A DNA stretch of 64,000 bases from Methylophilus sp. Leaf416 (GTDB lineage Bacteria; Pseudomonadota; Gammaproteobacteria; Burkholderiales; Methylophilaceae): the NCBI RefSeq assembly GCF_001424665.1, contig NZ_LMQS01000001.1, positions 187,225-251,224 on the forward strand, written 5' to 3'. The first letter of the stretch is position 1. Each line of letters starts with the position of its first letter. The translations under genes were made by a program, and so were the position numbers. Of this stretch, positions 1 to 64,000 are shown in pieces. The notes below the pieces were generated by a model. It was given only the letters and a program-made list of their open reading frames with translations. It was not told the origin of the DNA and did not search any database.

Positions 1-570
1 CAATTTGAATGATTTATAAAGGATATTCAGGAAAGGTAATTTATGCGGCCCACAATCAATCCAGGTTGCTTGTGCCGCAGGTGTTTTTGCCAGCAAAAGC
101 GTGCCGCGTTTCATGCCGTAACCTAGATAAGCACTGGTAGTGCCCAGCACACCCAAGGTTCCCGCCATCATGTCGGAAGCACAATAGTCTCCGACATTGC
201 CTTCAATCAGCAACATGCCTCGGCGCATGCGATCACCAGCACGTGCGCCAGCATTACCCTTGCAGATGAGCACCCCATTTTGGAGTTGTGCACCCAGAAA
301 ATCGCCGGCATCCCCTTCAACAATCACCTGGCCAGTAGTCATGCCAAAACCAATATAAGCATGCTGTGAGTCGGTGTTTTTAAAGGTGACTTTCAATGTT
401 TCAACACTGTTATCAACGCTTACCTCGAATACTTCACCCACAGTTGAATGTTTAGTCAGTTTGATAGCGGTAATTTCAGAGACTGTTTTACCCTGCAAAG
501 CTTGTGGCGACAATGCACGGCAATCAATCTGGCGCGAGACGGGTTTGGCGGTTAAGACGATATGGCTCAT
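1..570 (-). CDS. fhcC: Formyltransferase/hydrolase complex subunit C (FhcC), partial
   Basis: Partial gene: the frame is open from the ATG at 570 to the left edge, giving 190 codons of a protein normally around 270 residues. The product is the FwdC-like subunit of the Fhc complex, which in methylotrophs converts formyl-tetrahydromethanopterin to formate through a methanofuran-type carrier in the cytoplasm. The visible part has glycine-spaced repeats (EGDAG, KGNAG, EGNVG, then LGYGM) typical of the GltS/FwdC right-handed beta-helix fold. The start is fixed by an ATGA overlap with the fhcD stop (567-570), preceded by GGGGAGG. It is the last gene of fhcBADC. The C-terminus lies outside the window. 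Confidence 0.93.
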   Translation of the reverse strand, partial: MSHIVLTAKPVSRQIDCRALSPQALQGKTVSEITAIKLTKHSTVGEVFEVSVDNSVETLKVTFKNTDSQHAYIGFGMTTGQVIVEGDAGDFLGAQLQNGVLICKGNAGARAGDRMRRGMLLIEGNVGDYCASDMMAGTLGVLGTTSAYLGYGMKRGTLLLAKTPAAQATWIDCGPHKLPFLNILYKSFKL

Positions 571-1493
571 ACGGCCTCCCCACTTAAAATTGGACGCAGC
601 TTGAAGTGATGCGGACCCAGTTTTCCACCATAGTTACCAGCAGAAATACGCAAAATGCCATTCTCTTTGCCCAAACCGCAAGCAGCTTCAATACCGGCTT
701 TCATAGAAGCGGCAATATCTTCAAATGCCAGGCCATTCACCACAATCTCCATCACACTTTCTACACGCGGATCAAGCTCGCTTTTTACCGCGCCTTTTAA
801 TGTCGGACAGAAAGCATCATTGGTACTGGCAAACATTTTGGGATATTTGCTACCAACTTTGGAGCCTGAACGCACCACGCCACCCGGAAACGGCATGATC
901 ACATTCGGGAAAGTGCGCATGGCATCAATCGCCGCTTCACACGCAGTCAACACTTGCGCCTGGCTTGTGCCTAACACCAGAAAGTTACCGCCACCAATCG
1001 CGCGCACCATGCCAGTGGTTTCTTCGGTGAGAAACTCGCCATCCATCACGGGGATACGCCAGTAGCGCTTGAGCTTGCCTTCAGCATTGGGAATCTGTTT
1101 GGAGATTTGATTACCATCACCAAAAAAGCGCAAATGCTTGCCTAGGCTGATCATATCTTCGGACTCGATACCCGCAAAGGCGGCCGCAGTCGGACAAGTC
1201 AGGATACATTGCCCCATGCGGGTTTCCAGCTGCTGCATAAGCACTTTACTACCCATGGCAAACAACAGCACACTGACACCCGGACGGCCATCAGGCGTTT
1301 CGTTCTCAGTCAGTTCGCGTTCTATGCCTGCCTCTACACCACAGCCGATCACGCTGGTAGCAAAACCGGTCATGGCATTGGCTGCGTTGTAAGCCCAGCG
1401 CAAATTTTGCGCAGTGATCAATACGCGCGTGGCGCGCATATTGAAGGCTTCAGCAAAAGTGTCGTCTATTTCTACGCCGTTAATAACCATCAT
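567..1493 (-). CDS. fhcD: Formylmethanofuran-tetrahydromethanopterin N-formyltransferase (FhcD/Ftr)
   Basis: 308 residues, the normal length for Ftr/FhcD. It transfers the formyl group between tetrahydromethanopterin and the methanofuran analogue within the cytoplasmic Fhc complex, next to last in formaldehyde oxidation to formate. The sequence opens MMVINGVEIDDTFAEAF and has the family blocks GQCILTCPTAAAFAG near residue 95 and RAIGGGNFLVLG near 165. The C-terminal half carries the duplicated ferredoxin-like fold, ending in LGPHHFKLRPIL. Its ATG overlaps the fhcA TGA by four bases and its TGA overlaps the fhcC ATG, so translation of the four genes is probably coupled. Identification rests on whole-protein recognition. 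Confidence 0.95.
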   Translation of the reverse strand: MMVINGVEIDDTFAEAFNMRATRVLITAQNLRWAYNAANAMTGFATSVIGCGVEAGIERELTENETPDGRPGVSVLLFAMGSKVLMQQLETRMGQCILTCPTAAAFAGIESEDMISLGKHLRFFGDGNQISKQIPNAEGKLKRYWRIPVMDGEFLTEETTGMVRAIGGGNFLVLGTSQAQVLTACEAAIDAMRTFPNVIMPFPGGVVRSGSKVGSKYPKMFASTNDAFCPTLKGAVKSELDPRVESVMEIVVNGLAFEDIAASMKAGIEAACGLGKENGILRISAGNYGGKLGPHHFKLRPILSGEAV

Positions 1494-3157
1494 GCCCCCT
1501 GCACATGGTTAATGACATGGTTGCGGCCATCTTCCGCAATATGGTCATTACTGATTTTGAAGTGTTGCATTTGCATGGTGTGATAGCGATCAAAATACTG
1601 CTTGATGTCTTTCTCAACGCCCAGGTCAAATGCAGGCTTGGCAGTATGGGTAGCGCCCCATACTACTTTAATGACTTTTCCTTCTTTCACTACCAGTTCA
1701 CCATCCTTAAACACCAGGTCAGGCTTGCTAAACATGGCTTCTTTGTCAGGCTGGTCGGTATAAACGGTAATATCGGCGGCGGCACCCACGCCCAAATGCC
1801 CCCGGTCTTGCAAGCCTATCAATTTGGCCGGCGCTGAACGTGTCATGGTGGCGATTTCGTAAAGCGTGTATTCGCGATCCAGCGCTTTCAGGTTACTCAT
1901 CGCCTGCGCATCCAGGTTCAGTTTATCGAAAGCATCATTACGGAATGATTTGTCCATCAGCAAGCGGATCAAATGCGGATAGGTCGTAAATGGTGCACCG
2001 TTTGGATGGTCAGTCGTCAGGAACACACGCCATGGATCATCCACACTCAGGAACACCTCAAGGCCAATCGCCCACTGCAAGGCATTCACATAATTTTCGT
2101 CACGGTATTTGAATGGCACTACGCCGCAACCGGCATCGCACTCAATATCCATAATCACCGATTTTTTCGGGTTAGCCACTTTGGCGTTCAAATGCTGCAT
2201 CATGTTGTCGCCAGAGGCAGTCACGGTCTGCCCGAACAGTATCTGGCCGACATCGGCAGTAATGTGTTTGTTTTGATTGATCGCTTCCGCAATATTGGCG
2301 GCGGCGGAAGAGAATTTCTTGTCGCCTTCAGTGCCGTAGCTATGGAATTGGATATGCGTTAAGTGCATAGGCAAACCATCACTGGCACCCATTGTATCCA
2401 GGGTAGTCTGGAAGTTGCCAGCTACCCCCAGGTTGTTACAGTGCACATGTAATGGTTTGGCGATACCAAGGTCATTCACAGCACGGCTCAGCGCCTGCAA
2501 AATACGGCGCGGCGTGATGTGGTAATGGCTGTGCTGCTGGTCCAGATCCTGGCGACGCTCGTTGAACTTGAACGCGGAGATACCACCCGGGTTTACCACC
2601 TTGATGCCTATGGTCTGTGTAGCATGCAAGGTCCAGGCAACGTAATCATTAATCGTTTTCTGGTCGGCATTCTGGCTGAGCAGGCGTAACAGGTAATCAT
2701 CGTTGCCCAGCATGGCGTAGCCGCCTTTATCGATCATGGGTGTATCGCCCATTTCCATATGGGCCTGGCGGGCATTCACGGCCAGTATCGCCGGCTCAAA
2801 TGCTGCGGTATAGCCCATCTCGATATAGCGCATACCTGTATCGGTGGTATTCGGCGTTGCGTGGTGGCTGCAATTGGCACCGCAAATATGCGCTTCAGGT
2901 TCCTGCATGCGGCGCATATCCTGGTATTCAGGGAGCAGCATGCGTGCAATATTCACTTTGCCGCCACCAATATGGCTGTGCATATCGATCGCACCAGCCA
3001 TCACAATTTTGCCGTTCAACTCATGCGCCTGGTCGATTTTCTCGGTCTCGGCGGGCTTGGCGATAATGCGGCCATCACGGATATAGATATCTTCCAGTAC
3101 GCCATCTTTATGATGGGCAGGATCAATTACCCTGGCATTTTTTAGCAACGTAATCAT
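1490..3157 (-). CDS. fhcA: Formyltransferase/hydrolase complex subunit A (FhcA), amidohydrolase family
   Basis: 555 residues, similar to FwdA/FmdA subunit A of formylmethanofuran dehydrogenase. In methylotrophs this subunit is thought to hydrolyse the formyl-methanofuran analogue to formate. The amidohydrolase signature is visible: HSH at residues 60-62 (GAIDMHSHIGGG), a GIKVVNPGG segment around 195 that should supply the metal-bridging lysine region, and later histidines in HVHCNN and TTDHPNG. The end block, PAKLIGLQDRGHLGVGAAADI, is typical of cyclic amidohydrolases. It overlaps fhcB upstream and fhcD downstream by four bases each. Function is inferred from family and operon context. Confidence 0.94.
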   Translation of the reverse strand: MITLLKNARVIDPAHHKDGVLEDIYIRDGRIIAKPAETEKIDQAHELNGKIVMAGAIDMHSHIGGGKVNIARMLLPEYQDMRRMQEPEAHICGANCSHHATPNTTDTGMRYIEMGYTAAFEPAILAVNARQAHMEMGDTPMIDKGGYAMLGNDDYLLRLLSQNADQKTINDYVAWTLHATQTIGIKVVNPGGISAFKFNERRQDLDQQHSHYHITPRRILQALSRAVNDLGIAKPLHVHCNNLGVAGNFQTTLDTMGASDGLPMHLTHIQFHSYGTEGDKKFSSAAANIAEAINQNKHITADVGQILFGQTVTASGDNMMQHLNAKVANPKKSVIMDIECDAGCGVVPFKYRDENYVNALQWAIGLEVFLSVDDPWRVFLTTDHPNGAPFTTYPHLIRLLMDKSFRNDAFDKLNLDAQAMSNLKALDREYTLYEIATMTRSAPAKLIGLQDRGHLGVGAAADITVYTDQPDKEAMFSKPDLVFKDGELVVKEGKVIKVVWGATHTAKPAFDLGVEKDIKQYFDRYHTMQMQHFKISNDHIAEDGRNHVINHVQGA

Positions 3158-4371
3158 GCCTGCTTCCCTTCATTGGCTATGGCTTGTTCAATCAAAGCAA
3201 CTACTTTAGATAAAGTAGGGACATCAGAAGGTTTGGCGGCTGTCAGCGGCAAAGTCACCGAGCCATCGACGCGGAATTGCTGACCGCCAGTATCCAGGCC
3301 TGGTGTGGCTACCGGGATAAACACCGCTGGCGGTGTGGTAAATTTGCTATCGGCTGCGCCCAGCACAATCACTGGCGAAACTTCGGCAGGCGGCATGGCT
3401 TCCGGGCTAAAACTGTTTACCCAGACGACTGCATCATGGTCTTGCCAGTGAGGCGCATCAATAATCACGCCATTGAGCCAGGTATGTGCGTAATTCACGC
3501 TGGTATCACCATCGCTGCCTCCCAGTGACAAGCCCATGGCGCGCGATTTCTGGTTCAGGGCAACCACGGTTTCGGTAATATTTTCTATGGTTAATTCTGC
3601 ATGCTCGAAATGCAAGTCTTTGGACACCCAGACCAGGGTAGCGTATTTTGCGGCTTTTAGTGTTTCAGCCAGCGCGGCAAGGGTGCTGACTGGCACACCC
3701 GCAATATTTTCACCAGCCACAGGTTTGTTCATAATCAGTGCGCGCAAGGCAGACACAACTTCTGGCAAATGCTCCGAAGCACAGGCTATCATTTGCGGTG
3801 CGCGACCATCCGGCGAAACACCCGCCTGCGTTTTTAGCTTATCGCCACCCAGGTAAATAATCTGCCGGGCTGACGGTTCGGTAAACATGGCTTCGTCTAC
3901 CCATACTACGCGCTCAAAAAAACGCGCATTGTGTGTGACCACATCGGTGCCTATCATGAGGATCACATCTGCGCGGTTGCGCACTTCAGTCAATGTCGTC
4001 GTTTGCCAGCCTCTATGCTGCAACACTTTCATATTGCGCAAAGTACTATCTGCATTCAAGTGTGTCATATCCGCACCGTTCTGGTTTGCAAGGCTGACCA
4101 ATGCACGCGCGCCATGCACATCAGTACTGCTACCGGCGATCAAAGGCGATTGTGCCTGCTGGAGCAATTCGGCCGCTGCTTTTACCGCTTGCGCCAAGGA
4201 AACAGCTTGTCCATTAACCTGAGGCTGCACATTCAAAGAGGTAGACCGGGCGTAGAATTTCGCCGCCTTGCCACAAGAAAACTGCTGTTTGGCAATTGTA
4301 TCCGCCGAAATATCGTCGCATAACAAGCCACACGCCGGGCAAGCATGCATAGTCTGTTCTGTATTTACCAT
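3154..4371 (-). CDS. fhcB: Formyltransferase/hydrolase complex subunit B (FhcB)
   Basis: 405 residues, related to the molybdopterin-type subunit B of formylmethanofuran dehydrogenase. In methylotrophs FhcB is part of a hydrolytic complex and is not believed to act as a redox enzyme. The N-terminus has CPACGLLCDD (Cys 11, 14 and 18 or so) and a further FSCGKA, the remnant of an iron-sulfur region. Later segments (MIGTDVVTHNARFFERVVWVD, IYLGGDK) resemble the molybdopterin-binding fold. It is the first gene of fhcBADC. I used the ATG at 4371; the ATG at 4350 (MHACPACG) is an alternative because neither has a clear ribosome site. Confidence 0.9.
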   Translation of the reverse strand: MVNTEQTMHACPACGLLCDDISADTIAKQQFSCGKAAKFYARSTSLNVQPQVNGQAVSLAQAVKAAAELLQQAQSPLIAGSSTDVHGARALVSLANQNGADMTHLNADSTLRNMKVLQHRGWQTTTLTEVRNRADVILMIGTDVVTHNARFFERVVWVDEAMFTEPSARQIIYLGGDKLKTQAGVSPDGRAPQMIACASEHLPEVVSALRALIMNKPVAGENIAGVPVSTLAALAETLKAAKYATLVWVSKDLHFEHAELTIENITETVVALNQKSRAMGLSLGGSDGDTSVNYAHTWLNGVIIDAPHWQDHDAVVWVNSFSPEAMPPAEVSPVIVLGAADSKFTTPPAVFIPVATPGLDTGGQQFRVDGSVTLPLTAAKPSDVPTLSKVVALIEQAIANEGKQA

Positions 4372-4440
4372 ATGTGGAAAGATCTCTCGTCTACGCTGAA
4401 AAAACTAACGCCATCGTTGAAAACAATCACATCATACAAA

Positions 4441-4455
4441 CATCTAAACTAGATG
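4441..4455. promoter_or_regulatory. Inverted repeat upstream of the fhc operon
   Basis: CATCTA, three bases, TAGATG: a perfect 6-base dyad about 70 bases upstream of the fhcB start. Similar CATCT/AGATG dyads occur upstream of xoxF and of the MocR-type gene. That it is an operator is an inference; the spacers differ and 6-base arms can arise by chance. Confidence 0.3.
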
Positions 4456-4558
4456 GATAGAAAAAATAAAGCAGGGAATGCGCGTTATTTAGGCTATTGA
4501 AAATAAAGCTACCGGGAATCAATGATCCACTCATACATAAACAATCCGTAATCAAGGT

Positions 4559-4586
4559 TTATCAATCACGTTAAAAATAGTAGAAT
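4559..4586 (+). promoter_or_regulatory. Probable sigma-70 promoter of ndk
   Basis: TTATCA, 16 bases, TAGAAT, about 44 bases before the ndk start. The -10 is good and the -35 weak. The rest of the 258-base fhcB-ndk gap is AT-rich and must also hold the divergent fhc promoter, which I could not place. Confidence 0.4.
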
Positions 4587-4629
4587 AGCTGTTTGATTTT
4601 TCTTGTTAATTAACTATATTGGAGTTCTC

Positions 4630-5034
4630 ATGGCTTTAGAGCGTACACTTAGCATTATCAAACCAGATGCCGTTGCAAAAAACGTGATTGGTCAAATTTA
4701 CACACGTTTTGAAAACGCTGGCTTGAAAATCGTGGCTGCTAAATTCACGCAATTGACACAAGCTGAAGCTGAAGGCTTTTACGCTGTTCACAAAGAGCGC
4801 CCTTTCTTCAACGACCTGGTTAAATTCATGATTTCCGGTCCTGTGATGATCCAGGCTCTGGAAGGCGAAAATGCTGTCCTGAAACATCGTGAACTGATGG
4901 GTGCAACCAACCCTAAAGACGCTGCCCCTGGCACTATCCGTGCTGACTTCGCTGAAAGCATTGATGCGAACGCAGTGCATGGTTCTGATAGCTTGGAAAA
5001 TGCTGCGATTGAAATCAAATACTTCTTTGGATAA
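4630..5034 (+). CDS. ndk: Nucleoside diphosphate kinase
   Basis: 134 residues. It exchanges the terminal phosphate between nucleoside triphosphates and diphosphates through a phosphohistidine. The N-terminus ([14 protein letters not shown]) and the catalytic block NAVHGSDS with His117 are diagnostic. The start at 4630 follows TTGGAG with good spacing; an in-frame TTG at 4603 lacks such a site and would add a non-conserved extension. The protein ends EIKYFFG, about seven residues shorter than the usual 141-143, so the C-terminal tail is trimmed. Transcribed alone or with rlmN downstream. Confidence 0.96.
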
Positions 5035-5045
5035 TCATTGAATCG

Positions 5046-5121
5046 ACGCCGGAAACGGCGTTTCCTGCTAAAAATGATTTCCTTATGGATTCATGTTTTA
5101 AAGCGTCATCATTTTTTAGCA
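5046..5121. other. Two inverted repeats between ndk and rlmN
   Basis: A compact hairpin ACGCCG-GAAA-CGGCGT (5046-5061) follows the ndk stop and is trailed by only three T. A second dyad pairs TGCTAAAAATGAT (5066-5078) with ATCATTTTTTAGCA (5108-5121), with one bulged A. Together they may end or protect the ndk transcript. Neither is a textbook terminator. Confidence 0.35.
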
Positions 5122-5180
5122 CGCCTTCACTGATTTAGCAGCCTGATGATTTAAAGGCGAATAATGCAGAAGGCCAATGA

Positions 5181-6350
5181 TTGAAATCGAGAAATGGAAT
5201 TTTGGTTAATTTACTGAATTTGAACCAACCGCAACTCGCCGAGTACTTCACCAGTATCGGCGAGAAGCCTTTCCGCGCCAAGCAGCTCATGCGCTGGATG
5301 CATCACTTCGGGGTACTAGACCTCGACCAGATGACCGATATCGCCAAAGTCCTGCGTGAAAAACTACGCCAGGAAGCCGAATTTAGATTGCCAGATGTAC
5401 AGTTGGAACAAGTTTCCGACGACGGTACCCGCAAATGGCTCATCGGTACAAACAACCTGAAAGACGGCACTTCAAACAGTGTAGAAACCGTTTTTATCCC
5501 TGAAGATGACCGTGGCACTTTATGCATTTCCAGCCAGGTTGGCTGCGCACTTGAATGCACCTTTTGCAGCACAGGTCGCCAGGGCTTCAACCGTAACCTG
5601 ACAGTATCTGAAATTATTGGCCAGCTTTGGGTAGCCAATCACTCTTTACGACAGGCTGAAGGCTATAACATGCTGCCCGCGAGTGACCGCATTATTTCCA
5701 ATGTGGTCATGATGGGCATGGGCGAACCGCTCGCCAATTATGAAAATGTCGTGACTGCAATGCAGATCATGCTGGATGACAGTGCTTATGGCTTAAGCCG
5801 CCGTCGTGTGACTTTGTCGACTAGCGGCATGGTGCCGGCTATGGATAAACTGAAAGAAGATTGTCCGGTCGCGCTGGCCGTATCATTGCATGCGCCTAAT
5901 GATGCCTTGCGTGATGAAATCGTGCCTATCAACAAAAAATACCCAATTAAAGAGCTGATGGCGGCATGTGAACGCTATCTTGTCAAAGCGCCGCGTGACT
6001 TTGTCACTTTTGAATATGTGATGCTGGATGGTGTGAATGACACACTTGAGCATGCCAGACAATTGCTGGACGTAGTGCGCAATGTGCCATGCAAGTTCAA
6101 CCTGATCCCGTTCAACCCTTTCCCGAATAGCGGTTACGGAACTTCCAAACCAATGCAGGTGCGGGCGTTTCGTGATATGTTAATGCAGGCTGGCTACGTG
6201 GTCACTGTACGCAAAACCCGTGGGGAGGATATTGATGCTGCTTGTGGTCAACTGGCCGGTAAAGTGCTCGACAAAACCCGCCGAACAGAAAGAATCATCG
6301 CCATACAATCTGGTGCTATCCAGCCTGATGCTTTGCAATCTGGCCAATAA
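5181..6350 (+). CDS. rlmN: Dual-specificity RNA methyltransferase RlmN
   Basis: Up to 389 residues. Radical-SAM enzyme that methylates C2 of adenosine 2503 in 23S rRNA and of adenosine 37 in some tRNAs. The iron-sulfur motif CxxxCxxC is present in [12 protein letters not shown] (Cys122, 126, 129), and the C-terminal [13 protein letters not shown] holds the methyl-carrying cysteine. The [11 protein letters not shown] and TLSTSG blocks fit the family. The start is uncertain: TTG at 5181 has GAAGG seven bases upstream, while TTG at 5202 gives the usual MVNLLN-type N-terminus. An ATG at 5177 is out of frame. It opens the conserved rlmN-pilF-rodZ-ispG-hisS-yfgM-bamB-der cluster. Confidence 0.95.
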
Positions 6351-6353
6351 GTC

Positions 6354-7151
6354 ATGAAAAAGAATTTTTTTGCGCAACACTTACTGATATTGCTGACTGC
6401 ATGCGTGTGGCTGGCCGGTTGCGCACAAAATCCTACCACCGGAGCCAATACTGCGCCTTATGATCAGCAGCCCATCGGCCGTGAAACTGGCGATGTGGAA
6501 TCCGCCCGTGTGCATACCGAACTGGGTGCAGAATATTTCCGCCTCAAACGCTACGATGTGGCACTGGAAGAATTCAATACAGCGATTGAACGTAGTGCCA
6601 GCTATGCGCTGGCTTATAACGGCCAGGGGCTCGTATATGCAGCCTTAGGCGATAAACCCCGTGCTGAAGCGGCGTTTCAGCGTGCGATTCAATTGCAGCC
6701 TGTAAACTCAGAATCTCATAACAACTATGGTCGCTTTTTGTGTGACCAGGGCCGTTACGAGGATTCGCAAAAAGAATTCATGCTGGCGGTTAAAAATCCA
6801 CTGTACAAAACTCCGCAGGTGGCTTACTACAATGCAGCCGTCTGCGCCCTGCGCAGCAAACAGAAACCGCAAGCCGAGGCGTATTTCAGCAAAGCACTGC
6901 AAGTTGATCCCTTGGCGCATGCCAGTGCTTACCAATTAGCCAATTTGCAATTTGGCCGAGGCGACGCCACTGCCGCGATGAATACTTTGCAGAATAGTGT
7001 CAGCGTTGCCCCTACCCCTGAATCACTGTTGTTAGCCGTCCGCATCTACCGTGCTTTACAAATGCCGGATGAAGCGCATCATTACAGTGTGCAACTGCAT
7101 AAATTGTTTCCAAATTCCAACGAAACCAAACAATTGTTGAAAATGGAGTAA
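6354..7151 (+). CDS. pilF: Type IV pilus biogenesis lipoprotein PilF/PilW (TPR)
   Basis: 265 residues. Probable outer-membrane pilotin-type lipoprotein that helps the PilQ secretin localise and assemble. A lipoprotein signal ends in the lipobox LAGC (residues 21-24). The mature part is a run of tetratricopeptide repeats, for example LGAEYFRLKRYDVALEEF, AYNGQGLVYAALGDK, and NNYGRFLCDQGRYEDS. It starts three bases after the rlmN stop and its TAA is followed at once by the rodZ ATG. Position between rlmN and rodZ is the usual PilF location in proteobacteria. No pilus assembly genes are nearby; a pilin-like gene at 38553 is distant. Confidence 0.88.
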   Translation: MKKNFFAQHLLILLTACVWLAGCAQNPTTGANTAPYDQQPIGRETGDVESARVHTELGAEYFRLKRYDVALEEFNTAIERSASYALAYNGQGLVYAALGDKPRAEAAFQRAIQLQPVNSESHNNYGRFLCDQGRYEDSQKEFMLAVKNPLYKTPQVAYYNAAVCALRSKQKPQAEAYFSKALQVDPLAHASAYQLANLQFGRGDATAAMNTLQNSVSVAPTPESLLLAVRIYRALQMPDEAHHYSVQLHKLFPNSNETKQLLKME

Positions 7152-8363
7152 ATGCAAGTGACGTCAGAAGACAGAAATCACGTCAGCGCTCTACAGGCAG
7201 AGCAGGCAGAGAAACCCAAACGTGGGCGCAAGCGCAAAGTTGAGACCGGGGCTACGCCTGATCTAAGCTCAGGCAACGGCGCTGAAACCCACACTTTTGA
7301 TACGCTTTCACCGGCAATTACAGGCGATAATGACAGCATGCAACCTTCTTCACCAGATAACGAATCACCCATCACTGAAGAGTCCCCTGTGGTTTTAACT
7401 CCAGGCTCAGGCTGCGGGAATATTTTAAAAGCCGCTCGTGAATCACAAGGCCTCAGCATCCATGAAGTATGCAGCCATCTGCGCCTCGGTCCAAAGCAGA
7501 TCCAGGCGATTGAACAGGATGATTTTGACAAACTACCGCAACCCAGCATCGTGCGCGGATTTATCCGCAACTACGCCAAGTTGTTGAACATTGATGTCGC
7601 GCCAGTGCTGGAAGCCTATCAGCGCATGGTCCCTAGCACTGCACCTTTGCCACTGAGCGTCAGATCTAACGCCAGCCCGTCTATTATTGACAAGCCTGCG
7701 CGCGCTATTCGCCCGCAACGTATATTAACGTTTTTTATTTTTCTGATCCTGGCTGCGATTCTGGCTTACTTTTACGTGAACCATATCAAACCGCAAGCGC
7801 TCAAGAATGCCTCTCTGGCGCTTGATGTAGATGAAATCAGTGAAACTACCGGCCAGGAAATTAATGTTCCTGCACCCATGACTGACCCTGCTGTTCAACC
7901 TGGCATAGCGGCTGATGCAACAACGGCGCCTGAAGCCACTGTTGTACCTTCAACATTGCCAGCGACAGAACCTGCGGCTGGCAATCCGGCTGAAGTTGCA
8001 CCAGCCATCGCTGCGGAACCGGCAAGCACACCTTCATCAACCTCTGATAGCACGATTGTCAGCACCCCTACCCCTGCTGCCAACAATGTTATAGAGAGCA
8101 CGACGCTTAAATCTGCTGATCCGCAAAAAGCCGTCCTGGTATTTAAAGTCACTGAAGATTCCTGGGTGCGCATCGAAGATATGCAAGGTAAAAAAGTCTT
8201 AAGTGAAGTGCTGACAGCAGGTAGCGAGCACAATGTGACGGCTGAAAAACCAGTTAACGTCATTGTCGGCCACGCCCAGGGGACGCAACTGACGATTGAT
8301 AATCAACCTTATGATTTGACGCAGGCGACACGTGGCCGTGTTGCGCGTATTCAACTGAAATAA
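7152..8363 (+). CDS. rodZ: RodZ-like helix-turn-helix membrane protein
   Basis: 403 residues, a cell-shape protein that couples MreB filaments to the peptidoglycan elongation machinery. Layout: a low-complexity N-terminal extension (1-85, with a KPKRGRKRK basic patch), a cytoplasmic helix-turn-helix of the RodZ type (88-150, with [21 protein letters not shown]), one membrane segment (191-209), a periplasmic Pro/Ala/Thr-rich linker (220-315), and a C-terminal DUF4115 domain with [17 protein letters not shown]. The N-terminal extension of nearly 90 residues is longer than in Escherichia coli RodZ. It follows pilF with no gap and lies two bases before ispG. Confidence 0.88.
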
Positions 8364-8365
8364 AC

Positions 8366-9652
8366 ATGCTACCACGTCGAAATACACGCCAGGTGATGAT
8401 AGGCCATGTCGCAGTCGGTGGTGGCCTCTATGGCACGACATCCTCACCGGTGGTCGTACAAAGTATGACCAATACCGACACGGCAGATGCTGAAGGCACC
8501 ATACGCCAGGTGTACGAGTTATGGCAGGCCGGTTCTGAGGTGGTGCGTATCACCGTGAACACCGCTGAAGCCGCCGCACAGGTCGCTACCATACGCAAAG
8601 GCCTGGATGCATTGGGTTGCAATGTGCCGTTGGTAGGTGATTTCCATTTCAATGGCCACAAGCTGCTGCAAGCTTACCCCGATTGCGCAGAAGCCTTGGC
8701 TAAATACCGCATTAACCCTGGTAATGTCGGTAAAGGCAGTAAACGAGATGAACAGTTTGCCGCCATGATTGAGGCAGCCATCCATTACAAAAAGGCTGTA
8801 CGTATTGGTGTGAACTGGGGTAGCCTGGACCAAGCCAAGATGGCGCAAATGATGGATGACAATGGCAAATTGGCCGAGCCGTTATCTGCCGATGCTTTGA
8901 TGCGTGAAGCACTCATTCAATCAGCGCTGGAAAGCGCGCAACAGGCCATCGATCTGGGCCTGAGCCCCGACCAGATTATCATTTCCTGCAAAGTCAGCAA
9001 CGTACAGGACCTGGTGCAGGTTTATACCGACCTTGGCCAGCGTTGCGATTATCCCTTACATTTGGGGCTCACCGAAGCAGGCATGGGCTCAAAAGGGATT
9101 GTCGCCTCAACCGCTGCGCTGGCGATTTTATTGCAATCAGGCATAGGCGATACCATACGCGTATCCCTGACACCGGAACCTAACGAATCACGCACTAAAG
9201 AGGTCGTTGTCGCGCAGGAAATCCTGCAAACCATGGGCATTCGTTCGTTCACCCCATTAGTGACTGCCTGCCCTGGTTGTGGACGTACCACCAGCACTTA
9301 TTTCCAGGAACTGGCTTTGCAGATCCAGACCTGGTTACGTAACCAGATGCCGGTCTGGCGCAGCCAATACCCGGGCGTAGAATCATTGAATGTAGCCGTG
9401 ATGGGCTGCGTGGTGAATGGCCCTGGGGAGTCCAAACTGGCCAACATAGGTATTAGCTTGCCGGGCACTGGCGAAACACCGGTCGCGCCAGTGTTTGTTG
9501 ATGGGGAAAAAACGGTGACCCTCAAAGGTGACCATATAGCCGAGGAATTCCAATTGATCGTTGATGACTATGTGCGCGCACATTACGCAGAAGGCGGAAA
9601 ATTGCGCGCAAGCAAACCCAGCGTGATTCCTATCGTCGCCATCTCCCAATAA
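8366..9652 (+). CDS. ispG: 4-hydroxy-3-methylbut-2-enyl diphosphate synthase IspG
   Basis: 428 residues. Iron-sulfur enzyme of the methylerythritol phosphate route to isoprenoids; it converts methylerythritol cyclodiphosphate to hydroxymethylbutenyl diphosphate in the cytoplasm. The N-terminal TIM barrel shows [13 protein letters not shown] and [12 protein letters not shown]. The cluster cysteines are in [10 protein letters not shown] and [10 protein letters not shown] near residues 308-353. The length matches the longer proteobacterial form. It starts two bases after rodZ, is followed 21 bases later by hisS, and has no promoter of its own visible, so it is probably cotranscribed. Confidence 0.97.
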
Positions 9653-9673
9653 TTCAAGCAACAAGCGTTAGCA

Positions 9674-10933
9674 ATGACCCAAAAATTCCAATCCATCAAA
9701 GGCTTCTATGACATTTTGCCGGAAGCCACCCCGCTCTGGTTCAAACTGGAAGACACCGCACGGAAAATCCTGAGCCAGTATGGCTACAACAATATTCGCA
9801 TGCCGGTGGTTGAACCCACGGAATTATTTGTACGCAGTGTGGGTGAACATACCGATATTGTCGAAAAAGAAATGTATGCCTGGGAAGATGCGCTCAACGG
9901 CGACAAACTCACCCTGCGCCCGGAAGGCACTGCAGGCTGTGTCCGCGCCGTGGTCGAGCACAACCTGACTTACAACGGCCCTCAACGCCTGTGGTATATG
10001 GGCCCAATGTTCCGCCATGAAAACGTGCAGAAAGGCCGCCAGCGCCAGTTTCACCAGATCGGTGTTGAAGCATTTGGTTTTGAGGGCCCGGATGTAGATG
10101 CCGAGCAAATCGTGCTATTGGCTCGTTTGTGGCAGGCGCTAGGTATCCAGGACGTAGAGTTACAGATTAATAGCATTGGTGATGCCGATGAGCGAGCGCA
10201 ATACCGTGAAACACTGATCAGCTATTTTGAGCAACATGCTGAGCTGTTGGATGAAGATGCCAAACGGCGTTTGCACCATAACCCCTTACGCATACTGGAT
10301 AGCAAAAATCCGCGTATGCAAAACATCTGTGAGGCAGCGCCTAAACTCATGGATGGTCTGGGTGAAACGTCTAAACAACATTTTGCACAGTTGTGCGCCC
10401 TGCTTACTCAGTCCGGCATTGCTTACACCATTAATCATCGCCTGGTACGCGGCCTGGATTACTATAACCGCACCGTTTTTGAATGGGTGACAACAAAACT
10501 GGGTGCACAAGGCACCATCGCTGGTGGCGGGCGCTACGATACCCTGGTAGAGCGTATTGGTGGCAACCCTACCCCTGCCTGTGGCTTTGGTATTGGCCTG
10601 GAGCGTGTATTTCTGCTCATGCAGGAATACGGCATCAACGCTCAGAACCAGCCTGATATTTACCTCGTTAACGTGGGTGAGCTGGCAGAACAAAAAGCCT
10701 TTACCGTGGCGGAAACCCTGCGTAATATGGGGCTGAGTGTGGTCCTGCATGCTGGCGGGGGTAGCTTTAAATCACAGATGAAAAAAGCAGACCGTAGCGG
10801 TGCCCGCTTCGCTGCCATTTTTGGCGATGATGAAGCAGCTGCCGATGAAATTAGCTTGAAACCTATGCTTGGTCAGGGCGAACAAACCCGCGTCAGTATT
10901 GAGCAAGTGCCGGTTATCGTACAACCGGCTTGA
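9674..10933 (+). CDS. hisS: Histidine-tRNA ligase
   Basis: 419 residues, a class II aminoacyl-tRNA synthetase that charges tRNA-His. Motif 2 is in MFRHENVQKGRQRQFHQIG. The histidine-specific motifs are RGLDYYNRTVFEW near 259 and GGGRYD near 283. Motif 3 is GFGIGLERVFLL near 303. The C-terminal anticodon-binding domain begins around 325. The ATG at 9674 follows a 21-base gap after ispG. The end overlaps another open frame, but that overlapping N-terminus is not part of the next gene, whose real start is 11040. Confidence 0.97.
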   Translation: MTQKFQSIKGFYDILPEATPLWFKLEDTARKILSQYGYNNIRMPVVEPTELFVRSVGEHTDIVEKEMYAWEDALNGDKLTLRPEGTAGCVRAVVEHNLTYNGPQRLWYMGPMFRHENVQKGRQRQFHQIGVEAFGFEGPDVDAEQIVLLARLWQALGIQDVELQINSIGDADERAQYRETLISYFEQHAELLDEDAKRRLHHNPLRILDSKNPRMQNICEAAPKLMDGLGETSKQHFAQLCALLTQSGIAYTINHRLVRGLDYYNRTVFEWVTTKLGAQGTIAGGGRYDTLVERIGGNPTPACGFGIGLERVFLLMQEYGINAQNQPDIYLVNVGELAEQKAFTVAETLRNMGLSVVLHAGGGSFKSQMKKADRSGARFAAIFGDDEAAADEISLKPMLGQGEQTRVSIEQVPVIVQPA

Positions 10934-10951
10934 GAAACACAAGGAAAACGG

Positions 10952-11035
10952 ATGTCTGAATATACATACTCTTTTACATCCTTTTCAACGAAGTTGTTGC
11001 CTGCATCCAGAAAAGTCGATTGCGTATTTTTATAG
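10952..11035 (+). CDS. Possible 27-residue small protein or leader peptide
   Basis: A 27-codon frame (MSEYTYSFTSF to VDCVFL, then TAG) with a good ribosome site: AAGGA about seven bases before the ATG. It fills the gap between hisS and the first ABC ATPase and ends four bases before that gene's ATG, which has no Shine-Dalgarno of its own. This suggests translational coupling. I recognise no family, signal peptide or membrane helix. It could equally be a chance frame. Confidence 0.3.
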   Translation: MSEYTYSFTSFSTKLLPASRKVDCVFL

Positions 11036-11039
11036 CTTC

Positions 11040-11864
11040 ATGAACGAAATCTTACGTATTGATCAGTTAAGTATCTATCCTGCCCATGCGCCGGAACGAA
11101 AACTGGTGCATCACGTATCCCTGTCATTAGCGCGCGGAAAAACCACCTGTATTGTCGGCGAATCCGGTAGCGGAAAAAGCCTCACTGCACTGAGCGTGAT
11201 GAAGTTACTGTCTCCACAATTACATATGCAGGGCCAGGTGTTATTCCAGGGGCAAGACATCACAGGCCTGGGCGAAAAAGCCATGCAAAGCATACGTGGC
11301 CGACAAATAGGCATGATTTTTCAAGAACCCATGACCTCGTTAAATCCCGTGTTGACCGTAGGCTTTCAAATCGGTGAGCCATTGCAAACCCATTTAGGGC
11401 TTAAAGGCGTTGCACTCAAACAGAAAGTCGCCGATTTATTGCAGCAAGTAGGCATTGACCCGACCCGTGCCAATAGCTATCCAGATGAGCTTTCTGGCGG
11501 CCAGCGGCAACGGGTGATGATTGCCATGAGTATTGCTTGTGAACCGGCTTTACTGATCGCAGATGAGCCAACCACCGCACTCGATGTAACTGTTCAGGCA
11601 CAGGTATTGGCTTTGTTGAAAGCACTCAAAGACCGCATGCAGATGGCGATGCTGTTTATCACGCATGATTTCGGCGTAGTGGCGGATATTGCCGATGAAG
11701 TCATTGTCATGTTCAGGGGTGAAATTGTGGAAGTGGGCAGCGTAGAGCAGGTACTGCATAGCCCGCAACACCCGTATACCAAAGCCTTGTTAGCTTGCGT
11801 ACCAGACGCTGAAGGTAAAAAAACACTACAGCCTATGACCTATGATTGGTTAACCCCTGCCTGA
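11040..11864 (+). CDS. Peptide-type ABC transporter ATP-binding protein (DppD/OppD-like)
   Basis: 274 residues from the ATG at 11040. ATPase subunit resembling the OppD/DppD half of dipeptide and oligopeptide importers and the N-terminal half of YejF. Walker A is GESGSGKS (40-47), the Q-loop is [12 protein letters not shown], the signature is LSGGQRQRV, Walker B is [12 protein letters not shown], and the switch histidine is in FITHDFG. The C-terminus keeps the short oligopeptide-family tail ([13 protein letters not shown]). It is followed four bases later by the partner ATPase. No permease or binding protein is adjacent, so substrate is unknown. The pair interrupts the usual hisS-yfgM order. 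Confidence 0.9.
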
Positions 11865-11874
11865 GGGAGTGCAT

Positions 11875-12684
11875 ATGTCTGATTTCATTCTGCAAGCACA
11901 TCACCTGGTAAAAACTTACACCCAGCGTACTGGCGCACTCGGGTTAGGCAATCATAGTATTCGCGCACTGGATGATGTCAGCCTGCAATTGAAACGCGGT
12001 ACCACACTCGCGATTGTCGGTGAATCCGGTAGTGGGAAATCCACCTTGGCCCGTGGAATATTGCGCTTGTTACCGCTGGATAGCGGCCAAGTGGTATTTG
12101 ACGGGGTAGATTTCCTGGCACTGGACAAATCTGCCTTACGGGTTGCCCGTCGCGATATTCAAATGATCTTCCAGGATCCATTTGCCTCGCTCAACCCCAG
12201 AATGCGGATAGGCGACATTATCGGTGAAGGCCTGGTCATCCACCGTATCGGCAATGCCAGCCAGCAGCGAGACGAAGTCATCAACATGCTGGAAAAAGTA
12301 GGATTAAAAGCTGAAGATGCGCAAAAGTATCCACACCAGTTCTCAGGTGGTCAGCGGCAACGCATAGGCATCGCACGTGCCTTGATTTTGCAACCCAAGC
12401 TCGTGGTATGTGATGAGCCGGTTTCTGCACTTGACGTCTCTGTACAGGCACAAATCCTGTTGTTGTTAAAACAATTACAACAGGAAATGGGGCTGAGTTA
12501 CCTGTTTATTACCCACGATTTAAGGGTGGTCAGACATATTGCAGATGAAGTGCTGGTCATGCAAAAAGGCAAAGTAATTGAGCAAGGAAGCGTAGAAAAC
12601 ATTTATAATGCACCCCAGCAAATTTATACACAACAATTACTTAGCGCAATTCCCGGTCAGGGCTTGCGTGCAGCAACCGCATAA
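11875..12684 (+). CDS. Peptide-type ABC transporter ATP-binding protein (DppF/OppF-like)
   Basis: 269 residues from the ATG at 11875, preceded by GAGGGAG; a GTG at 11869 lies inside that ribosome site and is unlikely. Second ATPase of the pair, like OppF/DppF. Walker A is GESGSGKST near residue 47, the Q-loop is MIFQDPFASLNP, the signature FSGGQRQRIGIARAL, and Walker B LVVCDEPVSALDVS. The end (IYTQQLLSAIPG) is the family tail. The two ATPases would form a heterodimer serving transmembrane subunits encoded elsewhere, perhaps YejB/YejE-like permeases, but that is inference. Confidence 0.9.
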   Translation: MSDFILQAHHLVKTYTQRTGALGLGNHSIRALDDVSLQLKRGTTLAIVGESGSGKSTLARGILRLLPLDSGQVVFDGVDFLALDKSALRVARRDIQMIFQDPFASLNPRMRIGDIIGEGLVIHRIGNASQQRDEVINMLEKVGLKAEDAQKYPHQFSGGQRQRIGIARALILQPKLVVCDEPVSALDVSVQAQILLLLKQLQQEMGLSYLFITHDLRVVRHIADEVLVMQKGKVIEQGSVENIYNAPQQIYTQQLLSAIPGQGLRAATA

Positions 12685-12716
12685 TCACTCATACTAAAAA
12701 ATAAGCAGGAAATATC

Positions 12717-13355
12717 ATGGCGTACGATTTGGAAGAACAGGAACAACTCGACGAATTCAGAGTTTGGTGGAACAAAAACGGCAAGATGGCAATCCGCCTG
12801 GTATTGGTTGCTATCGTTGCCTATGCCGGCTGGCAAGGTTACCAATCCTGGATGAACAGTAAAGCCACAGCGGCTTCTACTGCCTATCAAACACTGGTCA
12901 GCACTTCATTGCTCGACGTAGATAGCAAAAAAGCCGAGCAAATCTCTAAAGATGCACAAGCATTACAAAATGATTTCAGCATGACACCTTATGCAGGCAG
13001 AGCTGCTTTGTTTGCAGCGCGCGCCTTGCATCTGGCGAAACAAAATGAAGCCGCCGAAAAACAATTGCACTGGGCGATGGCTGAAGCCAAAGAACCTGCT
13101 ATCAAACAAATGGCTGCGATTGAAATTGCAGGTCTGCAAATCGAACGTAATGCACTGGATGATGCCAAGAAAACTCTTGAAGCTATCAACGACAAAGGGT
13201 TTGATGGACTGAAAAACACCATGCTGGGTGATATCTACATTGCAAAGAAACAGGATAAAGAAGCGAAAGAAGCCTATCTGCAGGCGCTTAAAGGTCTGGA
13301 TCCTGAAGGTAAACTGTTTTACCTGACTCAGCAAAAACTGGACGCATTGGGTTAA
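12717..13355 (+). CDS. yfgM: YfgM-family membrane TPR protein (ancillary SecYEG translocon subunit)
   Basis: 212 residues. Inner-membrane protein with a short cytoplasmic N-terminus (MAYDLEEQEQLDEFRVWW), one membrane helix at about 25-42, and a periplasmic tetratricopeptide domain. In Escherichia coli YfgM binds the SecYEG-PpiD translocon and hands over exported proteins. The N-terminal acidic EEQEQLDEF block followed by WWNKNGK is diagnostic. Its place directly before bamB is conserved. ATG at 12717 follows GCAGGAAATATC. Only two bases separate it from bamB. Confidence 0.9.
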   Translation: MAYDLEEQEQLDEFRVWWNKNGKMAIRLVLVAIVAYAGWQGYQSWMNSKATAASTAYQTLVSTSLLDVDSKKAEQISKDAQALQNDFSMTPYAGRAALFAARALHLAKQNEAAEKQLHWAMAEAKEPAIKQMAAIEIAGLQIERNALDDAKKTLEAINDKGFDGLKNTMLGDIYIAKKQDKEAKEAYLQALKGLDPEGKLFYLTQQKLDALG

Positions 13356-13356
13356 C

Positions 13357-14577
13357 ATGCAACGCTTGTCCAGTCTCCCTGCCCTGCGTATGAAAAAACC
13401 AACCTCGATTAATGCTTTCACGCTGGCTGCCTTGTTATTGCTTGGCAGCAGCCTCACCGCGTGTACCGCGTTTAATGATGTGAAAACCAATTTGAGTGAA
13501 AGTATTTTCGGGGCTGAGCCTGCTAATCCGCCAGTTGAACTTGAAGATATCAAGAGTTCATACGAAACGCGCGTAGCATGGTCAACAGATGTGGGCGAAG
13601 CGGGTCGTTATACCTACGCGCCGGTGCTGGCTGATAACATGATTTATGCCGTCAATGCCGAGGGCAGCGTGATGCAACTCTCTGCTGACAATGGCAAAAT
13701 CTTATGGCGCACTGAGCTGGATGAAGCCATTAGCAGCAGTGCTGGCATTGGTGGCGGGCTGGTACTGGCTGGCACCAATAAGGGTCATTTATTTGCGCTG
13801 AACATGAATGGCAAAAAGCTGTGGAGTGCGATTCTCAGCAGCGAGATTCAGGGACAACCGCGTTACTATGACGGTACCGTCATTGTCCGCACCAGTGATC
13901 ATCATATTTACGGCATTGATGCTGCTGACGGCCGCCGCAAATGGGTATACGAACGCGCCACCCCATCGCTGTCACTTAAAAACCAGGCCGGGATTGTCGT
14001 GGATGGCGGTGCTATCTACGCAGGTTTTCCAGGTGGCAAACTGGTTGCTATCCGCGCCGACAATGGCAAACTCCTATGGGAAGCCACCGTCGCCCAGCCT
14101 AAAGGCGTGACTGAAATCGAGCGTATCGCAGATATCACCAGCCTGCCGTTTGTGGATGGCGCTTTCGTTTATGTAGTTGCTTACCAAGGCAAGGTAGCTG
14201 GCGTTGATCGCCAGCGTGGGCAGATTGCCTGGAGCCGTGATATTTCCAGCTATGTTGGCCTGACGGTTGATAACAGCAAAATTTATTTAAGCCACACCAT
14301 TGGTTCTGTTTACTCTTTGGATAACAGCAATGGTAAAACTTACTGGCGCCAGGGTAACCTTGGTTACCGCCACCTGACCGTGCCATTACCGTTAAGTAAT
14401 GTGGTTGCAGTGGGCGATCTCGAAGGCTATATACATTTATTAAGTCAGGATGATGGCAGCTTTGTAGGCCGCATTCAGCTTGGCTCCAAACCAATCATGT
14501 CACTGGTTGCGGGAACGAATAACCAGTTTCTGGCGCAATCACGTGATGGGCACATTTATGCCGTCACATACAAGTAA
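13357..14577 (+). CDS. bamB: Outer membrane assembly lipoprotein BamB
   Basis: Up to 406 residues. Lipoprotein of the BAM complex that inserts beta-barrel proteins in the outer membrane. After a signal peptide with lipobox LTAC, the protein is an eight-bladed PQQ-type beta-propeller: repeated blocks such as [47 protein letters not shown] and [16 protein letters not shown]. Two starts are possible: 13357, two bases after yfgM, or 13390 ([10 protein letters not shown]), which gives a cleaner signal peptide. Its TAA overlaps the der ATG by one base. No PQQ cofactor is bound in this family despite the repeat name. Confidence 0.93.
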
Positions 14578-16010
14578 TGTTACCTACCATTGTTCTAGTT
14601 GGCCGACCAAACGTCGGCAAATCCACTTTATTTAACCGCCTGACCCGGTCAAGAGATGCGCTAGTCGCTGACCTGCCTGGGCTGACACGTGACCGTCACT
14701 ACGGCCGCGGCATGGGCGCAAGCCAGCCGTATCTGGTGATTGATACCGGTGGCTTTGAGCCGACTGCTGATAGCGGCATTCTGAAAGAAATGGCGAAGCA
14801 GACTTTACTAGCCATTGATGAAGCGGATGTGATTATTTTCCTGGTGGATGCCCGTGCTGGCCTTACGCCACAGGAATTCACAATTGCGCAGACTTTGCGT
14901 AGAGCCCAGCGCCCTGTATTACTAGCCGTCAACAAAACAGAAGGCATGCGCAAAGCCGTTGTCAGCGCAGATTTTCATGAGCTGGGCATCGGCGAGCCAC
15001 TGTCGATTTCGTCTGCGCATGGCGAAGGCGTACGCGACTTGATCGAAATCGCACTTGAAACCATTGCTGATAAGCTGGAAGAAGAGTCCGCCCCCGTCAA
15101 CCCAGATACGCCAAGAATTGCGATTGTTGGTCGTCCAAACGTGGGTAAATCTACCCTGGTGAATGCCCTGCTTGGTGAAGACCGGGTCATTGCATTTGAT
15201 GAGCCTGGTACTACACGCGACTCAATTGAAATTGAACTTGAAAAAGACGGCAAAAATTACATCATTATTGATACCGCGGGTGTGCGCAAACGCGGCAAAG
15301 TGTTTGAAGCGGTCGAGAAATTTTCTGTCGTTAAAACCATGCAGGCGATTGAAGACGCCAACGTCGCCATTCTGGTAGTCGATGCCAAAGAAGGTATCAC
15401 CGAACAAGATGCGCACGTGGCTGCGTATATCCTGGATTCTGGCCGTGCATTAGTGGTCGCCATTAACAAATGGGACGGTTTGCAAGACGATGAACGTGAG
15501 TGGATCAAACGCGAAATTGACCGTAAATTGCAATTCCTGGACTTTGCCAAATTCCACTATATTTCTGCCCTGCGTAAAAAGGGCCTGAATGAATTACTGG
15601 GTTCTGTTGATGTCGCCTTTAAAGCGGCCATGGCCAAACTGGCAACGCCTCAATTAACGCGCGTACTGGGTGAAGCGACCACGCAGCACCAGCCACCCAT
15701 TACCCGTGGAATCCGCCCGAAATTGCGCTATGCGCACCAGGGTGGTAGTAATCCGCCGATTGTGGTTGTGCACGGCAATCATATTGATGGCATCAAGGAT
15801 AGCTATACCCGTTACCTCGAAGGCATTTTCCGCAAAGCTTTCCAACTGGTCGGGACGCCATTAAGAGTGCAATATCACAAAGGTGATAACCCGTTTGATA
15901 AAGAAGACGAGCGCAAACAAGGCGAAGGCCTAGTAACCATGCGTCGCCGCAAGAACGAACTCAGAGCAAAACTCAAGCAACGCAACGAAAAAAATAAAAC
16001 CAAAAAATAA
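14577..16010 (+). CDS. der: Ribosome biogenesis GTPase Der (EngA)
   Basis: 477 residues. Essential GTPase with two tandem G domains and a KH-like domain, needed for 50S subunit maturation. P-loops GRPNVGKST occur near residues 9 and 187; DTGGFE and DTAGVRK are the G3 motifs, and NKTE and NKWD the G4 motifs. The KH-like domain begins near 360 ([14 protein letters not shown], then the HGNHID block). The tail is lysine-rich. The ATG shares a base with the bamB stop. The gene ends the cluster and is followed by a strong terminator. Confidence 0.97.
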
Positions 16011-16030
16011 TACTCACTTGCATTCAAATA

Positions 16031-16057
16031 AAAAAGGGACATTGCTGTCCCTTTTTT
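16031..16057. terminator. Bidirectional Rho-independent terminator between der and sppA
   Basis: Perfect stem AAAAAGGGACA / TGTCCCTTTTT with loop TTGC. T-runs on both strands would stop der (plus) and sppA (minus). Confidence 0.9.
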
Positions 16058-16089
16058 ATTGCTTCATTTCTATGATTTCTCTTGTGCGA

Positions 16090-17082
16090 TTATCTAAGTA
16101 TTGGCAAAAGGTTTTTGGCGTTCAATCCTAATTCTTGACCCATACTCGCACCCAGTTTTTTGGCAAAGCGGTCAACCACTGTTTCCTGGTAAGTGAAATC
16201 TACAATATCAGATTGCTTGATGATTTCACGTGCTACATAATCCGCGCTGCCTTCAGCATCGGCCAAGCCAAGTTTGATACTTTCTTCACCATTCCAGAAC
16301 AAGCCACTGAACGTCTGTTCATTTTCTTTCAGACGGTTACCACGGCCTTCGCGCACCACTTTAATAAATTGTTGGTGAATCTGGTCCAGCATGTTTTGTG
16401 CAAAGGCTTGTTGTTTTGGATTCACGGGTGAGAATGGATCCAGCATGCCTTTGTTTTCACCAGCAGTCATCAACCGACGTTCTACGCCGACTTTTTTCAT
16501 TAACTCGGTGAACCCATAGCCATCCATCAGTACACCGATAGAACCAACGATACTGGCTTTATCGACAAAGATTTTATCAGCCGCCACGGCTATGTAGTAT
16601 CCGCCCGAAGCGCAGATATCTTCAACGACCGCGTATACGGGCACTTCAGGGTGCAATTTACGCTGACGATGAATTTCATCATTAATAATTCCAGCTTGTA
16701 CCGGGCTGCCGCCTGGGCTGTTGATACGCAGAATAATGCCTTTGGTACCTTTATGGTCATAGGCGTCTTTCAGGCTGCTGATGACAGCATCAGCATTCAC
16801 CTGGCCACCAGCCTCAATCACACCATTGATGTCTATCAGTGCAGTATGTGCCAGTGAAGAGTTTTTGTTTGCCCCTACCCAGCCCAATAACATCAGTAGC
16901 AAGAAAAAAAGGTAGATAAAAGTTAACGACTTGAATAACACAGACCAGCGTCTTGATACTTTTTGCTCTTGCAAGCCGGCTAATGCTATTTTTTCCAGAC
17001 TGGAAATCGCGGCCCCTTGTGAAGGCTGGTTATTATTCAGTTCTGGCGACTGCTGGTTTTCTTCTTGCATATCAACTTTCAT
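16090..17082 (-). CDS. sppA: Signal peptide peptidase SppA-type (S49 serine protease)
   Basis: 330 residues, the short form of membrane-anchored S49 protease that degrades cleaved signal peptides. A cytoplasmic N-terminus is followed by a membrane helix at about 50-70 and a periplasmic catalytic domain. The serine nucleophile is in CASGGYYIA and the general-base lysine lies downstream in the DKASIVGSIGV region. RINSPGGSPVQAG is the oxyanion-side block. The ATG at 17082 has no clear ribosome site; ATG at 17070 has GAAAG upstream and is an equal candidate. Downstream of the Rieske and phosphatase genes on the same strand. Confidence 0.9.
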   Translation of the reverse strand: MKVDMQEENQQSPELNNNQPSQGAAISSLEKIALAGLQEQKVSRRWSVLFKSLTFIYLFFLLLMLLGWVGANKNSSLAHTALIDINGVIEAGGQVNADAVISSLKDAYDHKGTKGIILRINSPGGSPVQAGIINDEIHRQRKLHPEVPVYAVVEDICASGGYYIAVAADKIFVDKASIVGSIGVLMDGYGFTELMKKVGVERRLMTAGENKGMLDPFSPVNPKQQAFAQNMLDQIHQQFIKVVREGRGNRLKENEQTFSGLFWNGEESIKLGLADAEGSADYVAREIIKQSDIVDFTYQETVVDRFAKKLGASMGQELGLNAKNLLPILR

Positions 17083-17170
17083 TAATAAATTTTAGTCACT
17101 CTAGTTTTGGTTACTTCAACAATTTTAATCAGTTTGCCACTAATTAGTCATTCTGCGCTAAAAGAAATGG

Positions 17171-17521
17171 CTAAAACTGATCCAGATGCACTGTCACAAT
17201 ACCGTCCTGTTCACTGACTGGGATAGGCGACAATGATTTACCCTGGCATGGTCCCACGATACAACGTCCGCTCTGAGGAGAATACATGGCGCCATGAGTC
17301 GCGCAAATCAACCATTCCTGGGTCATATTGAAAAATTTCCCATGTTCCCAGTCCAGCTCTACCGGTACATGCGCGCAACGATTCACGTACGCATAGGGTT
17401 TACCCTGAAAACGCACGACAAAACCAGTGGCGTGTGGCCCCAATATAGGCATGGCAAAGCGCAGCCCATCGCCCTTCTCCAGCAGATCGTCGCTGTTAAA
17501 TTTCAATATGGTTTCATTCAT
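17171..17521 (-). CDS. Small Rieske [2Fe-2S] protein
   Basis: 116 residues from the ATG at 17521. A stand-alone Rieske domain with the cluster ligands CxH (RCAHVPVELDW) and CxxH (CATHGAMYSP), followed by the GRCIVGPCQG segment. Such proteins resemble NirD and ferredoxin components of oxygenases, but no partner enzyme is encoded here, so the electron acceptor is unknown. The start is chosen because ATGA overlaps the upstream phosphatase TGA and GGA sits six bases before it; an in-frame ATG at 17539 is possible. The order rluC, phosphatase, Rieske, sppA recurs in betaproteobacteria. Confidence 0.88.
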   Translation of the reverse strand: MNETILKFNSDDLLEKGDGLRFAMPILGPHATGFVVRFQGKPYAYVNRCAHVPVELDWEHGKFFNMTQEWLICATHGAMYSPQSGRCIVGPCQGKSLSPIPVSEQDGIVTVHLDQF

Positions 17522-18171
17522 ATGGATTCCAGCAACCATGCGCTCAATGTTGTCACATCATTAAACATATGATTCGGCGAATACTGCTGTAAATGTGTGG
17601 CAGTTTGCGAGCCGTATGTCACGGCAGCTGTGATTACACCGGCATTCTTGCCCATTTGCATGTCATATTGCGAGTCGCCTATCATCAAGGTGCGCTCAGG
17701 CATGACCACCAGTTCATCCATCAACTCATCCAGCATTTGCGGATGTGGCTTCGAAAAACATTCATCTACCGTTTTGGTAGCACTGAAATATTTAGCAAGG
17801 CCAGATTGCTGCAAGGCAGTGTTCAATCCTCGTCGGCCCTTACCGGTAGCAACAGCCTGCTTACAGCCTTTTCGGGCGATGCTAGCAATCGTCTCAGCAA
17901 TACCGGAAAACAGCAGAATAGTATTTTCAGCTGCGTAATAATGCTGGTTGTAATGGGTGATCAGCGCCTGTGCCTGAAAGTTGGGAATATCGCCAAAAAG
18001 TACCTCAATCGATTCACGCAAACCCAGACCGATGATGCTGCGCGCACGCGCTTCACTTAATGCGGGCAACCCTGCTTCGGCGGCCGCTTTAATCAGCGCC
18101 TGCGTAATCATGCCGGTGGAGTCCGCGATGGTGCCATCCCAATCCCAGACAATTAAATCAAACTGCTTCAC
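17518..18171 (-). CDS. HAD-superfamily phosphatase, phosphoglycolate phosphatase-like
   Basis: 217 residues. The haloacid dehalogenase nucleophile motif is WDWDGTIADSTG near residue 10, motif II is VATGKG near 110, the lysine motif is in SKPHPQMLDELM, and motif IV is MIGDSQYDMQMGKNAG. A helical cap lies between residues 15 and 80. The family includes Gph, which removes phosphate from 2-phosphoglycolate, but substrate cannot be read from sequence. It sits 33 bases downstream of rluC and overlaps the Rieske gene, so the cluster is probably one transcript. Confidence 0.88.
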   Translation of the reverse strand: MKQFDLIVWDWDGTIADSTGMITQALIKAAAEAGLPALSEARARSIIGLGLRESIEVLFGDIPNFQAQALITHYNQHYYAAENTILLFSGIAETIASIARKGCKQAVATGKGRRGLNTALQQSGLAKYFSATKTVDECFSKPHPQMLDELMDELVVMPERTLMIGDSQYDMQMGKNAGVITAAVTYGSQTATHLQQYSPNHMFNDVTTLSAWLLESI

Positions 18172-18204
18172 ATGTAACCTTCGTTTTTTAGATCAAGAAA
18201 AACA

Positions 18205-19326
18205 TTATTCAGCATTTAGTTGACGCTGATATTGCAGGAAATTTTCCAGTTCTTCCGGTAAAGGAGCCACTAAATGTAACGGCTCTCCGGTTAATGGATG
18301 CGCAATACGCGTTTCGCTGGAATGTAAATACATGCGCTTCAAGCGCTGTTTGCTTAGCTGCTTGTTTAACGCAAAATCACCATATTTATCGTCACCGAGA
18401 ATAGGAAAGCCCAGATGAGACAATTGCACGCGTAACTGATGCGTGCGTCCGGTAATCAATTTCGCCTGTAATAAACTATATTGCCCAAGTGGTTCTTGCA
18501 AATAAAACCAGGTTTCAGAAACTTGGGTTTCAACCTCAAACCTGCCTTTGGCTGCCTGCTGTTTTGCAATCACACCACTGGATTTGAGCGATTTCCGGCC
18601 GCCAGGTTCAGTGTTGAGTAAAGGTTGCTCAACTACATGTACTCGCCGCTCGCCACTTTCAGTGACAAACTTTTGCAAATCCAGCGTGACTTTCTTTTTC
18701 GCATCCTGCCACTGCCCCTGCACCATCATGACATAGCGTTTATCCATCTTGTGCTGGCGCATGGCTTCATGCAAAGCTGTTAAGGCAGAGCGCTTCTTGG
18801 CAATCATCAGTACGCCGGAAGTTTCCCGGTCCAACCTGTGCACTAACTCAAGAAATTTCGCTTGTGGCCTTTCCAGGCGTAATTGCTCAATCACACCAAG
18901 GCTGATGCCGCTGCCACCATGCACCGCCATACCGGCAGGTTTATTCAAGGCTAGCATGGCGTCATCTTCATAAATGACCATCTCTGCAAGCTTGGCTTTC
19001 ACTATTGGCAAACCAGGTTTAGGCGCAGCTTCCGCAATACGTATGGGTGGCACCCTGACCTCGTCACCGAGTTGCAAACGATATTCGGCAGTGACCCGCT
19101 TTTTATTGACACGCACTTCACCGCTACGCAAGATGCGATAGACATGGCTTTTAGGGACGCCTTTGAGCACCTTAGCCAGGTAGTTATCCACGCGTTGTGT
19201 TTCAGACGCTTCATCTACAAGCAATAGCGTTACCCGGTCACTGGCCGGTTTATCCTGATGGCTGAAAGGCTTTTCAGGGCTTGCAAACGCCACCTGTAAT
19301 GGTGATGATTGTGAATTCGAGGTCAT
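18205..19326 (-). CDS. rluC: Ribosomal large subunit pseudouridine synthase RluC-type
   Basis: 373 residues. Converts specific uridines of 23S rRNA to pseudouridine (955, 2504 and 2580 in Escherichia coli). An S4 RNA-binding domain occupies about 47-105 (DNYLAKVLKGVPKSHVYRIL). The catalytic domain carries the aspartate in HRLDRETSGVL near residue 165 and later GRTHQLRVQLSHLGFPILGDDKYG. It is longer than the 319-residue E. coli protein because of an N-terminal extension and an insertion around 220-255. Divergent from rne across a long gap, an arrangement common in proteobacteria. Confidence 0.94.
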   Translation of the reverse strand: MTSNSQSSPLQVAFASPEKPFSHQDKPASDRVTLLLVDEASETQRVDNYLAKVLKGVPKSHVYRILRSGEVRVNKKRVTAEYRLQLGDEVRVPPIRIAEAAPKPGLPIVKAKLAEMVIYEDDAMLALNKPAGMAVHGGSGISLGVIEQLRLERPQAKFLELVHRLDRETSGVLMIAKKRSALTALHEAMRQHKMDKRYVMMVQGQWQDAKKKVTLDLQKFVTESGERRVHVVEQPLLNTEPGGRKSLKSSGVIAKQQAAKGRFEVETQVSETWFYLQEPLGQYSLLQAKLITGRTHQLRVQLSHLGFPILGDDKYGDFALNKQLSKQRLKRMYLHSSETRIAHPLTGEPLHLVAPLPEELENFLQYQRQLNAE

Positions 19327-19914
19327 ATGCAGGTGTTGCTTTGCTTTATCAGGACTTATAGATATACTGTCGGCATTCTGGGTCTGCGTTTTTTCCGGTT
19401 TCGTCGACGATTTTTTATGATGCCGACATCGAATTAACCATTGTTACAGCCGCCATTTTACTGGCTCCGCGTGTAAATTCAGAATCAAAAAATTTTGGTG
19501 AATACCGCTCGCCATCAAGTAGCGATAATTAATAGAAATACGAAACGCGAAGCTCAAGCAGAATAATTAATGATATGAGCCCGGCGTTTGCCAAACCCGA
19601 ATTTTAACGAATTTAGACTCTGCATAGGGTTTTATTTTAGTAGATAAATAGTGTTGGATCATACAGGTGGATAACAATCCTACACCTGCCAAACCTTTCA
19701 TCAAGCTAGACTCTGTCAGATATATTGAGTATCAATATGATTGCCCTTGCGGTTCATTGACATACTTAAATATTGTGCATATTGATGCATGCATTGCTTT
19801 ACTGCTTTGCAATTGCCATTGCACCTTACCCCACGTTAGATTCAGGTGGTTGATTCACAACCCTGGCTCGCCCTGTACTCATTCGTATTCTGCAGCTTCG
19901 TTTAGGAGCACTGC
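19327..19914. other. 588-base gap between rluC and rne
   Basis: No convincing gene. It holds a promoter-like pair near 19757, a small hairpin GGTTG-ATTCA-CAACC at 19848-19862 in the likely rne leader, and a short palindrome TCGTCGACGA followed by six T at 19401-19416. RNase E genes commonly have long regulated leaders, so part of this may be an autoregulatory 5' UTR. The upstream half shows nothing I can name. Confidence 0.5.
19757..19785 (+). promoter_or_regulatory. Probable rne promoter
   Basis: TTGACA, 17 bases, TATTGA. The -35 is perfect and the -10 matches four of six. It would give a leader of roughly 120 bases before the rne ATG. Confidence 0.5.
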
Positions 19915-22656
19915 ATGAAAAGAATGTTATTTAACGCAACGCAATCAGAAGAATTGCGCGTTGCCATTGTCGATGGACAAAAACTGATTGACCTGGATAT
20001 TGAACATGCTGGCAAAGAACAGCGTAAAAGCAATATCTACAAAGGGGTCATCACCCGTATTGAACCTTCCCTCGAAGCCGCCTTTGTCGACTATGGTACC
20101 GACAGACACGGCTTTTTGCCTTTCAAGGAAATCTCTCGCAGCTACTTCAATGATAAACCTGAAGGTCGCGCCCGTATCCAGGATGTGATCAAGGAAGGCC
20201 AGGAAGTCATCGTCCAGGTCGATAAAGATGAGCGCGGCAGCAAAGGCGCCGCCTTAACTACCTTTATCTCGCTGGCCGGCCGTTACCTGGTGCTGATGCC
20301 TAACAATCCACGCGGAGGTGGTGTTTCCCGCCGTATTGAAGGTGAAGACCGCAATGAATTGCGCGACACCATGGCACAACTTGAAGTGCCAAATGGCATG
20401 AGCATTATTGCGCGTACTGCCGGGATTGGCCGTACCGCTGAAGAATTGCAATGGGACCTGAATTACCTGACTCAATTATGGCAGGCCATTGAAGATGCTT
20501 CCAACTTCCAGCCTGGCGCCTACCTGATTTACCAGGAAAGCAGTCTGGTCATCCGTGCGATCCGTGATTACTTCAGTGCTGATATCGGCGAGATCCTGAT
20601 TGATACCATTGACGTACATGAGCAAGCATTACAGTTTATGAATCACGTGATGCCAGGCAATGTCACACGCGTCAAACTGTATCAGGATGAAATTCCGTTA
20701 TTCTCCCGCTTCCAGATCGAACACCAGATTGAATCGGCATTCTCACGTGAAGTGCGTCTGCCTTCCGGCGGTGCGATTGTGATCGACCATACCGAAGCAC
20801 TGGTATCGATAGATGTCAACTCAGGCCGCTCAATTAAAGGCGCTGATATTGAACAAACTGCATTCAATACCAACCTGGAAGCAGCGGAAGAAGTGGCACG
20901 CCAGATGCGCCTGCGTGACCTGGGTGGCCTGGTCGTGATCGACTTTATCGATATGGAAAACCAGCGCAACCAGCGTGACGTGGAAAACGCACTGCGCGAT
21001 GCATTGCACCACGACCGTGCACGTGTACAAATGGGCAAGATCTCACGTTTTGGTCTGTTAGAGCTTTCACGCCAGCGCCTGCGTCCTAGCCTGGGTGAAA
21101 CTAACCATATGACCTGTCCGCGTTGTAATGGTACCGGTCATATCCGTGGCATTGAATCAACTGCATTGCATATTCTGCGCATTACACAAGAAGAAGCGAT
21201 GAAGGACAACAGCGCGATCATCCAGGTGCAACTGCCTGTTGAAGCCGCGACTTTCCTGCTCAATGAAAAACGTGCAGATATTCACAAAATTGAACAACGC
21301 ACCGGGGTAGAAGTCATCCTCATCCCTAACATTCATATGGAAACGCCAAACTACAATATCGTGCGTATCCGCCTGGATGATGTAAACGAAGAAACCAATC
21401 AAGCCAGCTACAAAATGGTAGATCTGCCAACTGAGTCAGATTACCAGCATCGTTTAGAACAGGCAGCTGCCCCAGGCAAAGTTGAAGCATTGGTAAAAGG
21501 CATTACCCCGGCAACCTCTGCACCCATCGTGGAAGAGAAGCCTGTTTACGTAGCCGTAGAACCTAAAAAATCATTCTTCGGTGTGATTAAATCCTGGTTG
21601 GGCCTGGAAGAAAAAGAAGCCGTAGTAGAAGTCACCAAGCCAGCCAGAGAAACCAAAGACAATGGTCGTGACCGTAATAAAAACCGTAATCGTCGTGACC
21701 GTGACCGCCAACGCGAACGTCCACAACAAGAACGCGGCGAACGCCAGGCTAAAGACCAAGATACTTCTAATAAACCAAGACAGGAGCGTCCACAACAAGA
21801 ACGCCCGCTGCAGGAAAGAAATAATCAGCAAGAAAGAAACAATAAAGACAGGCAACCACGTCAACCCGCGCAAGAAGCAGTAAAAACGGATGCTAACCAG
21901 GCGGCATTAACTGCGCAGCCAGCTGAGAATAGAGAGCGTAGCGAGCGTGGTAATCGTCGTAACCGTCATGGTCGTCGTGATCGTCGCCCGCGTGATGAAT
22001 CTGCTAACAGCGAAAATGCAGAAAATTTAAACAACAACCAGACGGTTGAAGCGCAATCAGTAACGCCTACGCAAGCGCCTGCTGTAACAGCGCCCGCGGC
22101 CAATACTGAAGCAAATACACCAGTCGTTGAAACCAAGTCAGCGGCAAAAGCTAATGTTGCTGAAACTATTGAAACGGCTACGCCAGCAAAAACAACTGCT
22201 GAAGTGAAAGTCAATGAAAACGCTGGATCTGACGAAGCCGGTGCAGAAAAACCGGCCCGTAATCGCTCACGTGGCGGAAAAGCCGCTAACAAAACGCGTA
22301 GTAAAGCTGCAGATGAAGCGTCGGCTAACGCTGCGCCAGCCATTGAGTTAGTTGAAACCGCAGCATCTAGCAAAGTCAGCAATGATGCGGCTGCTGAAAA
22401 ACCAGAAGCCCAGAAGAAACCGGCAGCTGCTCGCAAGCGCAAACCAGCCGCCGCCAAAGAAGCTAACGCTTCAACTGCAGATTCAGGTATTCAACTGGTA
22501 GAGACTAATTCTGGTGAAAGCAAAGCTGCAGAGACTAAAACTGATGCGCCAGCTAAACCTAAGAAACCACGTGCTACTGCCAAGTGGAAAAAAGATGAAG
22601 CTGCCACTGGCGAAGCGAATCAAATGGTGATGGTAGAAACGCAGAAGAAAGAGTAG
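19915..22656 (+). CDS. rne: Ribonuclease E
   Basis: 913 residues. Endoribonuclease that starts mRNA decay and matures rRNA and tRNA; scaffold of the degradosome at the inner membrane. N-terminal catalytic half: RNase H-like start, S1 domain (about 35-120, [22 protein letters not shown]), the 5' sensor, and the DNase I-like domain with Asp300 (VSIDVNSG) and Asp343 (VVIDFIDM). The zinc-link is CPRCNGTG (Cys401, Cys404). Residues 520-913 are low complexity, first Arg/Gln/Asn-rich (630-680), then Ala/Glu/Lys-rich, as expected for the disordered scaffold half. The start follows TAGGAG. A strong terminator lies just after the stop. Confidence 0.97.
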
Positions 22657-22686
22657 ATTTCACTTCTGGTGCTATACCTAACCAGC

Positions 22687-22718
22687 AAAAAAGAGAGCCA
22701 GTGATGGCTCTCTTTTTT
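22687..22718. terminator. Bidirectional terminator after rne
   Basis: Stem AAAAAAGAGAGCCA / TGGCTCTCTTTTTT with loop GTGA, serving rne (plus) and crcB (minus). Confidence 0.9.
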
Positions 22719-22751
22719 ATGGGGTGCTTTTAAAGATGCATTTCTACATGC

Positions 22752-23123
22752 TTACTGCCAGCGCAGCACACACCAATAACCAATCATGGTCAGTACAATC
22801 GATACAATCACATGGCTGCTAATGTGGAGTACCGCCCAACCATAATTTTGTTTCTGCATGAGGGTAAAAGCCTCTGCCGAAAAGGTGGAGAATGTTGTTA
22901 ATCCGCCGAGGAAACCGGTAGTCATCAATAAACGCCACTCGGGTGATAAATTTGGCACACTTTGCAATATGCCAAGCGCAACGCCCATTAATAAACCGCC
23001 TATCGCGTTGGCTAGAAAAGTCCCCAGGGGTATGACCCCTACCCCATTCAAACTGACAGACAAGCCCCAGCGTATCCATGCACCAACACTCGCTCCTACC
23101 GCTACTGCTAGCCAAGATTTCAT
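22752..23123 (-). CDS. crcB: Fluoride channel CrcB (Fluc)
   Basis: 123 residues, four membrane helices, the usual size for a dual-topology fluoride channel that exports cytoplasmic fluoride. Family motifs are GTFLANAIGG near residue 33 and GFLGGLTTFSTFSAEAF near 71, which carries the phenylalanine and threonine residues lining the pore. A single gene is present, so the channel is probably a homodimer. GAAGGA precedes the ATG. I found no match to the fluoride riboswitch consensus in the 95 bases upstream. Confidence 0.95.
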   Translation of the reverse strand: MKSWLAVAVGASVGAWIRWGLSVSLNGVGVIPLGTFLANAIGGLLMGVALGILQSVPNLSPEWRLLMTTGFLGGLTTFSTFSAEAFTLMQKQNYGWAVLHISSHVIVSIVLTMIGYWCVLRWQ

Positions 23124-23149
23124 TTTATTGTCCTTCTAAAACCAATTCA

Positions 23150-23182
23150 GGCAATGTATCATAACTCGTTAACGATACTGCC
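23150..23182. promoter_or_regulatory. Nested dyad in the crcB-glgA divergent region
   Basis: GGCA...GTATC pairs with GATAC...TGCC around a perfect 10-base palindrome TCGTTAACGA (23166-23175). It is the only symmetric element between the two divergent genes, so an operator is plausible but unproven. Confidence 0.3.
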
Positions 23183-23218
23183 TATCCACCTCATTCTGTT
23201 TGATTTAAAGAGATTCCC

Positions 23219-24667
23219 TTGCGTTTATTATTTGCCACCTCAGAAATTTTCCCACTTATCAAAACAGGAGGCTTAGCAGACGTCAGCGGCGCTTTACCAA
23301 CAGCACTATTTGCCGCCGGTATGGATATACAGATTGTGTTACCCGCCTACCGTGGCATGCTGGCCACCTGCGAATCACCGCGATGGCTTGGATCATTGCA
23401 GGTGTTTCATGATATCAACTGTGATATTTACCAGACCAAACTTCCAGGTACGCAGATTCCACTACTCCTGATTGATTACCCCCAACTTTATGACCGAGAA
23501 GGTGGGCCTTACCACCATCCCGTGTATGGCGAATGGCAGGATAATGCTTTACGTTTTGGCGTACTTTCTAAAGTAACCGCCTTACTGGCGACTCCTAATG
23601 CATTACAAGCATGGCAACCGGAAGTGGTCCACTGTAATGACTGGCAAACCGGCCTTACCCCTTACTATCTACGCCAGATGAACAGTGAGGCCAAGTCTGT
23701 TTTCAGCATTCATAATTTAGCATTCCAGGGTAATTTTCATGCAGATTGGCGCTTCCGCCTCACCCTGGGTGAACAGGACTTCAAAGTAGAAGGCTATGAG
23801 TTTTATGGCCAGATCTCCTTCATGAAAGCAGGTATTTATTACGCTGATTCCCTATCTACAGTCAGCCCGACCTATGCCAGAGAAATTCAAACCGAGCAAT
23901 TTGGTTTCGGCTTTCAAGGCTTGCTGAAACATCGCGCAGCAGACTTGACCGGCATTTTAAATGGCATTGACACGCAGGTATGGAATCCGGCGACGGATGC
24001 CTATCTGCCAGTACATTACCATGTTGATAAATTGCGCTGCAAAAAAGAGGTTAAACATGCGCTGCAAACTGAACTGGGATTAGCACAACAGGCAAATGTG
24101 CCTTTGCTTGGCGTTGTCAGCCGGCTGACACACCAAAAAGGCCTGGATATGCTGGCTACGATTTCCCATCAACTGTTGGAAAGCGGCTGTCAATTAGCGG
24201 TATTGGGAAGCGGTGAACCTTTGCTGGAGCAACAGTATCAAGCGCTCATGCAGCAATATCCGGGGCAAGTGTCTGTCACCATCGGTTATAACGAACCGCT
24301 ATCTCATCGCATCATGGCAGGTACGGATATTTTTGTGATGCCTTCTCGCTTTGAACCCTGTGGCCTAAACCAAATGTACGGCTTGCGCTATGGCACAATT
24401 CCCCTGGTCGCTAAAACCGGCGGCTTAGCGGACTCAGTGCATGGTGGTGAAATTAAGGCAGAAGGCGTGCCTGCAAACATGACAGGATTTGTAATGCCGC
24501 AAAATAATCCGTGGACACTTTTGGTCACATTACGTCAGGCAATAAAGGTATTTGCCAATCCTAGTCAGTGGCAACAGCTACAAAAACAGGCCATGCTACA
24601 AGATGTCAGCTGGGAAACCAGGGCTGAAAACTATTCAAACCTTTATCAAACCGTTGTTTTAAAATAA
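23219..24667 (+). CDS. glgA: Glycogen synthase (ADP-glucose type)
   Basis: 482 residues. GT5 glycosyltransferase that adds glucose from ADP-glucose to the growing glycogen chain. The ADP-glucose-binding KTGGLADVSGALP is at residues 15-27; the C-terminal donor site has RFEPCGLNQMYGLRYG near 380 and VAKTGGLADSV near 398. The start is TTG at 23219: it gives the canonical MRLLFATSE and follows AAAGAG, and no ATG fits. No other glycogen genes (glgB, glgC, glgP) are nearby. The 3' end runs into a GGAGGAGA segment and a sigma-54-like promoter. Confidence 0.96.
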   Translation: MRLLFATSEIFPLIKTGGLADVSGALPTALFAAGMDIQIVLPAYRGMLATCESPRWLGSLQVFHDINCDIYQTKLPGTQIPLLLIDYPQLYDREGGPYHHPVYGEWQDNALRFGVLSKVTALLATPNALQAWQPEVVHCNDWQTGLTPYYLRQMNSEAKSVFSIHNLAFQGNFHADWRFRLTLGEQDFKVEGYEFYGQISFMKAGIYYADSLSTVSPTYAREIQTEQFGFGFQGLLKHRAADLTGILNGIDTQVWNPATDAYLPVHYHVDKLRCKKEVKHALQTELGLAQQANVPLLGVVSRLTHQKGLDMLATISHQLLESGCQLAVLGSGEPLLEQQYQALMQQYPGQVSVTIGYNEPLSHRIMAGTDIFVMPSRFEPCGLNQMYGLRYGTIPLVAKTGGLADSVHGGEIKAEGVPANMTGFVMPQNNPWTLLVTLRQAIKVFANPSQWQQLQKQAMLQDVSWETRAENYSNLYQTVVLK

Positions 24668-24710
24668 AAAAATCAACTCTCACTTTTAAGCCATAAAAAA
24701 GGAGGAGAGC

Positions 24711-24726
24711 TGGCACAGAAGATGCT
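24711..24726 (+). promoter_or_regulatory. Sigma-54 (-24/-12) promoter downstream of glgA
   Basis: TGGCACA-GAAG-ATGCT. GG at 24712-24713 and GC at 24724-24725 have the required 10-base gap, and only one base of the TGGCACR-N4-TTGCW consensus differs. It predicts a start near 24737. No ORF follows; a terminator lies 60 bases downstream. Confidence 0.6.
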
Positions 24727-24736
24727 TATTACTAAT

Positions 24737-24797
24737 CAAGCTTCTCCAAAGCTAACTTCTCCTCCCTCAGGACGCCCAAGTAGGCGTCCTTTTTTTA
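24737..24797 (+). ncRNA. Candidate sigma-54-dependent small RNA with CUCC anti-Shine-Dalgarno motifs
   Basis: About 60 nt between a sigma-54-like promoter and a Rho-independent terminator. Predicted fold: a 5' hairpin AGCTT/AAGCT (24739-24753) with loop CTCCA, an unpaired pyrimidine stretch containing TTCTCCTCCCTC (24757-24768), then the terminator stem. Two exposed CUCC motifs could pair with ribosome-binding sites of mRNAs. No coding frame is credible. Start and function are inferred; the promoter, seed and terminator are seen directly. It could instead be a processed glgA 3' UTR fragment. Confidence 0.5.
24769..24797 (+). terminator. Rho-independent terminator
   Basis: Stem AGGACGCC / GGCGTCCT (24769-24776, 24783-24790) with loop CAAGTA, then seven T. 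It ends both the candidate small RNA and any glgA read-through. Confidence 0.92.
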
Positions 24798-24801
24798 TCT
24801 A

Positions 24802-25368
24802 TTACTCAGTCTTGGCTGGTGGTGTCATGACCAGGAAATGTTCACGGTAATACTTCAGCTCATCAATAGATTCATAAATATCAGCCAATGCTTCATGGCG
24901 ACTGGCTTTTTTAAAGCCTGAATAGATGTCCGGGCGCCAGCGACGTGACAACTCTTTAAAAACGCTGACATCCAGATTGCGGTAATGAAAGAATTGCTCC
25001 AGACGCGGCATGTAACGCGCCATAAAACGTCTATCCTGACAGATAGAGTTGCCACACATAGGTGATTTGCTCGCAGGTACATGTTCTTTCAGGAAAGCCA
25101 GCATTGCATCAGTAGCCGCTTCTTCATCCAGCGTAGAGGCTTTTACTTTATCAATCAGGCCACTGCGGCCATGCGTACCTTTATTCCATGCATCCATGCC
25201 ATCCAGCACAGCATCAGATTGATGAATGACCAAGACGGGAGACTCTGCAATCACGTTGAGTTGCGCATCTGTCACAACGGCTGCCAGTTCAAGAATACGA
25301 TCTGTATCCGGTAGCAAGCCACTCATTTCCATATCCAGCCAGATTAAATTGTCCTGATTAGTCGCCAA
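24802..25368 (-). CDS. orn: Oligoribonuclease
   Basis: 188 residues, usual length about 180. DEDDh 3'-5' exonuclease that degrades diribonucleotides and very short RNAs, including pGpG. Catalytic Asp12 and Glu14 lie in [10 protein letters not shown]; the third acidic residue is in the central [12 protein letters not shown] region, and the last motif is [12 protein letters not shown] near 158. The gene is convergent with glgA and ends just beyond its terminator. Divergent from the Ste24-type protease gene. Confidence 0.97.
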
Positions 25369-25485
25369 TTGTGTGCCTCATGTCATGATTTCCATTAAAA
25401 TGAAACATTATATTCAGTTCAGTGAACAAGGTGGATATAAATCCATCAAAATAGCTATCAATTACTCTAAGAATCCGTAACCTTT

Positions 25486-26733
25486 ATGACTGAACTCTTT
25501 ACTCAAATTTTTGTTGCTGTCATTGCGATCAGCCTCATCATCCGTGTCTGGCTTGGCTTTCGTCATATCCGTCATATCCAGCAACATCGCCAGCAAGTCC
25601 CTGCCGCCTTTAGTGAAAGCATCAGCTTAGAAGCGCATCAGCGCGCAGCTGATTACACATCGGCAAAAGTGAAATTGCGCCTGAGTGAAACGGTAATGGA
25701 ATCAGTCGTCCTGCTGGCCTTAACATTAGGCGGTGTTCTGCAAATGTTGGACCAGCTTTGGTTACAGTGGCTGCCAGAACATGAAGTTATCCGCGGCGCT
25801 TTAGTTATTTGCTCGGCCATGTTAATTTCGAGTGCCGCTACCTTGCCTTTCGACTATATCCAGACGTTCAACGTGGATGAGAAATTTGGCTTTAACAAAA
25901 TGTCCCGGGCGATGTTTTTCGCAGATTTGATCAAACACTCAATCGTAGGCCTTTTGCTAGGTGGCCCGATATTATTCGTGGCGCTTTGGCTGATGCGAGG
26001 CGCTGGCGACTGGTGGTGGTTGTACCTGTGGTTAATCTGGAGTGCGTTCAACCTGTTTATGCTGGCCGTATACCCTATCTGGATTGCGCCTTTGTTCAAT
26101 AAATTCACACCGATGGAAGACCAAGGCCTGAAAGCACGTATTGAAGCATTGCTGAAAAAATGCGGTTTTGCCAGCCAGGGTTTGTTTGTGATGGATGGTT
26201 CTACCCGCTCTGGTCATGGCAATGCTTACTTCACTGGTTTCGGTAAAAACAAGCGCGTTGTGTTTTTCGATACTTTATTGGAAAAACTGAATGCGGATGA
26301 GATTGAAGCCGTGCTGGCGCATGAGCTAGGGCATTTCAAACATCAACATGTAATCAAGCGTATCGTCATGATGTTTGGCTTGAGCCTGTTGGGATTGGCT
26401 TTGCTAGGCTTTTTAATGAAGCAGGACTGGTTTTATAACGGGTTGGGCGTTGCCCAAGCAAGCAATCATATGGCCTTGCTGCTGTTTATGATTGTCAGCC
26501 CGGTATTCATGTTTATTCTGCGCCCATTGCTGGCAGCTTATTCACGTACCAATGAGTTTGAAGCCGATCACTATGCGTCACAACAATCTCGCCCTCAATA
26601 CCTGATTGATGCACTAGTTAAGTTATATCGCGATAATGCCTCGACACTGACACCTGATCCACTGCATTCGGCGTTTTATGATTCGCACCCACCTGCAAGT
26701 TTGCGCATTGCGAAATTGCAGACCTACGCATGA
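25486..26733 (+). CDS. M48-family membrane metalloprotease (Ste24/CAAX-type)
   Basis: 415 residues. Multi-pass integral membrane zinc protease of the Ste24 group. Membrane helices occur at about 1-22, 65-85, 100-120, 145-200 and two near 290-350. The zinc motif HELGH is in VLAHELGHFKHQHV near residue 280, and the third ligand is in TNEFEADHYA near 361. Bacterial members probably do not process prenylated proteins; a membrane protein quality-control role is likely but not shown. Its stop overlaps the next ATG by four bases. Confidence 0.93.
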   Translation: MTELFTQIFVAVIAISLIIRVWLGFRHIRHIQQHRQQVPAAFSESISLEAHQRAADYTSAKVKLRLSETVMESVVLLALTLGGVLQMLDQLWLQWLPEHEVIRGALVICSAMLISSAATLPFDYIQTFNVDEKFGFNKMSRAMFFADLIKHSIVGLLLGGPILFVALWLMRGAGDWWWLYLWLIWSAFNLFMLAVYPIWIAPLFNKFTPMEDQGLKARIEALLKKCGFASQGLFVMDGSTRSGHGNAYFTGFGKNKRVVFFDTLLEKLNADEIEAVLAHELGHFKHQHVIKRIVMMFGLSLLGLALLGFLMKQDWFYNGLGVAQASNHMALLLFMIVSPVFMFILRPLLAAYSRTNEFEADHYASQQSRPQYLIDALVKLYRDNASTLTPDPLHSAFYDSHPPASLRIAKLQTYA

Positions 26734-27029
26734 AAACATTAGTCATCATCGCTTTATCAACATTCGTATTCAATAACGCCTATGCTGCTGGCTCTCCCGA
26801 CTTTCAAGCAGGTGAAAAGCTGGTTAAAACGCACTGCATTTCCTGCCATGCCAGCAGCTTCGGTGGCGATGGCAGCGGCATTTACACCAGGGAATACCGC
26901 AAAGTGCGCTCATTTAATGGCCTGAAAGCCCAGGTCACCAACTGTAATACCATGCTTAATCTCAAGTGGTTTGATGACGATGAGCAACAGGTAGTACAGT
27001 ATCTTAATCACACCTACTATCATTTCTAA
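26730..27029 (+). CDS. Small exported monoheme cytochrome c
   Basis: 99 residues. Signal peptide MKTLVIIALSTFVFNNAYAA, then one heme site CISCH (Cys36, Cys39, His40); a methionine in CNTMLNLKW could be the distal ligand. A small class I-like electron carrier in the periplasm. The ATG overlaps the protease stop (ATGA) and the stop lies one base before rsgA, so it is translated from a polycistronic message. It is too small and too far from xoxF to call XoxG, the usual XoxF electron acceptor. Partner enzyme unknown. Confidence 0.88.
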   Translation: MKTLVIIALSTFVFNNAYAAGSPDFQAGEKLVKTHCISCHASSFGGDGSGIYTREYRKVRSFNGLKAQVTNCNTMLNLKWFDDDEQQVVQYLNHTYYHF

Positions 27030-27030
27030 T

Positions 27031-27906
27031 ATGCTTGAAGAAGGATTGATAGTCTCTGCGTTTGGCAAGCGCTATAACGTTGAATTGGCTGATGGGCGCG
27101 TACTCAGTTGTGTTACGCGCGGCAAAAAAGTCGATAACGCTGCGGGTGACCGTGTGTCAGTCAAACTGACTTCACATAAAGAAGGCGTGATCGAGAAAAC
27201 CCTGGTGCGCGATACCCTGCTCTACCGCAGCAACGCCTTTAAAAGCAAAATTCTTGCAGCCAATGTCACACAGATATTGATCGTGCTGGCCACCCAGCCC
27301 AGTTTTTATGAAGACCTGCTAAACCGCTGCCTGATCGCGGCTGAAGCTGCTGGCATACGCGCAGTGATTATTCTGAACAAGAGTGATTTGCCTAACCCAG
27401 ATGCGGTGGAAAAGCTTGCCCGATATGCACAGTTAGGCTACATCTCCTTACCACTCAACGCCAAAGAATCGGTAGATGCTTTACGGCCTATCCTCGCCGG
27501 ACATACGAGCATACTGGTTGGACAATCCGGGATGGGTAAATCAACCATTATTAACGGCTTATTGCCCGAGGTACGTAGTAAGACCCAGGAAATCAGTACT
27601 ACCCTAGATAGTGGCAAACATACCACTACGGCTACCCATCTTTATCATCTGGATGTTGACAGTGCCATCATAGACTCCCCCGGCCTACAAGAATTTGGGT
27701 TATACCACATCGACAATATCGCGCTCGAATATGCTTTTGTTGAGTTTAGGCCGCATATTGGCCACTGCAAATTCAATAACTGCACGCATACACATGAGCC
27801 TGAATGCATGATCCTGGAAGCCGTTGCCAAAGGTGAAATCGCCCCAGCAAGACATCAGATTTTCCAGCAGATACGTGCTGAAAACGCTGTCCATATTTAC
27901 GGTTAG
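27031..27906 (+). CDS. rsgA: Small ribosomal subunit biogenesis GTPase RsgA
   Basis: 291 residues. Circularly permuted GTPase that checks late 30S maturation. An OB-fold lies at 1-65; the G motifs are in permuted order: G4 LNKSDLP near 112, G1 GQSGMGKST near 166, G3 DSPGLQEFG near 213. The C-terminal zinc finger is HCKFNNCTHTHEPEC near 247-263. It starts one base after the cytochrome gene. The orn/protease/rsgA grouping is common in betaproteobacteria. Confidence 0.96.
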   Translation: MLEEGLIVSAFGKRYNVELADGRVLSCVTRGKKVDNAAGDRVSVKLTSHKEGVIEKTLVRDTLLYRSNAFKSKILAANVTQILIVLATQPSFYEDLLNRCLIAAEAAGIRAVIILNKSDLPNPDAVEKLARYAQLGYISLPLNAKESVDALRPILAGHTSILVGQSGMGKSTIINGLLPEVRSKTQEISTTLDSGKHTTTATHLYHLDVDSAIIDSPGLQEFGLYHIDNIALEYAFVEFRPHIGHCKFNNCTHTHEPECMILEAVAKGEIAPARHQIFQQIRAENAVHIYG

Positions 27907-28002
27907 GCGCTAACTACTTCTTCTTTAGTCCAATGATTTTTAATGCAGATTAAACTGCTGCCCGCTCTGAATTTTATTTTTATTGTCAGCACTCTATAAA
28001 GC

Positions 28003-28032
28003 AAAACACCCTGCCGAAGCAGGGTGTTTTTA
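28003..28032. terminator. Bidirectional terminator between rsgA and xoxF
   Basis: A perfect 12-base stem AAAACACCCTGC / GCAGGGTGTTTT with tetraloop CGAA and T-runs on both strands. On the xoxF side it is preceded by a small GAGAC/GTCTC hairpin (28060-28071). Confidence 0.92.
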
Positions 28033-28073
28033 AGTCTACGCTTTTCTACGCGTAATGTGAGACAAGTCTCAAA

Positions 28074-29945
28074 TTACAGTGCAAAAACGTTTAGTGCACC
28101 GCCGCCAGGAGCAGCGTTGTACTTGGTCAACTCTTTGTAACCACCAGCAGCACCCAGTGCGTCGGTGTCACTTGTCATACCCAGGTTCATCGCCACGCCA
28201 GCCCAACCACCGATACCTGAAAAGATACCAACGTATTGTTTACCTTTGTTACCGTAGGTGAATGCGTTACCAATCGCACCTGAACCAACCTGGAATTTCC
28301 ACAACTCTTTACCGGATTTGGCATCAACCGCTTTGAACCAACGATCCAGAGTACCGTAGAACACCAAATCAGATGCTGTTGTCAGAGCGCCACTCCATGC
28401 AGAGAATTTCTCTTTGTTGTACCAAACTTTTTTGTTGGTCATTGGATCATAAGCGCCGAAGCCACCCATCACACCGTCAGGACCAGCAAACATAGTCAAA
28501 GTCGCACCCACCCATGGTTGGCCAGCAACGTATTTGGACTCAACTGGCTCGTATGTCATACATACGTGGTTCAGTGGAGAATACATCAAACCGGTTTTTG
28601 GTGAGTAAGCAGCTGGTTGTTGGTCTTTAGTACCCAACGCAGCCGGGCAAATGCCTTTAGCGTTGTAGTCCTGGTGAGTTGAATAACGGCCATCTTTGCT
28701 TGGTACGCCTGTTTTCAGGTCTACGTCATTTGCCCAGTTAACGAATGGATGTACTTTTTCAGCAGCAATCAAAGAACCTGTGTTTGCATTCCATGTGTAA
28801 GCAAAACCGTTGCGGTCATGGTGCCAAGCGTATGTTTTGCCACCTTTGTCGAACAGGATGACTTCGTTTACGCCATCGTAATCCCACTCATCATGTGGTG
28901 TCATTTGCATCGCCCATTTGGCCACGCCAGTGTCCAGATCACGTGCAGTCACAGTCATGGACCATTTGTTGTCGCCTGGACGTACATCCGGGTTCCAAAC
29001 AGATGGGTTACCAGCACCGTAGTAAACCAGGTTTGTTTTTGGATCATACGGCCACCAGCCCCACACGGAACCACCACCATGTTGCCAGCCATCTTTGATC
29101 GCTTGTGGTTTCAACCAGGTACGTGTACCCAATTCTTTTTCGCCACCTTTGATTTGTTCAGCCGTCAAACGTTTGAAAGAACCACCTTCTCTGTTACCGC
29201 CGTTTACGTCTTGGTAAACTGACAGTGCGTTATACAGAGGATTGTCTTTGTTAGTGTTTGCGTCATGCAATGTTTCGCTGTCCGGGCCTGTTGAGTAGGC
29301 TTTCCATGCAGTGGAACCATCTTTGATGTTATAAGCCTGGATAAAGCAACGTACGCCGAATTCAGCACCTGAACAACCGGTCAATACTTTGTCTTTAATC
29401 ACGTGTGGCGCGTTAGTGTTAGTCGCACCTACTTTTGGATCTGTGTTTTTAACTTCCCAGATTTTTTTGCCGTCTTTAGCATCTAAAGCAACCAGCATAC
29501 CGTCATTCTGTTGCAAGAAAATTTTACCGTCGCCGAAACCCAGGCCACGTGTCACGTTATCACAGCACAGTACCGCTTGAACGCTAGGGTCTTGTTTAGG
29601 GAAATAGGACCAAACGATTTTTTGGTTATCATTCAGATCCAGAGCGTAAACGTTGTTTGGGAAAGCAGATACCAGGTACATCATATTGCCCACAACCACT
29701 GGTGAACCTTCGTGACCACGGTTTACACCGGTAGCGAATGTCCAGGCGGCTTTCAGGTTTTTGATGTTGCCCTTGTTAATTTGTGCCAAAGCGCTATAGC
29801 CCTGGTTATTGTGTTGGCCACGTGGATGTGCCCAGTTATTTGGGTCTTTCATCGCGGCTTCTTGGTCAGCAGCTGCAAACGCCATCACTGGCAAGGCAAG
29901 TGCTACGCTAGCAGCAACACCAAAAGCAGTTTTGATTTTCATCAT
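28074..29945 (-). CDS. xoxF: Lanthanide-dependent methanol dehydrogenase XoxF
   Basis: 623 residues. Periplasmic PQQ quinoprotein that oxidises methanol. Signal peptide ends AFAAADQ near 26. The vicinal disulfide is Cys127-Cys128 (VLCCDN). The active site has Asp355 in HDEWDYDGVN, with a second aspartate at 357; this extra Asp coordinates the lanthanide in XoxF enzymes, whereas calcium-type MxaF has alanine there. Other metal ligands match Glu195 (GAEFG) and Asn313 (GAGNPS). Beta-propeller Trp-docking motifs recur (LVALDAKDGKKIW, DAKSGKELWKF). GGAG lies before MM. No xoxG or xoxJ is adjacent. Methylophilaceae XoxF usually fall in clade XoxF4, not testable here. Confidence 0.96.
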   Translation of the reverse strand: MMKIKTAFGVAASVALALPVMAFAAADQEAAMKDPNNWAHPRGQHNNQGYSALAQINKGNIKNLKAAWTFATGVNRGHEGSPVVVGNMMYLVSAFPNNVYALDLNDNQKIVWSYFPKQDPSVQAVLCCDNVTRGLGFGDGKIFLQQNDGMLVALDAKDGKKIWEVKNTDPKVGATNTNAPHVIKDKVLTGCSGAEFGVRCFIQAYNIKDGSTAWKAYSTGPDSETLHDANTNKDNPLYNALSVYQDVNGGNREGGSFKRLTAEQIKGGEKELGTRTWLKPQAIKDGWQHGGGSVWGWWPYDPKTNLVYYGAGNPSVWNPDVRPGDNKWSMTVTARDLDTGVAKWAMQMTPHDEWDYDGVNEVILFDKGGKTYAWHHDRNGFAYTWNANTGSLIAAEKVHPFVNWANDVDLKTGVPSKDGRYSTHQDYNAKGICPAALGTKDQQPAAYSPKTGLMYSPLNHVCMTYEPVESKYVAGQPWVGATLTMFAGPDGVMGGFGAYDPMTNKKVWYNKEKFSAWSGALTTASDLVFYGTLDRWFKAVDAKSGKELWKFQVGSGAIGNAFTYGNKGKQYVGIFSGIGGWAGVAMNLGMTSDTDALGAAGGYKELTKYNAAPGGGALNVFAL

Positions 29946-30308
29946 AGTTATATCTCCGAAGATAAATCACATGTAGCAATATTGAAGAAACATTTAAACA
30001 TTGCGGAATGCTTAAAGTTTGCAACCGGACTAGGCTTCCAGAGCTTTTTAACCATCTGGTAACAGATGTATCACTTTATTAAGCGGTTGTAACTGTAATA
30101 TAGATAGCCAGGGATAACAGCCAGCCAGTTCAGGGTTTTATTCATGGGCCAGATAGGGAATTTTTCCGAAAACTTTGTTGAATTGATTTTTTTTTGTATC
30201 ATTCTGTTATTGAGGGACATGTCCTAGTGTGACCTTCAAGTAATTTCGACATCTTCATTTGCAAAGATGATGCTTTTTTACTTGATAAATTTAAGGTAAA
30301 CACTGGCT
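29946..30308. promoter_or_regulatory. xoxF/MocR divergent regulatory region
   Basis: 363 bases without a gene. Dyads seen: CATCTG-GTAA-CAGATG (30053-30068), about 110 bases before the xoxF start; AGGGACATGTCCT (30213-30225); CATCTT-8-AAGATG (30250-30269), about 40 bases before the MocR-type start. No strong -35/-10 pair stands out on the xoxF strand. Regulation of both genes from here is inferred from position. Confidence 0.45.
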
Positions 30309-31439
30309 GTGCTCAGACCCTGGCATTACTCTCTGGTATTAGACAAAGACTCCTCTTCGTCCATCCATCAACAACTCATAGGGCATTTCCGCACCATGAT
30401 TGAAGGCGGAGCCTGGCTTGGCGGTAGCGCCCTGCCCAGCTCACGCGACATTGCACAACGCCTGGGGATTAACCGCAAAACAGTTTCCCGTGTGTACGAA
30501 GAGCTTTCAGCCTTAGGCCTGATCTATACGCAGCCTAAGCGCGGTACTTTTGTATCAAGCGCATTACCATCAGCTTTAAATGAATCAGAGACATACCCCC
30601 CTTTGCAGCGCCAGCAGGTAGACCCTTATTCGAACAGCATTCACCACCTGATCCAGAAAACCAGTTTGCACCACATCCGTAGAGCAGCTTTGCACATGCA
30701 CAAGCTGCAAGCGCATGATTACGATGCCACCGGATTGTTTAACCTTAAACATATGCTGGCTAATCTATTGGCGCATGAAAGAAGGTTCCTGGTGTCTCCT
30801 GACCATATCGCCTGCGGAAGCTGGCTAGCGCTGCAATACGCTGTCATCCAAAGTATCAGGCCCGAAGATGGATTGTTGCTGGCGGATCATCATACAAGCG
30901 CGGTGATGATCAAGAGCCTGCAAAAACAAGGTATTAGCGTTATTCAACTGCCGGAAAGTAATGGCAATCAGGCAATAAACTTTACCGAGCAGATCGAAAA
31001 GTATTGTATTAATTATCCCGTAGCGGCGGTCTGGTGTAATAGCTCGACACTCTTTAATCATGAGAGTGATGCAGCCGGCCAAACGCTGCTTATCCAAAAA
31101 TTAGCTGACTACCACTTATTGTTGATTGATGACCAGCGTGGCAGTTTTCCATTAAGCCAGCAAAACCATCCACCCTTAGCCAGCAAATACGCTAAAAGCA
31201 TGATGCTGGGAAGCTTGTACGGCAACTTTTGCGACACTTTTAACTTGTGCTTTGTCGCCAGCAATGAGAACCTTTCCAGCGAGTTTCTGAACGCCTTGAA
31301 TGAGCAACACCAACAATCCTCATTGCTCAATATGCTGGCTCAAAGTGAGTTGATCAAACGCGGAGAATACAAAAAACTGCTGACTGGTATTTATCGCTTC
31401 ATGCAAACCCCTGATGCCAAATTGTTGACACCAGCATAA
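30309..31439 (+). CDS. MocR-type GntR regulator with degenerate aminotransferase domain
   Basis: 376 residues from a GTG at 30309 (AAGGT is about 11 bases upstream). An N-terminal GntR winged helix occupies 14-84 (LPSSRDIAQRLGINRKTVSRVYEEL). The rest resembles a type I aminotransferase, as in MocR regulators, but it is about 100 residues shorter than usual. The segment where the PLP lysine is expected reads MLGSLYGNFCDTFNLCF (299-315), with no lysine. It probably cannot bind PLP covalently. Divergent from xoxF, so a role in methanol or lanthanide regulation is a reasonable guess, not shown. Confidence 0.8.
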   Translation: MLRPWHYSLVLDKDSSSSIHQQLIGHFRTMIEGGAWLGGSALPSSRDIAQRLGINRKTVSRVYEELSALGLIYTQPKRGTFVSSALPSALNESETYPPLQRQQVDPYSNSIHHLIQKTSLHHIRRAALHMHKLQAHDYDATGLFNLKHMLANLLAHERRFLVSPDHIACGSWLALQYAVIQSIRPEDGLLLADHHTSAVMIKSLQKQGISVIQLPESNGNQAINFTEQIEKYCINYPVAAVWCNSSTLFNHESDAAGQTLLIQKLADYHLLLIDDQRGSFPLSQQNHPPLASKYAKSMMLGSLYGNFCDTFNLCFVASNENLSSEFLNALNEQHQQSSLLNMLAQSELIKRGEYKKLLTGIYRFMQTPDAKLLTPA

Positions 31440-31447
31440 GTTATGCA

Positions 31448-31465
31448 TACAACCAAATGGTTGTA
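31448..31465. promoter_or_regulatory. Possible activator-binding dyad upstream of a sigma-54 promoter
   Basis: TACAACCA-AA-TGGTTGTA, perfect 8-base arms, just past the MocR-type stop and about 110-128 bases upstream of the predicted start at 31576. That distance suits an enhancer-binding protein. A second AT-only dyad lies at 31503-31521. Function inferred. Confidence 0.4.
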
Positions 31466-31549
31466 ATCAACCACCTAAAATTCAGGAAAAACTCCCATTG
31501 ACTGAAAAAAACGTTTTTTCAATCATCAGTTTAAATGCACACCTCAAAC

Positions 31550-31565
31550 TGGCATACAAAATGCT
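31550..31565 (+). promoter_or_regulatory. Sigma-54 (-24/-12) promoter
   Basis: TGGCATA-CAAA-ATGCT, with GG at 31551-31552 and GC at 31563-31564, the correct spacing. It predicts a start at about 31576, exactly the first base of the long stem that follows. The -12 half is identical to that of the promoter at 24711. Confidence 0.58.
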
Positions 31566-31575
31566 GGTTACAAGC

Positions 31576-31698
31576 AGGGAGTGAACTATCACTAGGACCG
31601 ATATGGGCAACTGCAAATTTGCCCATATCGGGGTAGACACTCCCTAACTTGCATATTGATCTCATGCAAAAAAGGCACCGCTGCCGCGGTGCCTTTTT
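31576..31698 (+). ncRNA. Candidate sigma-54-dependent structured RNA in the lanthanide locus
   Basis: About 123 nt, no coding frame. Helix 1 nests two perfect stems: outer AGGGAGTG (31576-31583) with CACTCCCT (31638-31645), inner CCGATATGGGCAA (31598-31610) with TTGCCCATATCGG (31619-31631), loop CTGCAAAT. Helix 2 is TTGCAT/ATGCAA (31649-31669). Helix 3 is the terminator ending at 31698. It starts at the position predicted by the sigma-54 promoter. The structure and terminator are seen directly; that it is a free small RNA is inference. I recognise no known RNA family. A regulatory palindrome in DNA is the alternative. Confidence 0.5.
31669..31698. terminator. Bidirectional terminator
   Basis: GGCACCGC (31674-31681), loop TGCC, GCGGTGCC (31686-31693), flanked by A- and T-runs. 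It would stop the candidate RNA on the plus strand and the PepSY gene on the minus strand. Confidence 0.92.
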
Positions 31699-31746
31699 GA
31701 ACATCTTGAATGCCTGAGTAAACTTACAGGCTATTCAATTCACTTA

Positions 31747-32271
31747 TTACTCTTGGCCAATTTGGTAAACTTCATAACTGGTTTCAACGATTTTGCCAGT
31801 CGTTGCGTCTACTTCAACTTTCACTTCTTCGTTGTCAGCTTCAAGAATATCAAACTCGTAGGAAGCTTTACCATCGGGCTCAAGTTCGTATTCTGTTTCT
31901 ACGACCTTGCCTGGATGTGCTGCTAAAGCGGTGGCTTTTGCATCTTCTTCAGATACTTTTGCCAGAGCCTTGAATCTTTCATCATCAGCAGTCACTTCTT
32001 CTTCTACCTCAGTGATTTTGCCAGTTTTGGCATTGCACTCGATATCCCAGGCCTTACCATCGTTAGATTGTACGTCAAACTCATAAACCAGTTGCTTACG
32101 CTCAGACTTGGCTTCCAGTTTAACGATTTTGCCGTCATGCTTGGACAAAGCTGCTTTTACGCATTTACCCAGGCTGTCATAGGCTTTTGGCTTGATAGTT
32201 TCGTGGTCAGCAAACGCCTGACCAGACAATAGACCGCACAGGGCGGCAGTGATAATTGACACTTTTTGCAT
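31747..32271 (-). CDS. Exported PepSY-repeat protein, lanpepsy-like (probable lanthanide binder)
   Basis: 174 residues from the ATG at 32271, chosen for GGAG seven bases upstream; an upstream in-frame start at 32295 is less likely. Signal peptide MQKVSIITAALCGLLSGQAFA. The mature protein is two PepSY-type repeats, each ending DIECNAKTGKI or VEVDATTGKIVE, and about a quarter of residues are Asp or Glu. Lanpepsy of Methylobacillus flagellatus is a periplasmic PepSY protein reported to bind lanthanides. Context next to xoxF supports the same role here: a lanthanide store or carrier. Sequence identity to lanpepsy cannot be measured here. Confidence 0.8.
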   Translation of the reverse strand: MQKVSIITAALCGLLSGQAFADHETIKPKAYDSLGKCVKAALSKHDGKIVKLEAKSERKQLVYEFDVQSNDGKAWDIECNAKTGKITEVEEEVTADDERFKALAKVSEEDAKATALAAHPGKVVETEYELEPDGKASYEFDILEADNEEVKVEVDATTGKIVETSYEVYQIGQE

Positions 32272-32403
32272 TTTTGATCTCCGTGTTAAAGTCATGATGA
32301 GGGTGCGATGCGCAAGCTAGGTACTCTCACACCGCGATTCATAACGCGAAAAGGATATCAAAAACGTAATTAGTTGTTTTAAATATTACATTCTGTTAAC
32401 AAA

Positions 32404-32421
32404 ATGGCTAAAAATAGCCAT
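32404..32421. terminator. Weak hairpin after thyA
   Basis: ATGGCTA-AAAA-TAGCCAT with short T-runs, 25 bases after the thyA stop on the minus strand. A weak terminator or mRNA-end hairpin. Confidence 0.4.
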
Positions 32422-32445
32422 TTGTGATGAATTTTACAAACTGGA

Positions 32446-33240
32446 CTATACAGCGACTGGCGCCTTAATGGCCGGATGTGGATCATAACCTTGCAGCGTA
32501 AAGTCTTCAAAACTGAAAGCGAAGATGTCCTTTACTTCCGGGTTAATAAGCATCGTAGGCAACGCACGTTCTGAGCGCGACAATTGTTCCTTCACCTGTT
32601 CCATATGGTTATTATAAATATGCGCATCGCCAAGCGTATGGACGAAATCACCTAATTGCAGATCGCAGACTTGCGCGACCATCATGGTCAGTAAGGCATA
32701 AGAAGCAATATTGAATGGCACACCGAGGAAAATATCTGCGCTGCGCTGATACAGCTGGCAGCTCAATTTACCATCCGCCACATAAAACTGGAAAAATGCG
32801 TGACACGGCGGCAGCTTCATTTGGTCAACATCAGCCACGTTCCAGGCAGACACGATCAAACGACGTGAGTCTGGCGTCTTCTTGATCTGGTTTACGACTT
32901 GTGTGATCTGGTCTATGTGAGAACCGTCAGGCTTAGGCCAGTTGCGCCATTGGTAGCCATATACAGGGCCAAGATTGCCTTCAGCATCCGCCCACTCATC
33001 CCAGATTTTTACGCCGTTTTCTTTCAAGTAGGCAATGTTGGTGCTGCCTTTTAAAAACCACAGAAGCTCATGAATAATAGATTTTAAATGGACTTTTTTG
33101 GTCGTCAGTAACGGAAAGCCTTGCGCCAGGTTAAAACGCATCTGGTAACCAAATACAGAAATCGTACCGGTGCCGGTACGGTCAGTTTTCTGGTGCCCGT
33201 GTGCAAGCACGTGGTTTAGCAGGTCATGATATTGTTGCAT
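32446..33240 (-). CDS. thyA: Thymidylate synthase
   Basis: 264 residues, the same length as Escherichia coli ThyA. It methylates dUMP to dTMP using methylene-tetrahydrofolate. The active-site cysteine is in [12 protein letters not shown] near residue 146; the folate and dUMP sites are in [14 protein letters not shown] and [25 protein letters not shown]. The C-terminal PAIKAPVAV is intact. Downstream of thrC by 26 bases, so likely in the alaA-hom-thrC-thyA unit. In a C1-using cell this gene draws on methylene-tetrahydrofolate made from formate or serine. Confidence 0.98.
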
Positions 33241-33266
33241 ACATGGACTCCGTCAGTTTGAGATGG

Positions 33267-34700
33267 TTAGGTATTGGCAACAATGAAGCTTTTGATTAAA
33301 TCTACATTGGCATCCAGTACGGTAGACTTCTGTGGCAAGTCTTCCAGGCCTTCCAGGCTGGCCGGACGTTCAGGCACTTCACCCAGCGCTTCCACGATAG
33401 CATCTTCGAATTTGGCGGCCAACGCTGTTTCCAACACTAGCATGGGCACATTCGGGTCGCGTTTTTCCAAGGCGACTTTTAAGCCATCTGCAGTATGCGT
33501 ATCGATAGTGACGCCGTATTTTTCTTTGGTTGCGCGTATGGTTTGCAGGCGATTTGCATGATTGCTGCTACCGGACACGAAACCGAAATCACCTACCTGG
33601 TCGAAATAGCCCTCGGTGTTCAAGTCAAACTTGCCACCGTGATCAACTGCCGTCCATAGCTCGCGTATCCTGGCGCTATCACGGCCTACCAGGTCATAAA
33701 CAAAACGCTCAAAATTGGAGGCTTTGCTGATATCCATGGACGGACTGGAGGTCTGGTAAGTATTAGCAGCGCCACGTGGCGCATAAACACCGGTCTTGAA
33801 GAATTCATCAAGAACGTCATTCTCATTCGTCGCTACTATCAATTGCGCAATCGGCAAACCCATCATGCGGGCGATATGGCCAGCACAGACATTACCAAAG
33901 TTGCCACTTGGGACGCTGAAACTGACTTTCTGGTCATTACTGGTGGTGACTGCCAGGTAACCCTTAAAGTAATACACGATTTGTGCCGCAATACGGCCCC
34001 AGTTGATGGAGTTCACGGCACCGATTTTATATTGCGCTTTGAAAGTGTGGTCGTTGGATACGGCTTTAACGATATCCTGTGCATCATCAAACACGCCTTT
34101 CACGGCAATATTGAAAATATTGTCATCTTGCAGGCTGAACATTTGCGCAGTCTGGAAGCGGCTCATTTTCTGGTAGGGCGATAGCATAAATACGCGCACG
34201 CCTTTTTTGCCGCGCATGGCGTATTCAGCGGCGGAGCCGGTGTCGCCTGAAGTGGCGCCCAGGATATTGGTCGTCTGGCCGGTTTTGGTCAGCACGTATT
34301 CAAACAGGTTACCCAGCAACTGCATGGCCATATCTTTAAAAGCCAGGGTTGGGCCATTGGAAAGACTTAACAGGTACAGGTTATCTTCCAGCTTAATGGT
34401 CGGTGTGATATCTTCGGCAGATTGCCCCGCACGTGTATAACCATATACGTCAGCGCGATAGGTTTTGTCGATAATGGCTTGCAGGTCGGTATGCGGGATA
34501 TCGTTGTTATCCACCAGGCGCGACAAAATCGCAAACGCCAGCTCACGGTAATTCATACTGCGCATGGCCGTCAAATCAGCGTCACTGAATTGCGGGTATT
34601 GCTCAGGCAGGTATAAGCCGCCATCTGGCGCCAGGCCACCCAGCAAAATTTCACTAAAACTCGAGGCGGCAGACTGTCCGCGGGTACTGATATATTTCAT
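33267..34700 (-). CDS. thrC: Threonine synthase
   Basis: 477 residues. PLP enzyme that turns phosphohomoserine into threonine. The PLP lysine is in SNGPTLAFKDMAMQLLG near residue 120; the phosphate-binding block is ATSGDTGSAAEYAM near 150. N-terminus MKYISTRGQSAASSFSEILLGGLAPDGGLYLP is typical of the long betaproteobacterial form. It lies 44 bases downstream of hom. No threonine attenuator (Thr-rich leader) is seen before the cluster. Confidence 0.97.
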   Translation of the reverse strand: MKYISTRGQSAASSFSEILLGGLAPDGGLYLPEQYPQFSDADLTAMRSMNYRELAFAILSRLVDNNDIPHTDLQAIIDKTYRADVYGYTRAGQSAEDITPTIKLEDNLYLLSLSNGPTLAFKDMAMQLLGNLFEYVLTKTGQTTNILGATSGDTGSAAEYAMRGKKGVRVFMLSPYQKMSRFQTAQMFSLQDDNIFNIAVKGVFDDAQDIVKAVSNDHTFKAQYKIGAVNSINWGRIAAQIVYYFKGYLAVTTSNDQKVSFSVPSGNFGNVCAGHIARMMGLPIAQLIVATNENDVLDEFFKTGVYAPRGAANTYQTSSPSMDISKASNFERFVYDLVGRDSARIRELWTAVDHGGKFDLNTEGYFDQVGDFGFVSGSSNHANRLQTIRATKEKYGVTIDTHTADGLKVALEKRDPNVPMLVLETALAAKFEDAIVEALGEVPERPASLEGLEDLPQKSTVLDANVDLIKSFIVANT

Positions 34701-34744
34701 TACATTAAACCTAATAATTTATAGCCACATTATGCAAAACTAGC

Positions 34745-36076
34745 TTAGCGCGACAATGTTTCCAGACGGATTTTGGTCACTGCGCCGGCGATTGCAGGTA
34801 AGGCTTCAATCTTGGCGATACCGGCATCCATGGTTTTTTCTTGGGTGGTATGCGTAAGAATAATGATATCTGCCTCGGCTTCACCTTCTTGCGGTTCTTT
34901 TTGCAGCATGGCATCAATCGAGATCGCTAAATCTGCCAGGATCTTGGTCACATCAGCCATCACACCTGGCTTGTCGGAAACACGTAAGCGAAGGTAATAA
35001 CCAGACTGTATTTCGGCAATCGGCAATACCGGCAACGCTTGCTGCTGATCCAGTTGGTAACCCAGGAAAGCCACTCGCTGCTCTGCAGTAGTGCCATGCA
35101 AGCGCGCAATGTCGACCAGATCAGCCACCACCGCACTGGCGGTAGGTTCAGCACCGGCACCAGCACCGTAGTACAAGGTTGGCCCTACTGCATCACCTTT
35201 CACCACGACAGCGTTCATCGCGCCATCGACATTGGCAATCAGGCGTTTTTCAGGGATCAAGGTTGGATGCACGCGCAACTCAATGCCCGCTTCGGTTTTT
35301 TTGCTGATGCCCAACAATTTAACTCGATAACCTAACTCTCCCGCATACTGGATATCCTGGGTGGTCAGTTTGGTGATGCCTTCAGTAAAGGCCTGTTCAA
35401 ACTGCATCGGCGTACCAAATGCAATGCTGGCCATGATGGTCAGTTTGTGGGCGGCATCAATGCCTTCCACATCAAAGGTCGGATCGGCCTCTGCGTAACC
35501 CAGACGCTGTGCTTCTTTGAGCACGTCCGCAAAGGCCAGGCCTTTGTCACGCATTTCAGTCAGAATAAAGTTGGTGGTGCCATTGATAATGCCGGCTACC
35601 CATTCAATTTTGTTCGCACTCAAACCTTCACGCAATGCCTTGATGATAGGGATACCACCCGCCACTGCCGCTTCAAAGGCCACAATTACGCCCTGCTCAG
35701 CCGCTGCCTTAAAAATCTCGTTGCCGTGTACGGCCAGCAAAGCCTTGTTAGCGGTAACCACATGCTTACCATTAGCAATGGCTTGCAACACCAGTTCTTT
35801 GGCGATGGTATAGCCGCCAATAAGCTCGACCACCACATCCACTTCAGGATTATTGACAACCGCAAATGCATCATCGGTCACAGCAACCTGGCCGCCAGTC
35901 ACTTGCCTTGCCAGTTCCAGGTTTCGGTCAGCCACTTGCACGATGCGGATATTGCCGCCAATGCGGCGCGCGATATCAGACTGGTTGCGCGTCAGCACGG
36001 TATAAGTGCCGCCGCCAACTGTACCTATGCCCAATAAACCTACTTTTAATTCTTTACCGACTTTTAGTTCTTTCAT
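34745..36076 (-). CDS. hom: Homoserine dehydrogenase
   Basis: 443 residues from the ATG at 36076 (a GTG two codons upstream is possible). Reduces aspartate semialdehyde to homoserine on the way to threonine and methionine. The NAD(P) loop is GLLGIGTVGGGTY; the catalytic GIINGTTNFILTEM and EADPTFDVEG blocks follow; an ACT domain for feedback by threonine lies at the C-terminus (SDKPGVMADVTKILAD). The extreme N-terminus repeats KELKVG twice in tandem, an 18-base imperfect duplication just after the start. Upstream neighbour alaA is 53 bases away. Confidence 0.96.
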   Translation of the reverse strand: MKELKVGKELKVGLLGIGTVGGGTYTVLTRNQSDIARRIGGNIRIVQVADRNLELARQVTGGQVAVTDDAFAVVNNPEVDVVVELIGGYTIAKELVLQAIANGKHVVTANKALLAVHGNEIFKAAAEQGVIVAFEAAVAGGIPIIKALREGLSANKIEWVAGIINGTTNFILTEMRDKGLAFADVLKEAQRLGYAEADPTFDVEGIDAAHKLTIMASIAFGTPMQFEQAFTEGITKLTTQDIQYAGELGYRVKLLGISKKTEAGIELRVHPTLIPEKRLIANVDGAMNAVVVKGDAVGPTLYYGAGAGAEPTASAVVADLVDIARLHGTTAEQRVAFLGYQLDQQQALPVLPIAEIQSGYYLRLRVSDKPGVMADVTKILADLAISIDAMLQKEPQEGEAEADIIILTHTTQEKTMDAGIAKIEALPAIAGAVTKIRLETLSR

Positions 36077-36135
36077 ATCCACATTCTATAACTTAGCAAA
36101 CCTCTAAATAAATCATTGGCACGTGCTTGCACGTG

Positions 36136-37362
36136 CTATTTGGTATGTTTCTTACGGTAACCGTCCAGATAGCGGCCTATGCGCGTCATCGCTTCTGTCA
36201 GGTCATCGACATTGGGTAAAAATACCACCCTGAAATGGTCAGGTGACGGCCAGTTAAAGCCCGTGCCTTGTACCAGCAATACTTTTTCTTCCAGCAATAA
36301 ATCCAGGATAAATTGCTGGTCATCATGGATCGGATAAACCTCAGGATCCAGTCTTGGGAAAAGATACATGGCTGCTTGCGGCTTGACACAGCTCACACCA
36401 GGCAAGGCGGTCAACATGTCATAAGCCAAATCGCGTTGCTTACACAGGCGTCCGCCGGGTGCGACCAGATCATTGATACTTTGATAGCCGCCCAGCGCTG
36501 TCTGGATAGCCAACTGCCCAGGCACATTGGCGCAAAGCCGCATGGAGGCCAGCATATTCAAGCCTTCAATGTAATCCTTGGCAGGTTTTTTATCACCTGA
36601 AATGATCATCCAGCCCGAACGGTAGCCACAGGCGCGGTAATTTTTTGACAAACCATTGAAGGTCACGAACAGGACATCATCTGCCAGCGAAGCAATTGAG
36701 GTATGCGTGTTACCGTCATACAACACTTTGTCATAGATTTCATCTGCAAAGATCACCAGGCCGTGATGACGCGCAATCTCGATAATGCCTTCCAGGATTT
36801 CTCGCGGGTACAAGGCACCGGTCGGGTTGTTCGGATTAATAATCACAATACCCTTGGTATTGGCAGTGATTTTATTTTCGATATCTTTCAGATCCGGCAA
36901 CCAGCCAGACTGTTCATCACAGATATAGTGACGTGCACTACCACCAGCCAGATTTACCGCAGCGGTCCACAGTGGGTAATCCGGCATTGGAATCAACACC
37001 TGGTCGCCATTATTGAGCAAACCCTGCATGGCCATTACGATCAGTTCAGACACGCCATTACCGACAATAATGTCGTCTATGGTCACCCCTTCAATTTTCT
37101 TTTGCTGGGTGTAGTGCATGATGGCCTTGCGGGCTGAAAAAAGGCCTTTGGAATCAGTATAGCCGGAGGCCTGATCCATATTCAGGATGACATCCTGCAC
37201 GATTTCTTCAGGCGCGTTAAAGCCGAAAGGCATCGGGTTACCGATATTCAGCTTGATAATCCGTTGACCGTCTTCTTCCATCTGGCGGGCACGCTGTAAA
37301 ACCGGGCCGCGGATGTCGTAGCAGACATTACTTAATTTATTTGATTTATTGACTGGCTGCAT
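36136..37362 (-). CDS. alaA: Alanine transaminase AlaA-type (pyridoxal phosphate aminotransferase)
   Basis: 408 residues. Class I aminotransferase closely resembling Escherichia coli AlaA (YfbQ), which makes alanine from pyruvate and glutamate. Shared blocks: SNVCYDIRGPVLQRA near the N-terminus, KLNIGNPMPFGF, INPNNPTGALYPRE, and the PLP lysine in FNGLSKNYRACGYRSGW near 240. It is the first gene of the alaA-hom-thrC-thyA series. A GCACGTG/CACGTGC hairpin (36119-36136) overlaps its stop codon on the way to hom. Confidence 0.93.
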   Translation of the reverse strand: MQPVNKSNKLSNVCYDIRGPVLQRARQMEEDGQRIIKLNIGNPMPFGFNAPEEIVQDVILNMDQASGYTDSKGLFSARKAIMHYTQQKKIEGVTIDDIIVGNGVSELIVMAMQGLLNNGDQVLIPMPDYPLWTAAVNLAGGSARHYICDEQSGWLPDLKDIENKITANTKGIVIINPNNPTGALYPREILEGIIEIARHHGLVIFADEIYDKVLYDGNTHTSIASLADDVLFVTFNGLSKNYRACGYRSGWMIISGDKKPAKDYIEGLNMLASMRLCANVPGQLAIQTALGGYQSINDLVAPGGRLCKQRDLAYDMLTALPGVSCVKPQAAMYLFPRLDPEVYPIHDDQQFILDLLLEEKVLLVQGTGFNWPSPDHFRVVFLPNVDDLTEAMTRIGRYLDGYRKKHTK

Positions 37363-37534
37363 ACTCTGTTAACAAACACATTTGGCGTGTGTTAAGCTCT
37401 TAAAGTAAAACTTTCATTCTACCTGCAAAGCCTTTCTTCATCAATGAACGCCTGATGAACCAGACGATGAAGTGACGGTCATGCACGGTATAATTTCTGT
37501 TTTATTTTTGAATGTGAGAGATGAACACAAAAGC

Positions 37535-37924
37535 ATGAAATTACACTTGCACAGCAGTGATCAGCAATACCAGATTAATGGGGTAGATAGCCAGTCAATT
37601 ACCATCAATCACCAGCCATATACACAACCCCTGATTGTCAGTGATGATGCACTCACTACAGACTGGTTTAGCGGCGCATGGGAGTCTCTGGATGCAGAAA
37701 GACTAACCGCAATATTGGCGTTCACGCCTGAAATAGTGCTACTGGGTACGGGTGATAAGCAACGCTTTATTCACCCCAAACATACCCAGGTTTTTCTGTC
37801 GCAAAATATCGGTGTCGAATGCATGACTACCGCGGCTGCCTGCCGCACCTTCAACATACTGACAGCAGAAGGACGCAAAGTCGTCGCTGCCCTGCTGCTG
37901 GAAAAACACCTGGTGACTGACTAA
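37535..37924 (+). CDS. Mth938-domain protein (DUF498)
   Basis: 129 residues from the ATG at 37535. Belongs to the Mth938/NDUFAF3-like family of small beta-alpha proteins, recognised from EIVLLGTGDKQRFIHP and the final NILTAEGRKVVAALLLE. Bacterial members have no established biochemical role; the mitochondrial relative helps assemble complex I. An in-frame GTG sits seven codons upstream, and a 5-codon reading frame with its stop overlapping this ATG lies just before, so the start is uncertain. It is divergent from alaA and convergent with the DUF1439 gene, with no gap between the stops. Confidence 0.8.
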   Translation: MKLHLHSSDQQYQINGVDSQSITINHQPYTQPLIVSDDALTTDWFSGAWESLDAERLTAILAFTPEIVLLGTGDKQRFIHPKHTQVFLSQNIGVECMTTAAACRTFNILTAEGRKVVAALLLEKHLVTD

Positions 37925-38473
37925 TCATTGTGGCTTTAATGTCACCTGCACTTCGTCAGCGGTTACACGCAAATTAGTCGGCTGGTATCGTGTCCCGCCA
38001 TAGGTCAACTCTTCCGGTTTTACTTCATACAACACCAGCTGATTCAACCATTTCCCGCCCATATCTTTAGCCACCTGCTGCAACATGCCATTCCATTGGT
38101 TGTTGGCGCCATCGAGTTGAATAGTGTCGATTGCTGGCTGATCCAAAACCACGGCATTTCGCTCAGTATCGAACTTCAGTAAGCCTGACAGAGTCGCCTT
38201 GCCGGTTGCCGTATTCGCCAATAAATCACTGGCAATACTGGCGTCCATAGTGGTATGCACCCGGCCGGTCGCCGGATCAAGCTGCACCTGTGCATTAGAC
38301 AATTGCACATGAAACGCGCGCATGACGGTGAATGGTTTTTCCAGTTTGTGATTCAGTTTCTGCTGAATCTGGCTCGCACTCATCCTGACAGTGCGTTCGC
38401 CCATCATGGTGGCACACCGGCTGAGCAAAAATATGACTAACAATCCTGAAAAAATAATTTTAAAAAGACGCAT
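37925..38473 (-). CDS. DUF1439 exported protein (YceB-like)
   Basis: 182 residues from the ATG at 38473, which has GAAGG eight bases upstream. Resembles YceB, an outer-membrane lipoprotein with a lipid-binding-like fold of unknown function. N-terminal signal MRLFKIIFSGLLVIFLLSRC; the cysteine fits a lipoprotein, but the residue before it is arginine, which breaks the usual lipobox. MSASQIQQKLNHKLEKPF and the closing LRVTADEVQVTL fit the family. Starts divergently from the pilin-like gene. Confidence 0.78.
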   Translation of the reverse strand: MRLFKIIFSGLLVIFLLSRCATMMGERTVRMSASQIQQKLNHKLEKPFTVMRAFHVQLSNAQVQLDPATGRVHTTMDASIASDLLANTATGKATLSGLLKFDTERNAVVLDQPAIDTIQLDGANNQWNGMLQQVAKDMGGKWLNQLVLYEVKPEELTYGGTRYQPTNLRVTADEVQVTLKPQ

Positions 38474-38552
38474 TTGTAAGCCTTCTTTAACACTTGCAAC
38501 ATTGGTCAAAAATTGACATTCACTTATCCTAGCTATTATAAAATGCTTCGCA

Positions 38553-39083
38553 ATGAAGAAAAGTTCTTATTCTCAACTAGACTCGTTTAAACAGCCTGGT
38601 GTTGCACGCGGTTTTACATTAGTTGAACTAGTGATTGTCATGCTGATTTTATCAATCCTGGCGGCCACCGCTTACGCCCGTATCTCGCAAACCGGCTCCC
38701 AGGCAAGACTGGCCTCCCTGCAATCATTTAAAGCAACGGTGCTGTCGGTAGCCACCATGGCAAAAGGCGTATGCATGGCGGATCCCCAGTGCGATATTGA
38801 TCCCAGCAATGTCACTTCATCCACCATGATTGAAGGTAATAACATTTTATTCACCGGCAGATACCCGGTAGGCTTGGCACCTAATAACGCCGCGGGCCTG
38901 GATCAATTGATACAGCCCGGTAGCAGATTCACCATCCAGCCTGAACTTTCGGATATCAATCGCGCCACTTATTTCCTGGCCGGCGCACATGACGAGCAAC
39001 ATTGCAAATTGGAATACAGCATCACTTCCGCCGCATCTACACCTTCAGCATTATCTGTCACTATTGATAGCAGTGGCTGTTAA
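38553..39083 (+). CDS. Type IV pilin-like/pseudopilin protein
   Basis: 176 residues. A class III signal with a 20-residue leader cleaved before the phenylalanine in ARGFTLVELVIVML, followed by the hydrophobic N-terminal helix, is the hallmark of prepilins. The mature part has a cysteine pair in CMADPQC, two more near the C-terminus (HCKLEY and SSGC), and a small globular domain. It could be a minor pilin or a type II secretion pseudopilin. No prepilin peptidase, ATPase or secretin genes are adjacent, so the machine it belongs to is unknown. A bidirectional terminator follows. Confidence 0.85.
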   Translation: MKKSSYSQLDSFKQPGVARGFTLVELVIVMLILSILAATAYARISQTGSQARLASLQSFKATVLSVATMAKGVCMADPQCDIDPSNVTSSTMIEGNNILFTGRYPVGLAPNNAAGLDQLIQPGSRFTIQPELSDINRATYFLAGAHDEQHCKLEYSITSAASTPSALSVTIDSSGC

Positions 39084-39151
39084 AAACTTGGGAATGCAGC
39101 CTGAAGAAAAAACGCGAAAGTTAGAATCAGGCATGCAGAAACCGGAATAAA

Positions 39152-39188
39152 ATAAAGTGTACTTCTGAAGCCAGAAGTACACTTTATT
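39152..39188. terminator. Long bidirectional terminator between the pilin-like gene and fabB
   Basis: A stem of at least 16 perfect pairs, ATAAAGTGTACTTCTG with CAGAAGTACACTTTAT, loop AAGC. T-runs are short, but the stem is very stable and lies between convergent genes. Confidence 0.75.
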
Positions 39189-39192
39189 TATT

Positions 39193-40416
39193 TTAGAGAT
39201 TTTTGGTTGATAAGGTCAAAGTAGCGTTAGTACCACCGAAACCAAAGCTGTTTGAGAGTGCAGTTTCAATCTTGGCCGATTTGATAGGCTCACGCACGAT
39301 GTTGAGGCCTTCTGCAGCCGGGTCTAGATTATCAATATTGGCAGAGGCAGCGATAAAGCCGTGCTGCATCATCAACAAGGTGTAAATAGCTTCATTCACA
39401 CCTGCAGCCCCCAATGCATGACCTGACAATGACTTGGTGGAAGCAATTGCAGTTTTGCTATCGCCAAATACCGTGCGGATAGCTTCCAGCTCTTTAGTAT
39501 CACCTACTGGTGTGCTGGTACCATGGGTATTGATGTAATCAATCTGGCTGATATCCAGCCCCTGCAAAGCTTGCTGCATGCAGCGCACTGCGCCTTCCCC
39601 ACTAGGCGCGACCATGTCGTAGCCATCTGAAGTTGCGCCGTAGCCAACAACCTCGGCGTAAATCTTGGCACCACGCGCTTTGGCATGTTCATACTCTTCA
39701 AGCACCACAATGCCGCCACCGCCGGATATCACGAATCCATCGCGATCAGCATCATAAGTGCGCGAAGCTTTATCCGGTGTATCATTATATTTGCTGGATA
39801 GCGCACCCATGGCATCAAACAGGTAGCTCATGGTCCAGTGCTCTTCTTCGCCACCACCGGCAAACACTATATCCTGTTTACCGAGCTGGATTTGCTCAAC
39901 ACCAGCACCAATACAGTGTGCACTGGTTGAACAAGCTGAGCTGATACCGTAATTCACACCTTTGATTTTGGCGCCAGTGGCCAGGCAGGCAACAATACCG
40001 CTGCTCATGGTTTTGGTCACCATATAAGGGCCAACCCGGCGTATGCCTTTTTCTTGCAGCGTATTAGTACCTTCGAGCATACTCTCAGTCGATGTGCCAC
40101 CCGCACCTACAATCAGGCCGGTGCGCACATTGGAAACCAGGTCTTCAGGCAGGTTGGCATCAGCAATGGCTTCTTGCATGGCTAGCCACGCATAAGCATG
40201 TCCTTTCGCCATAAAACGCAATAACTTGCGGTCGATGAGCGCTTCGATATCCAGATCTTTGATAGACCCAGCCACATGCGAACGCAAACCGCGCTCAGCA
40301 TACTCCGGTTGATAGGTAATCCCTGAACGGCCTGCTTTCAGGCTGTCCAGCACTTCCTGTTTGTTATTACCAAGACTTGATACGATACCAAATCCTGTAA
40401 TCACTACGCGACGCAT
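39193..40416 (-). CDS. fabB: Beta-ketoacyl-ACP synthase I
   Basis: 407 residues. Condensing enzyme of fatty acid synthesis, needed to elongate unsaturated chains. The catalytic cysteine is in [16 protein letters not shown] near 163, the histidines in [11 protein letters not shown] and [29 protein letters not shown] distinguishes FabB from FabF. AAGGAGG lies before the ATG. It is downstream of fabA on the same strand, the standard pair for making unsaturated fatty acids without oxygen. Confidence 0.96.
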
Positions 40417-40441
40417 TGCGCCTCCTTAAGACTTCAAAAAC

Positions 40442-40550
40442 GGTAAGGACCTCCAGGTAAGCTACGATCAGCTCACCTTCGTTACCATACATTGTTACTT
40501 GTAAAAAATTTTACTGATATATCAACTATATAACGCGTCAAATTTTTTAC
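40442..40550 (-). promoter_or_regulatory. Structured fabA-fabB intergenic region
   Basis: On the fabB mRNA an AGGUGAGCU/AGCUUACCU hairpin (40455-40463 with 40470-40478) is enclosed by a GGUAA/UUACC outer pair and followed by GTTTTTG. It looks like a weak attenuator or processing site. Upstream, GTAAAAAATTT (40501-40511) and AAATTTTTTAC (40540-40550) form a perfect 11-base inverted repeat. Effect on fabB is inferred. Confidence 0.35.
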
Positions 40551-40592
40551 TCACCAAGTCTGGCTTATAAAGTTAAACCTATAAAAGCTTCC

Positions 40593-41108
40593 CTAAAAAT
40601 TATCGGTGGTGGTAAACAAACCAACACGTAAATCACTGGCATTATAAATCTCGCGGCCATCGACTTCCATACGTGCATCTGCAATACCCATCACTAGCTT
40701 ACGCATGATCACCCGCTTTAAATCGATGTGATAGCGGATCAGTTTAGCCTTAGGCAACACCTGGCCCGTAAATTTAACTTCACCTGAACCAAGCGCGCGT
40801 CCACGACCCAGGCCACCTTTCCAGCCCAGGAAGAAACCAACCAGTTGCCACATGGCATCCAAGCCAAGACAGCCAGGCATTACCGGGTCACCAGTAAAGT
40901 GGCATTGAAAAAACCATAAGTCAGGAGTGATATCCAACTCAGCAATAATTTCACCCTGCCCGTATTTGCCGCCATCATCAGATATTTTTACAATCCGGTC
41001 AAACATTAGCATAGGAGGCAAAGGCAGTTGTGCATTGCCCTCACCAAACATCTCACCCCGGCCACAGGCCAACAACTCTTCTTTACTGAAACTACTTTTC
41101 CTAGACAT
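40593..41108 (-). CDS. fabA: 3-hydroxydecanoyl-ACP dehydratase/isomerase
   Basis: 171 residues from the ATG at 41108. It dehydrates 3-hydroxydecanoyl-ACP and isomerises the product to the cis-3 form, the entry to unsaturated fatty acids. The active-site histidine is in [20 protein letters not shown] (with the catalytic Asp in the same block); N-terminus [21 protein letters not shown] is the family signature. The longer upstream frame to 41165 is not conserved. The ATG has no evident Shine-Dalgarno. fabB follows after 176 bases. Confidence 0.96.
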
Positions 41109-41186
41109 GTAATTTTGATTTATTAGTATAAAACAATATTTTCGCCGGAAATTGCGTTTAGTCAAAGCTTTTTGTCATTTCAAAAA

Positions 41187-41273
41187 TATACAGACCTGTA
41201 TACTTTTAAATAAAACCTAGGTAAGATTCCCTTAATTGTTACGGAATTTTACAAATTCAAAACCAAGGTTTTA
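41187..41273. promoter_or_regulatory. Dyads in the fabA-mxaR divergent region
   Basis: TATACAG-AC-CTGTATA (41187-41202) is a perfect 16-base palindrome about 80 bases upstream of fabA. TAAAACCTAGG (41211-41221) and CCAAGGTTTTA (41263-41273) form a near-perfect inverted repeat. Either could be a binding site for a fatty acid or mxa regulator; nothing in the sequence says which. Confidence 0.35.
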
Positions 41274-41372
41274 TTAAGGCTTGAATAATAATTCGCAACA
41301 AACGGCTGTTTAGAAATTACAATTTAGTTACAATTACCTTTCAAAAAATTATCTTACGTCAGGAAATCAGCA

Positions 41373-42389
41373 ATGCAAGATCAACAATTAGCCGATTGGC
41401 GAGCACACGCGTTAAAACTTGAATCAGAAGTCAATAAAGTGGTGGTGGGTCAGGAAAGCCCAGTGCGCCTGATCACCACAGCCGTATTTGCTCGCGGCCA
41501 TGTATTGCTTGAAGGTGATGTGGGTGTTGGTAAAACGACTTTGTTACGTGCATTTACCCGTGGTATTGGTGGCGGCTACCAGCGTATTGAAGGTACGATA
41601 GACCTGATGCCGAATGACCTGGTCTACCACACTTACCTGGGTGAAGACGGCAAACCGCACGTTAGCCCAGGCCCGTTACTTATGTCCGGGCAAAACCTTT
41701 CTATTTTCTTCTTTAACGAGATTAACCGTGCCCGCCCACAGGTACATTCGCTGATGCTGCGGGTGATGGCCGAGCGCACCCTGACTGCGTTTAATAAAGA
41801 ACATTACTTCCCGCACATGCTGGTATTCGCTGACCGTAACCAGGTGGAGCGTGAAGAAACATTCGATATTCCGTCTGCGGCGCGTGACCGCTTTATGATG
41901 GAAATTCCGATTCTGGTGCCTCCTGCGCACGACATTATGGAGTCGCTGATTTTTGATACGCGCTTCCATGATGTGGATCAACTTATCAGCAATGTTGAAG
42001 AAGACATCTTGAAGTTTGATCAACTCAACAGTTTTGCCAAAGTGATCCAAGACAATATCTCTGCCACGCCTGCCCTGCGTAAATATGCGTTGAACCTGTG
42101 GCTGGCAACTAAAGACCCACTGGCGTATGGCATTAAAGTATCTAACGTCGATATGAAACGCCTTGTGTTATCAGGTGCTAGCCCGCGCGGTATGGGTATG
42201 TTGTTACGTGCAGCACGTGTTAATGCCTGGTTAAACCAGCGCGATGCCGTCATTCCGGAAGATATTCATGCTGTATTCCACGAAACGATTGCTCACCGCC
42301 TGGTATTCAGCCCTGTTTATGAAATGCGCCGTACTGAAATTGCGCGTGAAATGCTCTCCGGTATTGTTAACGCCGTTGCTGCGCCTTAA
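41373..42389 (+). CDS. mxaR: MoxR-family AAA+ ATPase MxaR
   Basis: 338 residues. AAA+ ATPase thought to work with von Willebrand-domain partners in maturing methanol dehydrogenase. Walker A is EGDVGVGKTTLL near 48-59, Walker B FFFNEINRA near 112, and the arginine-finger region is ADRNQVEREETFDIPSAARDRFMM. AGGAAA precedes the ATG. It opens the mxaRSACKL cluster, known in methylotrophs downstream of mxaFJGI; here mxaFJGI is absent upstream and fabA is divergent. Confidence 0.93.
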   Translation: MQDQQLADWRAHALKLESEVNKVVVGQESPVRLITTAVFARGHVLLEGDVGVGKTTLLRAFTRGIGGGYQRIEGTIDLMPNDLVYHTYLGEDGKPHVSPGPLLMSGQNLSIFFFNEINRARPQVHSLMLRVMAERTLTAFNKEHYFPHMLVFADRNQVEREETFDIPSAARDRFMMEIPILVPPAHDIMESLIFDTRFHDVDQLISNVEEDILKFDQLNSFAKVIQDNISATPALRKYALNLWLATKDPLAYGIKVSNVDMKRLVLSGASPRGMGMLLRAARVNAWLNQRDAVIPEDIHAVFHETIAHRLVFSPVYEMRRTEIAREMLSGIVNAVAAP

Positions 42390-42410
42390 CGTGGGTTTGA
42401 GTTCATAGCA

Positions 42411-43268
42411 ATGGATTACATCAAGGAATTCAGTTATCACATCAGCTGGCGCTCCCGCTCCCGCCGTCCTGGCCGCCATAAAAGCAACCAGCGCGGCATG
42501 GGTATGGAATTTCGCGGGCACACAACTTTACTTGCCTACCCTGATCCGCGCCGGATTGATATACGCCAAACCATCCGCGACCCGATGGAACAGGTGTACG
42601 TGCGAATTTTCAACCAGAAAAGTGCCACGCCGGTATTTGTCATGTGTGACTTGTCCGGTTCAATGCAGTATGGCGTGCCACATACCAAACTGACTACCGC
42701 CGCAGAAATTACACGTTCAGTGGCACAGTCTGCCACTCGAAATGGTGACCCGGCAGCGTTCGTCGGCTTTGATGATGAATTACGCGATGAATGGCTGAGC
42801 ACGCTTTCAGCCAGGCCGCACAGCATGCTGGAACTAGCAGACAGGCTGGAAAATCATTTGCCAAATGAAGTAGGTGCCGGGGCATTGCTTGATAGCGCCA
42901 GGGTATTACCGCGCGAACGCTCGCTGATTTTCCTGGTTTCTGACTTCCATATGCCGCTAGGGCAACTGGAAGAAGCGTTGCTATTGATGTTGCGCCACCA
43001 CATTGTGCCGGTTGTGTTATGGAACAGTACCGAATACAAAGACCTGCCGGAATTTGGCGTAACCAGCATTAATGACCCGGAAACCGGCGAGCGCCGTACG
43101 CTTTTTCTGCGTGCCTCTTACCGCCAGCGGATTCTGGATACCTTTGCCGCGCGTCGCCAGGCGATTGAAGATATGTTTATGAAATTTGATATGCAGCCAT
43201 TTTTTGTGGAAGACCAGTTTGATGCAGATATGCTGACTGATTATTTCCATCAATATGTGACTGTCTGA
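42411..43268 (+). CDS. mxaS: DUF58-family methanol dehydrogenase maturation protein MxaS
   Basis: 285 residues. DUF58 protein with a von Willebrand-like fold; the DUF58 block is near the N-terminus (GRHKSNQRGMGMEFRGHTTLL) and a MIDAS-like DLSGSMQYG follows at about 84. It has no membrane helix. MoxR ATPases and DUF58 proteins are usually encoded side by side and probably act together. It lies 21 bases after mxaR and 12 bases before mxaA. Its exact step in methanol dehydrogenase assembly is not known. Confidence 0.9.
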   Translation: MDYIKEFSYHISWRSRSRRPGRHKSNQRGMGMEFRGHTTLLAYPDPRRIDIRQTIRDPMEQVYVRIFNQKSATPVFVMCDLSGSMQYGVPHTKLTTAAEITRSVAQSATRNGDPAAFVGFDDELRDEWLSTLSARPHSMLELADRLENHLPNEVGAGALLDSARVLPRERSLIFLVSDFHMPLGQLEEALLLMLRHHIVPVVLWNSTEYKDLPEFGVTSINDPETGERRTLFLRASYRQRILDTFAARRQAIEDMFMKFDMQPFFVEDQFDADMLTDYFHQYVTV

Positions 43269-43280
43269 GGAAAGCGATTG

Positions 43281-44282
43281 ATGAAAGCGCAAAAAACCTT
43301 ATTCGCCTGTTTGCTCATGGCAATGCTGACCGCAACCACGTTGCCAGCCATTGCCGATGTAACATTGCCGAATGTAGACAATAAATATGTGACGGTGAAG
43401 GAAATAAACCCTACGCGTGATGCAGGCTATGTGGTCGGCGACAAGCTGGAACGCACCATCATCCTGACCGTGAAGAAGCCTTATGAACTGATTAAAGAAT
43501 CATTGCCGATTGTCGGTTATGAACATCGCTATCGTGGCCAGGTATCCGGCGTCGAGTTGGCAAACATCAGTGTTGAAGATGAAACATTCTCTGACCGCAG
43601 TGTGCATACCATCCACCTTATTTATCAAGTGTTTAAATCTGGTCGCGTAGTGCGTCCGGCCATCCTGCGCGGTGAAATCGTCAAACTACGTCACAACGGT
43701 AAAACAGAATTACGTCAACTGCGCTTTCCATCGTTTAATTTCAGGACTTCCCCACTATCTGTATATGGTGAAGTCAACCTGAAAAACGAGATGAGCCCGT
43801 TCATTCCGCCCTTCACTATAGATACCAAAAAAGAAGAACAAGCCCTGAAGATCGCTGCCGGCGTACTTGCCCTTAGCCTGCTGGGATTATTATATATTCT
43901 GGGCGCCCGCACCTGGCTGCCGCGCATGGGGGGTGCCTTTGCCAAGGCTTATCGAAGTGTAGGCAAGTTACCCGACAACCAGCAAGGCTTGCAACAGGCG
44001 ATTGAGGTTGTCCATCAGGCAATCCAGAAAGTCGCCGGGCATAGCGTATTTGGTAATAATGTAGACCAATTTTTGCAGGAAAAACCTGCCTACCAGCCCG
44101 CAAAACCAGAGATCGAGCGTTTCTTCAATTTATCACGCCAAGTCTTTTTTGACTCCAAAACACCGCTAGATCTTGGCATGCCTGCCAAGCAATGGTTACG
44201 TACTTTCTGTCGCCATATGCGTGATTGCGAACGCGGCCTGACACCTGACTTGAATTCAGTCTCGAAACCAGGGGCAAAATAG
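43281..44282 (+). CDS. mxaA: Methanol dehydrogenase maturation protein MxaA
   Basis: 333 residues from the ATG at 43281 (AGGAAAG upstream; a TTG one codon earlier is unlikely). Signal peptide MKAQKTLFACLLMAMLTATTLP, a periplasmic beta domain to about 190, a membrane helix near 193-215 (ALKIAAGVLALSLLGLLYIL), and a cytoplasmic tail with two cysteines. In Methylobacterium MxaA is needed for calcium insertion into MxaF; with XoxF as the only dehydrogenase seen here, its metal is an open question. Cluster position supports the name. Confidence 0.88.
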   Translation: MKAQKTLFACLLMAMLTATTLPAIADVTLPNVDNKYVTVKEINPTRDAGYVVGDKLERTIILTVKKPYELIKESLPIVGYEHRYRGQVSGVELANISVEDETFSDRSVHTIHLIYQVFKSGRVVRPAILRGEIVKLRHNGKTELRQLRFPSFNFRTSPLSVYGEVNLKNEMSPFIPPFTIDTKKEEQALKIAAGVLALSLLGLLYILGARTWLPRMGGAFAKAYRSVGKLPDNQQGLQQAIEVVHQAIQKVAGHSVFGNNVDQFLQEKPAYQPAKPEIERFFNLSRQVFFDSKTPLDLGMPAKQWLRTFCRHMRDCERGLTPDLNSVSKPGAK

Positions 44283-44286
44283 CATT

Positions 44287-45273
44287 ATGGCATTCACTCA
44301 CCCCTGGGTTTTGTGGGCGTTACCGCTGGCATTGCTGCCGCTGTTGCTTGAACGCTCACATAGCAAACATTATTCATGGATAGGCCTGTTACCTCCGGAT
44401 CCATTATCAAGCATCATTGGCCTGCTGTTAAAAGCCCTGGCTGCATTAAGCATCTTATTTGTGATCTTAGGTCTGGCAGGCCCGCATACACTTGAGCAAA
44501 AAGCACTGCGCACCGGTATTGGCGCTCAAATCGGTCTGGTGCTAGACCGTAGTGCCAGTATGGATGATGCTTTTGTAGGCGACAAAGATGGCCATATCGG
44601 CGAAACCAAATCAGTCGCGGCTGCGCGTATCATCACCAATTTTATTAAAGGTCGCCGTAATGACATGATGGGCGTGATTACCTTTAGTAACTCGGCCATG
44701 TATGTATTGCCATTAACCGAGAATAAAGAGGCGGTGCTATCTGCGGTGCAGGCCACTGCCGGTAACTCTTTATTTCAAACTAATATCGGTGGCGGCCTCA
44801 CCAGTGCGGTGGAACTGTTTAAAGATGTGCCCGACTCCGGTTCACGCGCGATTATCCTGATCTCGGATGGTGCCGGACGCGTCAGTGATATGGTGCAACA
44901 AAAACTGCGTGACTGGCTGCAACGCTACAACATCGGCCTTTACTGGATTGTGTTGCGCCAGCCTGGCGGCATCACCATTTTTGACCCTAAATATACCGAA
45001 AGTGGTTACGACGGCCATATGCCAACAGAAGTATTGCTTTATCAATATTTCCAGACCTTGCGCACCCCTTTCAGTGCATATGAGGCATCAGACCCGCGCT
45101 CACTGGAAGCAGCGATTGCCGACATTAACAGCAAAGAAAAAAAACCAATTCAATATATGGAAAAAATCCCCGGCCATGATTACACCAATTTGTGTTACTG
45201 GATTGCCATCGTCATGATTGCGATTCTGCTGGCGGTTAAATATCTGGAGATCAACACATGGCGCTCAGCGTAA
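44287..45273 (+). CDS. mxaC: Von Willebrand factor A protein MxaC
   Basis: 328 residues. Two N-terminal membrane helices (5-22 and 38-58), a periplasmic von Willebrand A domain with MIDAS motif LDRSASMDD near 80 and a later ISDGAGRVSD, and a C-terminal helix near 303-322 (LCYWIAIVMIAILLAV). The layout is like BatA/BatB proteins. It probably binds metal or a protein partner during methanol dehydrogenase assembly. Its end overlaps the mxaK start by 16 bases. Confidence 0.9.
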   Translation: MAFTHPWVLWALPLALLPLLLERSHSKHYSWIGLLPPDPLSSIIGLLLKALAALSILFVILGLAGPHTLEQKALRTGIGAQIGLVLDRSASMDDAFVGDKDGHIGETKSVAAARIITNFIKGRRNDMMGVITFSNSAMYVLPLTENKEAVLSAVQATAGNSLFQTNIGGGLTSAVELFKDVPDSGSRAIILISDGAGRVSDMVQQKLRDWLQRYNIGLYWIVLRQPGGITIFDPKYTESGYDGHMPTEVLLYQYFQTLRTPFSAYEASDPRSLEAAIADINSKEKKPIQYMEKIPGHDYTNLCYWIAIVMIAILLAVKYLEINTWRSA

Positions 45274-45797
45274 AAAAACTGGTCATTGGCCTGATCGTGG
45301 TAGCGGTTGCCGCGACGGCGACCATCATATATAGCTGGCAACGGATTCAGCAAGCCAAGGATTTCAACCAAGCGATCACCACGGCCAAGACACCGCAAAC
45401 GGATCAGCAAAGTTTTGAAGCCAAATATGCAGTGGCTTACTGGCTGGCAAAAAATGAGCGTTACAAAGAAGCTACCTTGCTGTTTGCCAAGCTGATTGAT
45501 GGTTCGACGCCTGTGCAACGCGCGGCCATTTTGCATAACATTGGCAATATGTTTTTCCTGAAAGCGATTCAGGTCACTGGTGGCAACGATAACAGCACGC
45601 GTGATGAAGTTGAATACCTGTTAACCCAGGCGATGACCTCTTATAAAAGTGCACTTAAGGCAGATAACAACCACTGGGGCACCCGCCGCAATTATGACCG
45701 CGTCATGAGCTTGTTGCCTGAGAAACCCACGCCAGGTGTAGGCGAATCTGATAATCCGGGTTTGATCATGGGCAATATCCCTAATGGTCTGCCTTAA
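45258..45797 (+). CDS. mxaK: Methanol dehydrogenase maturation protein MxaK
   Basis: 179 residues. One N-terminal membrane helix (about 8-28, VIGLIVVAVAATATIIY), then a periplasmic helical repeat region resembling tetratricopeptide repeats (AYWLAKNERYKEATLLFAKL, AAILHNIGNMFFLKA). Ribosome site GGAG lies in the end of mxaC. MxaK is one of the small accessory proteins of the mxa cluster; its biochemical role is not established. Identified mostly by position between mxaC and mxaL and by size. Confidence 0.83.
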   Translation: MALSVKKLVIGLIVVAVAATATIIYSWQRIQQAKDFNQAITTAKTPQTDQQSFEAKYAVAYWLAKNERYKEATLLFAKLIDGSTPVQRAAILHNIGNMFFLKAIQVTGGNDNSTRDEVEYLLTQAMTSYKSALKADNNHWGTRRNYDRVMSLLPEKPTPGVGESDNPGLIMGNIPNGLP

Positions 45798-45841
45798 ATG
45801 CAGGCGTTTATGCTTGCTTACTCACTTGATCAGTTAAAAGT

Positions 45842-46870
45842 ATGAATATCTGGCTCAGACGATTTGTTAAACACCGTGATTCTGCCCTGCTCGGATTAGC
45901 ACTGCTATTCCTGCTGGCGGCAGTTTTACGCCCTAGTATTCCGTTCAAACATAATATCTATACCTACTTTCTGGTTGCAGATATTTCGCAGAGCATGAAT
46001 ACGTCAGATATGACTATCCGTGGCAAAAAAGTCACGCGTCTGGCTTATATGCAAAACATGATGCATGAAGTCGTAGGCTCGCTGCCATGCGGCACTAAAA
46101 TCAGCATTGGCCTTTTTGCTGGTAACTCAGTCGCGGCCATGTATTCGCCGATTGAAGTCTGCAAAAACTTTGCGGCCATCCAGGATACGATAGATCATCT
46201 GGATTGGCGTATGGCCTGGTCAGGCAACAGCCGCTTGCGTGAGAGCCTGTTAGTGACCGCAAAAGTGGTTCGCGGCATGTCTGAGGCTTCGCAAGTAGTC
46301 TATTTTACAGATGGCGAAGAAGCCCCGAGATTGCATGCTTTCAACACTAAAAATCTGGAAGAATTTCAAGGTGGTGACGACTGGATTTTTGTCGGCATAG
46401 GTTCAGAAGAAGGCGATGCTATCCCCAAGCTCAGCGAAGATAACCAGGTGATCGGTTACTGGTCTAATGAAAGCTTCGCCATGCAACCAGGCATTGCGCA
46501 GATTTCTGAAAGCACCCTGGGTGTGCGTGATGACAACGTCGCGGGTGAAAATGATCGCTATATATCCAAAATGGCCGCTGAATACATGCAAAGCCTTGCT
46601 CAGGAGATAGGTGCCAAGTTTATTAAAGGTGATAGCAGCTACACGGTGATCCAGGCCATGAAGGCCCAAAAACCTGCACGCCGTGATATTGCCCCATTAC
46701 CCCTGGGCTGGTTATTCGCCACTTTGGGCGGTTTGTGTATTGTAGGCACTTATGCCAGCCGTCATCCATTACGCCAGATCAAGCAGAATCTTAAAATCTA
46801 CCGCAATGAAATTAGAGCAAAATTGTTTGCACGTAGCGAGGCAGTTGCCCACGACAACCATTTTCAATAA
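45842..46870 (+). CDS. mxaL: Von Willebrand factor A protein MxaL, copy 1
   Basis: 342 residues. N-terminal membrane helix (15-33), periplasmic von Willebrand A domain with MIDAS motif VADISQSMNTSD near 48 and YFTDGEEAP near 158, then a second membrane helix near 285-305 (LGWLFATLGGLCIVGTY) and a basic cytoplasmic tail ending VAHDNHFQ. Like MxaC it resembles the Bat family that partners MoxR ATPases. The 44-base gap to mxaK is larger than elsewhere in the cluster. Confidence 0.88.
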   Translation: MNIWLRRFVKHRDSALLGLALLFLLAAVLRPSIPFKHNIYTYFLVADISQSMNTSDMTIRGKKVTRLAYMQNMMHEVVGSLPCGTKISIGLFAGNSVAAMYSPIEVCKNFAAIQDTIDHLDWRMAWSGNSRLRESLLVTAKVVRGMSEASQVVYFTDGEEAPRLHAFNTKNLEEFQGGDDWIFVGIGSEEGDAIPKLSEDNQVIGYWSNESFAMQPGIAQISESTLGVRDDNVAGENDRYISKMAAEYMQSLAQEIGAKFIKGDSSYTVIQAMKAQKPARRDIAPLPLGWLFATLGGLCIVGTYASRHPLRQIKQNLKIYRNEIRAKLFARSEAVAHDNHFQ

Positions 46871-46939
46871 CTTTATAAACCAGCCTGATTTACCTCTGTC
46901 ATCCTAGGCCAGTGATGCAGGCACTCATGAGAAGTCACC

Positions 46940-47974
46940 ATGAAAAATCATTGGCTAAGATTCTGGCTGCACCATCGCGACACCATTTTACTTACTACAG
47001 CGTTGCTCTGCCTGCTGGGCGCAGTCTTAGTGCCTAGCATCCCCATCAAACGCAATGTACATACCTACTTCCTGATCGCAGATATTACCCAGAGCATGAA
47101 CTCTGCGGATATGTCGATAAACCACCGACCCGTCAGCCGCCTGGAATATACCAAGCGCATGATGCACGAAATAGTCGCTCAACTGCCCTGCCATACCCGT
47201 GTCAGCATAGGTTTATTCGCCGGGGATGCGGTTGCCGCACTATATACGCCTTTGCATGTTTGCCGCCATTTTTCTGCCTTGCATGAAACCATAGATCACC
47301 TGGATTGGCGGATGGCATGGACCGGCAACAGCCAATTGCGCGAAAGCTTAGCTATCACAGCCAAGCTGCTACGGCAAATGCCCGAAGCGACTAAAGCGGT
47401 GTTTTTTACCGATGGCGATGAGGCGCCCTTGCTGCATGCGTTCAATACCCGCAACCTCAGGGATTTTCAGGGCGGGGATGGCTGGTTTTTTGTTGGCATA
47501 GGCACTGAAAAAGGTACCGGCATCCCAAAACTGACAGAAGACAACCAGATGATTGGTTACTGGTCGAATGAAAGTTTTGCCGTGCAACCGAACATTGCAC
47601 AAGTCACCGCCAGCAAAAGCAGTGGCCGCGATGACAGCGTCGCGCTCTCTGACTATGATCGCTTCATCTCCAAGCGCGACTCGACTTATCTGCAAAAACT
47701 GGCGCAGGAAATCGGCGCGCAATATATCAATGGCGATGATACCTACGATGTATTGCAAACCATCCAATCGCACAAATCACCGCGCTATGAAATTGTGCCC
47801 TTTTCGATTGGCTGGCTACTGGCTACGCTGGCGGGCATATGTTTGCTAGGCACCAGTCTGCATCATGAGACCCTGCGTCAACTTAAACAAAAGTTTGGCA
47901 TTTATCGCAAACAGCTTAAATCTAAATTGTTCAACCGCAGTGAAGTTGTCGCGCACGACAACCATTTTCAATAG
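46940..47974 (+). CDS. Von Willebrand factor A protein MxaL, tandem paralogue
   Basis: 344 residues, clearly a duplicate of the preceding MxaL: same helix/domain/helix layout, long identical blocks (IDHLDWRMAW, IGYWSNESFA) and the same C-terminal VAHDNHFQ. The MIDAS motif reads IADITQSMNSAD, with Thr in place of the first Ser of DxSxS. Such a change can alter metal binding but does not necessarily abolish it. It lies 69 bases after copy 1 and is the last gene of the cluster, followed at once by a convergent gene. Confidence 0.87.
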   Translation: MKNHWLRFWLHHRDTILLTTALLCLLGAVLVPSIPIKRNVHTYFLIADITQSMNSADMSINHRPVSRLEYTKRMMHEIVAQLPCHTRVSIGLFAGDAVAALYTPLHVCRHFSALHETIDHLDWRMAWTGNSQLRESLAITAKLLRQMPEATKAVFFTDGDEAPLLHAFNTRNLRDFQGGDGWFFVGIGTEKGTGIPKLTEDNQMIGYWSNESFAVQPNIAQVTASKSSGRDDSVALSDYDRFISKRDSTYLQKLAQEIGAQYINGDDTYDVLQTIQSHKSPRYEIVPFSIGWLLATLAGICLLGTSLHHETLRQLKQKFGIYRKQLKSKLFNRSEVVAHDNHFQ

Positions 47975-47975
47975 G

Positions 47976-48485
47976 TTATTCGCGCAGCCCCCACTTTAAC
48001 CAGACACGCAATGCTTTTTGGGAAATGGTATCTGCTTGATCAAACAATATCAGCAAGCGCTTGGGTCGTAGCCATTGCCATAAAAGCGGCTTTTGATGAT
48101 GGGCATTATTCATCTGCTCGGATGCATCAGTTTTTAATTCTGTATAGGCAATGTGTAGCACCATACATCCATGATGCACCACGCTATCGGACAATACTTC
48201 AATCCGCCATAACTGCCCCAGTGCATTCATAATTATCATTTCCCCGAACACATCTACACTCAACTGTTGCACACTAAATCGCCAATGAGTAGCGACAAGC
48301 TGTGTCCATTGCCAAAAGCAAGCTGTGGCATAGAAAAAAGTGCCTGCGAATGCCCACCGCGGCGACAAGCTTAACCAGAGAGAAAACAGCACAGCGATTG
48401 AAAATACCAGCCACCACCCCCATAAAAATTTAGAAGGGTGAAAGCGCAAGGTTATTTCACTTGGTAGAATAGGTTTTTTCATCAC
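47976..48485 (-). CDS. YgfX/CptA-like small membrane protein
   Basis: 169 residues. Two adjacent membrane helices (about 22-40 and 46-62, WGWWLVFSIAVLFSLWL and FAGTFFYATACFWQW) and a cytoplasmic remainder with a beta-rich segment. The RFHPSK start, helix pair and position next to ygfZ fit the YgfX family; in Escherichia coli YgfX was proposed to be an inhibitor of cell division paired with SdhE (YgfY). No SdhE gene is adjacent here. Identity is tentative because similarity in this family is low. Confidence 0.62.
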   Translation of the reverse strand: MMKKPILPSEITLRFHPSKFLWGWWLVFSIAVLFSLWLSLSPRWAFAGTFFYATACFWQWTQLVATHWRFSVQQLSVDVFGEMIIMNALGQLWRIEVLSDSVVHHGCMVLHIAYTELKTDASEQMNNAHHQKPLLWQWLRPKRLLILFDQADTISQKALRVWLKWGLRE

Positions 48486-48538
48486 GTTTGTGTGAAGCTG
48501 TTGGTGACAACATCCACACTATCAACAGAAAGTCATTT

Positions 48539-49543
48539 ATGTCCAGCGCAGCTTGGCAACAATTCTTAATTTCACAGGGTGCTCAGTTTAACGAATCAGG
48601 CGAAGCTTCATTTGTCGCGCCTGAGATTCCGGCTTCAGGCCAATTATTCGACCTCTCAGTGGATGGCCTGATCGCCGTCAGCGGCGCTGATGCCCAGACC
48701 TTCCTGCAAGGTCAATTCACTAACGATATTAAGCAGTTGGCTGAAGCCTCACAATTTACCGGCTACTGTACGGCAAAAGGCCGCCTGCTGGCACTGTTTT
48801 ATGCATTCAGCATCAACGAAGTAATTTATCTGCAATGCCCGCGCGCACTGATTCCAGATTTGGTAAAACGCTTGCGCATGTTTGTCATGCGCAGCAAGGT
48901 AGTGGTCGAAGATGTCAGTGAGCAATTTGTGTGTATCGGACTGGCCAGTGCTGACTCGGCAGCCCACATACAACACCTGCCATTACACCCGCATCAAACC
49001 AGCCATAGTGCATTAGGTACATTAATTCGTTTGACTAATAGCCATGGAAAGCAGCGCGCGGAACTGGTGGTGAATGCAGACCAGGCAGAACAAGTCTGGA
49101 AAACATTTTCGGCCACATTTAGCCCAACCAGTACCAATCAGTGGGATGCACTGGAAATCCAGGCTGGTATTCCGCAGGTGTATGCAAGCACGCGCGAGCA
49201 ATTCGTACCGCAAATGATCAACCTCGATGCACTCAATGGCATTAACTTCAAAAAAGGGTGTTATACCGGTCAGGAAATCGTCGCACGTACCCATTACCTT
49301 GGCAAGGTAAAACGCCGCACATTACTTGCCACTTTACCCGCTACCACAGTCACGCCAAATCCCGGTGATGCAGTGCATGATGCCCAGCAACAGGAAGCGG
49401 GCCAGATAGTGCGTGCCGCGCCAAATCTGCAAGGTGGTTGGTGGGTATTAGCAGAATGCAGGCTGGAAGCCAAAGCTGCCGGCAGTATTTTCTGGCAAGA
49501 ATATGAGCTGGCTTTTACTGAGCTCCCTTACGCATTGCCATAA
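48539..49543 (+). CDS. ygfZ: Folate-binding iron-sulfur biogenesis protein YgfZ
   Basis: 334 residues from the ATG at 48539; a longer frame from 48488 lacks conservation. Glycine cleavage T-protein-like fold that binds tetrahydrofolate and helps mature or repair some iron-sulfur enzymes. The diagnostic motif KGCYTGQEIVAR is at about 241-252, and GINFKK precedes it. The N-terminus has the expected FLQGQFTNDI block. Divergent from the YgfX-like gene; a terminator follows. Confidence 0.93.
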   Translation: MSSAAWQQFLISQGAQFNESGEASFVAPEIPASGQLFDLSVDGLIAVSGADAQTFLQGQFTNDIKQLAEASQFTGYCTAKGRLLALFYAFSINEVIYLQCPRALIPDLVKRLRMFVMRSKVVVEDVSEQFVCIGLASADSAAHIQHLPLHPHQTSHSALGTLIRLTNSHGKQRAELVVNADQAEQVWKTFSATFSPTSTNQWDALEIQAGIPQVYASTREQFVPQMINLDALNGINFKKGCYTGQEIVARTHYLGKVKRRTLLATLPATTVTPNPGDAVHDAQQQEAGQIVRAAPNLQGGWWVLAECRLEAKAAGSIFWQEYELAFTELPYALP

Positions 49544-49559
49544 GCAAACTCTATACATA

Positions 49560-49588
49560 AAAAAATGGCGCTTCAGGCGCCATTTTTT
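49560..49588. terminator. Bidirectional terminator between ygfZ and ftsB
   Basis: AAAAAATGGCGC-TTCAG-GCGCCATTTTTT, a perfect 12-base stem with T-runs on both strands. Confidence 0.93.
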
Positions 49589-49604
49589 CAACTATATCTA
49601 ATTA

Positions 49605-49985
49605 CTATTGCTCTGGTATTGCAGCTGGGACATCCGGCGTTCCAGGATTCACGATGGACTCCTTAGACGGCACATTGGTGACGACACCTTTGGATGCCGG
49701 AGGATTAGCATTTTTGCGTTGCATCACCTGATAGAACACTTCGTCCTGCTTAATCATGCCTAATTCACTGCGCGCACGTTCTTCAACTGCTGATTGACCT
49801 TGTTTCAGGTCACGCACTTCAGCGCGCAATGTTTCATTCCGTTGCCGGTAATAATCATTGCGCTTTTCATGCGCTTCAATCTGCTGCGAATATTGCCAGA
49901 CACGTGACCAACTGCCCTTGCCCAACCACAATGGATATTGCAGCAGGGCAATCAGGACAATGAAGATCACAGTCAGTTTGCGCAC
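49605..49985 (-). CDS. ftsB: Cell division protein FtsB
   Basis: 126 residues. Bitopic divisome protein that links FtsL and FtsQ. One N-terminal membrane helix (4-20), a coiled coil at about 30-70 (QQIEAHEKRNDYYRQRNETLRAEV), and the conserved GMIKQDEVFYQV near 76-87. A Pro/Ala/Val-rich tail of about 35 residues follows, longer than in Escherichia coli FtsB (103 residues). It lies 28 bases after eno, the standard position. Confidence 0.93.
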   Translation of the reverse strand: MRKLTVIFIVLIALLQYPLWLGKGSWSRVWQYSQQIEAHEKRNDYYRQRNETLRAEVRDLKQGQSAVEERARSELGMIKQDEVFYQVMQRKNANPPASKGVVTNVPSKESIVNPGTPDVPAAIPEQ

Positions 49986-50013
49986 ATCGACCTAGATGCG
50001 TTATCAGACTTGA

Positions 50014-51318
<1,305 letters not shown>

Positions 51319-51381
51319 TTAACTTAAACTTTACGAATACATGCGAAATCAATTTAAAGAGTTTGCTCCAGGCAAAATCCA

Positions 51382-52221
51382 TTAAAGGGTATGTTCGGCG
51401 AAACCGGCTTTTTTAACCAGCTTGTCCATATCAACCAGCAAATGCAGCAAATCTTCCATTTTGCCTAATGGCCAGGCATTCGGGCCATCTGATAGCGCTT
51501 TACTTGGGTCAGGGTGAGTTTCCATAAAGATACCGGCAATGCCACTGGCAACTGCTGCACGCGATAATACGGGCACAAATTCACGCTGACCGCCGCTTTT
51601 CTCGCCCTGCCCGCCTGGCTGTTGTACCGAGTGGGTGGCATCGAATACTACCGGGCAATTGGTTTCACGCATAATTGCCAGGCCGCGCATATCCGAAATC
51701 AGCGTGTTGTAGCCGAATGAAGCACCACGTTCGCAGACCATAATGTTGTCTACGCCACCGTTAGCCTCTTTGGCTTTATTCACGACCTGTTTCATATCAC
51801 CAGGCGCTAAAAACTGGCCTTTTTTGATGTTCACAGGTTTGCCGGACTGGGCACAGGCGACAATGAAATCGGTCTGGCGGCACAGAAAAGCCGGTGTTTG
51901 CAATACGTCTACCACTGCAGCCACATGCGGCACTTGTTGTTCGTTATGCACATCGGTCAGGATAGGTACGCCGATTTGCGCACGCACTTCGTCAAGTATC
52001 TTCAAGCCTTCTTCCATGCCAAAGCCGCGAAAGGTTTTGGTGGAACTGCGGTTGGCCTTGTCATAAGAAGATTTATAGATAAATGGCACACCGACACGCT
52101 CGGCAATCTCTTTTAACTGACCGGCAGTATCAATCGCCATTTGCCTGGATTCAATCACACACGGGCCTGCAATCAAAAATAGCGGATGCTCGATACCTAC
52201 ATCAAAACCACATAACTTCAT
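51382..52221 (-). CDS. kdsA: 2-dehydro-3-deoxyphosphooctonate aldolase (KDO-8-phosphate synthase)
   Basis: 279 residues. Condenses phosphoenolpyruvate with arabinose 5-phosphate for the Kdo of lipopolysaccharide. Key blocks: [15 protein letters not shown] near the N-terminus, [11 protein letters not shown] near 50, [19 protein letters not shown] near 133, and [12 protein letters not shown] near 193. The asparagine in KANRSS marks the metal-independent class, which also lacks the metal-binding cysteine. It lies 20 bases after pyrG and 81 bases before eno. Confidence 0.97.
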
Positions 52222-52241
52222 GATAATCCCTTGCTTGAAAA

Positions 52242-53945
<1,704 letters not shown>

Positions 53946-54004
53946 TTAGGGATAAAATCTCGCACCAACTCGCCAACCAGCCACTTCAAACATACAATTA
54001 AATC

Positions 54005-54844
54005 ATGCCAGACTATCAATCGAACACTCCTGCCCTGTGGCAATCCTTATTACCGCAACCTGATGCCAACAGCCACAAATATAGCCGTGGTTATGTATTG
54101 ATCCAGGGCGGATACCCCATGACAGGCGCAGCCAGGTTGGCTGCGCTAGCTGCTGCACGCAGTGGTGCAGGTATCACTGCCATTGCCGTGCCGGAAAACG
54201 CATTCAGCATTTACGCCAGCCAGTTGTTAAGCGTGATGGCGAAACCCTATTCAAACATCGCTGACTTGCATGCACTTATTCTGGATGCAAGAGTCGGCGC
54301 TTTACTGATAGGGCCAGGCGCTGGCAATTCGACAGACACACGGCAGACAACGCTTACCATGTTGCAAAGCGGGAAACCGGTGGTGATTGATGCAGATGCA
54401 CTCAGTACATTTGCGCGACAACTTGATAAGCTAAGCAAAACCATCACTGCCGCTTGTGTATTGACGCCGCATGCTGGCGAGTTTCAACGTTTATTTGGCA
54501 TTAATCCTGCCAGCAACCTGGATGAAAGAATCAGCCAGGTACTTCAGGCAAGTCAGCAGACCAATGCAGTGATACTTCTTAAAGGCGCCCACACTGTGAT
54601 TGCAGCGCCAGATGGCAGAGTCATTGTGAACGAGGATGCGCCACCGACATTGGCTACGGCTGGCGCAGGTGATGTGCTGGCTGGAATGATCTCCAGCTTA
54701 TTGGCGCAAGGTATGCCTGCGCTGGAAGCGGCAGCAGCGGCTGCCTGGATCCATAGCGAAGCTGCAAGATTATTTGGGATCGGGTTAATGGCAGAAGATT
54801 TGCCGGAATTGGTGCCACAGGTACTGGAACAGTTGCTTGCCTGA
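54005..54844 (+). CDS. nnrD: ADP-dependent NAD(P)H-hydrate dehydratase (NnrD domain)
   Basis: 279 residues. Ribokinase-like enzyme that dehydrates damaged NAD(P)H hydrates at the cost of ADP. Family blocks: YSRGYVLIQGGYPMTGAARLAA near 27, GALLIGPGAGNS near 98, VIDADALSTF near 127, LTPHAGEFQRLFG near 157, and the catalytic ATAGAGDVLAGMI near 218. The NnrE epimerase domain found fused in many bacteria is absent, so this is a stand-alone dehydratase. Convergent with smpB. Confidence 0.9.
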   Translation: MPDYQSNTPALWQSLLPQPDANSHKYSRGYVLIQGGYPMTGAARLAALAAARSGAGITAIAVPENAFSIYASQLLSVMAKPYSNIADLHALILDARVGALLIGPGAGNSTDTRQTTLTMLQSGKPVVIDADALSTFARQLDKLSKTITAACVLTPHAGEFQRLFGINPASNLDERISQVLQASQQTNAVILLKGAHTVIAAPDGRVIVNEDAPPTLATAGAGDVLAGMISSLLAQGMPALEAAAAAAWIHSEAARLFGIGLMAEDLPELVPQVLEQLLA

Positions 54845-54872
54845 ACTTAACACTCAGCAAGCATCAGAAATA

Positions 54873-55331
54873 CTATTCCCGAGTACGCTGTTTGTTTTTC
54901 ATTAACTGGTTCTGTTCGCGCTTCCAGTCTTTTTCGCGCTCGACATCGCGTTTGTCGTGTTGCTTCTTGCCTTTAGCCAGGCCTATCTGCACCTTCACCC
55001 TACCACGCGTGAAGTGCATATCCAGAGGCACAATGGTGTAACCGGCACGCTCGACCTTACCAATCAACTTGGCAATTTCTTCATTATGCAATAACAGCTT
55101 ACGCGAGCGTATAGCATCCGGACGTACATGCGTGGAAGCAGCGCCCAATGGCGTCACATGGCAGCCAATCAGGTAAATTTCGCCACGCATAATCACCACA
55201 TAGGCTTCTTTAAGGTTAATGCGGTTATCGCGGATGGCTTTCACTTCCCAGCCCTCGAGCACGACGCCGGCCTCGTACTTATCTTCGATAAAATAGTCAA
55301 AAAACGCTTTTTTATTTTGCGCGATGGTCAT
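54873..55331 (-). CDS. smpB: SsrA-binding protein SmpB
   Basis: 152 residues. Binds tmRNA and enters stalled ribosomes for trans-translation. The family opens with [31 protein letters not shown] and has the [10 protein letters not shown] block; the C-terminal tail [20 protein letters not shown] is the part that inserts in the decoding centre. Divergent from ratA, a common arrangement. The ssrA gene itself is not in this window. Confidence 0.97.
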
Positions 55332-55411
55332 AACGCTGGTTTGCCGGCTTAAATCACTTAAAATAGCATTTTAACCCAAAACCAAACTCCGTTCCGGCGC
55401 TATATTCAATA

Positions 55412-55855
55412 ATGGCTCAAGTAGAAAAAACCGTATTAGTGATGCACTCCTGCGAAACCATGTTTCAGCTGGTCGATGCTGTCGAAGATTACGCCAGCTT
55501 TTTACCATGGTGCGGCGGCAGTGACGTCATCGAACGCACCGAACAGGTGACGCAAGCCACTATCCATATCCGTTATCACGGCATCGTGCAGCATTTCACA
55601 ACCCGCAACCACAAACAGTTTCCACACCAGATGGATATCACCCTGGTCGATGGTCCTTTCAAGCAACTAACTGGCCACTGGCACTTTATTGCCCTGCGCG
55701 AAGATGCCTGCAAAATAGAATTCAAGCTGGAATATGTATTCGCCAACGGCCTGATTGAGCGCATTATTGCGCCAGTGTTCAGTCACATTGCCAACACCTT
55801 TGTCGATAGCTTTGTGAAGCAGGCAAACAAGCTTTACTCAAATAACCAAACATGA
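55412..55855 (+). CDS. ratA: RatA/COQ10-type START-domain protein
   Basis: 147 residues. SRPBCC/START fold related to mitochondrial Coq10. In Escherichia coli RatA was proposed as a toxin that blocks 70S assembly; other work favours a ubiquinone-binding role. Visible blocks are MFQLVDAVEDYASFLPWCGGSDV near the N-terminus and LIERIIAPVFSHIANTFVDSFVKQA at the end. Overlaps rnfH by four bases. Either function fits the sequence. Confidence 0.9.
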   Translation: MAQVEKTVLVMHSCETMFQLVDAVEDYASFLPWCGGSDVIERTEQVTQATIHIRYHGIVQHFTTRNHKQFPHQMDITLVDGPFKQLTGHWHFIALREDACKIEFKLEYVFANGLIERIIAPVFSHIANTFVDSFVKQANKLYSNNQT

Positions 55856-56226
55856 CTGAAGAGATTTCTGACCTGATGACTGTGGAAGTTGCTTATGCGC
55901 TACCGCAGAAGCAGGTGATTATTTCAATTGATGTTAAAACGGGCACGACGGCACTGGAAGCAATTCAACAGTCACAATTATTGCTGGCGTATCCGGAGCT
56001 ATCATTGAAAAATTGCAAGATAGGTATATTTGGCAAAGTCACTAGCTTCGATGCCATATTAAAGCCTTTGGACAGAGTTGAGATTTATCGCCCATTGATT
56101 GCCGACGCTAAAGAAGCGAGGCGCTTAAGAGTTGCAACAAAAAAAGGAAGTGCAACAAACAAAGAAGTTGCTGCGAAAAGAGGCCGTGCTGCCAAAAGTA
56201 GTCAGCAAAAATGCCAAAAAGAATGA
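55852..56226 (+). CDS. rnfH: RnfH-family ubiquitin-like protein (RatB)
   Basis: 124 residues. Beta-grasp protein of the RnfH/UPF0125 family, encoded after ratA in many proteobacteria. N-terminal VEVAYALPQKQVIISIDV, the central CKIGIFGKVTSFDAIL and LDRVEIYRPLIADAKEARRLR are the family blocks. A lysine/alanine-rich tail of about 35 residues is extra. No rnf redox complex is nearby and function is unknown. The stop lies 17 bases from that of a convergent gene. Confidence 0.9.
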   Translation: MTEEISDLMTVEVAYALPQKQVIISIDVKTGTTALEAIQQSQLLLAYPELSLKNCKIGIFGKVTSFDAILKPLDRVEIYRPLIADAKEARRLRVATKKGSATNKEVAAKRGRAAKSSQQKCQKE

Positions 56227-56243
56227 TGCTTCAAAGGATTTCG

Positions 56244-56729
56244 CTATTCAACTGGACAATTTTCGTCAATTTCGAACTGCGCACGCGCCAGGTTTTCACG
56301 AATTTGCTCATCGCTTAAATACTCTTTTTCACCCATCTCATTCACCGTCTGCATCCGCCCGCCAACCGCATAGTTACGATAATTAGATCTGGCTGCGGCA
56401 CAGTTTTGCGCTTTCATCCGTGTTTCAGCAGCTTTGGCGACAGCCGCCGCTTCATCAGACATCTGTGTCTTTGGTTTGCCTTTTCCAGAAGCAGTTTCTT
56501 GGTCAGCGGGTGCTGCCGTCGCATCTTCTTTATAAGCATCTGCGCGGGTTAACGGGTATTCACTGGTGACGGTAGCCGCTTTAATCTTCTGCGTACCTTC
56601 CTTGCCGGCAGGTGGCGGCATATCCGAATAATTGACCACGCCTTTGGCATCACGCCATTTGTAAATCTCCGCGTGCGCGGTCACATGCATCAAGCAGGCT
56701 ATCAATACTATATTCCGCATCACTTCCAT
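56244..56729 (-). CDS. DUF4124 exported protein
   Basis: 161 residues from the ATG at 56729 (alternatives: GTG at 56756, ATG at 56720). Signal peptide MRNIVLIACLMHVTAHA, then the DUF4124 block EIYKWRDAKGVVNYSDMPPP at the mature N-terminus. The rest is low-complexity and Ala/Lys-rich, ending ARAQFEIDENCPVE, with Cys residues in the C-terminal half. DUF4124 proteins are common in betaproteobacteria and have no known function. Divergent from guaB. Confidence 0.85.
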   Translation of the reverse strand: MEVMRNIVLIACLMHVTAHAEIYKWRDAKGVVNYSDMPPPAGKEGTQKIKAATVTSEYPLTRADAYKEDATAAPADQETASGKGKPKTQMSDEAAAVAKAAETRMKAQNCAAARSNYRNYAVGGRMQTVNEMGEKEYLSDEQIRENLARAQFEIDENCPVE

Positions 56730-56845
56730 AAATTTCACTTTTGATTTCCGCCTCACCAGTCGCTACTTCGTTACTACCATCCGGAATGACTATGCATAAA
56801 CCATGCCAGACAGCCTCAATTTGACTGCAAAAAACGCAAAACGCT

Positions 56846-56874
56846 TTGTCAAGGCAAAACGAAATCGGTATAAT
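56846..56874 (+). promoter_or_regulatory. Strong sigma-70 promoter of guaB
   Basis: TTGTCA, 17 bases, TATAAT, 25 bases before the guaB ATG. The -10 is perfect. The leader is very short, about 20 bases, and includes the ribosome site TTGGAGATAAGG. Confidence 0.82.
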
Positions 56875-56890
56875 TATATTTTGGAGATAA

Positions 56891-58360
<1,470 letters not shown>

Positions 58361-58384
58361 ATCTTACTGTTTAAACTAAACCTG

Positions 58385-58453
58385 GCCACAGAGGACACCG
58401 AGCGCACAGAGATTTTACTCTGTAACCTCTGTGTCCTCTGTGCACTCTGTGGC
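58385..58453. repeat. Hairpin repeat between guaB and guaA
   Basis: GCCACAGAG (58385-58393) pairs with CTCTGTGGC (58445-58453). Inside are direct and inverted copies of CACAGAG and CCTCTGTG, making a nearly continuous stem of about 27 bases. CACAGAGGACACAGAG-type elements are dispersed in many proteobacterial genomes, so this is probably one copy of a mobile or REP-like repeat. It may also limit read-through from guaB to guaA. Confidence 0.8.
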
Positions 58454-58459
58454 TAAAAA

Positions 58460-60067
58460 ATGTCTCACTCAAAAATTCTTATTCTTGATTTCGGTTCGCA
58501 AGTTACCCAGCTGATCGCCCGCCGTGTGCGCGAAGCACACGTCTACTGTGAAATCCATCCCTGCGATGTGTCTGACGAATTTGTCCGCAGCTTTGGTGCC
58601 GATGGCATCATCCTCAGCGGCAGTCATGCCAGCGTCTACGAGGAAGAAACCGACAAGGCGCCCCAAGCCACGTTTGAGCTCGGTGTGCCTGTACTGGGTA
58701 TTTGCTATGGCATGCAAACCATGGCGCAACAGCTGGGCGGCAAGGTTGAAGCCGGCCATAAACGTGAATTTGGCTATGCGCAAGTGCGCGCCCGCGGCCA
58801 CTCTGCCCTGTTCCGCGATATCCAAGATGCAACCAATGCTGAAGGTCATGGCCTGGTCGATGTCTGGATGAGCCATGGGGATAAAGTTACAGAGTTACCG
58901 ACCGGCTTCAAAGTGATCGCCAGCAATGATACGACGCCGATTGCAGCGATGGCGGACGAAGATCGCAAATTTTATGCGGTGCAATTCCACCCGGAAGTCA
59001 CCCACACCAAACAAGGTCAAGCTATGCTGGAGCGCTTTGTATTGGAGATTTGCGGCGCAAAACCTGACTGGATCATGGGCGACTACATTGCTGAAGCAGT
59101 AGCCAGTATCAAGGCGCAGGTAGGCGATGAAGAAGTGATTTTAGGCTTGTCCGGCGGGGTCGATTCCTCAGTGGCAGCTGCACTTATTCACCGCGCCATT
59201 GGCGATCAGCTAACCTGTGTATTCGTAGACCATGGCCTGTTACGCCTCAATGAAGGCGATATGGTGATGGAAATGTTCGCTGGCCGTTTACATGCGAACG
59301 TAATCCGTGTCGATGCCAGTAAGCAGTTCATGGGCAAGCTGGCCGGTGTCAGCGACCCGGAAGCCAAACGCAAGATTATCGGCGGCGAATTTGTAGAAGT
59401 ATTTAAGGCTGAAGCGGCCAAACTAAAAGCCAGCGGCGCGGGTCATAAAGGCGCCACCTTCCTTGCACAAGGCACGATTTACCCGGATGTGATTGAATCC
59501 GGCGGCGCTAAATCGAAAAAAGCAGTCACCATCAAGAGCCACCATAATGTAGGTGGTTTACCCGAACAACTAGGCCTGAAACTGCTTGAACCCCTGCGTG
59601 ACCTGTTCAAGGATGAAGTGCGCGAACTCGGTGTAGCACTTGGCTTGCCGCGCGATATGGTCTATAGACACCCTTTCCCCGGTCCTGGCCTGGGCGTGCG
59701 CATTCTGGGTGAGGTGAAAGCCGAATTCGCCTTGCTGTTGCAACGTGCCGATGCCATTTTCATTGAAGAATTACGTAATACCGTAGACGAAAAATCCGGC
59801 AAAACCTGGTATGACCTGACCAGTCAGGCGTTTACCGTGTTCCTGCCGGTCAAATCCGTTGGTGTGATGGGCGATGGCCGTACTTATGATTACGTAGTAG
59901 CCTTGCGCGCGGTGGTTACCAGCGACTTTATGACCGCACACTGGGCAGAATTACCTTACAGCCTGCTCGGCAAAGTGTCTAACCGCATTATCAACGAAGT
60001 GCGCGGCATCAACCGTGTGGTTTACGACATTTCCGGTAAGCCACCCGCCACCATCGAGTGGGAATAA
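58460..60067 (+). CDS. guaA: GMP synthase (glutamine-hydrolysing)
   Basis: 535 residues. Aminates XMP to GMP. The class I glutaminase domain has its nucleophile in [12 protein letters not shown] near 81 and the His-Glu in VQFHPEVTH near 180. The synthetase domain has the pyrophosphate loop [13 protein letters not shown] near 230, and the dimerisation domain ends PPATIEWE. A ten-residue longer form with [11 protein letters not shown] is usual in betaproteobacteria. The start lies six bases after the hairpin repeat, and has no strong ribosome site. Confidence 0.97.
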
Positions 60068-60111
60068 CCCTTAACTTTGATTCGATCTCATACTAAACAG
60101 AGAACAAGACA

Positions 60112-61131
60112 ATGAGCACAAAACCGATTATCCTCACCGGCGACCGCCCTACTGGCCCTTTGCATCTGGGGCATTTTGTCGGCAGTTTGCGCAACCGCGT
60201 GAAATACCAGCATGAATACAAGCAATATGTGATGCTGGCTGACGCACAGGCGCTGACCGACAATATGGATGATATTGATAAAGTGCACCGTAATGTGGTC
60301 GAAGTGGCGCTGGATTACCTGGCGGTGGGCATAGACCCCAAGTTATCGACCATTTTCATCCAGTCTCAGGTGCCAGAGCTGACTGAACTGGCGTTCTACT
60401 ACCTGAACCTGGTCACCGTTGCGCGTCTGGAAAGAAACCCGACAGTGAAAGAAGAGATCCGCCTGCGTGACTTTGAGCGAGATATTCCGGCCGGTTTCCT
60501 CACCTACCCGGTTAGCCAGGCGGCGGATATCACTGCATTCAAGGCGACGCTGGTTCCGGTCGGTGAAGACCAGATCCCGATGATAGAACAAACCAACGAG
60601 ATCGTACGCCGCTTTAACCGTACTTATAAAAACGCCAGCACCAAGCAGGAAATCCTGGTGGAAACCAAAGCCCTGGTGCCGGAATTGGGCCGCTTGCCGG
60701 GCATTGATGGCAAAGCCAAAATGAGTAAATCTCTGGGCAATGTGATTAACCTCGGTGCAACAGCTGACGAAGTCACCAAGGCAGTCAAACGCGTTTACAC
60801 AGACCCATTACATTTAAAAATCGAAGACCCTGGTCATGTTGAAGGCAATATTGCGTTCACTTACCTGGATGCGTTTGATACCGACAAAGCCGCTGTTGCT
60901 GAACTGAAAGCGCATTACACGCGTGGCGGCCTGGCGGACAGCATTGTAAAAAAACGCCTGGAAGCGGTTTTGCAGGAAATGCTGGAACCTATCCGCACCC
61001 GCCGTGCCGAACTGGCTGGCGACAAAGGTTATATCTTGCAGTTGCTACGTGAAGGCACTGAGCAAGCGCGTGAAGTGGCCGCGCAGACCATGAGTGAAGT
61101 ACGCGCTGCACTGGGATTAACCTATTTCTGA
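60112..61131 (+). CDS. trpS: Tryptophan-tRNA ligase
   Basis: 339 residues. Class Ic synthetase that charges tRNA-Trp. The HIGH-type motif is [12 protein letters not shown] at about 13-24, and the KMSKS motif is [12 protein letters not shown] near 203. The C-terminal helical anticodon-binding region follows. Length matches the compact bacterial form. It lies 44 bases after guaA with AGAGAAC upstream of the ATG, and 28 bases before greB. Confidence 0.97.
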
Positions 61132-61159
61132 TTACCGACAGGGAATATCACACTACACA

Positions 61160-61657
61160 ATGAGTCGCGGATTTGTAAAGGAAGATGATCTGGAACTGGC
61201 GGGTACCGACCTGCCTGAGCGGCCGGTCAGCCTGCATACAAACTACGTGACTCCAGATGGCCTGCAACAATTGCAGCAGTCTGTAAAAACACTGGAAAGC
61301 CAGCGTCCGCAATATGCCGCGCGCAAGGAAGACCCGAACGCGCAACAGAAACTGGCCGAGATAGACCGTGATTTACGCTATTTATTTGCCAGGCTGGAAT
61401 CTGTACAACCGGTTGATCCTGCCCAGCAACCGCGACATACCGTATTGTTTGGCGCGACAGTGACTGTAGAAGATGAGGAAGGCCAGCAGTTGCAGTTCAA
61501 AATAGTCGGCGAAGATGAAGCCGATATTGCCCGGCATAAAGTCAGCTATGTATCTCCGCTGGCTAAAGCGTTACTGGGTCGCAAAGTCGGCGACAGCACT
61601 ATCTGGCAACGACCGGCAGGGCCGTTGCAATTAGACATTTTAAATATTGAATATTGA
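61160..61657 (+). CDS. greB: Transcription elongation factor GreB
   Basis: 165 residues. Binds in the secondary channel of RNA polymerase and rescues backtracked complexes by stimulating transcript cleavage. N-terminal coiled coil (about 30-75: LQQLQQSVKTLESQRPQYAARKED, then LAEIDRDLRYLFARL) with the acidic tip, then the FKBP-like domain with GATVTVEDEEG and YVSPLAKALLGRKVGD. The unusually early residues (MSRGFVKEDDLE) match GreB better than GreA. Separated by seven bases from the nitroreductase gene. Confidence 0.93.
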   Translation: MSRGFVKEDDLELAGTDLPERPVSLHTNYVTPDGLQQLQQSVKTLESQRPQYAARKEDPNAQQKLAEIDRDLRYLFARLESVQPVDPAQQPRHTVLFGATVTVEDEEGQQLQFKIVGEDEADIARHKVSYVSPLAKALLGRKVGDSTIWQRPAGPLQLDILNIEY

Positions 61658-61664
61658 AGACTAA

Positions 61665-62270
61665 ATGAAAGTATCACAAGCCATCAACGAACGGCGTTCT
61701 GTTAAGAGCTACGACCCTGACCACCGTATGACAGAAGCGGAAATTCAGCAACTGATGTCGCTGGCAATGCTTTCCCCGACCGCATTCAATATCCAGCACT
61801 GGCGCTTTGTAGTGGTAACTGACCCGGTGCTGCGTCACCAGATTCGTGCTGTGAGCTGGAACCAGGCGCAAGTGACCGATGCTTCGTTGCTGATTATTTT
61901 GACTGCTGACCTTAAAGCCTGGGAGAAAGACCCTGCACGGTACTGGGTCAATGCGCCCAAGCAAGCCAGTGATTACCTGGTGAAGGCTATCCATGACTAT
62001 TACACAGATCACGCCCAGGCCGAACGGGATGAAGGCATGCGTTCGGGTGGCATGGCAGCCATGACATTGATGCTGGCCGCCAAGGAAATGGGTTATGACA
62101 CCTGCCCTATGGATGGCTTTGACTTCGACGCGGTTGGCAAACTGATTAACCTGCCGGCGGACCATGTGCCGGTGATGTTTGTAGTAGTAGGCAAACCACT
62201 GGAAGCTGCCAAGCCGCGTAGCGGGCAACTGCCACTAAATGAAGTCGTCATTTACAACCGTTTTGAATAA
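61665..62270 (+). CDS. Nitroreductase-family flavoprotein
   Basis: 201 residues. FMN-dependent oxidoreductase fold: INERRSVKSYDPDH at the N-terminus (FMN phosphate site), SLAMLSPTAFNIQHWRFVVV near 35, and MAAMTLMLAAKEMGYDTCPMDGFD near 125. The family reduces nitro compounds, flavins or quinones using NAD(P)H, but substrate cannot be told from sequence. Its position directly after greB suggests cotranscription only; no functional link is known. Confidence 0.9.
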   Translation: MKVSQAINERRSVKSYDPDHRMTEAEIQQLMSLAMLSPTAFNIQHWRFVVVTDPVLRHQIRAVSWNQAQVTDASLLIILTADLKAWEKDPARYWVNAPKQASDYLVKAIHDYYTDHAQAERDEGMRSGGMAAMTLMLAAKEMGYDTCPMDGFDFDAVGKLINLPADHVPVMFVVVGKPLEAAKPRSGQLPLNEVVIYNRFE

Positions 62271-62342
62271 TTTTGCGTGACTTTGAATAAAGCACGCAGC
62301 CTTGATTAGCGATTTAATTAACTATTTTTTGAGAGTTCTTGC

Positions 62343-63938
62343 ATGTTAGTTGCAAACAATATCACCATGCAGTTTGGATCCAAGCCACTGTTTGAAAACG
62401 TTTCCGTTAAATTCGGCGACGGTAACCGCTACGGCCTGATCGGCGCCAACGGTTGCGGTAAATCTACCTTTATGAAGATCCTGGCCGGCGTACTGGAACC
62501 TACCAGCGGCAATGTCAGCCTGGATCCCAATGAGCGTATGGCTTTCCTGAAACAGGACCAGTTTGCCTACGAAGACCAGCGTGTGCTGGATGTGGTCATG
62601 ATGGGCCACGAACAAATGTGGAAAGCCATGCAGGAGCGTGATGCGATTTACGCCAATCTGGAAGCCACTGAAGACGATTATATGCGCGCCGCCGAACTCG
62701 AAGGTGAATTCGCTGAATATGACGGCTACACCGCTGAAGCACGTGCTGGCGAGTTGCTGTTAGGCGTAGGTATTCCTATCGAGCAACATACAGGCCTGAT
62801 GAGTGCGGTAGCTCCGGGCTGGAAATTGCGTGTATTACTGGTGCAAGCTTTATTCGCTAATCCAGACGTATTGCTGCTAGATGAACCAACCAACAACCTG
62901 GACATCAACACCATCCGCTGGCTGGAAGATATCGTCAACAACCGCGACTGCACCATGGTCATCATTTCGCATGACCGTCACTTCCTGAACCAGGTCTGTA
63001 CGCATACCTGTGATATGGATTACGGCAAAATTACCTCCTACCCAGGTAATTACGACGATTATATGGAGGCCAGTATTGCTGCGCGTAATCAGCAGGCCAA
63101 AGACAATGCCAAAGCCAAACAGCAGATTGCCGATCTGCAGGACTTTGTACGCCGCTTCTCTGCCAACGCGTCTAAAGCCAAACAGGCTACCAGCCGCGCC
63201 AAGCAGATTGATAAAATCAAAGTGGAAGAATTCAAGCCTTCCAGCCGCCAGTATCCATTCATCCGCTTTGAATTCGACGACAGGGAAAAACTGCACCGTA
63301 ACGCGGTAGAGCTGAAAAAGCTCAGTCATGGCTTCGACAAACCATTATTTAACAATGTGGAAATGATGTTTGAAGCCGGTGAGAAAGTCGCGATTATTGG
63401 TGAAAACGGTATTGGCAAAACCACCTTCCTGCGTGCATTGGCCGGCGATTTACAGCCCAAGCATGGTGAAGTGAAATGGGCAGAAAAAGCCAAACTCGGT
63501 TATTTTGCGCAGGACCACGAATACGAGTTTGAAAAAGGTGAAGACCTGTTCGAATGGATGACTGCTCAGCGCCAGCAAGGCGATGATGACAACACTGTGC
63601 GCAGCATGCTGGGCCGTTTGCTGTTCCCTACCGAAGCTACCAAGAAGTCAGTGAAAGTGCTTTCCGGTGGTGAAAAAGGCCGCATGCTGTACGGCAAGCT
63701 GATGCTGGCTAAAACCAATGTGTTGCTGATGGATGAACCGACCAACCACATGGACATGGAATCCATTGAAGCGCTGAATACCGCGCTGGATAAATACAAA
63801 GGCACCCTGTTTTTTGTCAGCCATGACCGTGAATTTGTGAGTTCAATCGCCACGCGCATTATTGAAATCAAGGCTGATGGCATTGTTGATTTCACTGGCA
63901 ATTATGAAGACTACCTGGCCAGCCAAGGGATTGAATAA
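62343..63938 (+). CDS. ybiT: ABC-F family ATPase YbiT
   Basis: 531 residues. Soluble protein with two ABC domains and no membrane segment; ABC-F proteins act on ribosomes as translation factors. It matches Escherichia coli Ybi[26 protein letters not shown], Walker [10 protein letters not shown] near 37 and GENGIGKTT near 353. The first signature is the non-canonical VAPGWKLR of YbiT; the second is LSGGEKGRM. Walker B motifs are [11 protein letters not shown] and [11 protein letters not shown]. The linker (245-305) is basic. The ATG follows TTGAGAG. The remaining 62 bases to the right edge show nothing. Confidence 0.95.
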
Positions 63939-64000
63939 CCCCAGCACCAATCTATTGACTACCTGAGCGAATACCGACGCTGCCTGTGAACTCAAAATAC

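Follow-up and report, generated by a model that had tools for sequence, protein, structure and literature searches.

What does the intergenic segment near xoxF_A encode, and on which gene would its product act? The segment lies in a 64,000-nucleotide stretch of Methylophilus DNA (the window), between a gene for a MocR/GntR-type regulator and a gene for a PepSY-domain protein. An initial annotation had proposed that it harbors an undescribed regulatory RNA, maybe tied to methanol or lanthanide use. We examined the structure, promoter, distribution, and possible targets of this RNA, here called sRNA1.

The RNA gene and its surroundings

According to the initial annotation, the RNA lies between a MocR-type gene divergent from xoxF and a lanpepsy-like gene, and the matches to PF00392, TIGR03075, and PF03413 agreed with this arrangement (Table 1). 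The regulator also resembled the PdxR-like family NF052282 at 94.6 bits, under the family's cut-off of 320. It has 376 aa, and Pfam shows the GntR domain only; the frames of its relatives have about 434 to 524 residues, some of them clipped at the locus end. The aminotransferase half of the gene may be degenerate in this genome. The PepSY gene is convergent to sRNA1.

Table 1. Features of the sRNA1 locus, with positions in the window
Feature	Position	Strand	Remarks
xoxF_A	28074..29945	-	TIGR03075, 607.6 bits; isozyme without match to sRNA1
MocR/GntR-type regulator gene	30309..31439	+	Upstream of sRNA1, divergent from xoxF_A; PF00392, 2e-11
Dyad TACAACCA-AA-TGGTTGTA	31448..31465	.	8-base arms; candidate sigma-54 activator site; 111-128 bases before 31576
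Box AGGAAAAACTCCCAT	31484..31498	+	Common to sRNA2 upstream regions and, inverted, to xoxF_B upstream regions
Sigma-54 (-24/-12) promoter TGGCATACAAAATGCT	31550..31565	+	
sRNA1 (small RNA gene)	31576..31698	+	Ends inferred: start predicted from sigma-54 spacing, end from terminator
Outer stem	31576-31583 with 31638-31645		8 perfect pairs
Bulge ACUAGGA	31591..31597	+	7 nt, 5' side, between middle and inner helices
Inner stem	31598-31610 with 31619-31631		13 perfect pairs
Seed	31645..31663	+	19 nt perfectly complementary to xoxF_B Shine-Dalgarno (SD) and start codon; target G000:C2:344018-344036, outside the window
Second hairpin	31649-31669		Predicted fold; weak, 6 pairs, 9-nt loop AUUGAUCUC
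Intrinsic terminator hairpin	31670..31697	+	12 pairs, from the fold
PepSY-domain gene, lanpepsy-like	31747..32271	-	Predicted start MQKVSIITAALC; PF03413, 2.5e-29 (two stretches); PF13670, 5e-08
PepSY gene SD and start GGAGATCAAAAATGCAAAAAG	32262..32282	-	Second, weaker target; -17.1 kcal/mol here

The predicted minimum free energy of sRNA1 was -63.4 kcal/mol, compared with -30.6 +/- 3.4 for shuffled sequences (z = -9.6, a value to which the terminator adds; 0 of 200 shuffles as good). The elements that had been reported, namely a nested stem of eight outer and 13 inner pairs, a second hairpin, and a terminator, were all located, as were the sigma-54 motif TGGCATA-CAAA-ATGCT and an 8-base-arm dyad upstream of the predicted start. 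The fold additionally contained a 5-pair middle helix and an adjoining 7-nt bulge, both absent from the earlier description. The terminator has a U-rich end and 12 pairs in the 15 rows of alignment A3, one pair being broken in two rows; it could perhaps also serve the convergent PepSY gene on the opposite strand. With its own promoter and intrinsic terminator, and with a next gene that is not on the same strand, sRNA1 is by sequence a stand-alone unit. None of the 4,227 families of Rfam 15 matched the window at the gathering cut-off, and the best subthreshold match between 31400 and 31760 reached 22.8 bits of the 48 needed, on the other strand and over the terminator.

By motif count alone the promoter was not above chance in the window (four matches, with 2.7 expected), and it is credited because it is conserved at a fixed place. 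Of 25 homologous loci, 23 had the form TGGYAY-N6-TGC, and the remaining two had TGGCAC-N6-CGC. A CAACCA..TGGYTG-like dyad (at most one mismatch) was found in 17 of these loci; it preceded the -24 element by 98 to 102 bases at 13 loci and by 123 to 125 bases at four. With a -24/-12 element conserved in place and a candidate activator site upstream, sRNA1 can be classed as a putative sigma-54-dependent gene. A search for the activator by means of the dyad was unspecific, giving 91 genome matches at up to one mismatch and 38 in the control, and we take CAACCA..TGGTTG to be unlike the NtrC consensus. Sigma-54 frequently serves nitrogen control. Passages of PMC5723320 report that in these bacteria the expression of methanol dehydrogenase varies with the nitrogen source, with differences between xoxF copies, and nitrogen source is a candidate signal for sRNA1.

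Homologs, a paralog, and covariation

A BLAST search with sRNA1 over 187 genomes of the family gave near-full-length matches in 15 genomes, all belonging to Methylophilus, the genus of the window; most of the other matches listed were short, with E values near chance. Reading the place beside mocR added G078, G067, and G069, for a total of 18 of the 22 genus genomes. No sRNA1 was found in G070, G071, G076, and G077, genomes that are 80 to 94% complete; G077 was read, and the core was absent. In the alignment upstream of the RNA, conservation was limited to the promoter's TGGCA and TGC and to the upstream repeats, the remainder being variable. An alignment of 18 rows folded poorly, three divergent rows being misaligned, and the covariance model and the pair counts below use the 15 close rows (A3).

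The covariance model detected homologs in two further genera, g19 (G166, G172, and G173; E values of 8e-9 to 6e-8) and g18 (G107, G132, G138, G139, and G140; E values of 2e-4 to 6e-3). These eight matches were accepted since the core was read there, and reading of the weak matches in G045, G123, and G168 found the core absent. Among seven extra-genus neighborhoods read by eye, a MocR-type frame lay beside the RNA in all seven and a PepSY-type frame in six, and xoxF was 2 to 4 kb off on the same contig in six. The fold thus recurs in three genera of the family, largely beside the same genes.

The model also found, with E values of 5e-11 to 3e-5, a second RNA, sRNA2, at 13 loci in 12 genus genomes; in the window's genome it lies about 60 kb from xoxF_B, a second xoxF gene. 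The paralog shares the ACUAGGA bulge with sRNA1, its seed (mostly TGCATATTGATC) is related, and its terminator is similar; no sigma-54 motif was seen in the sRNA2 alignment. G073 carries a third RNA copy (L169, G073:C8:472969-473101), which has a GGAAAAAATTCCCAT box to itself and a seed of reduced length.

Genomes of 84,980 named species were scanned with an exact pattern that is narrow, missing G107, G132, and sRNA2, so that silence elsewhere does not mean absence. The scan returned 18 loci, 17 of which had promoter and core and came from records labeled Methylophilus, Methylotenera, Methylophilaceae, Betaproteobacteria, or Pseudomonadota. L177 and L181, labeled Methylotenera, were the most g18-like of the scan loci. 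L187, labeled Bacillota, was discarded as a chance match, having no TGGYA..TGC and folding differently.

In the 15-row alignment, 96.7% of the cells were standard pairs, and the figure fell to 35 to 49% when partners were slid by one to three columns, although the counted structure came from one of the 15 rows, which favors the real pairing over the slid controls. Four pairs had changed on both sides, a number reached by 1 of 500 shuffles, and the covariation score was reached by none of 500. The same 7-nt bulge was predicted in 32 of 39 single folds that covered both paralogs and three genera; all seven exceptions were g18 or g18-like, and in most of them CUAG of the bulge is base-paired to the opposite strand. 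Three inner-helix positions of the 39 folds showed five or six types of standard pair; these folds display pair variety and are not a test, the sequences having been located by the bulge and each pairing by construction. That way of locating them also accounts for part of the bulge's conservation among the 39; in the BLAST-found alignment, the bulge was invariant in all 16 rows. A lack of compensatory changes in the stems, named in the initial annotation as an observation that would speak against the RNA, did not occur; two-sided changes were found. Together with the conserved promoter, the largely conserved neighborhood, and the absence of an Rfam match, they support the idea of an undescribed regulatory RNA, perhaps with a link to methanol or lanthanide use.

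Complementarity to the xoxF_B start and other sites

BLAST showed that the segment 31645-31663 recurs reversed elsewhere in the genome, where it spans the ribosome-binding site and the start codon of a second methanol dehydrogenase gene, xoxF_B (ggagatcaatATGCAAGTTaac), which is 87% identical to xoxF_A of the window. The sRNA1 tail and this start pair perfectly along 19 nt, at about -29.7 kcal/mol. Within three mismatches, the 19-mer GGAGATCAATATGCAAGTT, 18 bases of which are in the duplex, occurs in the genome only in xoxF_B and the RNA gene. The tail paired with its own xoxF_B at -22.8 to -30.4 kcal/mol in all 18 genus sRNA1 loci, and in each of them none of 300 composition-preserving shuffles of the tail equaled it. 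In the nine genomes where xoxF_A starts were tested, the values were -8.8 to -13.8, versus -25.7 to -30.4 for xoxF_B. As main target, xoxF_A, mxaF, xoxF_C, and a fifth PQQ dehydrogenase were rejected, with values of -8.8, -14.2, -17.5, and -11.2, respectively, versus -29.7 for xoxF_B. Upon co-folding of sRNA1 with xoxF_B, only the seed hairpin opened, and the 5' module and terminator remained.

A relaxed 16-nt search of the genome gave 104 matches at up to three mismatches, compared with 26 for a reversed control, for a motif that resembles any ribosome-binding site; a start codon stood at the right spot in 17 of 30 places examined. After the RNA gene and xoxF_B, the strongest among the scored sites were an 18-codon frame (-27.3 kcal/mol) and a codon inside an RNase PH-like frame (-26.0 kcal/mol), and neither of these near-equal sites resembles a gene start. 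Further scored sites were a frame at -21.0 and the grpE-like (-20.0) and rplI-like (-18.3) starts, named by eye. The site of the 18-codon frame, TGAGATCAAAATGCAG (L226, G000:C5:243901-243916), opens only that frame.

The match to xoxF_B was also present in the paralog. The sRNA2 tail paired with xoxF_B at -21.1 to -28.4 kcal/mol in 11 of 11 loci, two further loci agreed, and none of 300 shuffles was as good in any of the 13. Its pairing with the PepSY start was weaker; two of the 12 loci tested, all from genomes other than the window's, were equaled by 25 and 46 of 300 shuffles.

For sRNA1, pairing of the tail with the PepSY start ranged from -18.0 to -25.7 kcal/mol in the 14 other genomes with the gene adjacent, and at most two of 300 shuffles were as good in any of the 15 genomes. 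The start reads GGAGATCATTATGCAA in 12 of the 15, one mismatch from the seed's ideal, and GGAGATCAAAAATGCAA in the window's genome. The seed of G062 has changed: its 15-nt match to the PepSY start is perfect, and in exchange it has one mismatch to xoxF_B. In G067, G069, and G078, the PepSY gene is not there and the xoxF_B match is kept.

In these same three genomes the xoxF_B leader is GATCAACATG instead of GATCAATATG, the base before the start codon being C and not T, and their RNAs have TGTTGATC instead of TATTGATC, with G and not A at the partner position. The pairing is perfect over 17 nt in G078, with one other mismatch in G067 and one inserted base in G069. The co-change in the G078 clade could go back to one event, and the altered target can still pair with the Methylophilus seed (-22.8 and -25.4). 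Within the genus, G064, G075, G073, and G062 have at least one uncompensated mismatch to xoxF_B.

Beyond the genus, conserved complementarity was found in two of the three g18 genomes tested and in none of the three g19 genomes. The former two, G107 and G132, have the xoxF_B start TTAATATGCAAAT and the RNA sequence ATTTGCATATTA, a perfect match of 12 nt in which, relative to Methylophilus, two positions have changed on both sides; the pairing energies were -18.4 and -19.1 kcal/mol, which none of 300 shuffles attained in either genome. The third, G139, gave a weak fit (-13.0 kcal/mol, equaled by 6 of 300 shuffles). G138 and G140 have RNAs of similar appearance; no xoxF_B start was recovered from either. 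In g19, the tail shows no fit to the xoxF_B start in G166, G172, or G173 (-7.7, -8.8, and -11.2, equaled by 13, 231, and 190 of 300 shuffles), and the xoxF_B target is therefore not universal. At L117, L118, and L119, from three g19 genomes, the promoter, 5' module, and neighbors are kept and the 3' part differs.

A sequence box, GGGAAAAACTCC (at most two mismatches), was found at -89/-90 in 12 of 18 sRNA1 loci, at -46/-47, just upstream, in 10 of 11 sRNA2 loci, and inverted at -123 to -126 in 7 of 15 xoxF_B upstream regions; it was present in none of nine xoxF_A upstream regions. Overall, 29 of 44 regions contained the box, versus 11 of 4,400 shuffled regions, the 44 being orthologs and not independent. 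The form GGGAAAAACTCC(T/C)AT recurs at fixed distances at 31484-31498 of the window, L099, and L083-L092 and, inverted, at xoxF_B. Because the box is common to the upstream regions of both RNAs and xoxF_B, sRNA1, sRNA2, and their target may also answer to one common transcription factor.

Proposed action, alternatives, and known systems

We consider it very likely that sRNA1 is a trans-acting base-pairing sRNA, putatively fired by sigma-54, that lowers the translation of XoxF_B and spares XoxF_A. Starting from what the sequence shows, namely the fold, a conserved promoter, a seed complementary to its target, and co-change of the two, we infer transcription, repression, an activator, and a signal as follows. 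An enhancer-binding protein, presumably at the CAACCA..TGGTTG sites, would enable sigma-54 RNA polymerase to transcribe sRNA1. The 5' module, with its stacked helices and ACUAGGA bulge, would serve as a stable cap or a protein-binding handle, and the 9-nt loop AUUGAUCUC of the weak 3' hairpin would make the first contact with the xoxF_B Shine-Dalgarno sequence. The seed hairpin would then open to give a 19-bp duplex, and since this covers the Shine-Dalgarno sequence and AUG, ribosomes could not start. This seed would also fit the neighboring PepSY gene at its start, in most relatives with a single mismatch, and the PepSY protein would probably also be lowered, to a lesser degree. sRNA2, with its different upstream region, would feed into xoxF_B too. 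With the sigma-54 signal on, XoxF_B would go down and XoxF_A would not, an isozyme choice made after transcription; lanthanide use by XoxF_B is taken from its family.

A more elaborate version, which we regard as unlikely, would make the ACUAGGA bulge a sensor of a ligand, a metal, or a dedicated protein that gates the seed, so that the sigma-54 signal and a second cue choose the XoxF isozyme; if true, it would be a post-transcriptional layer of the lanthanide switch. The bulge also figures in an alternative that seems to us improbable, in which the main role of the RNA is protein binding or titration by the bulge, for instance as a CsrA-type sponge, and pairing with xoxF_B is secondary. The bulge sequence persists in g18 and g19 loci whose seed has a poor fit, or none, to xoxF_B, and its AGGA resembles a CsrA site. 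Within the genus, however, the seed is maintained and changes together with its target. A CsrA sponge as such was rejected for the window's genome (G000), in which no CsrA was found, there being no match to PF02599; 3 of 14 control genomes matched this family.

It is very improbable that the sRNA activates or stabilizes the xoxF_B mRNA or that this mRNA sponges the sRNA. The box common to the sRNA upstream regions and, inverted, to xoxF_B suggests co-expression, but a duplex on the Shine-Dalgarno sequence and AUG occupies the classical repressing position, and little structure that could be released is predicted at the beginning of the xoxF_B mRNA. We give next to no credence to a conserved structured RNA without the proposed target, whose complementarity would be a relic of a duplication of the xoxF leader: the PepSY and xoxF_B starts are alike (GGAGATCA..ATGCAA) and such sequence recurs in the neighborhood, yet two-sided changes occurred in two lineages and the match is maintained in two paralogs at different loci. 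Least credible of all is a cis-acting riboswitch or leader, perhaps lanthanide sensing, for which the strong 5' fold, the conserved bulge, and the adjoining lanthanide-related genes might speak, but which was rejected on account of the terminator after the RNA and the convergent next gene, the paralog moreover sitting elsewhere with the same architecture. The evidence, drawn from comparison of sequences, thus points to trans pairing with the second xoxF mRNA rather than to an ion-sensing riboswitch.

MicF, RyhB, and OxyS are trans-encoded base-pairing sRNAs that mask the Shine-Dalgarno sequence and AUG. Like them, sRNA1 is short and has its own putative promoter and terminator, a seed complementary to a translation start, and more than one predicted target. 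Unlike them, it has a perfect 19-nt seed (in this genome), a larger stacked 5' module with a bulge, and a methanol dehydrogenase as its proposed target. Sigma-54-dependent sRNAs include the Qrr RNAs of Vibrio and NrsZ and CrcZ of Pseudomonas. With these sRNA1 shares a putative sigma-54 promoter with upstream candidate activator sites, and with Qrr it shares paralogous copies, sRNA1 and sRNA2, that would converge on one target; it differs from all of them in having no Rfam match and in the presence of the sigma-54 motif in only one of the two paralogs.

Base pairing of an sRNA at a translation start is thus of a well-known kind; this RNA family, its predicted target, and its putative role in methanol oxidation are, as far as we searched, new. 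No small RNA controlling methanol dehydrogenase in these bacteria was among the matches listed for open PubMed Central full text, and passages of a review on how methylotrophs are regulated (PMC10992012) name none. Those of a methanotroph transcript map (PMC12403871) name two small RNAs, of other kinds, and none for methanol dehydrogenase. In Methylophilaceae, the several xoxF copies per genome follow no single pattern of regulation according to passages of PMC5723320, which do not give the mechanism. The 19-nt perfect match to one xoxF start is a concrete candidate answer to this differing regulation and, if the proposed action is true, would offer a means of adjusting XoxF in methylotrophs used by industry. 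Passages of PMC5723320 and PMC6028718 describe the rare-earth switch of methylotrophs, from mxaF to xoxF or back, as a regulation of gene expression. Like that switch, sRNA1 would choose between methanol dehydrogenases; unlike it, sRNA1 would make the choice at the level of translation, with two XoxF isozymes as the options, adding, if true, translational control to the rare-earth switch.
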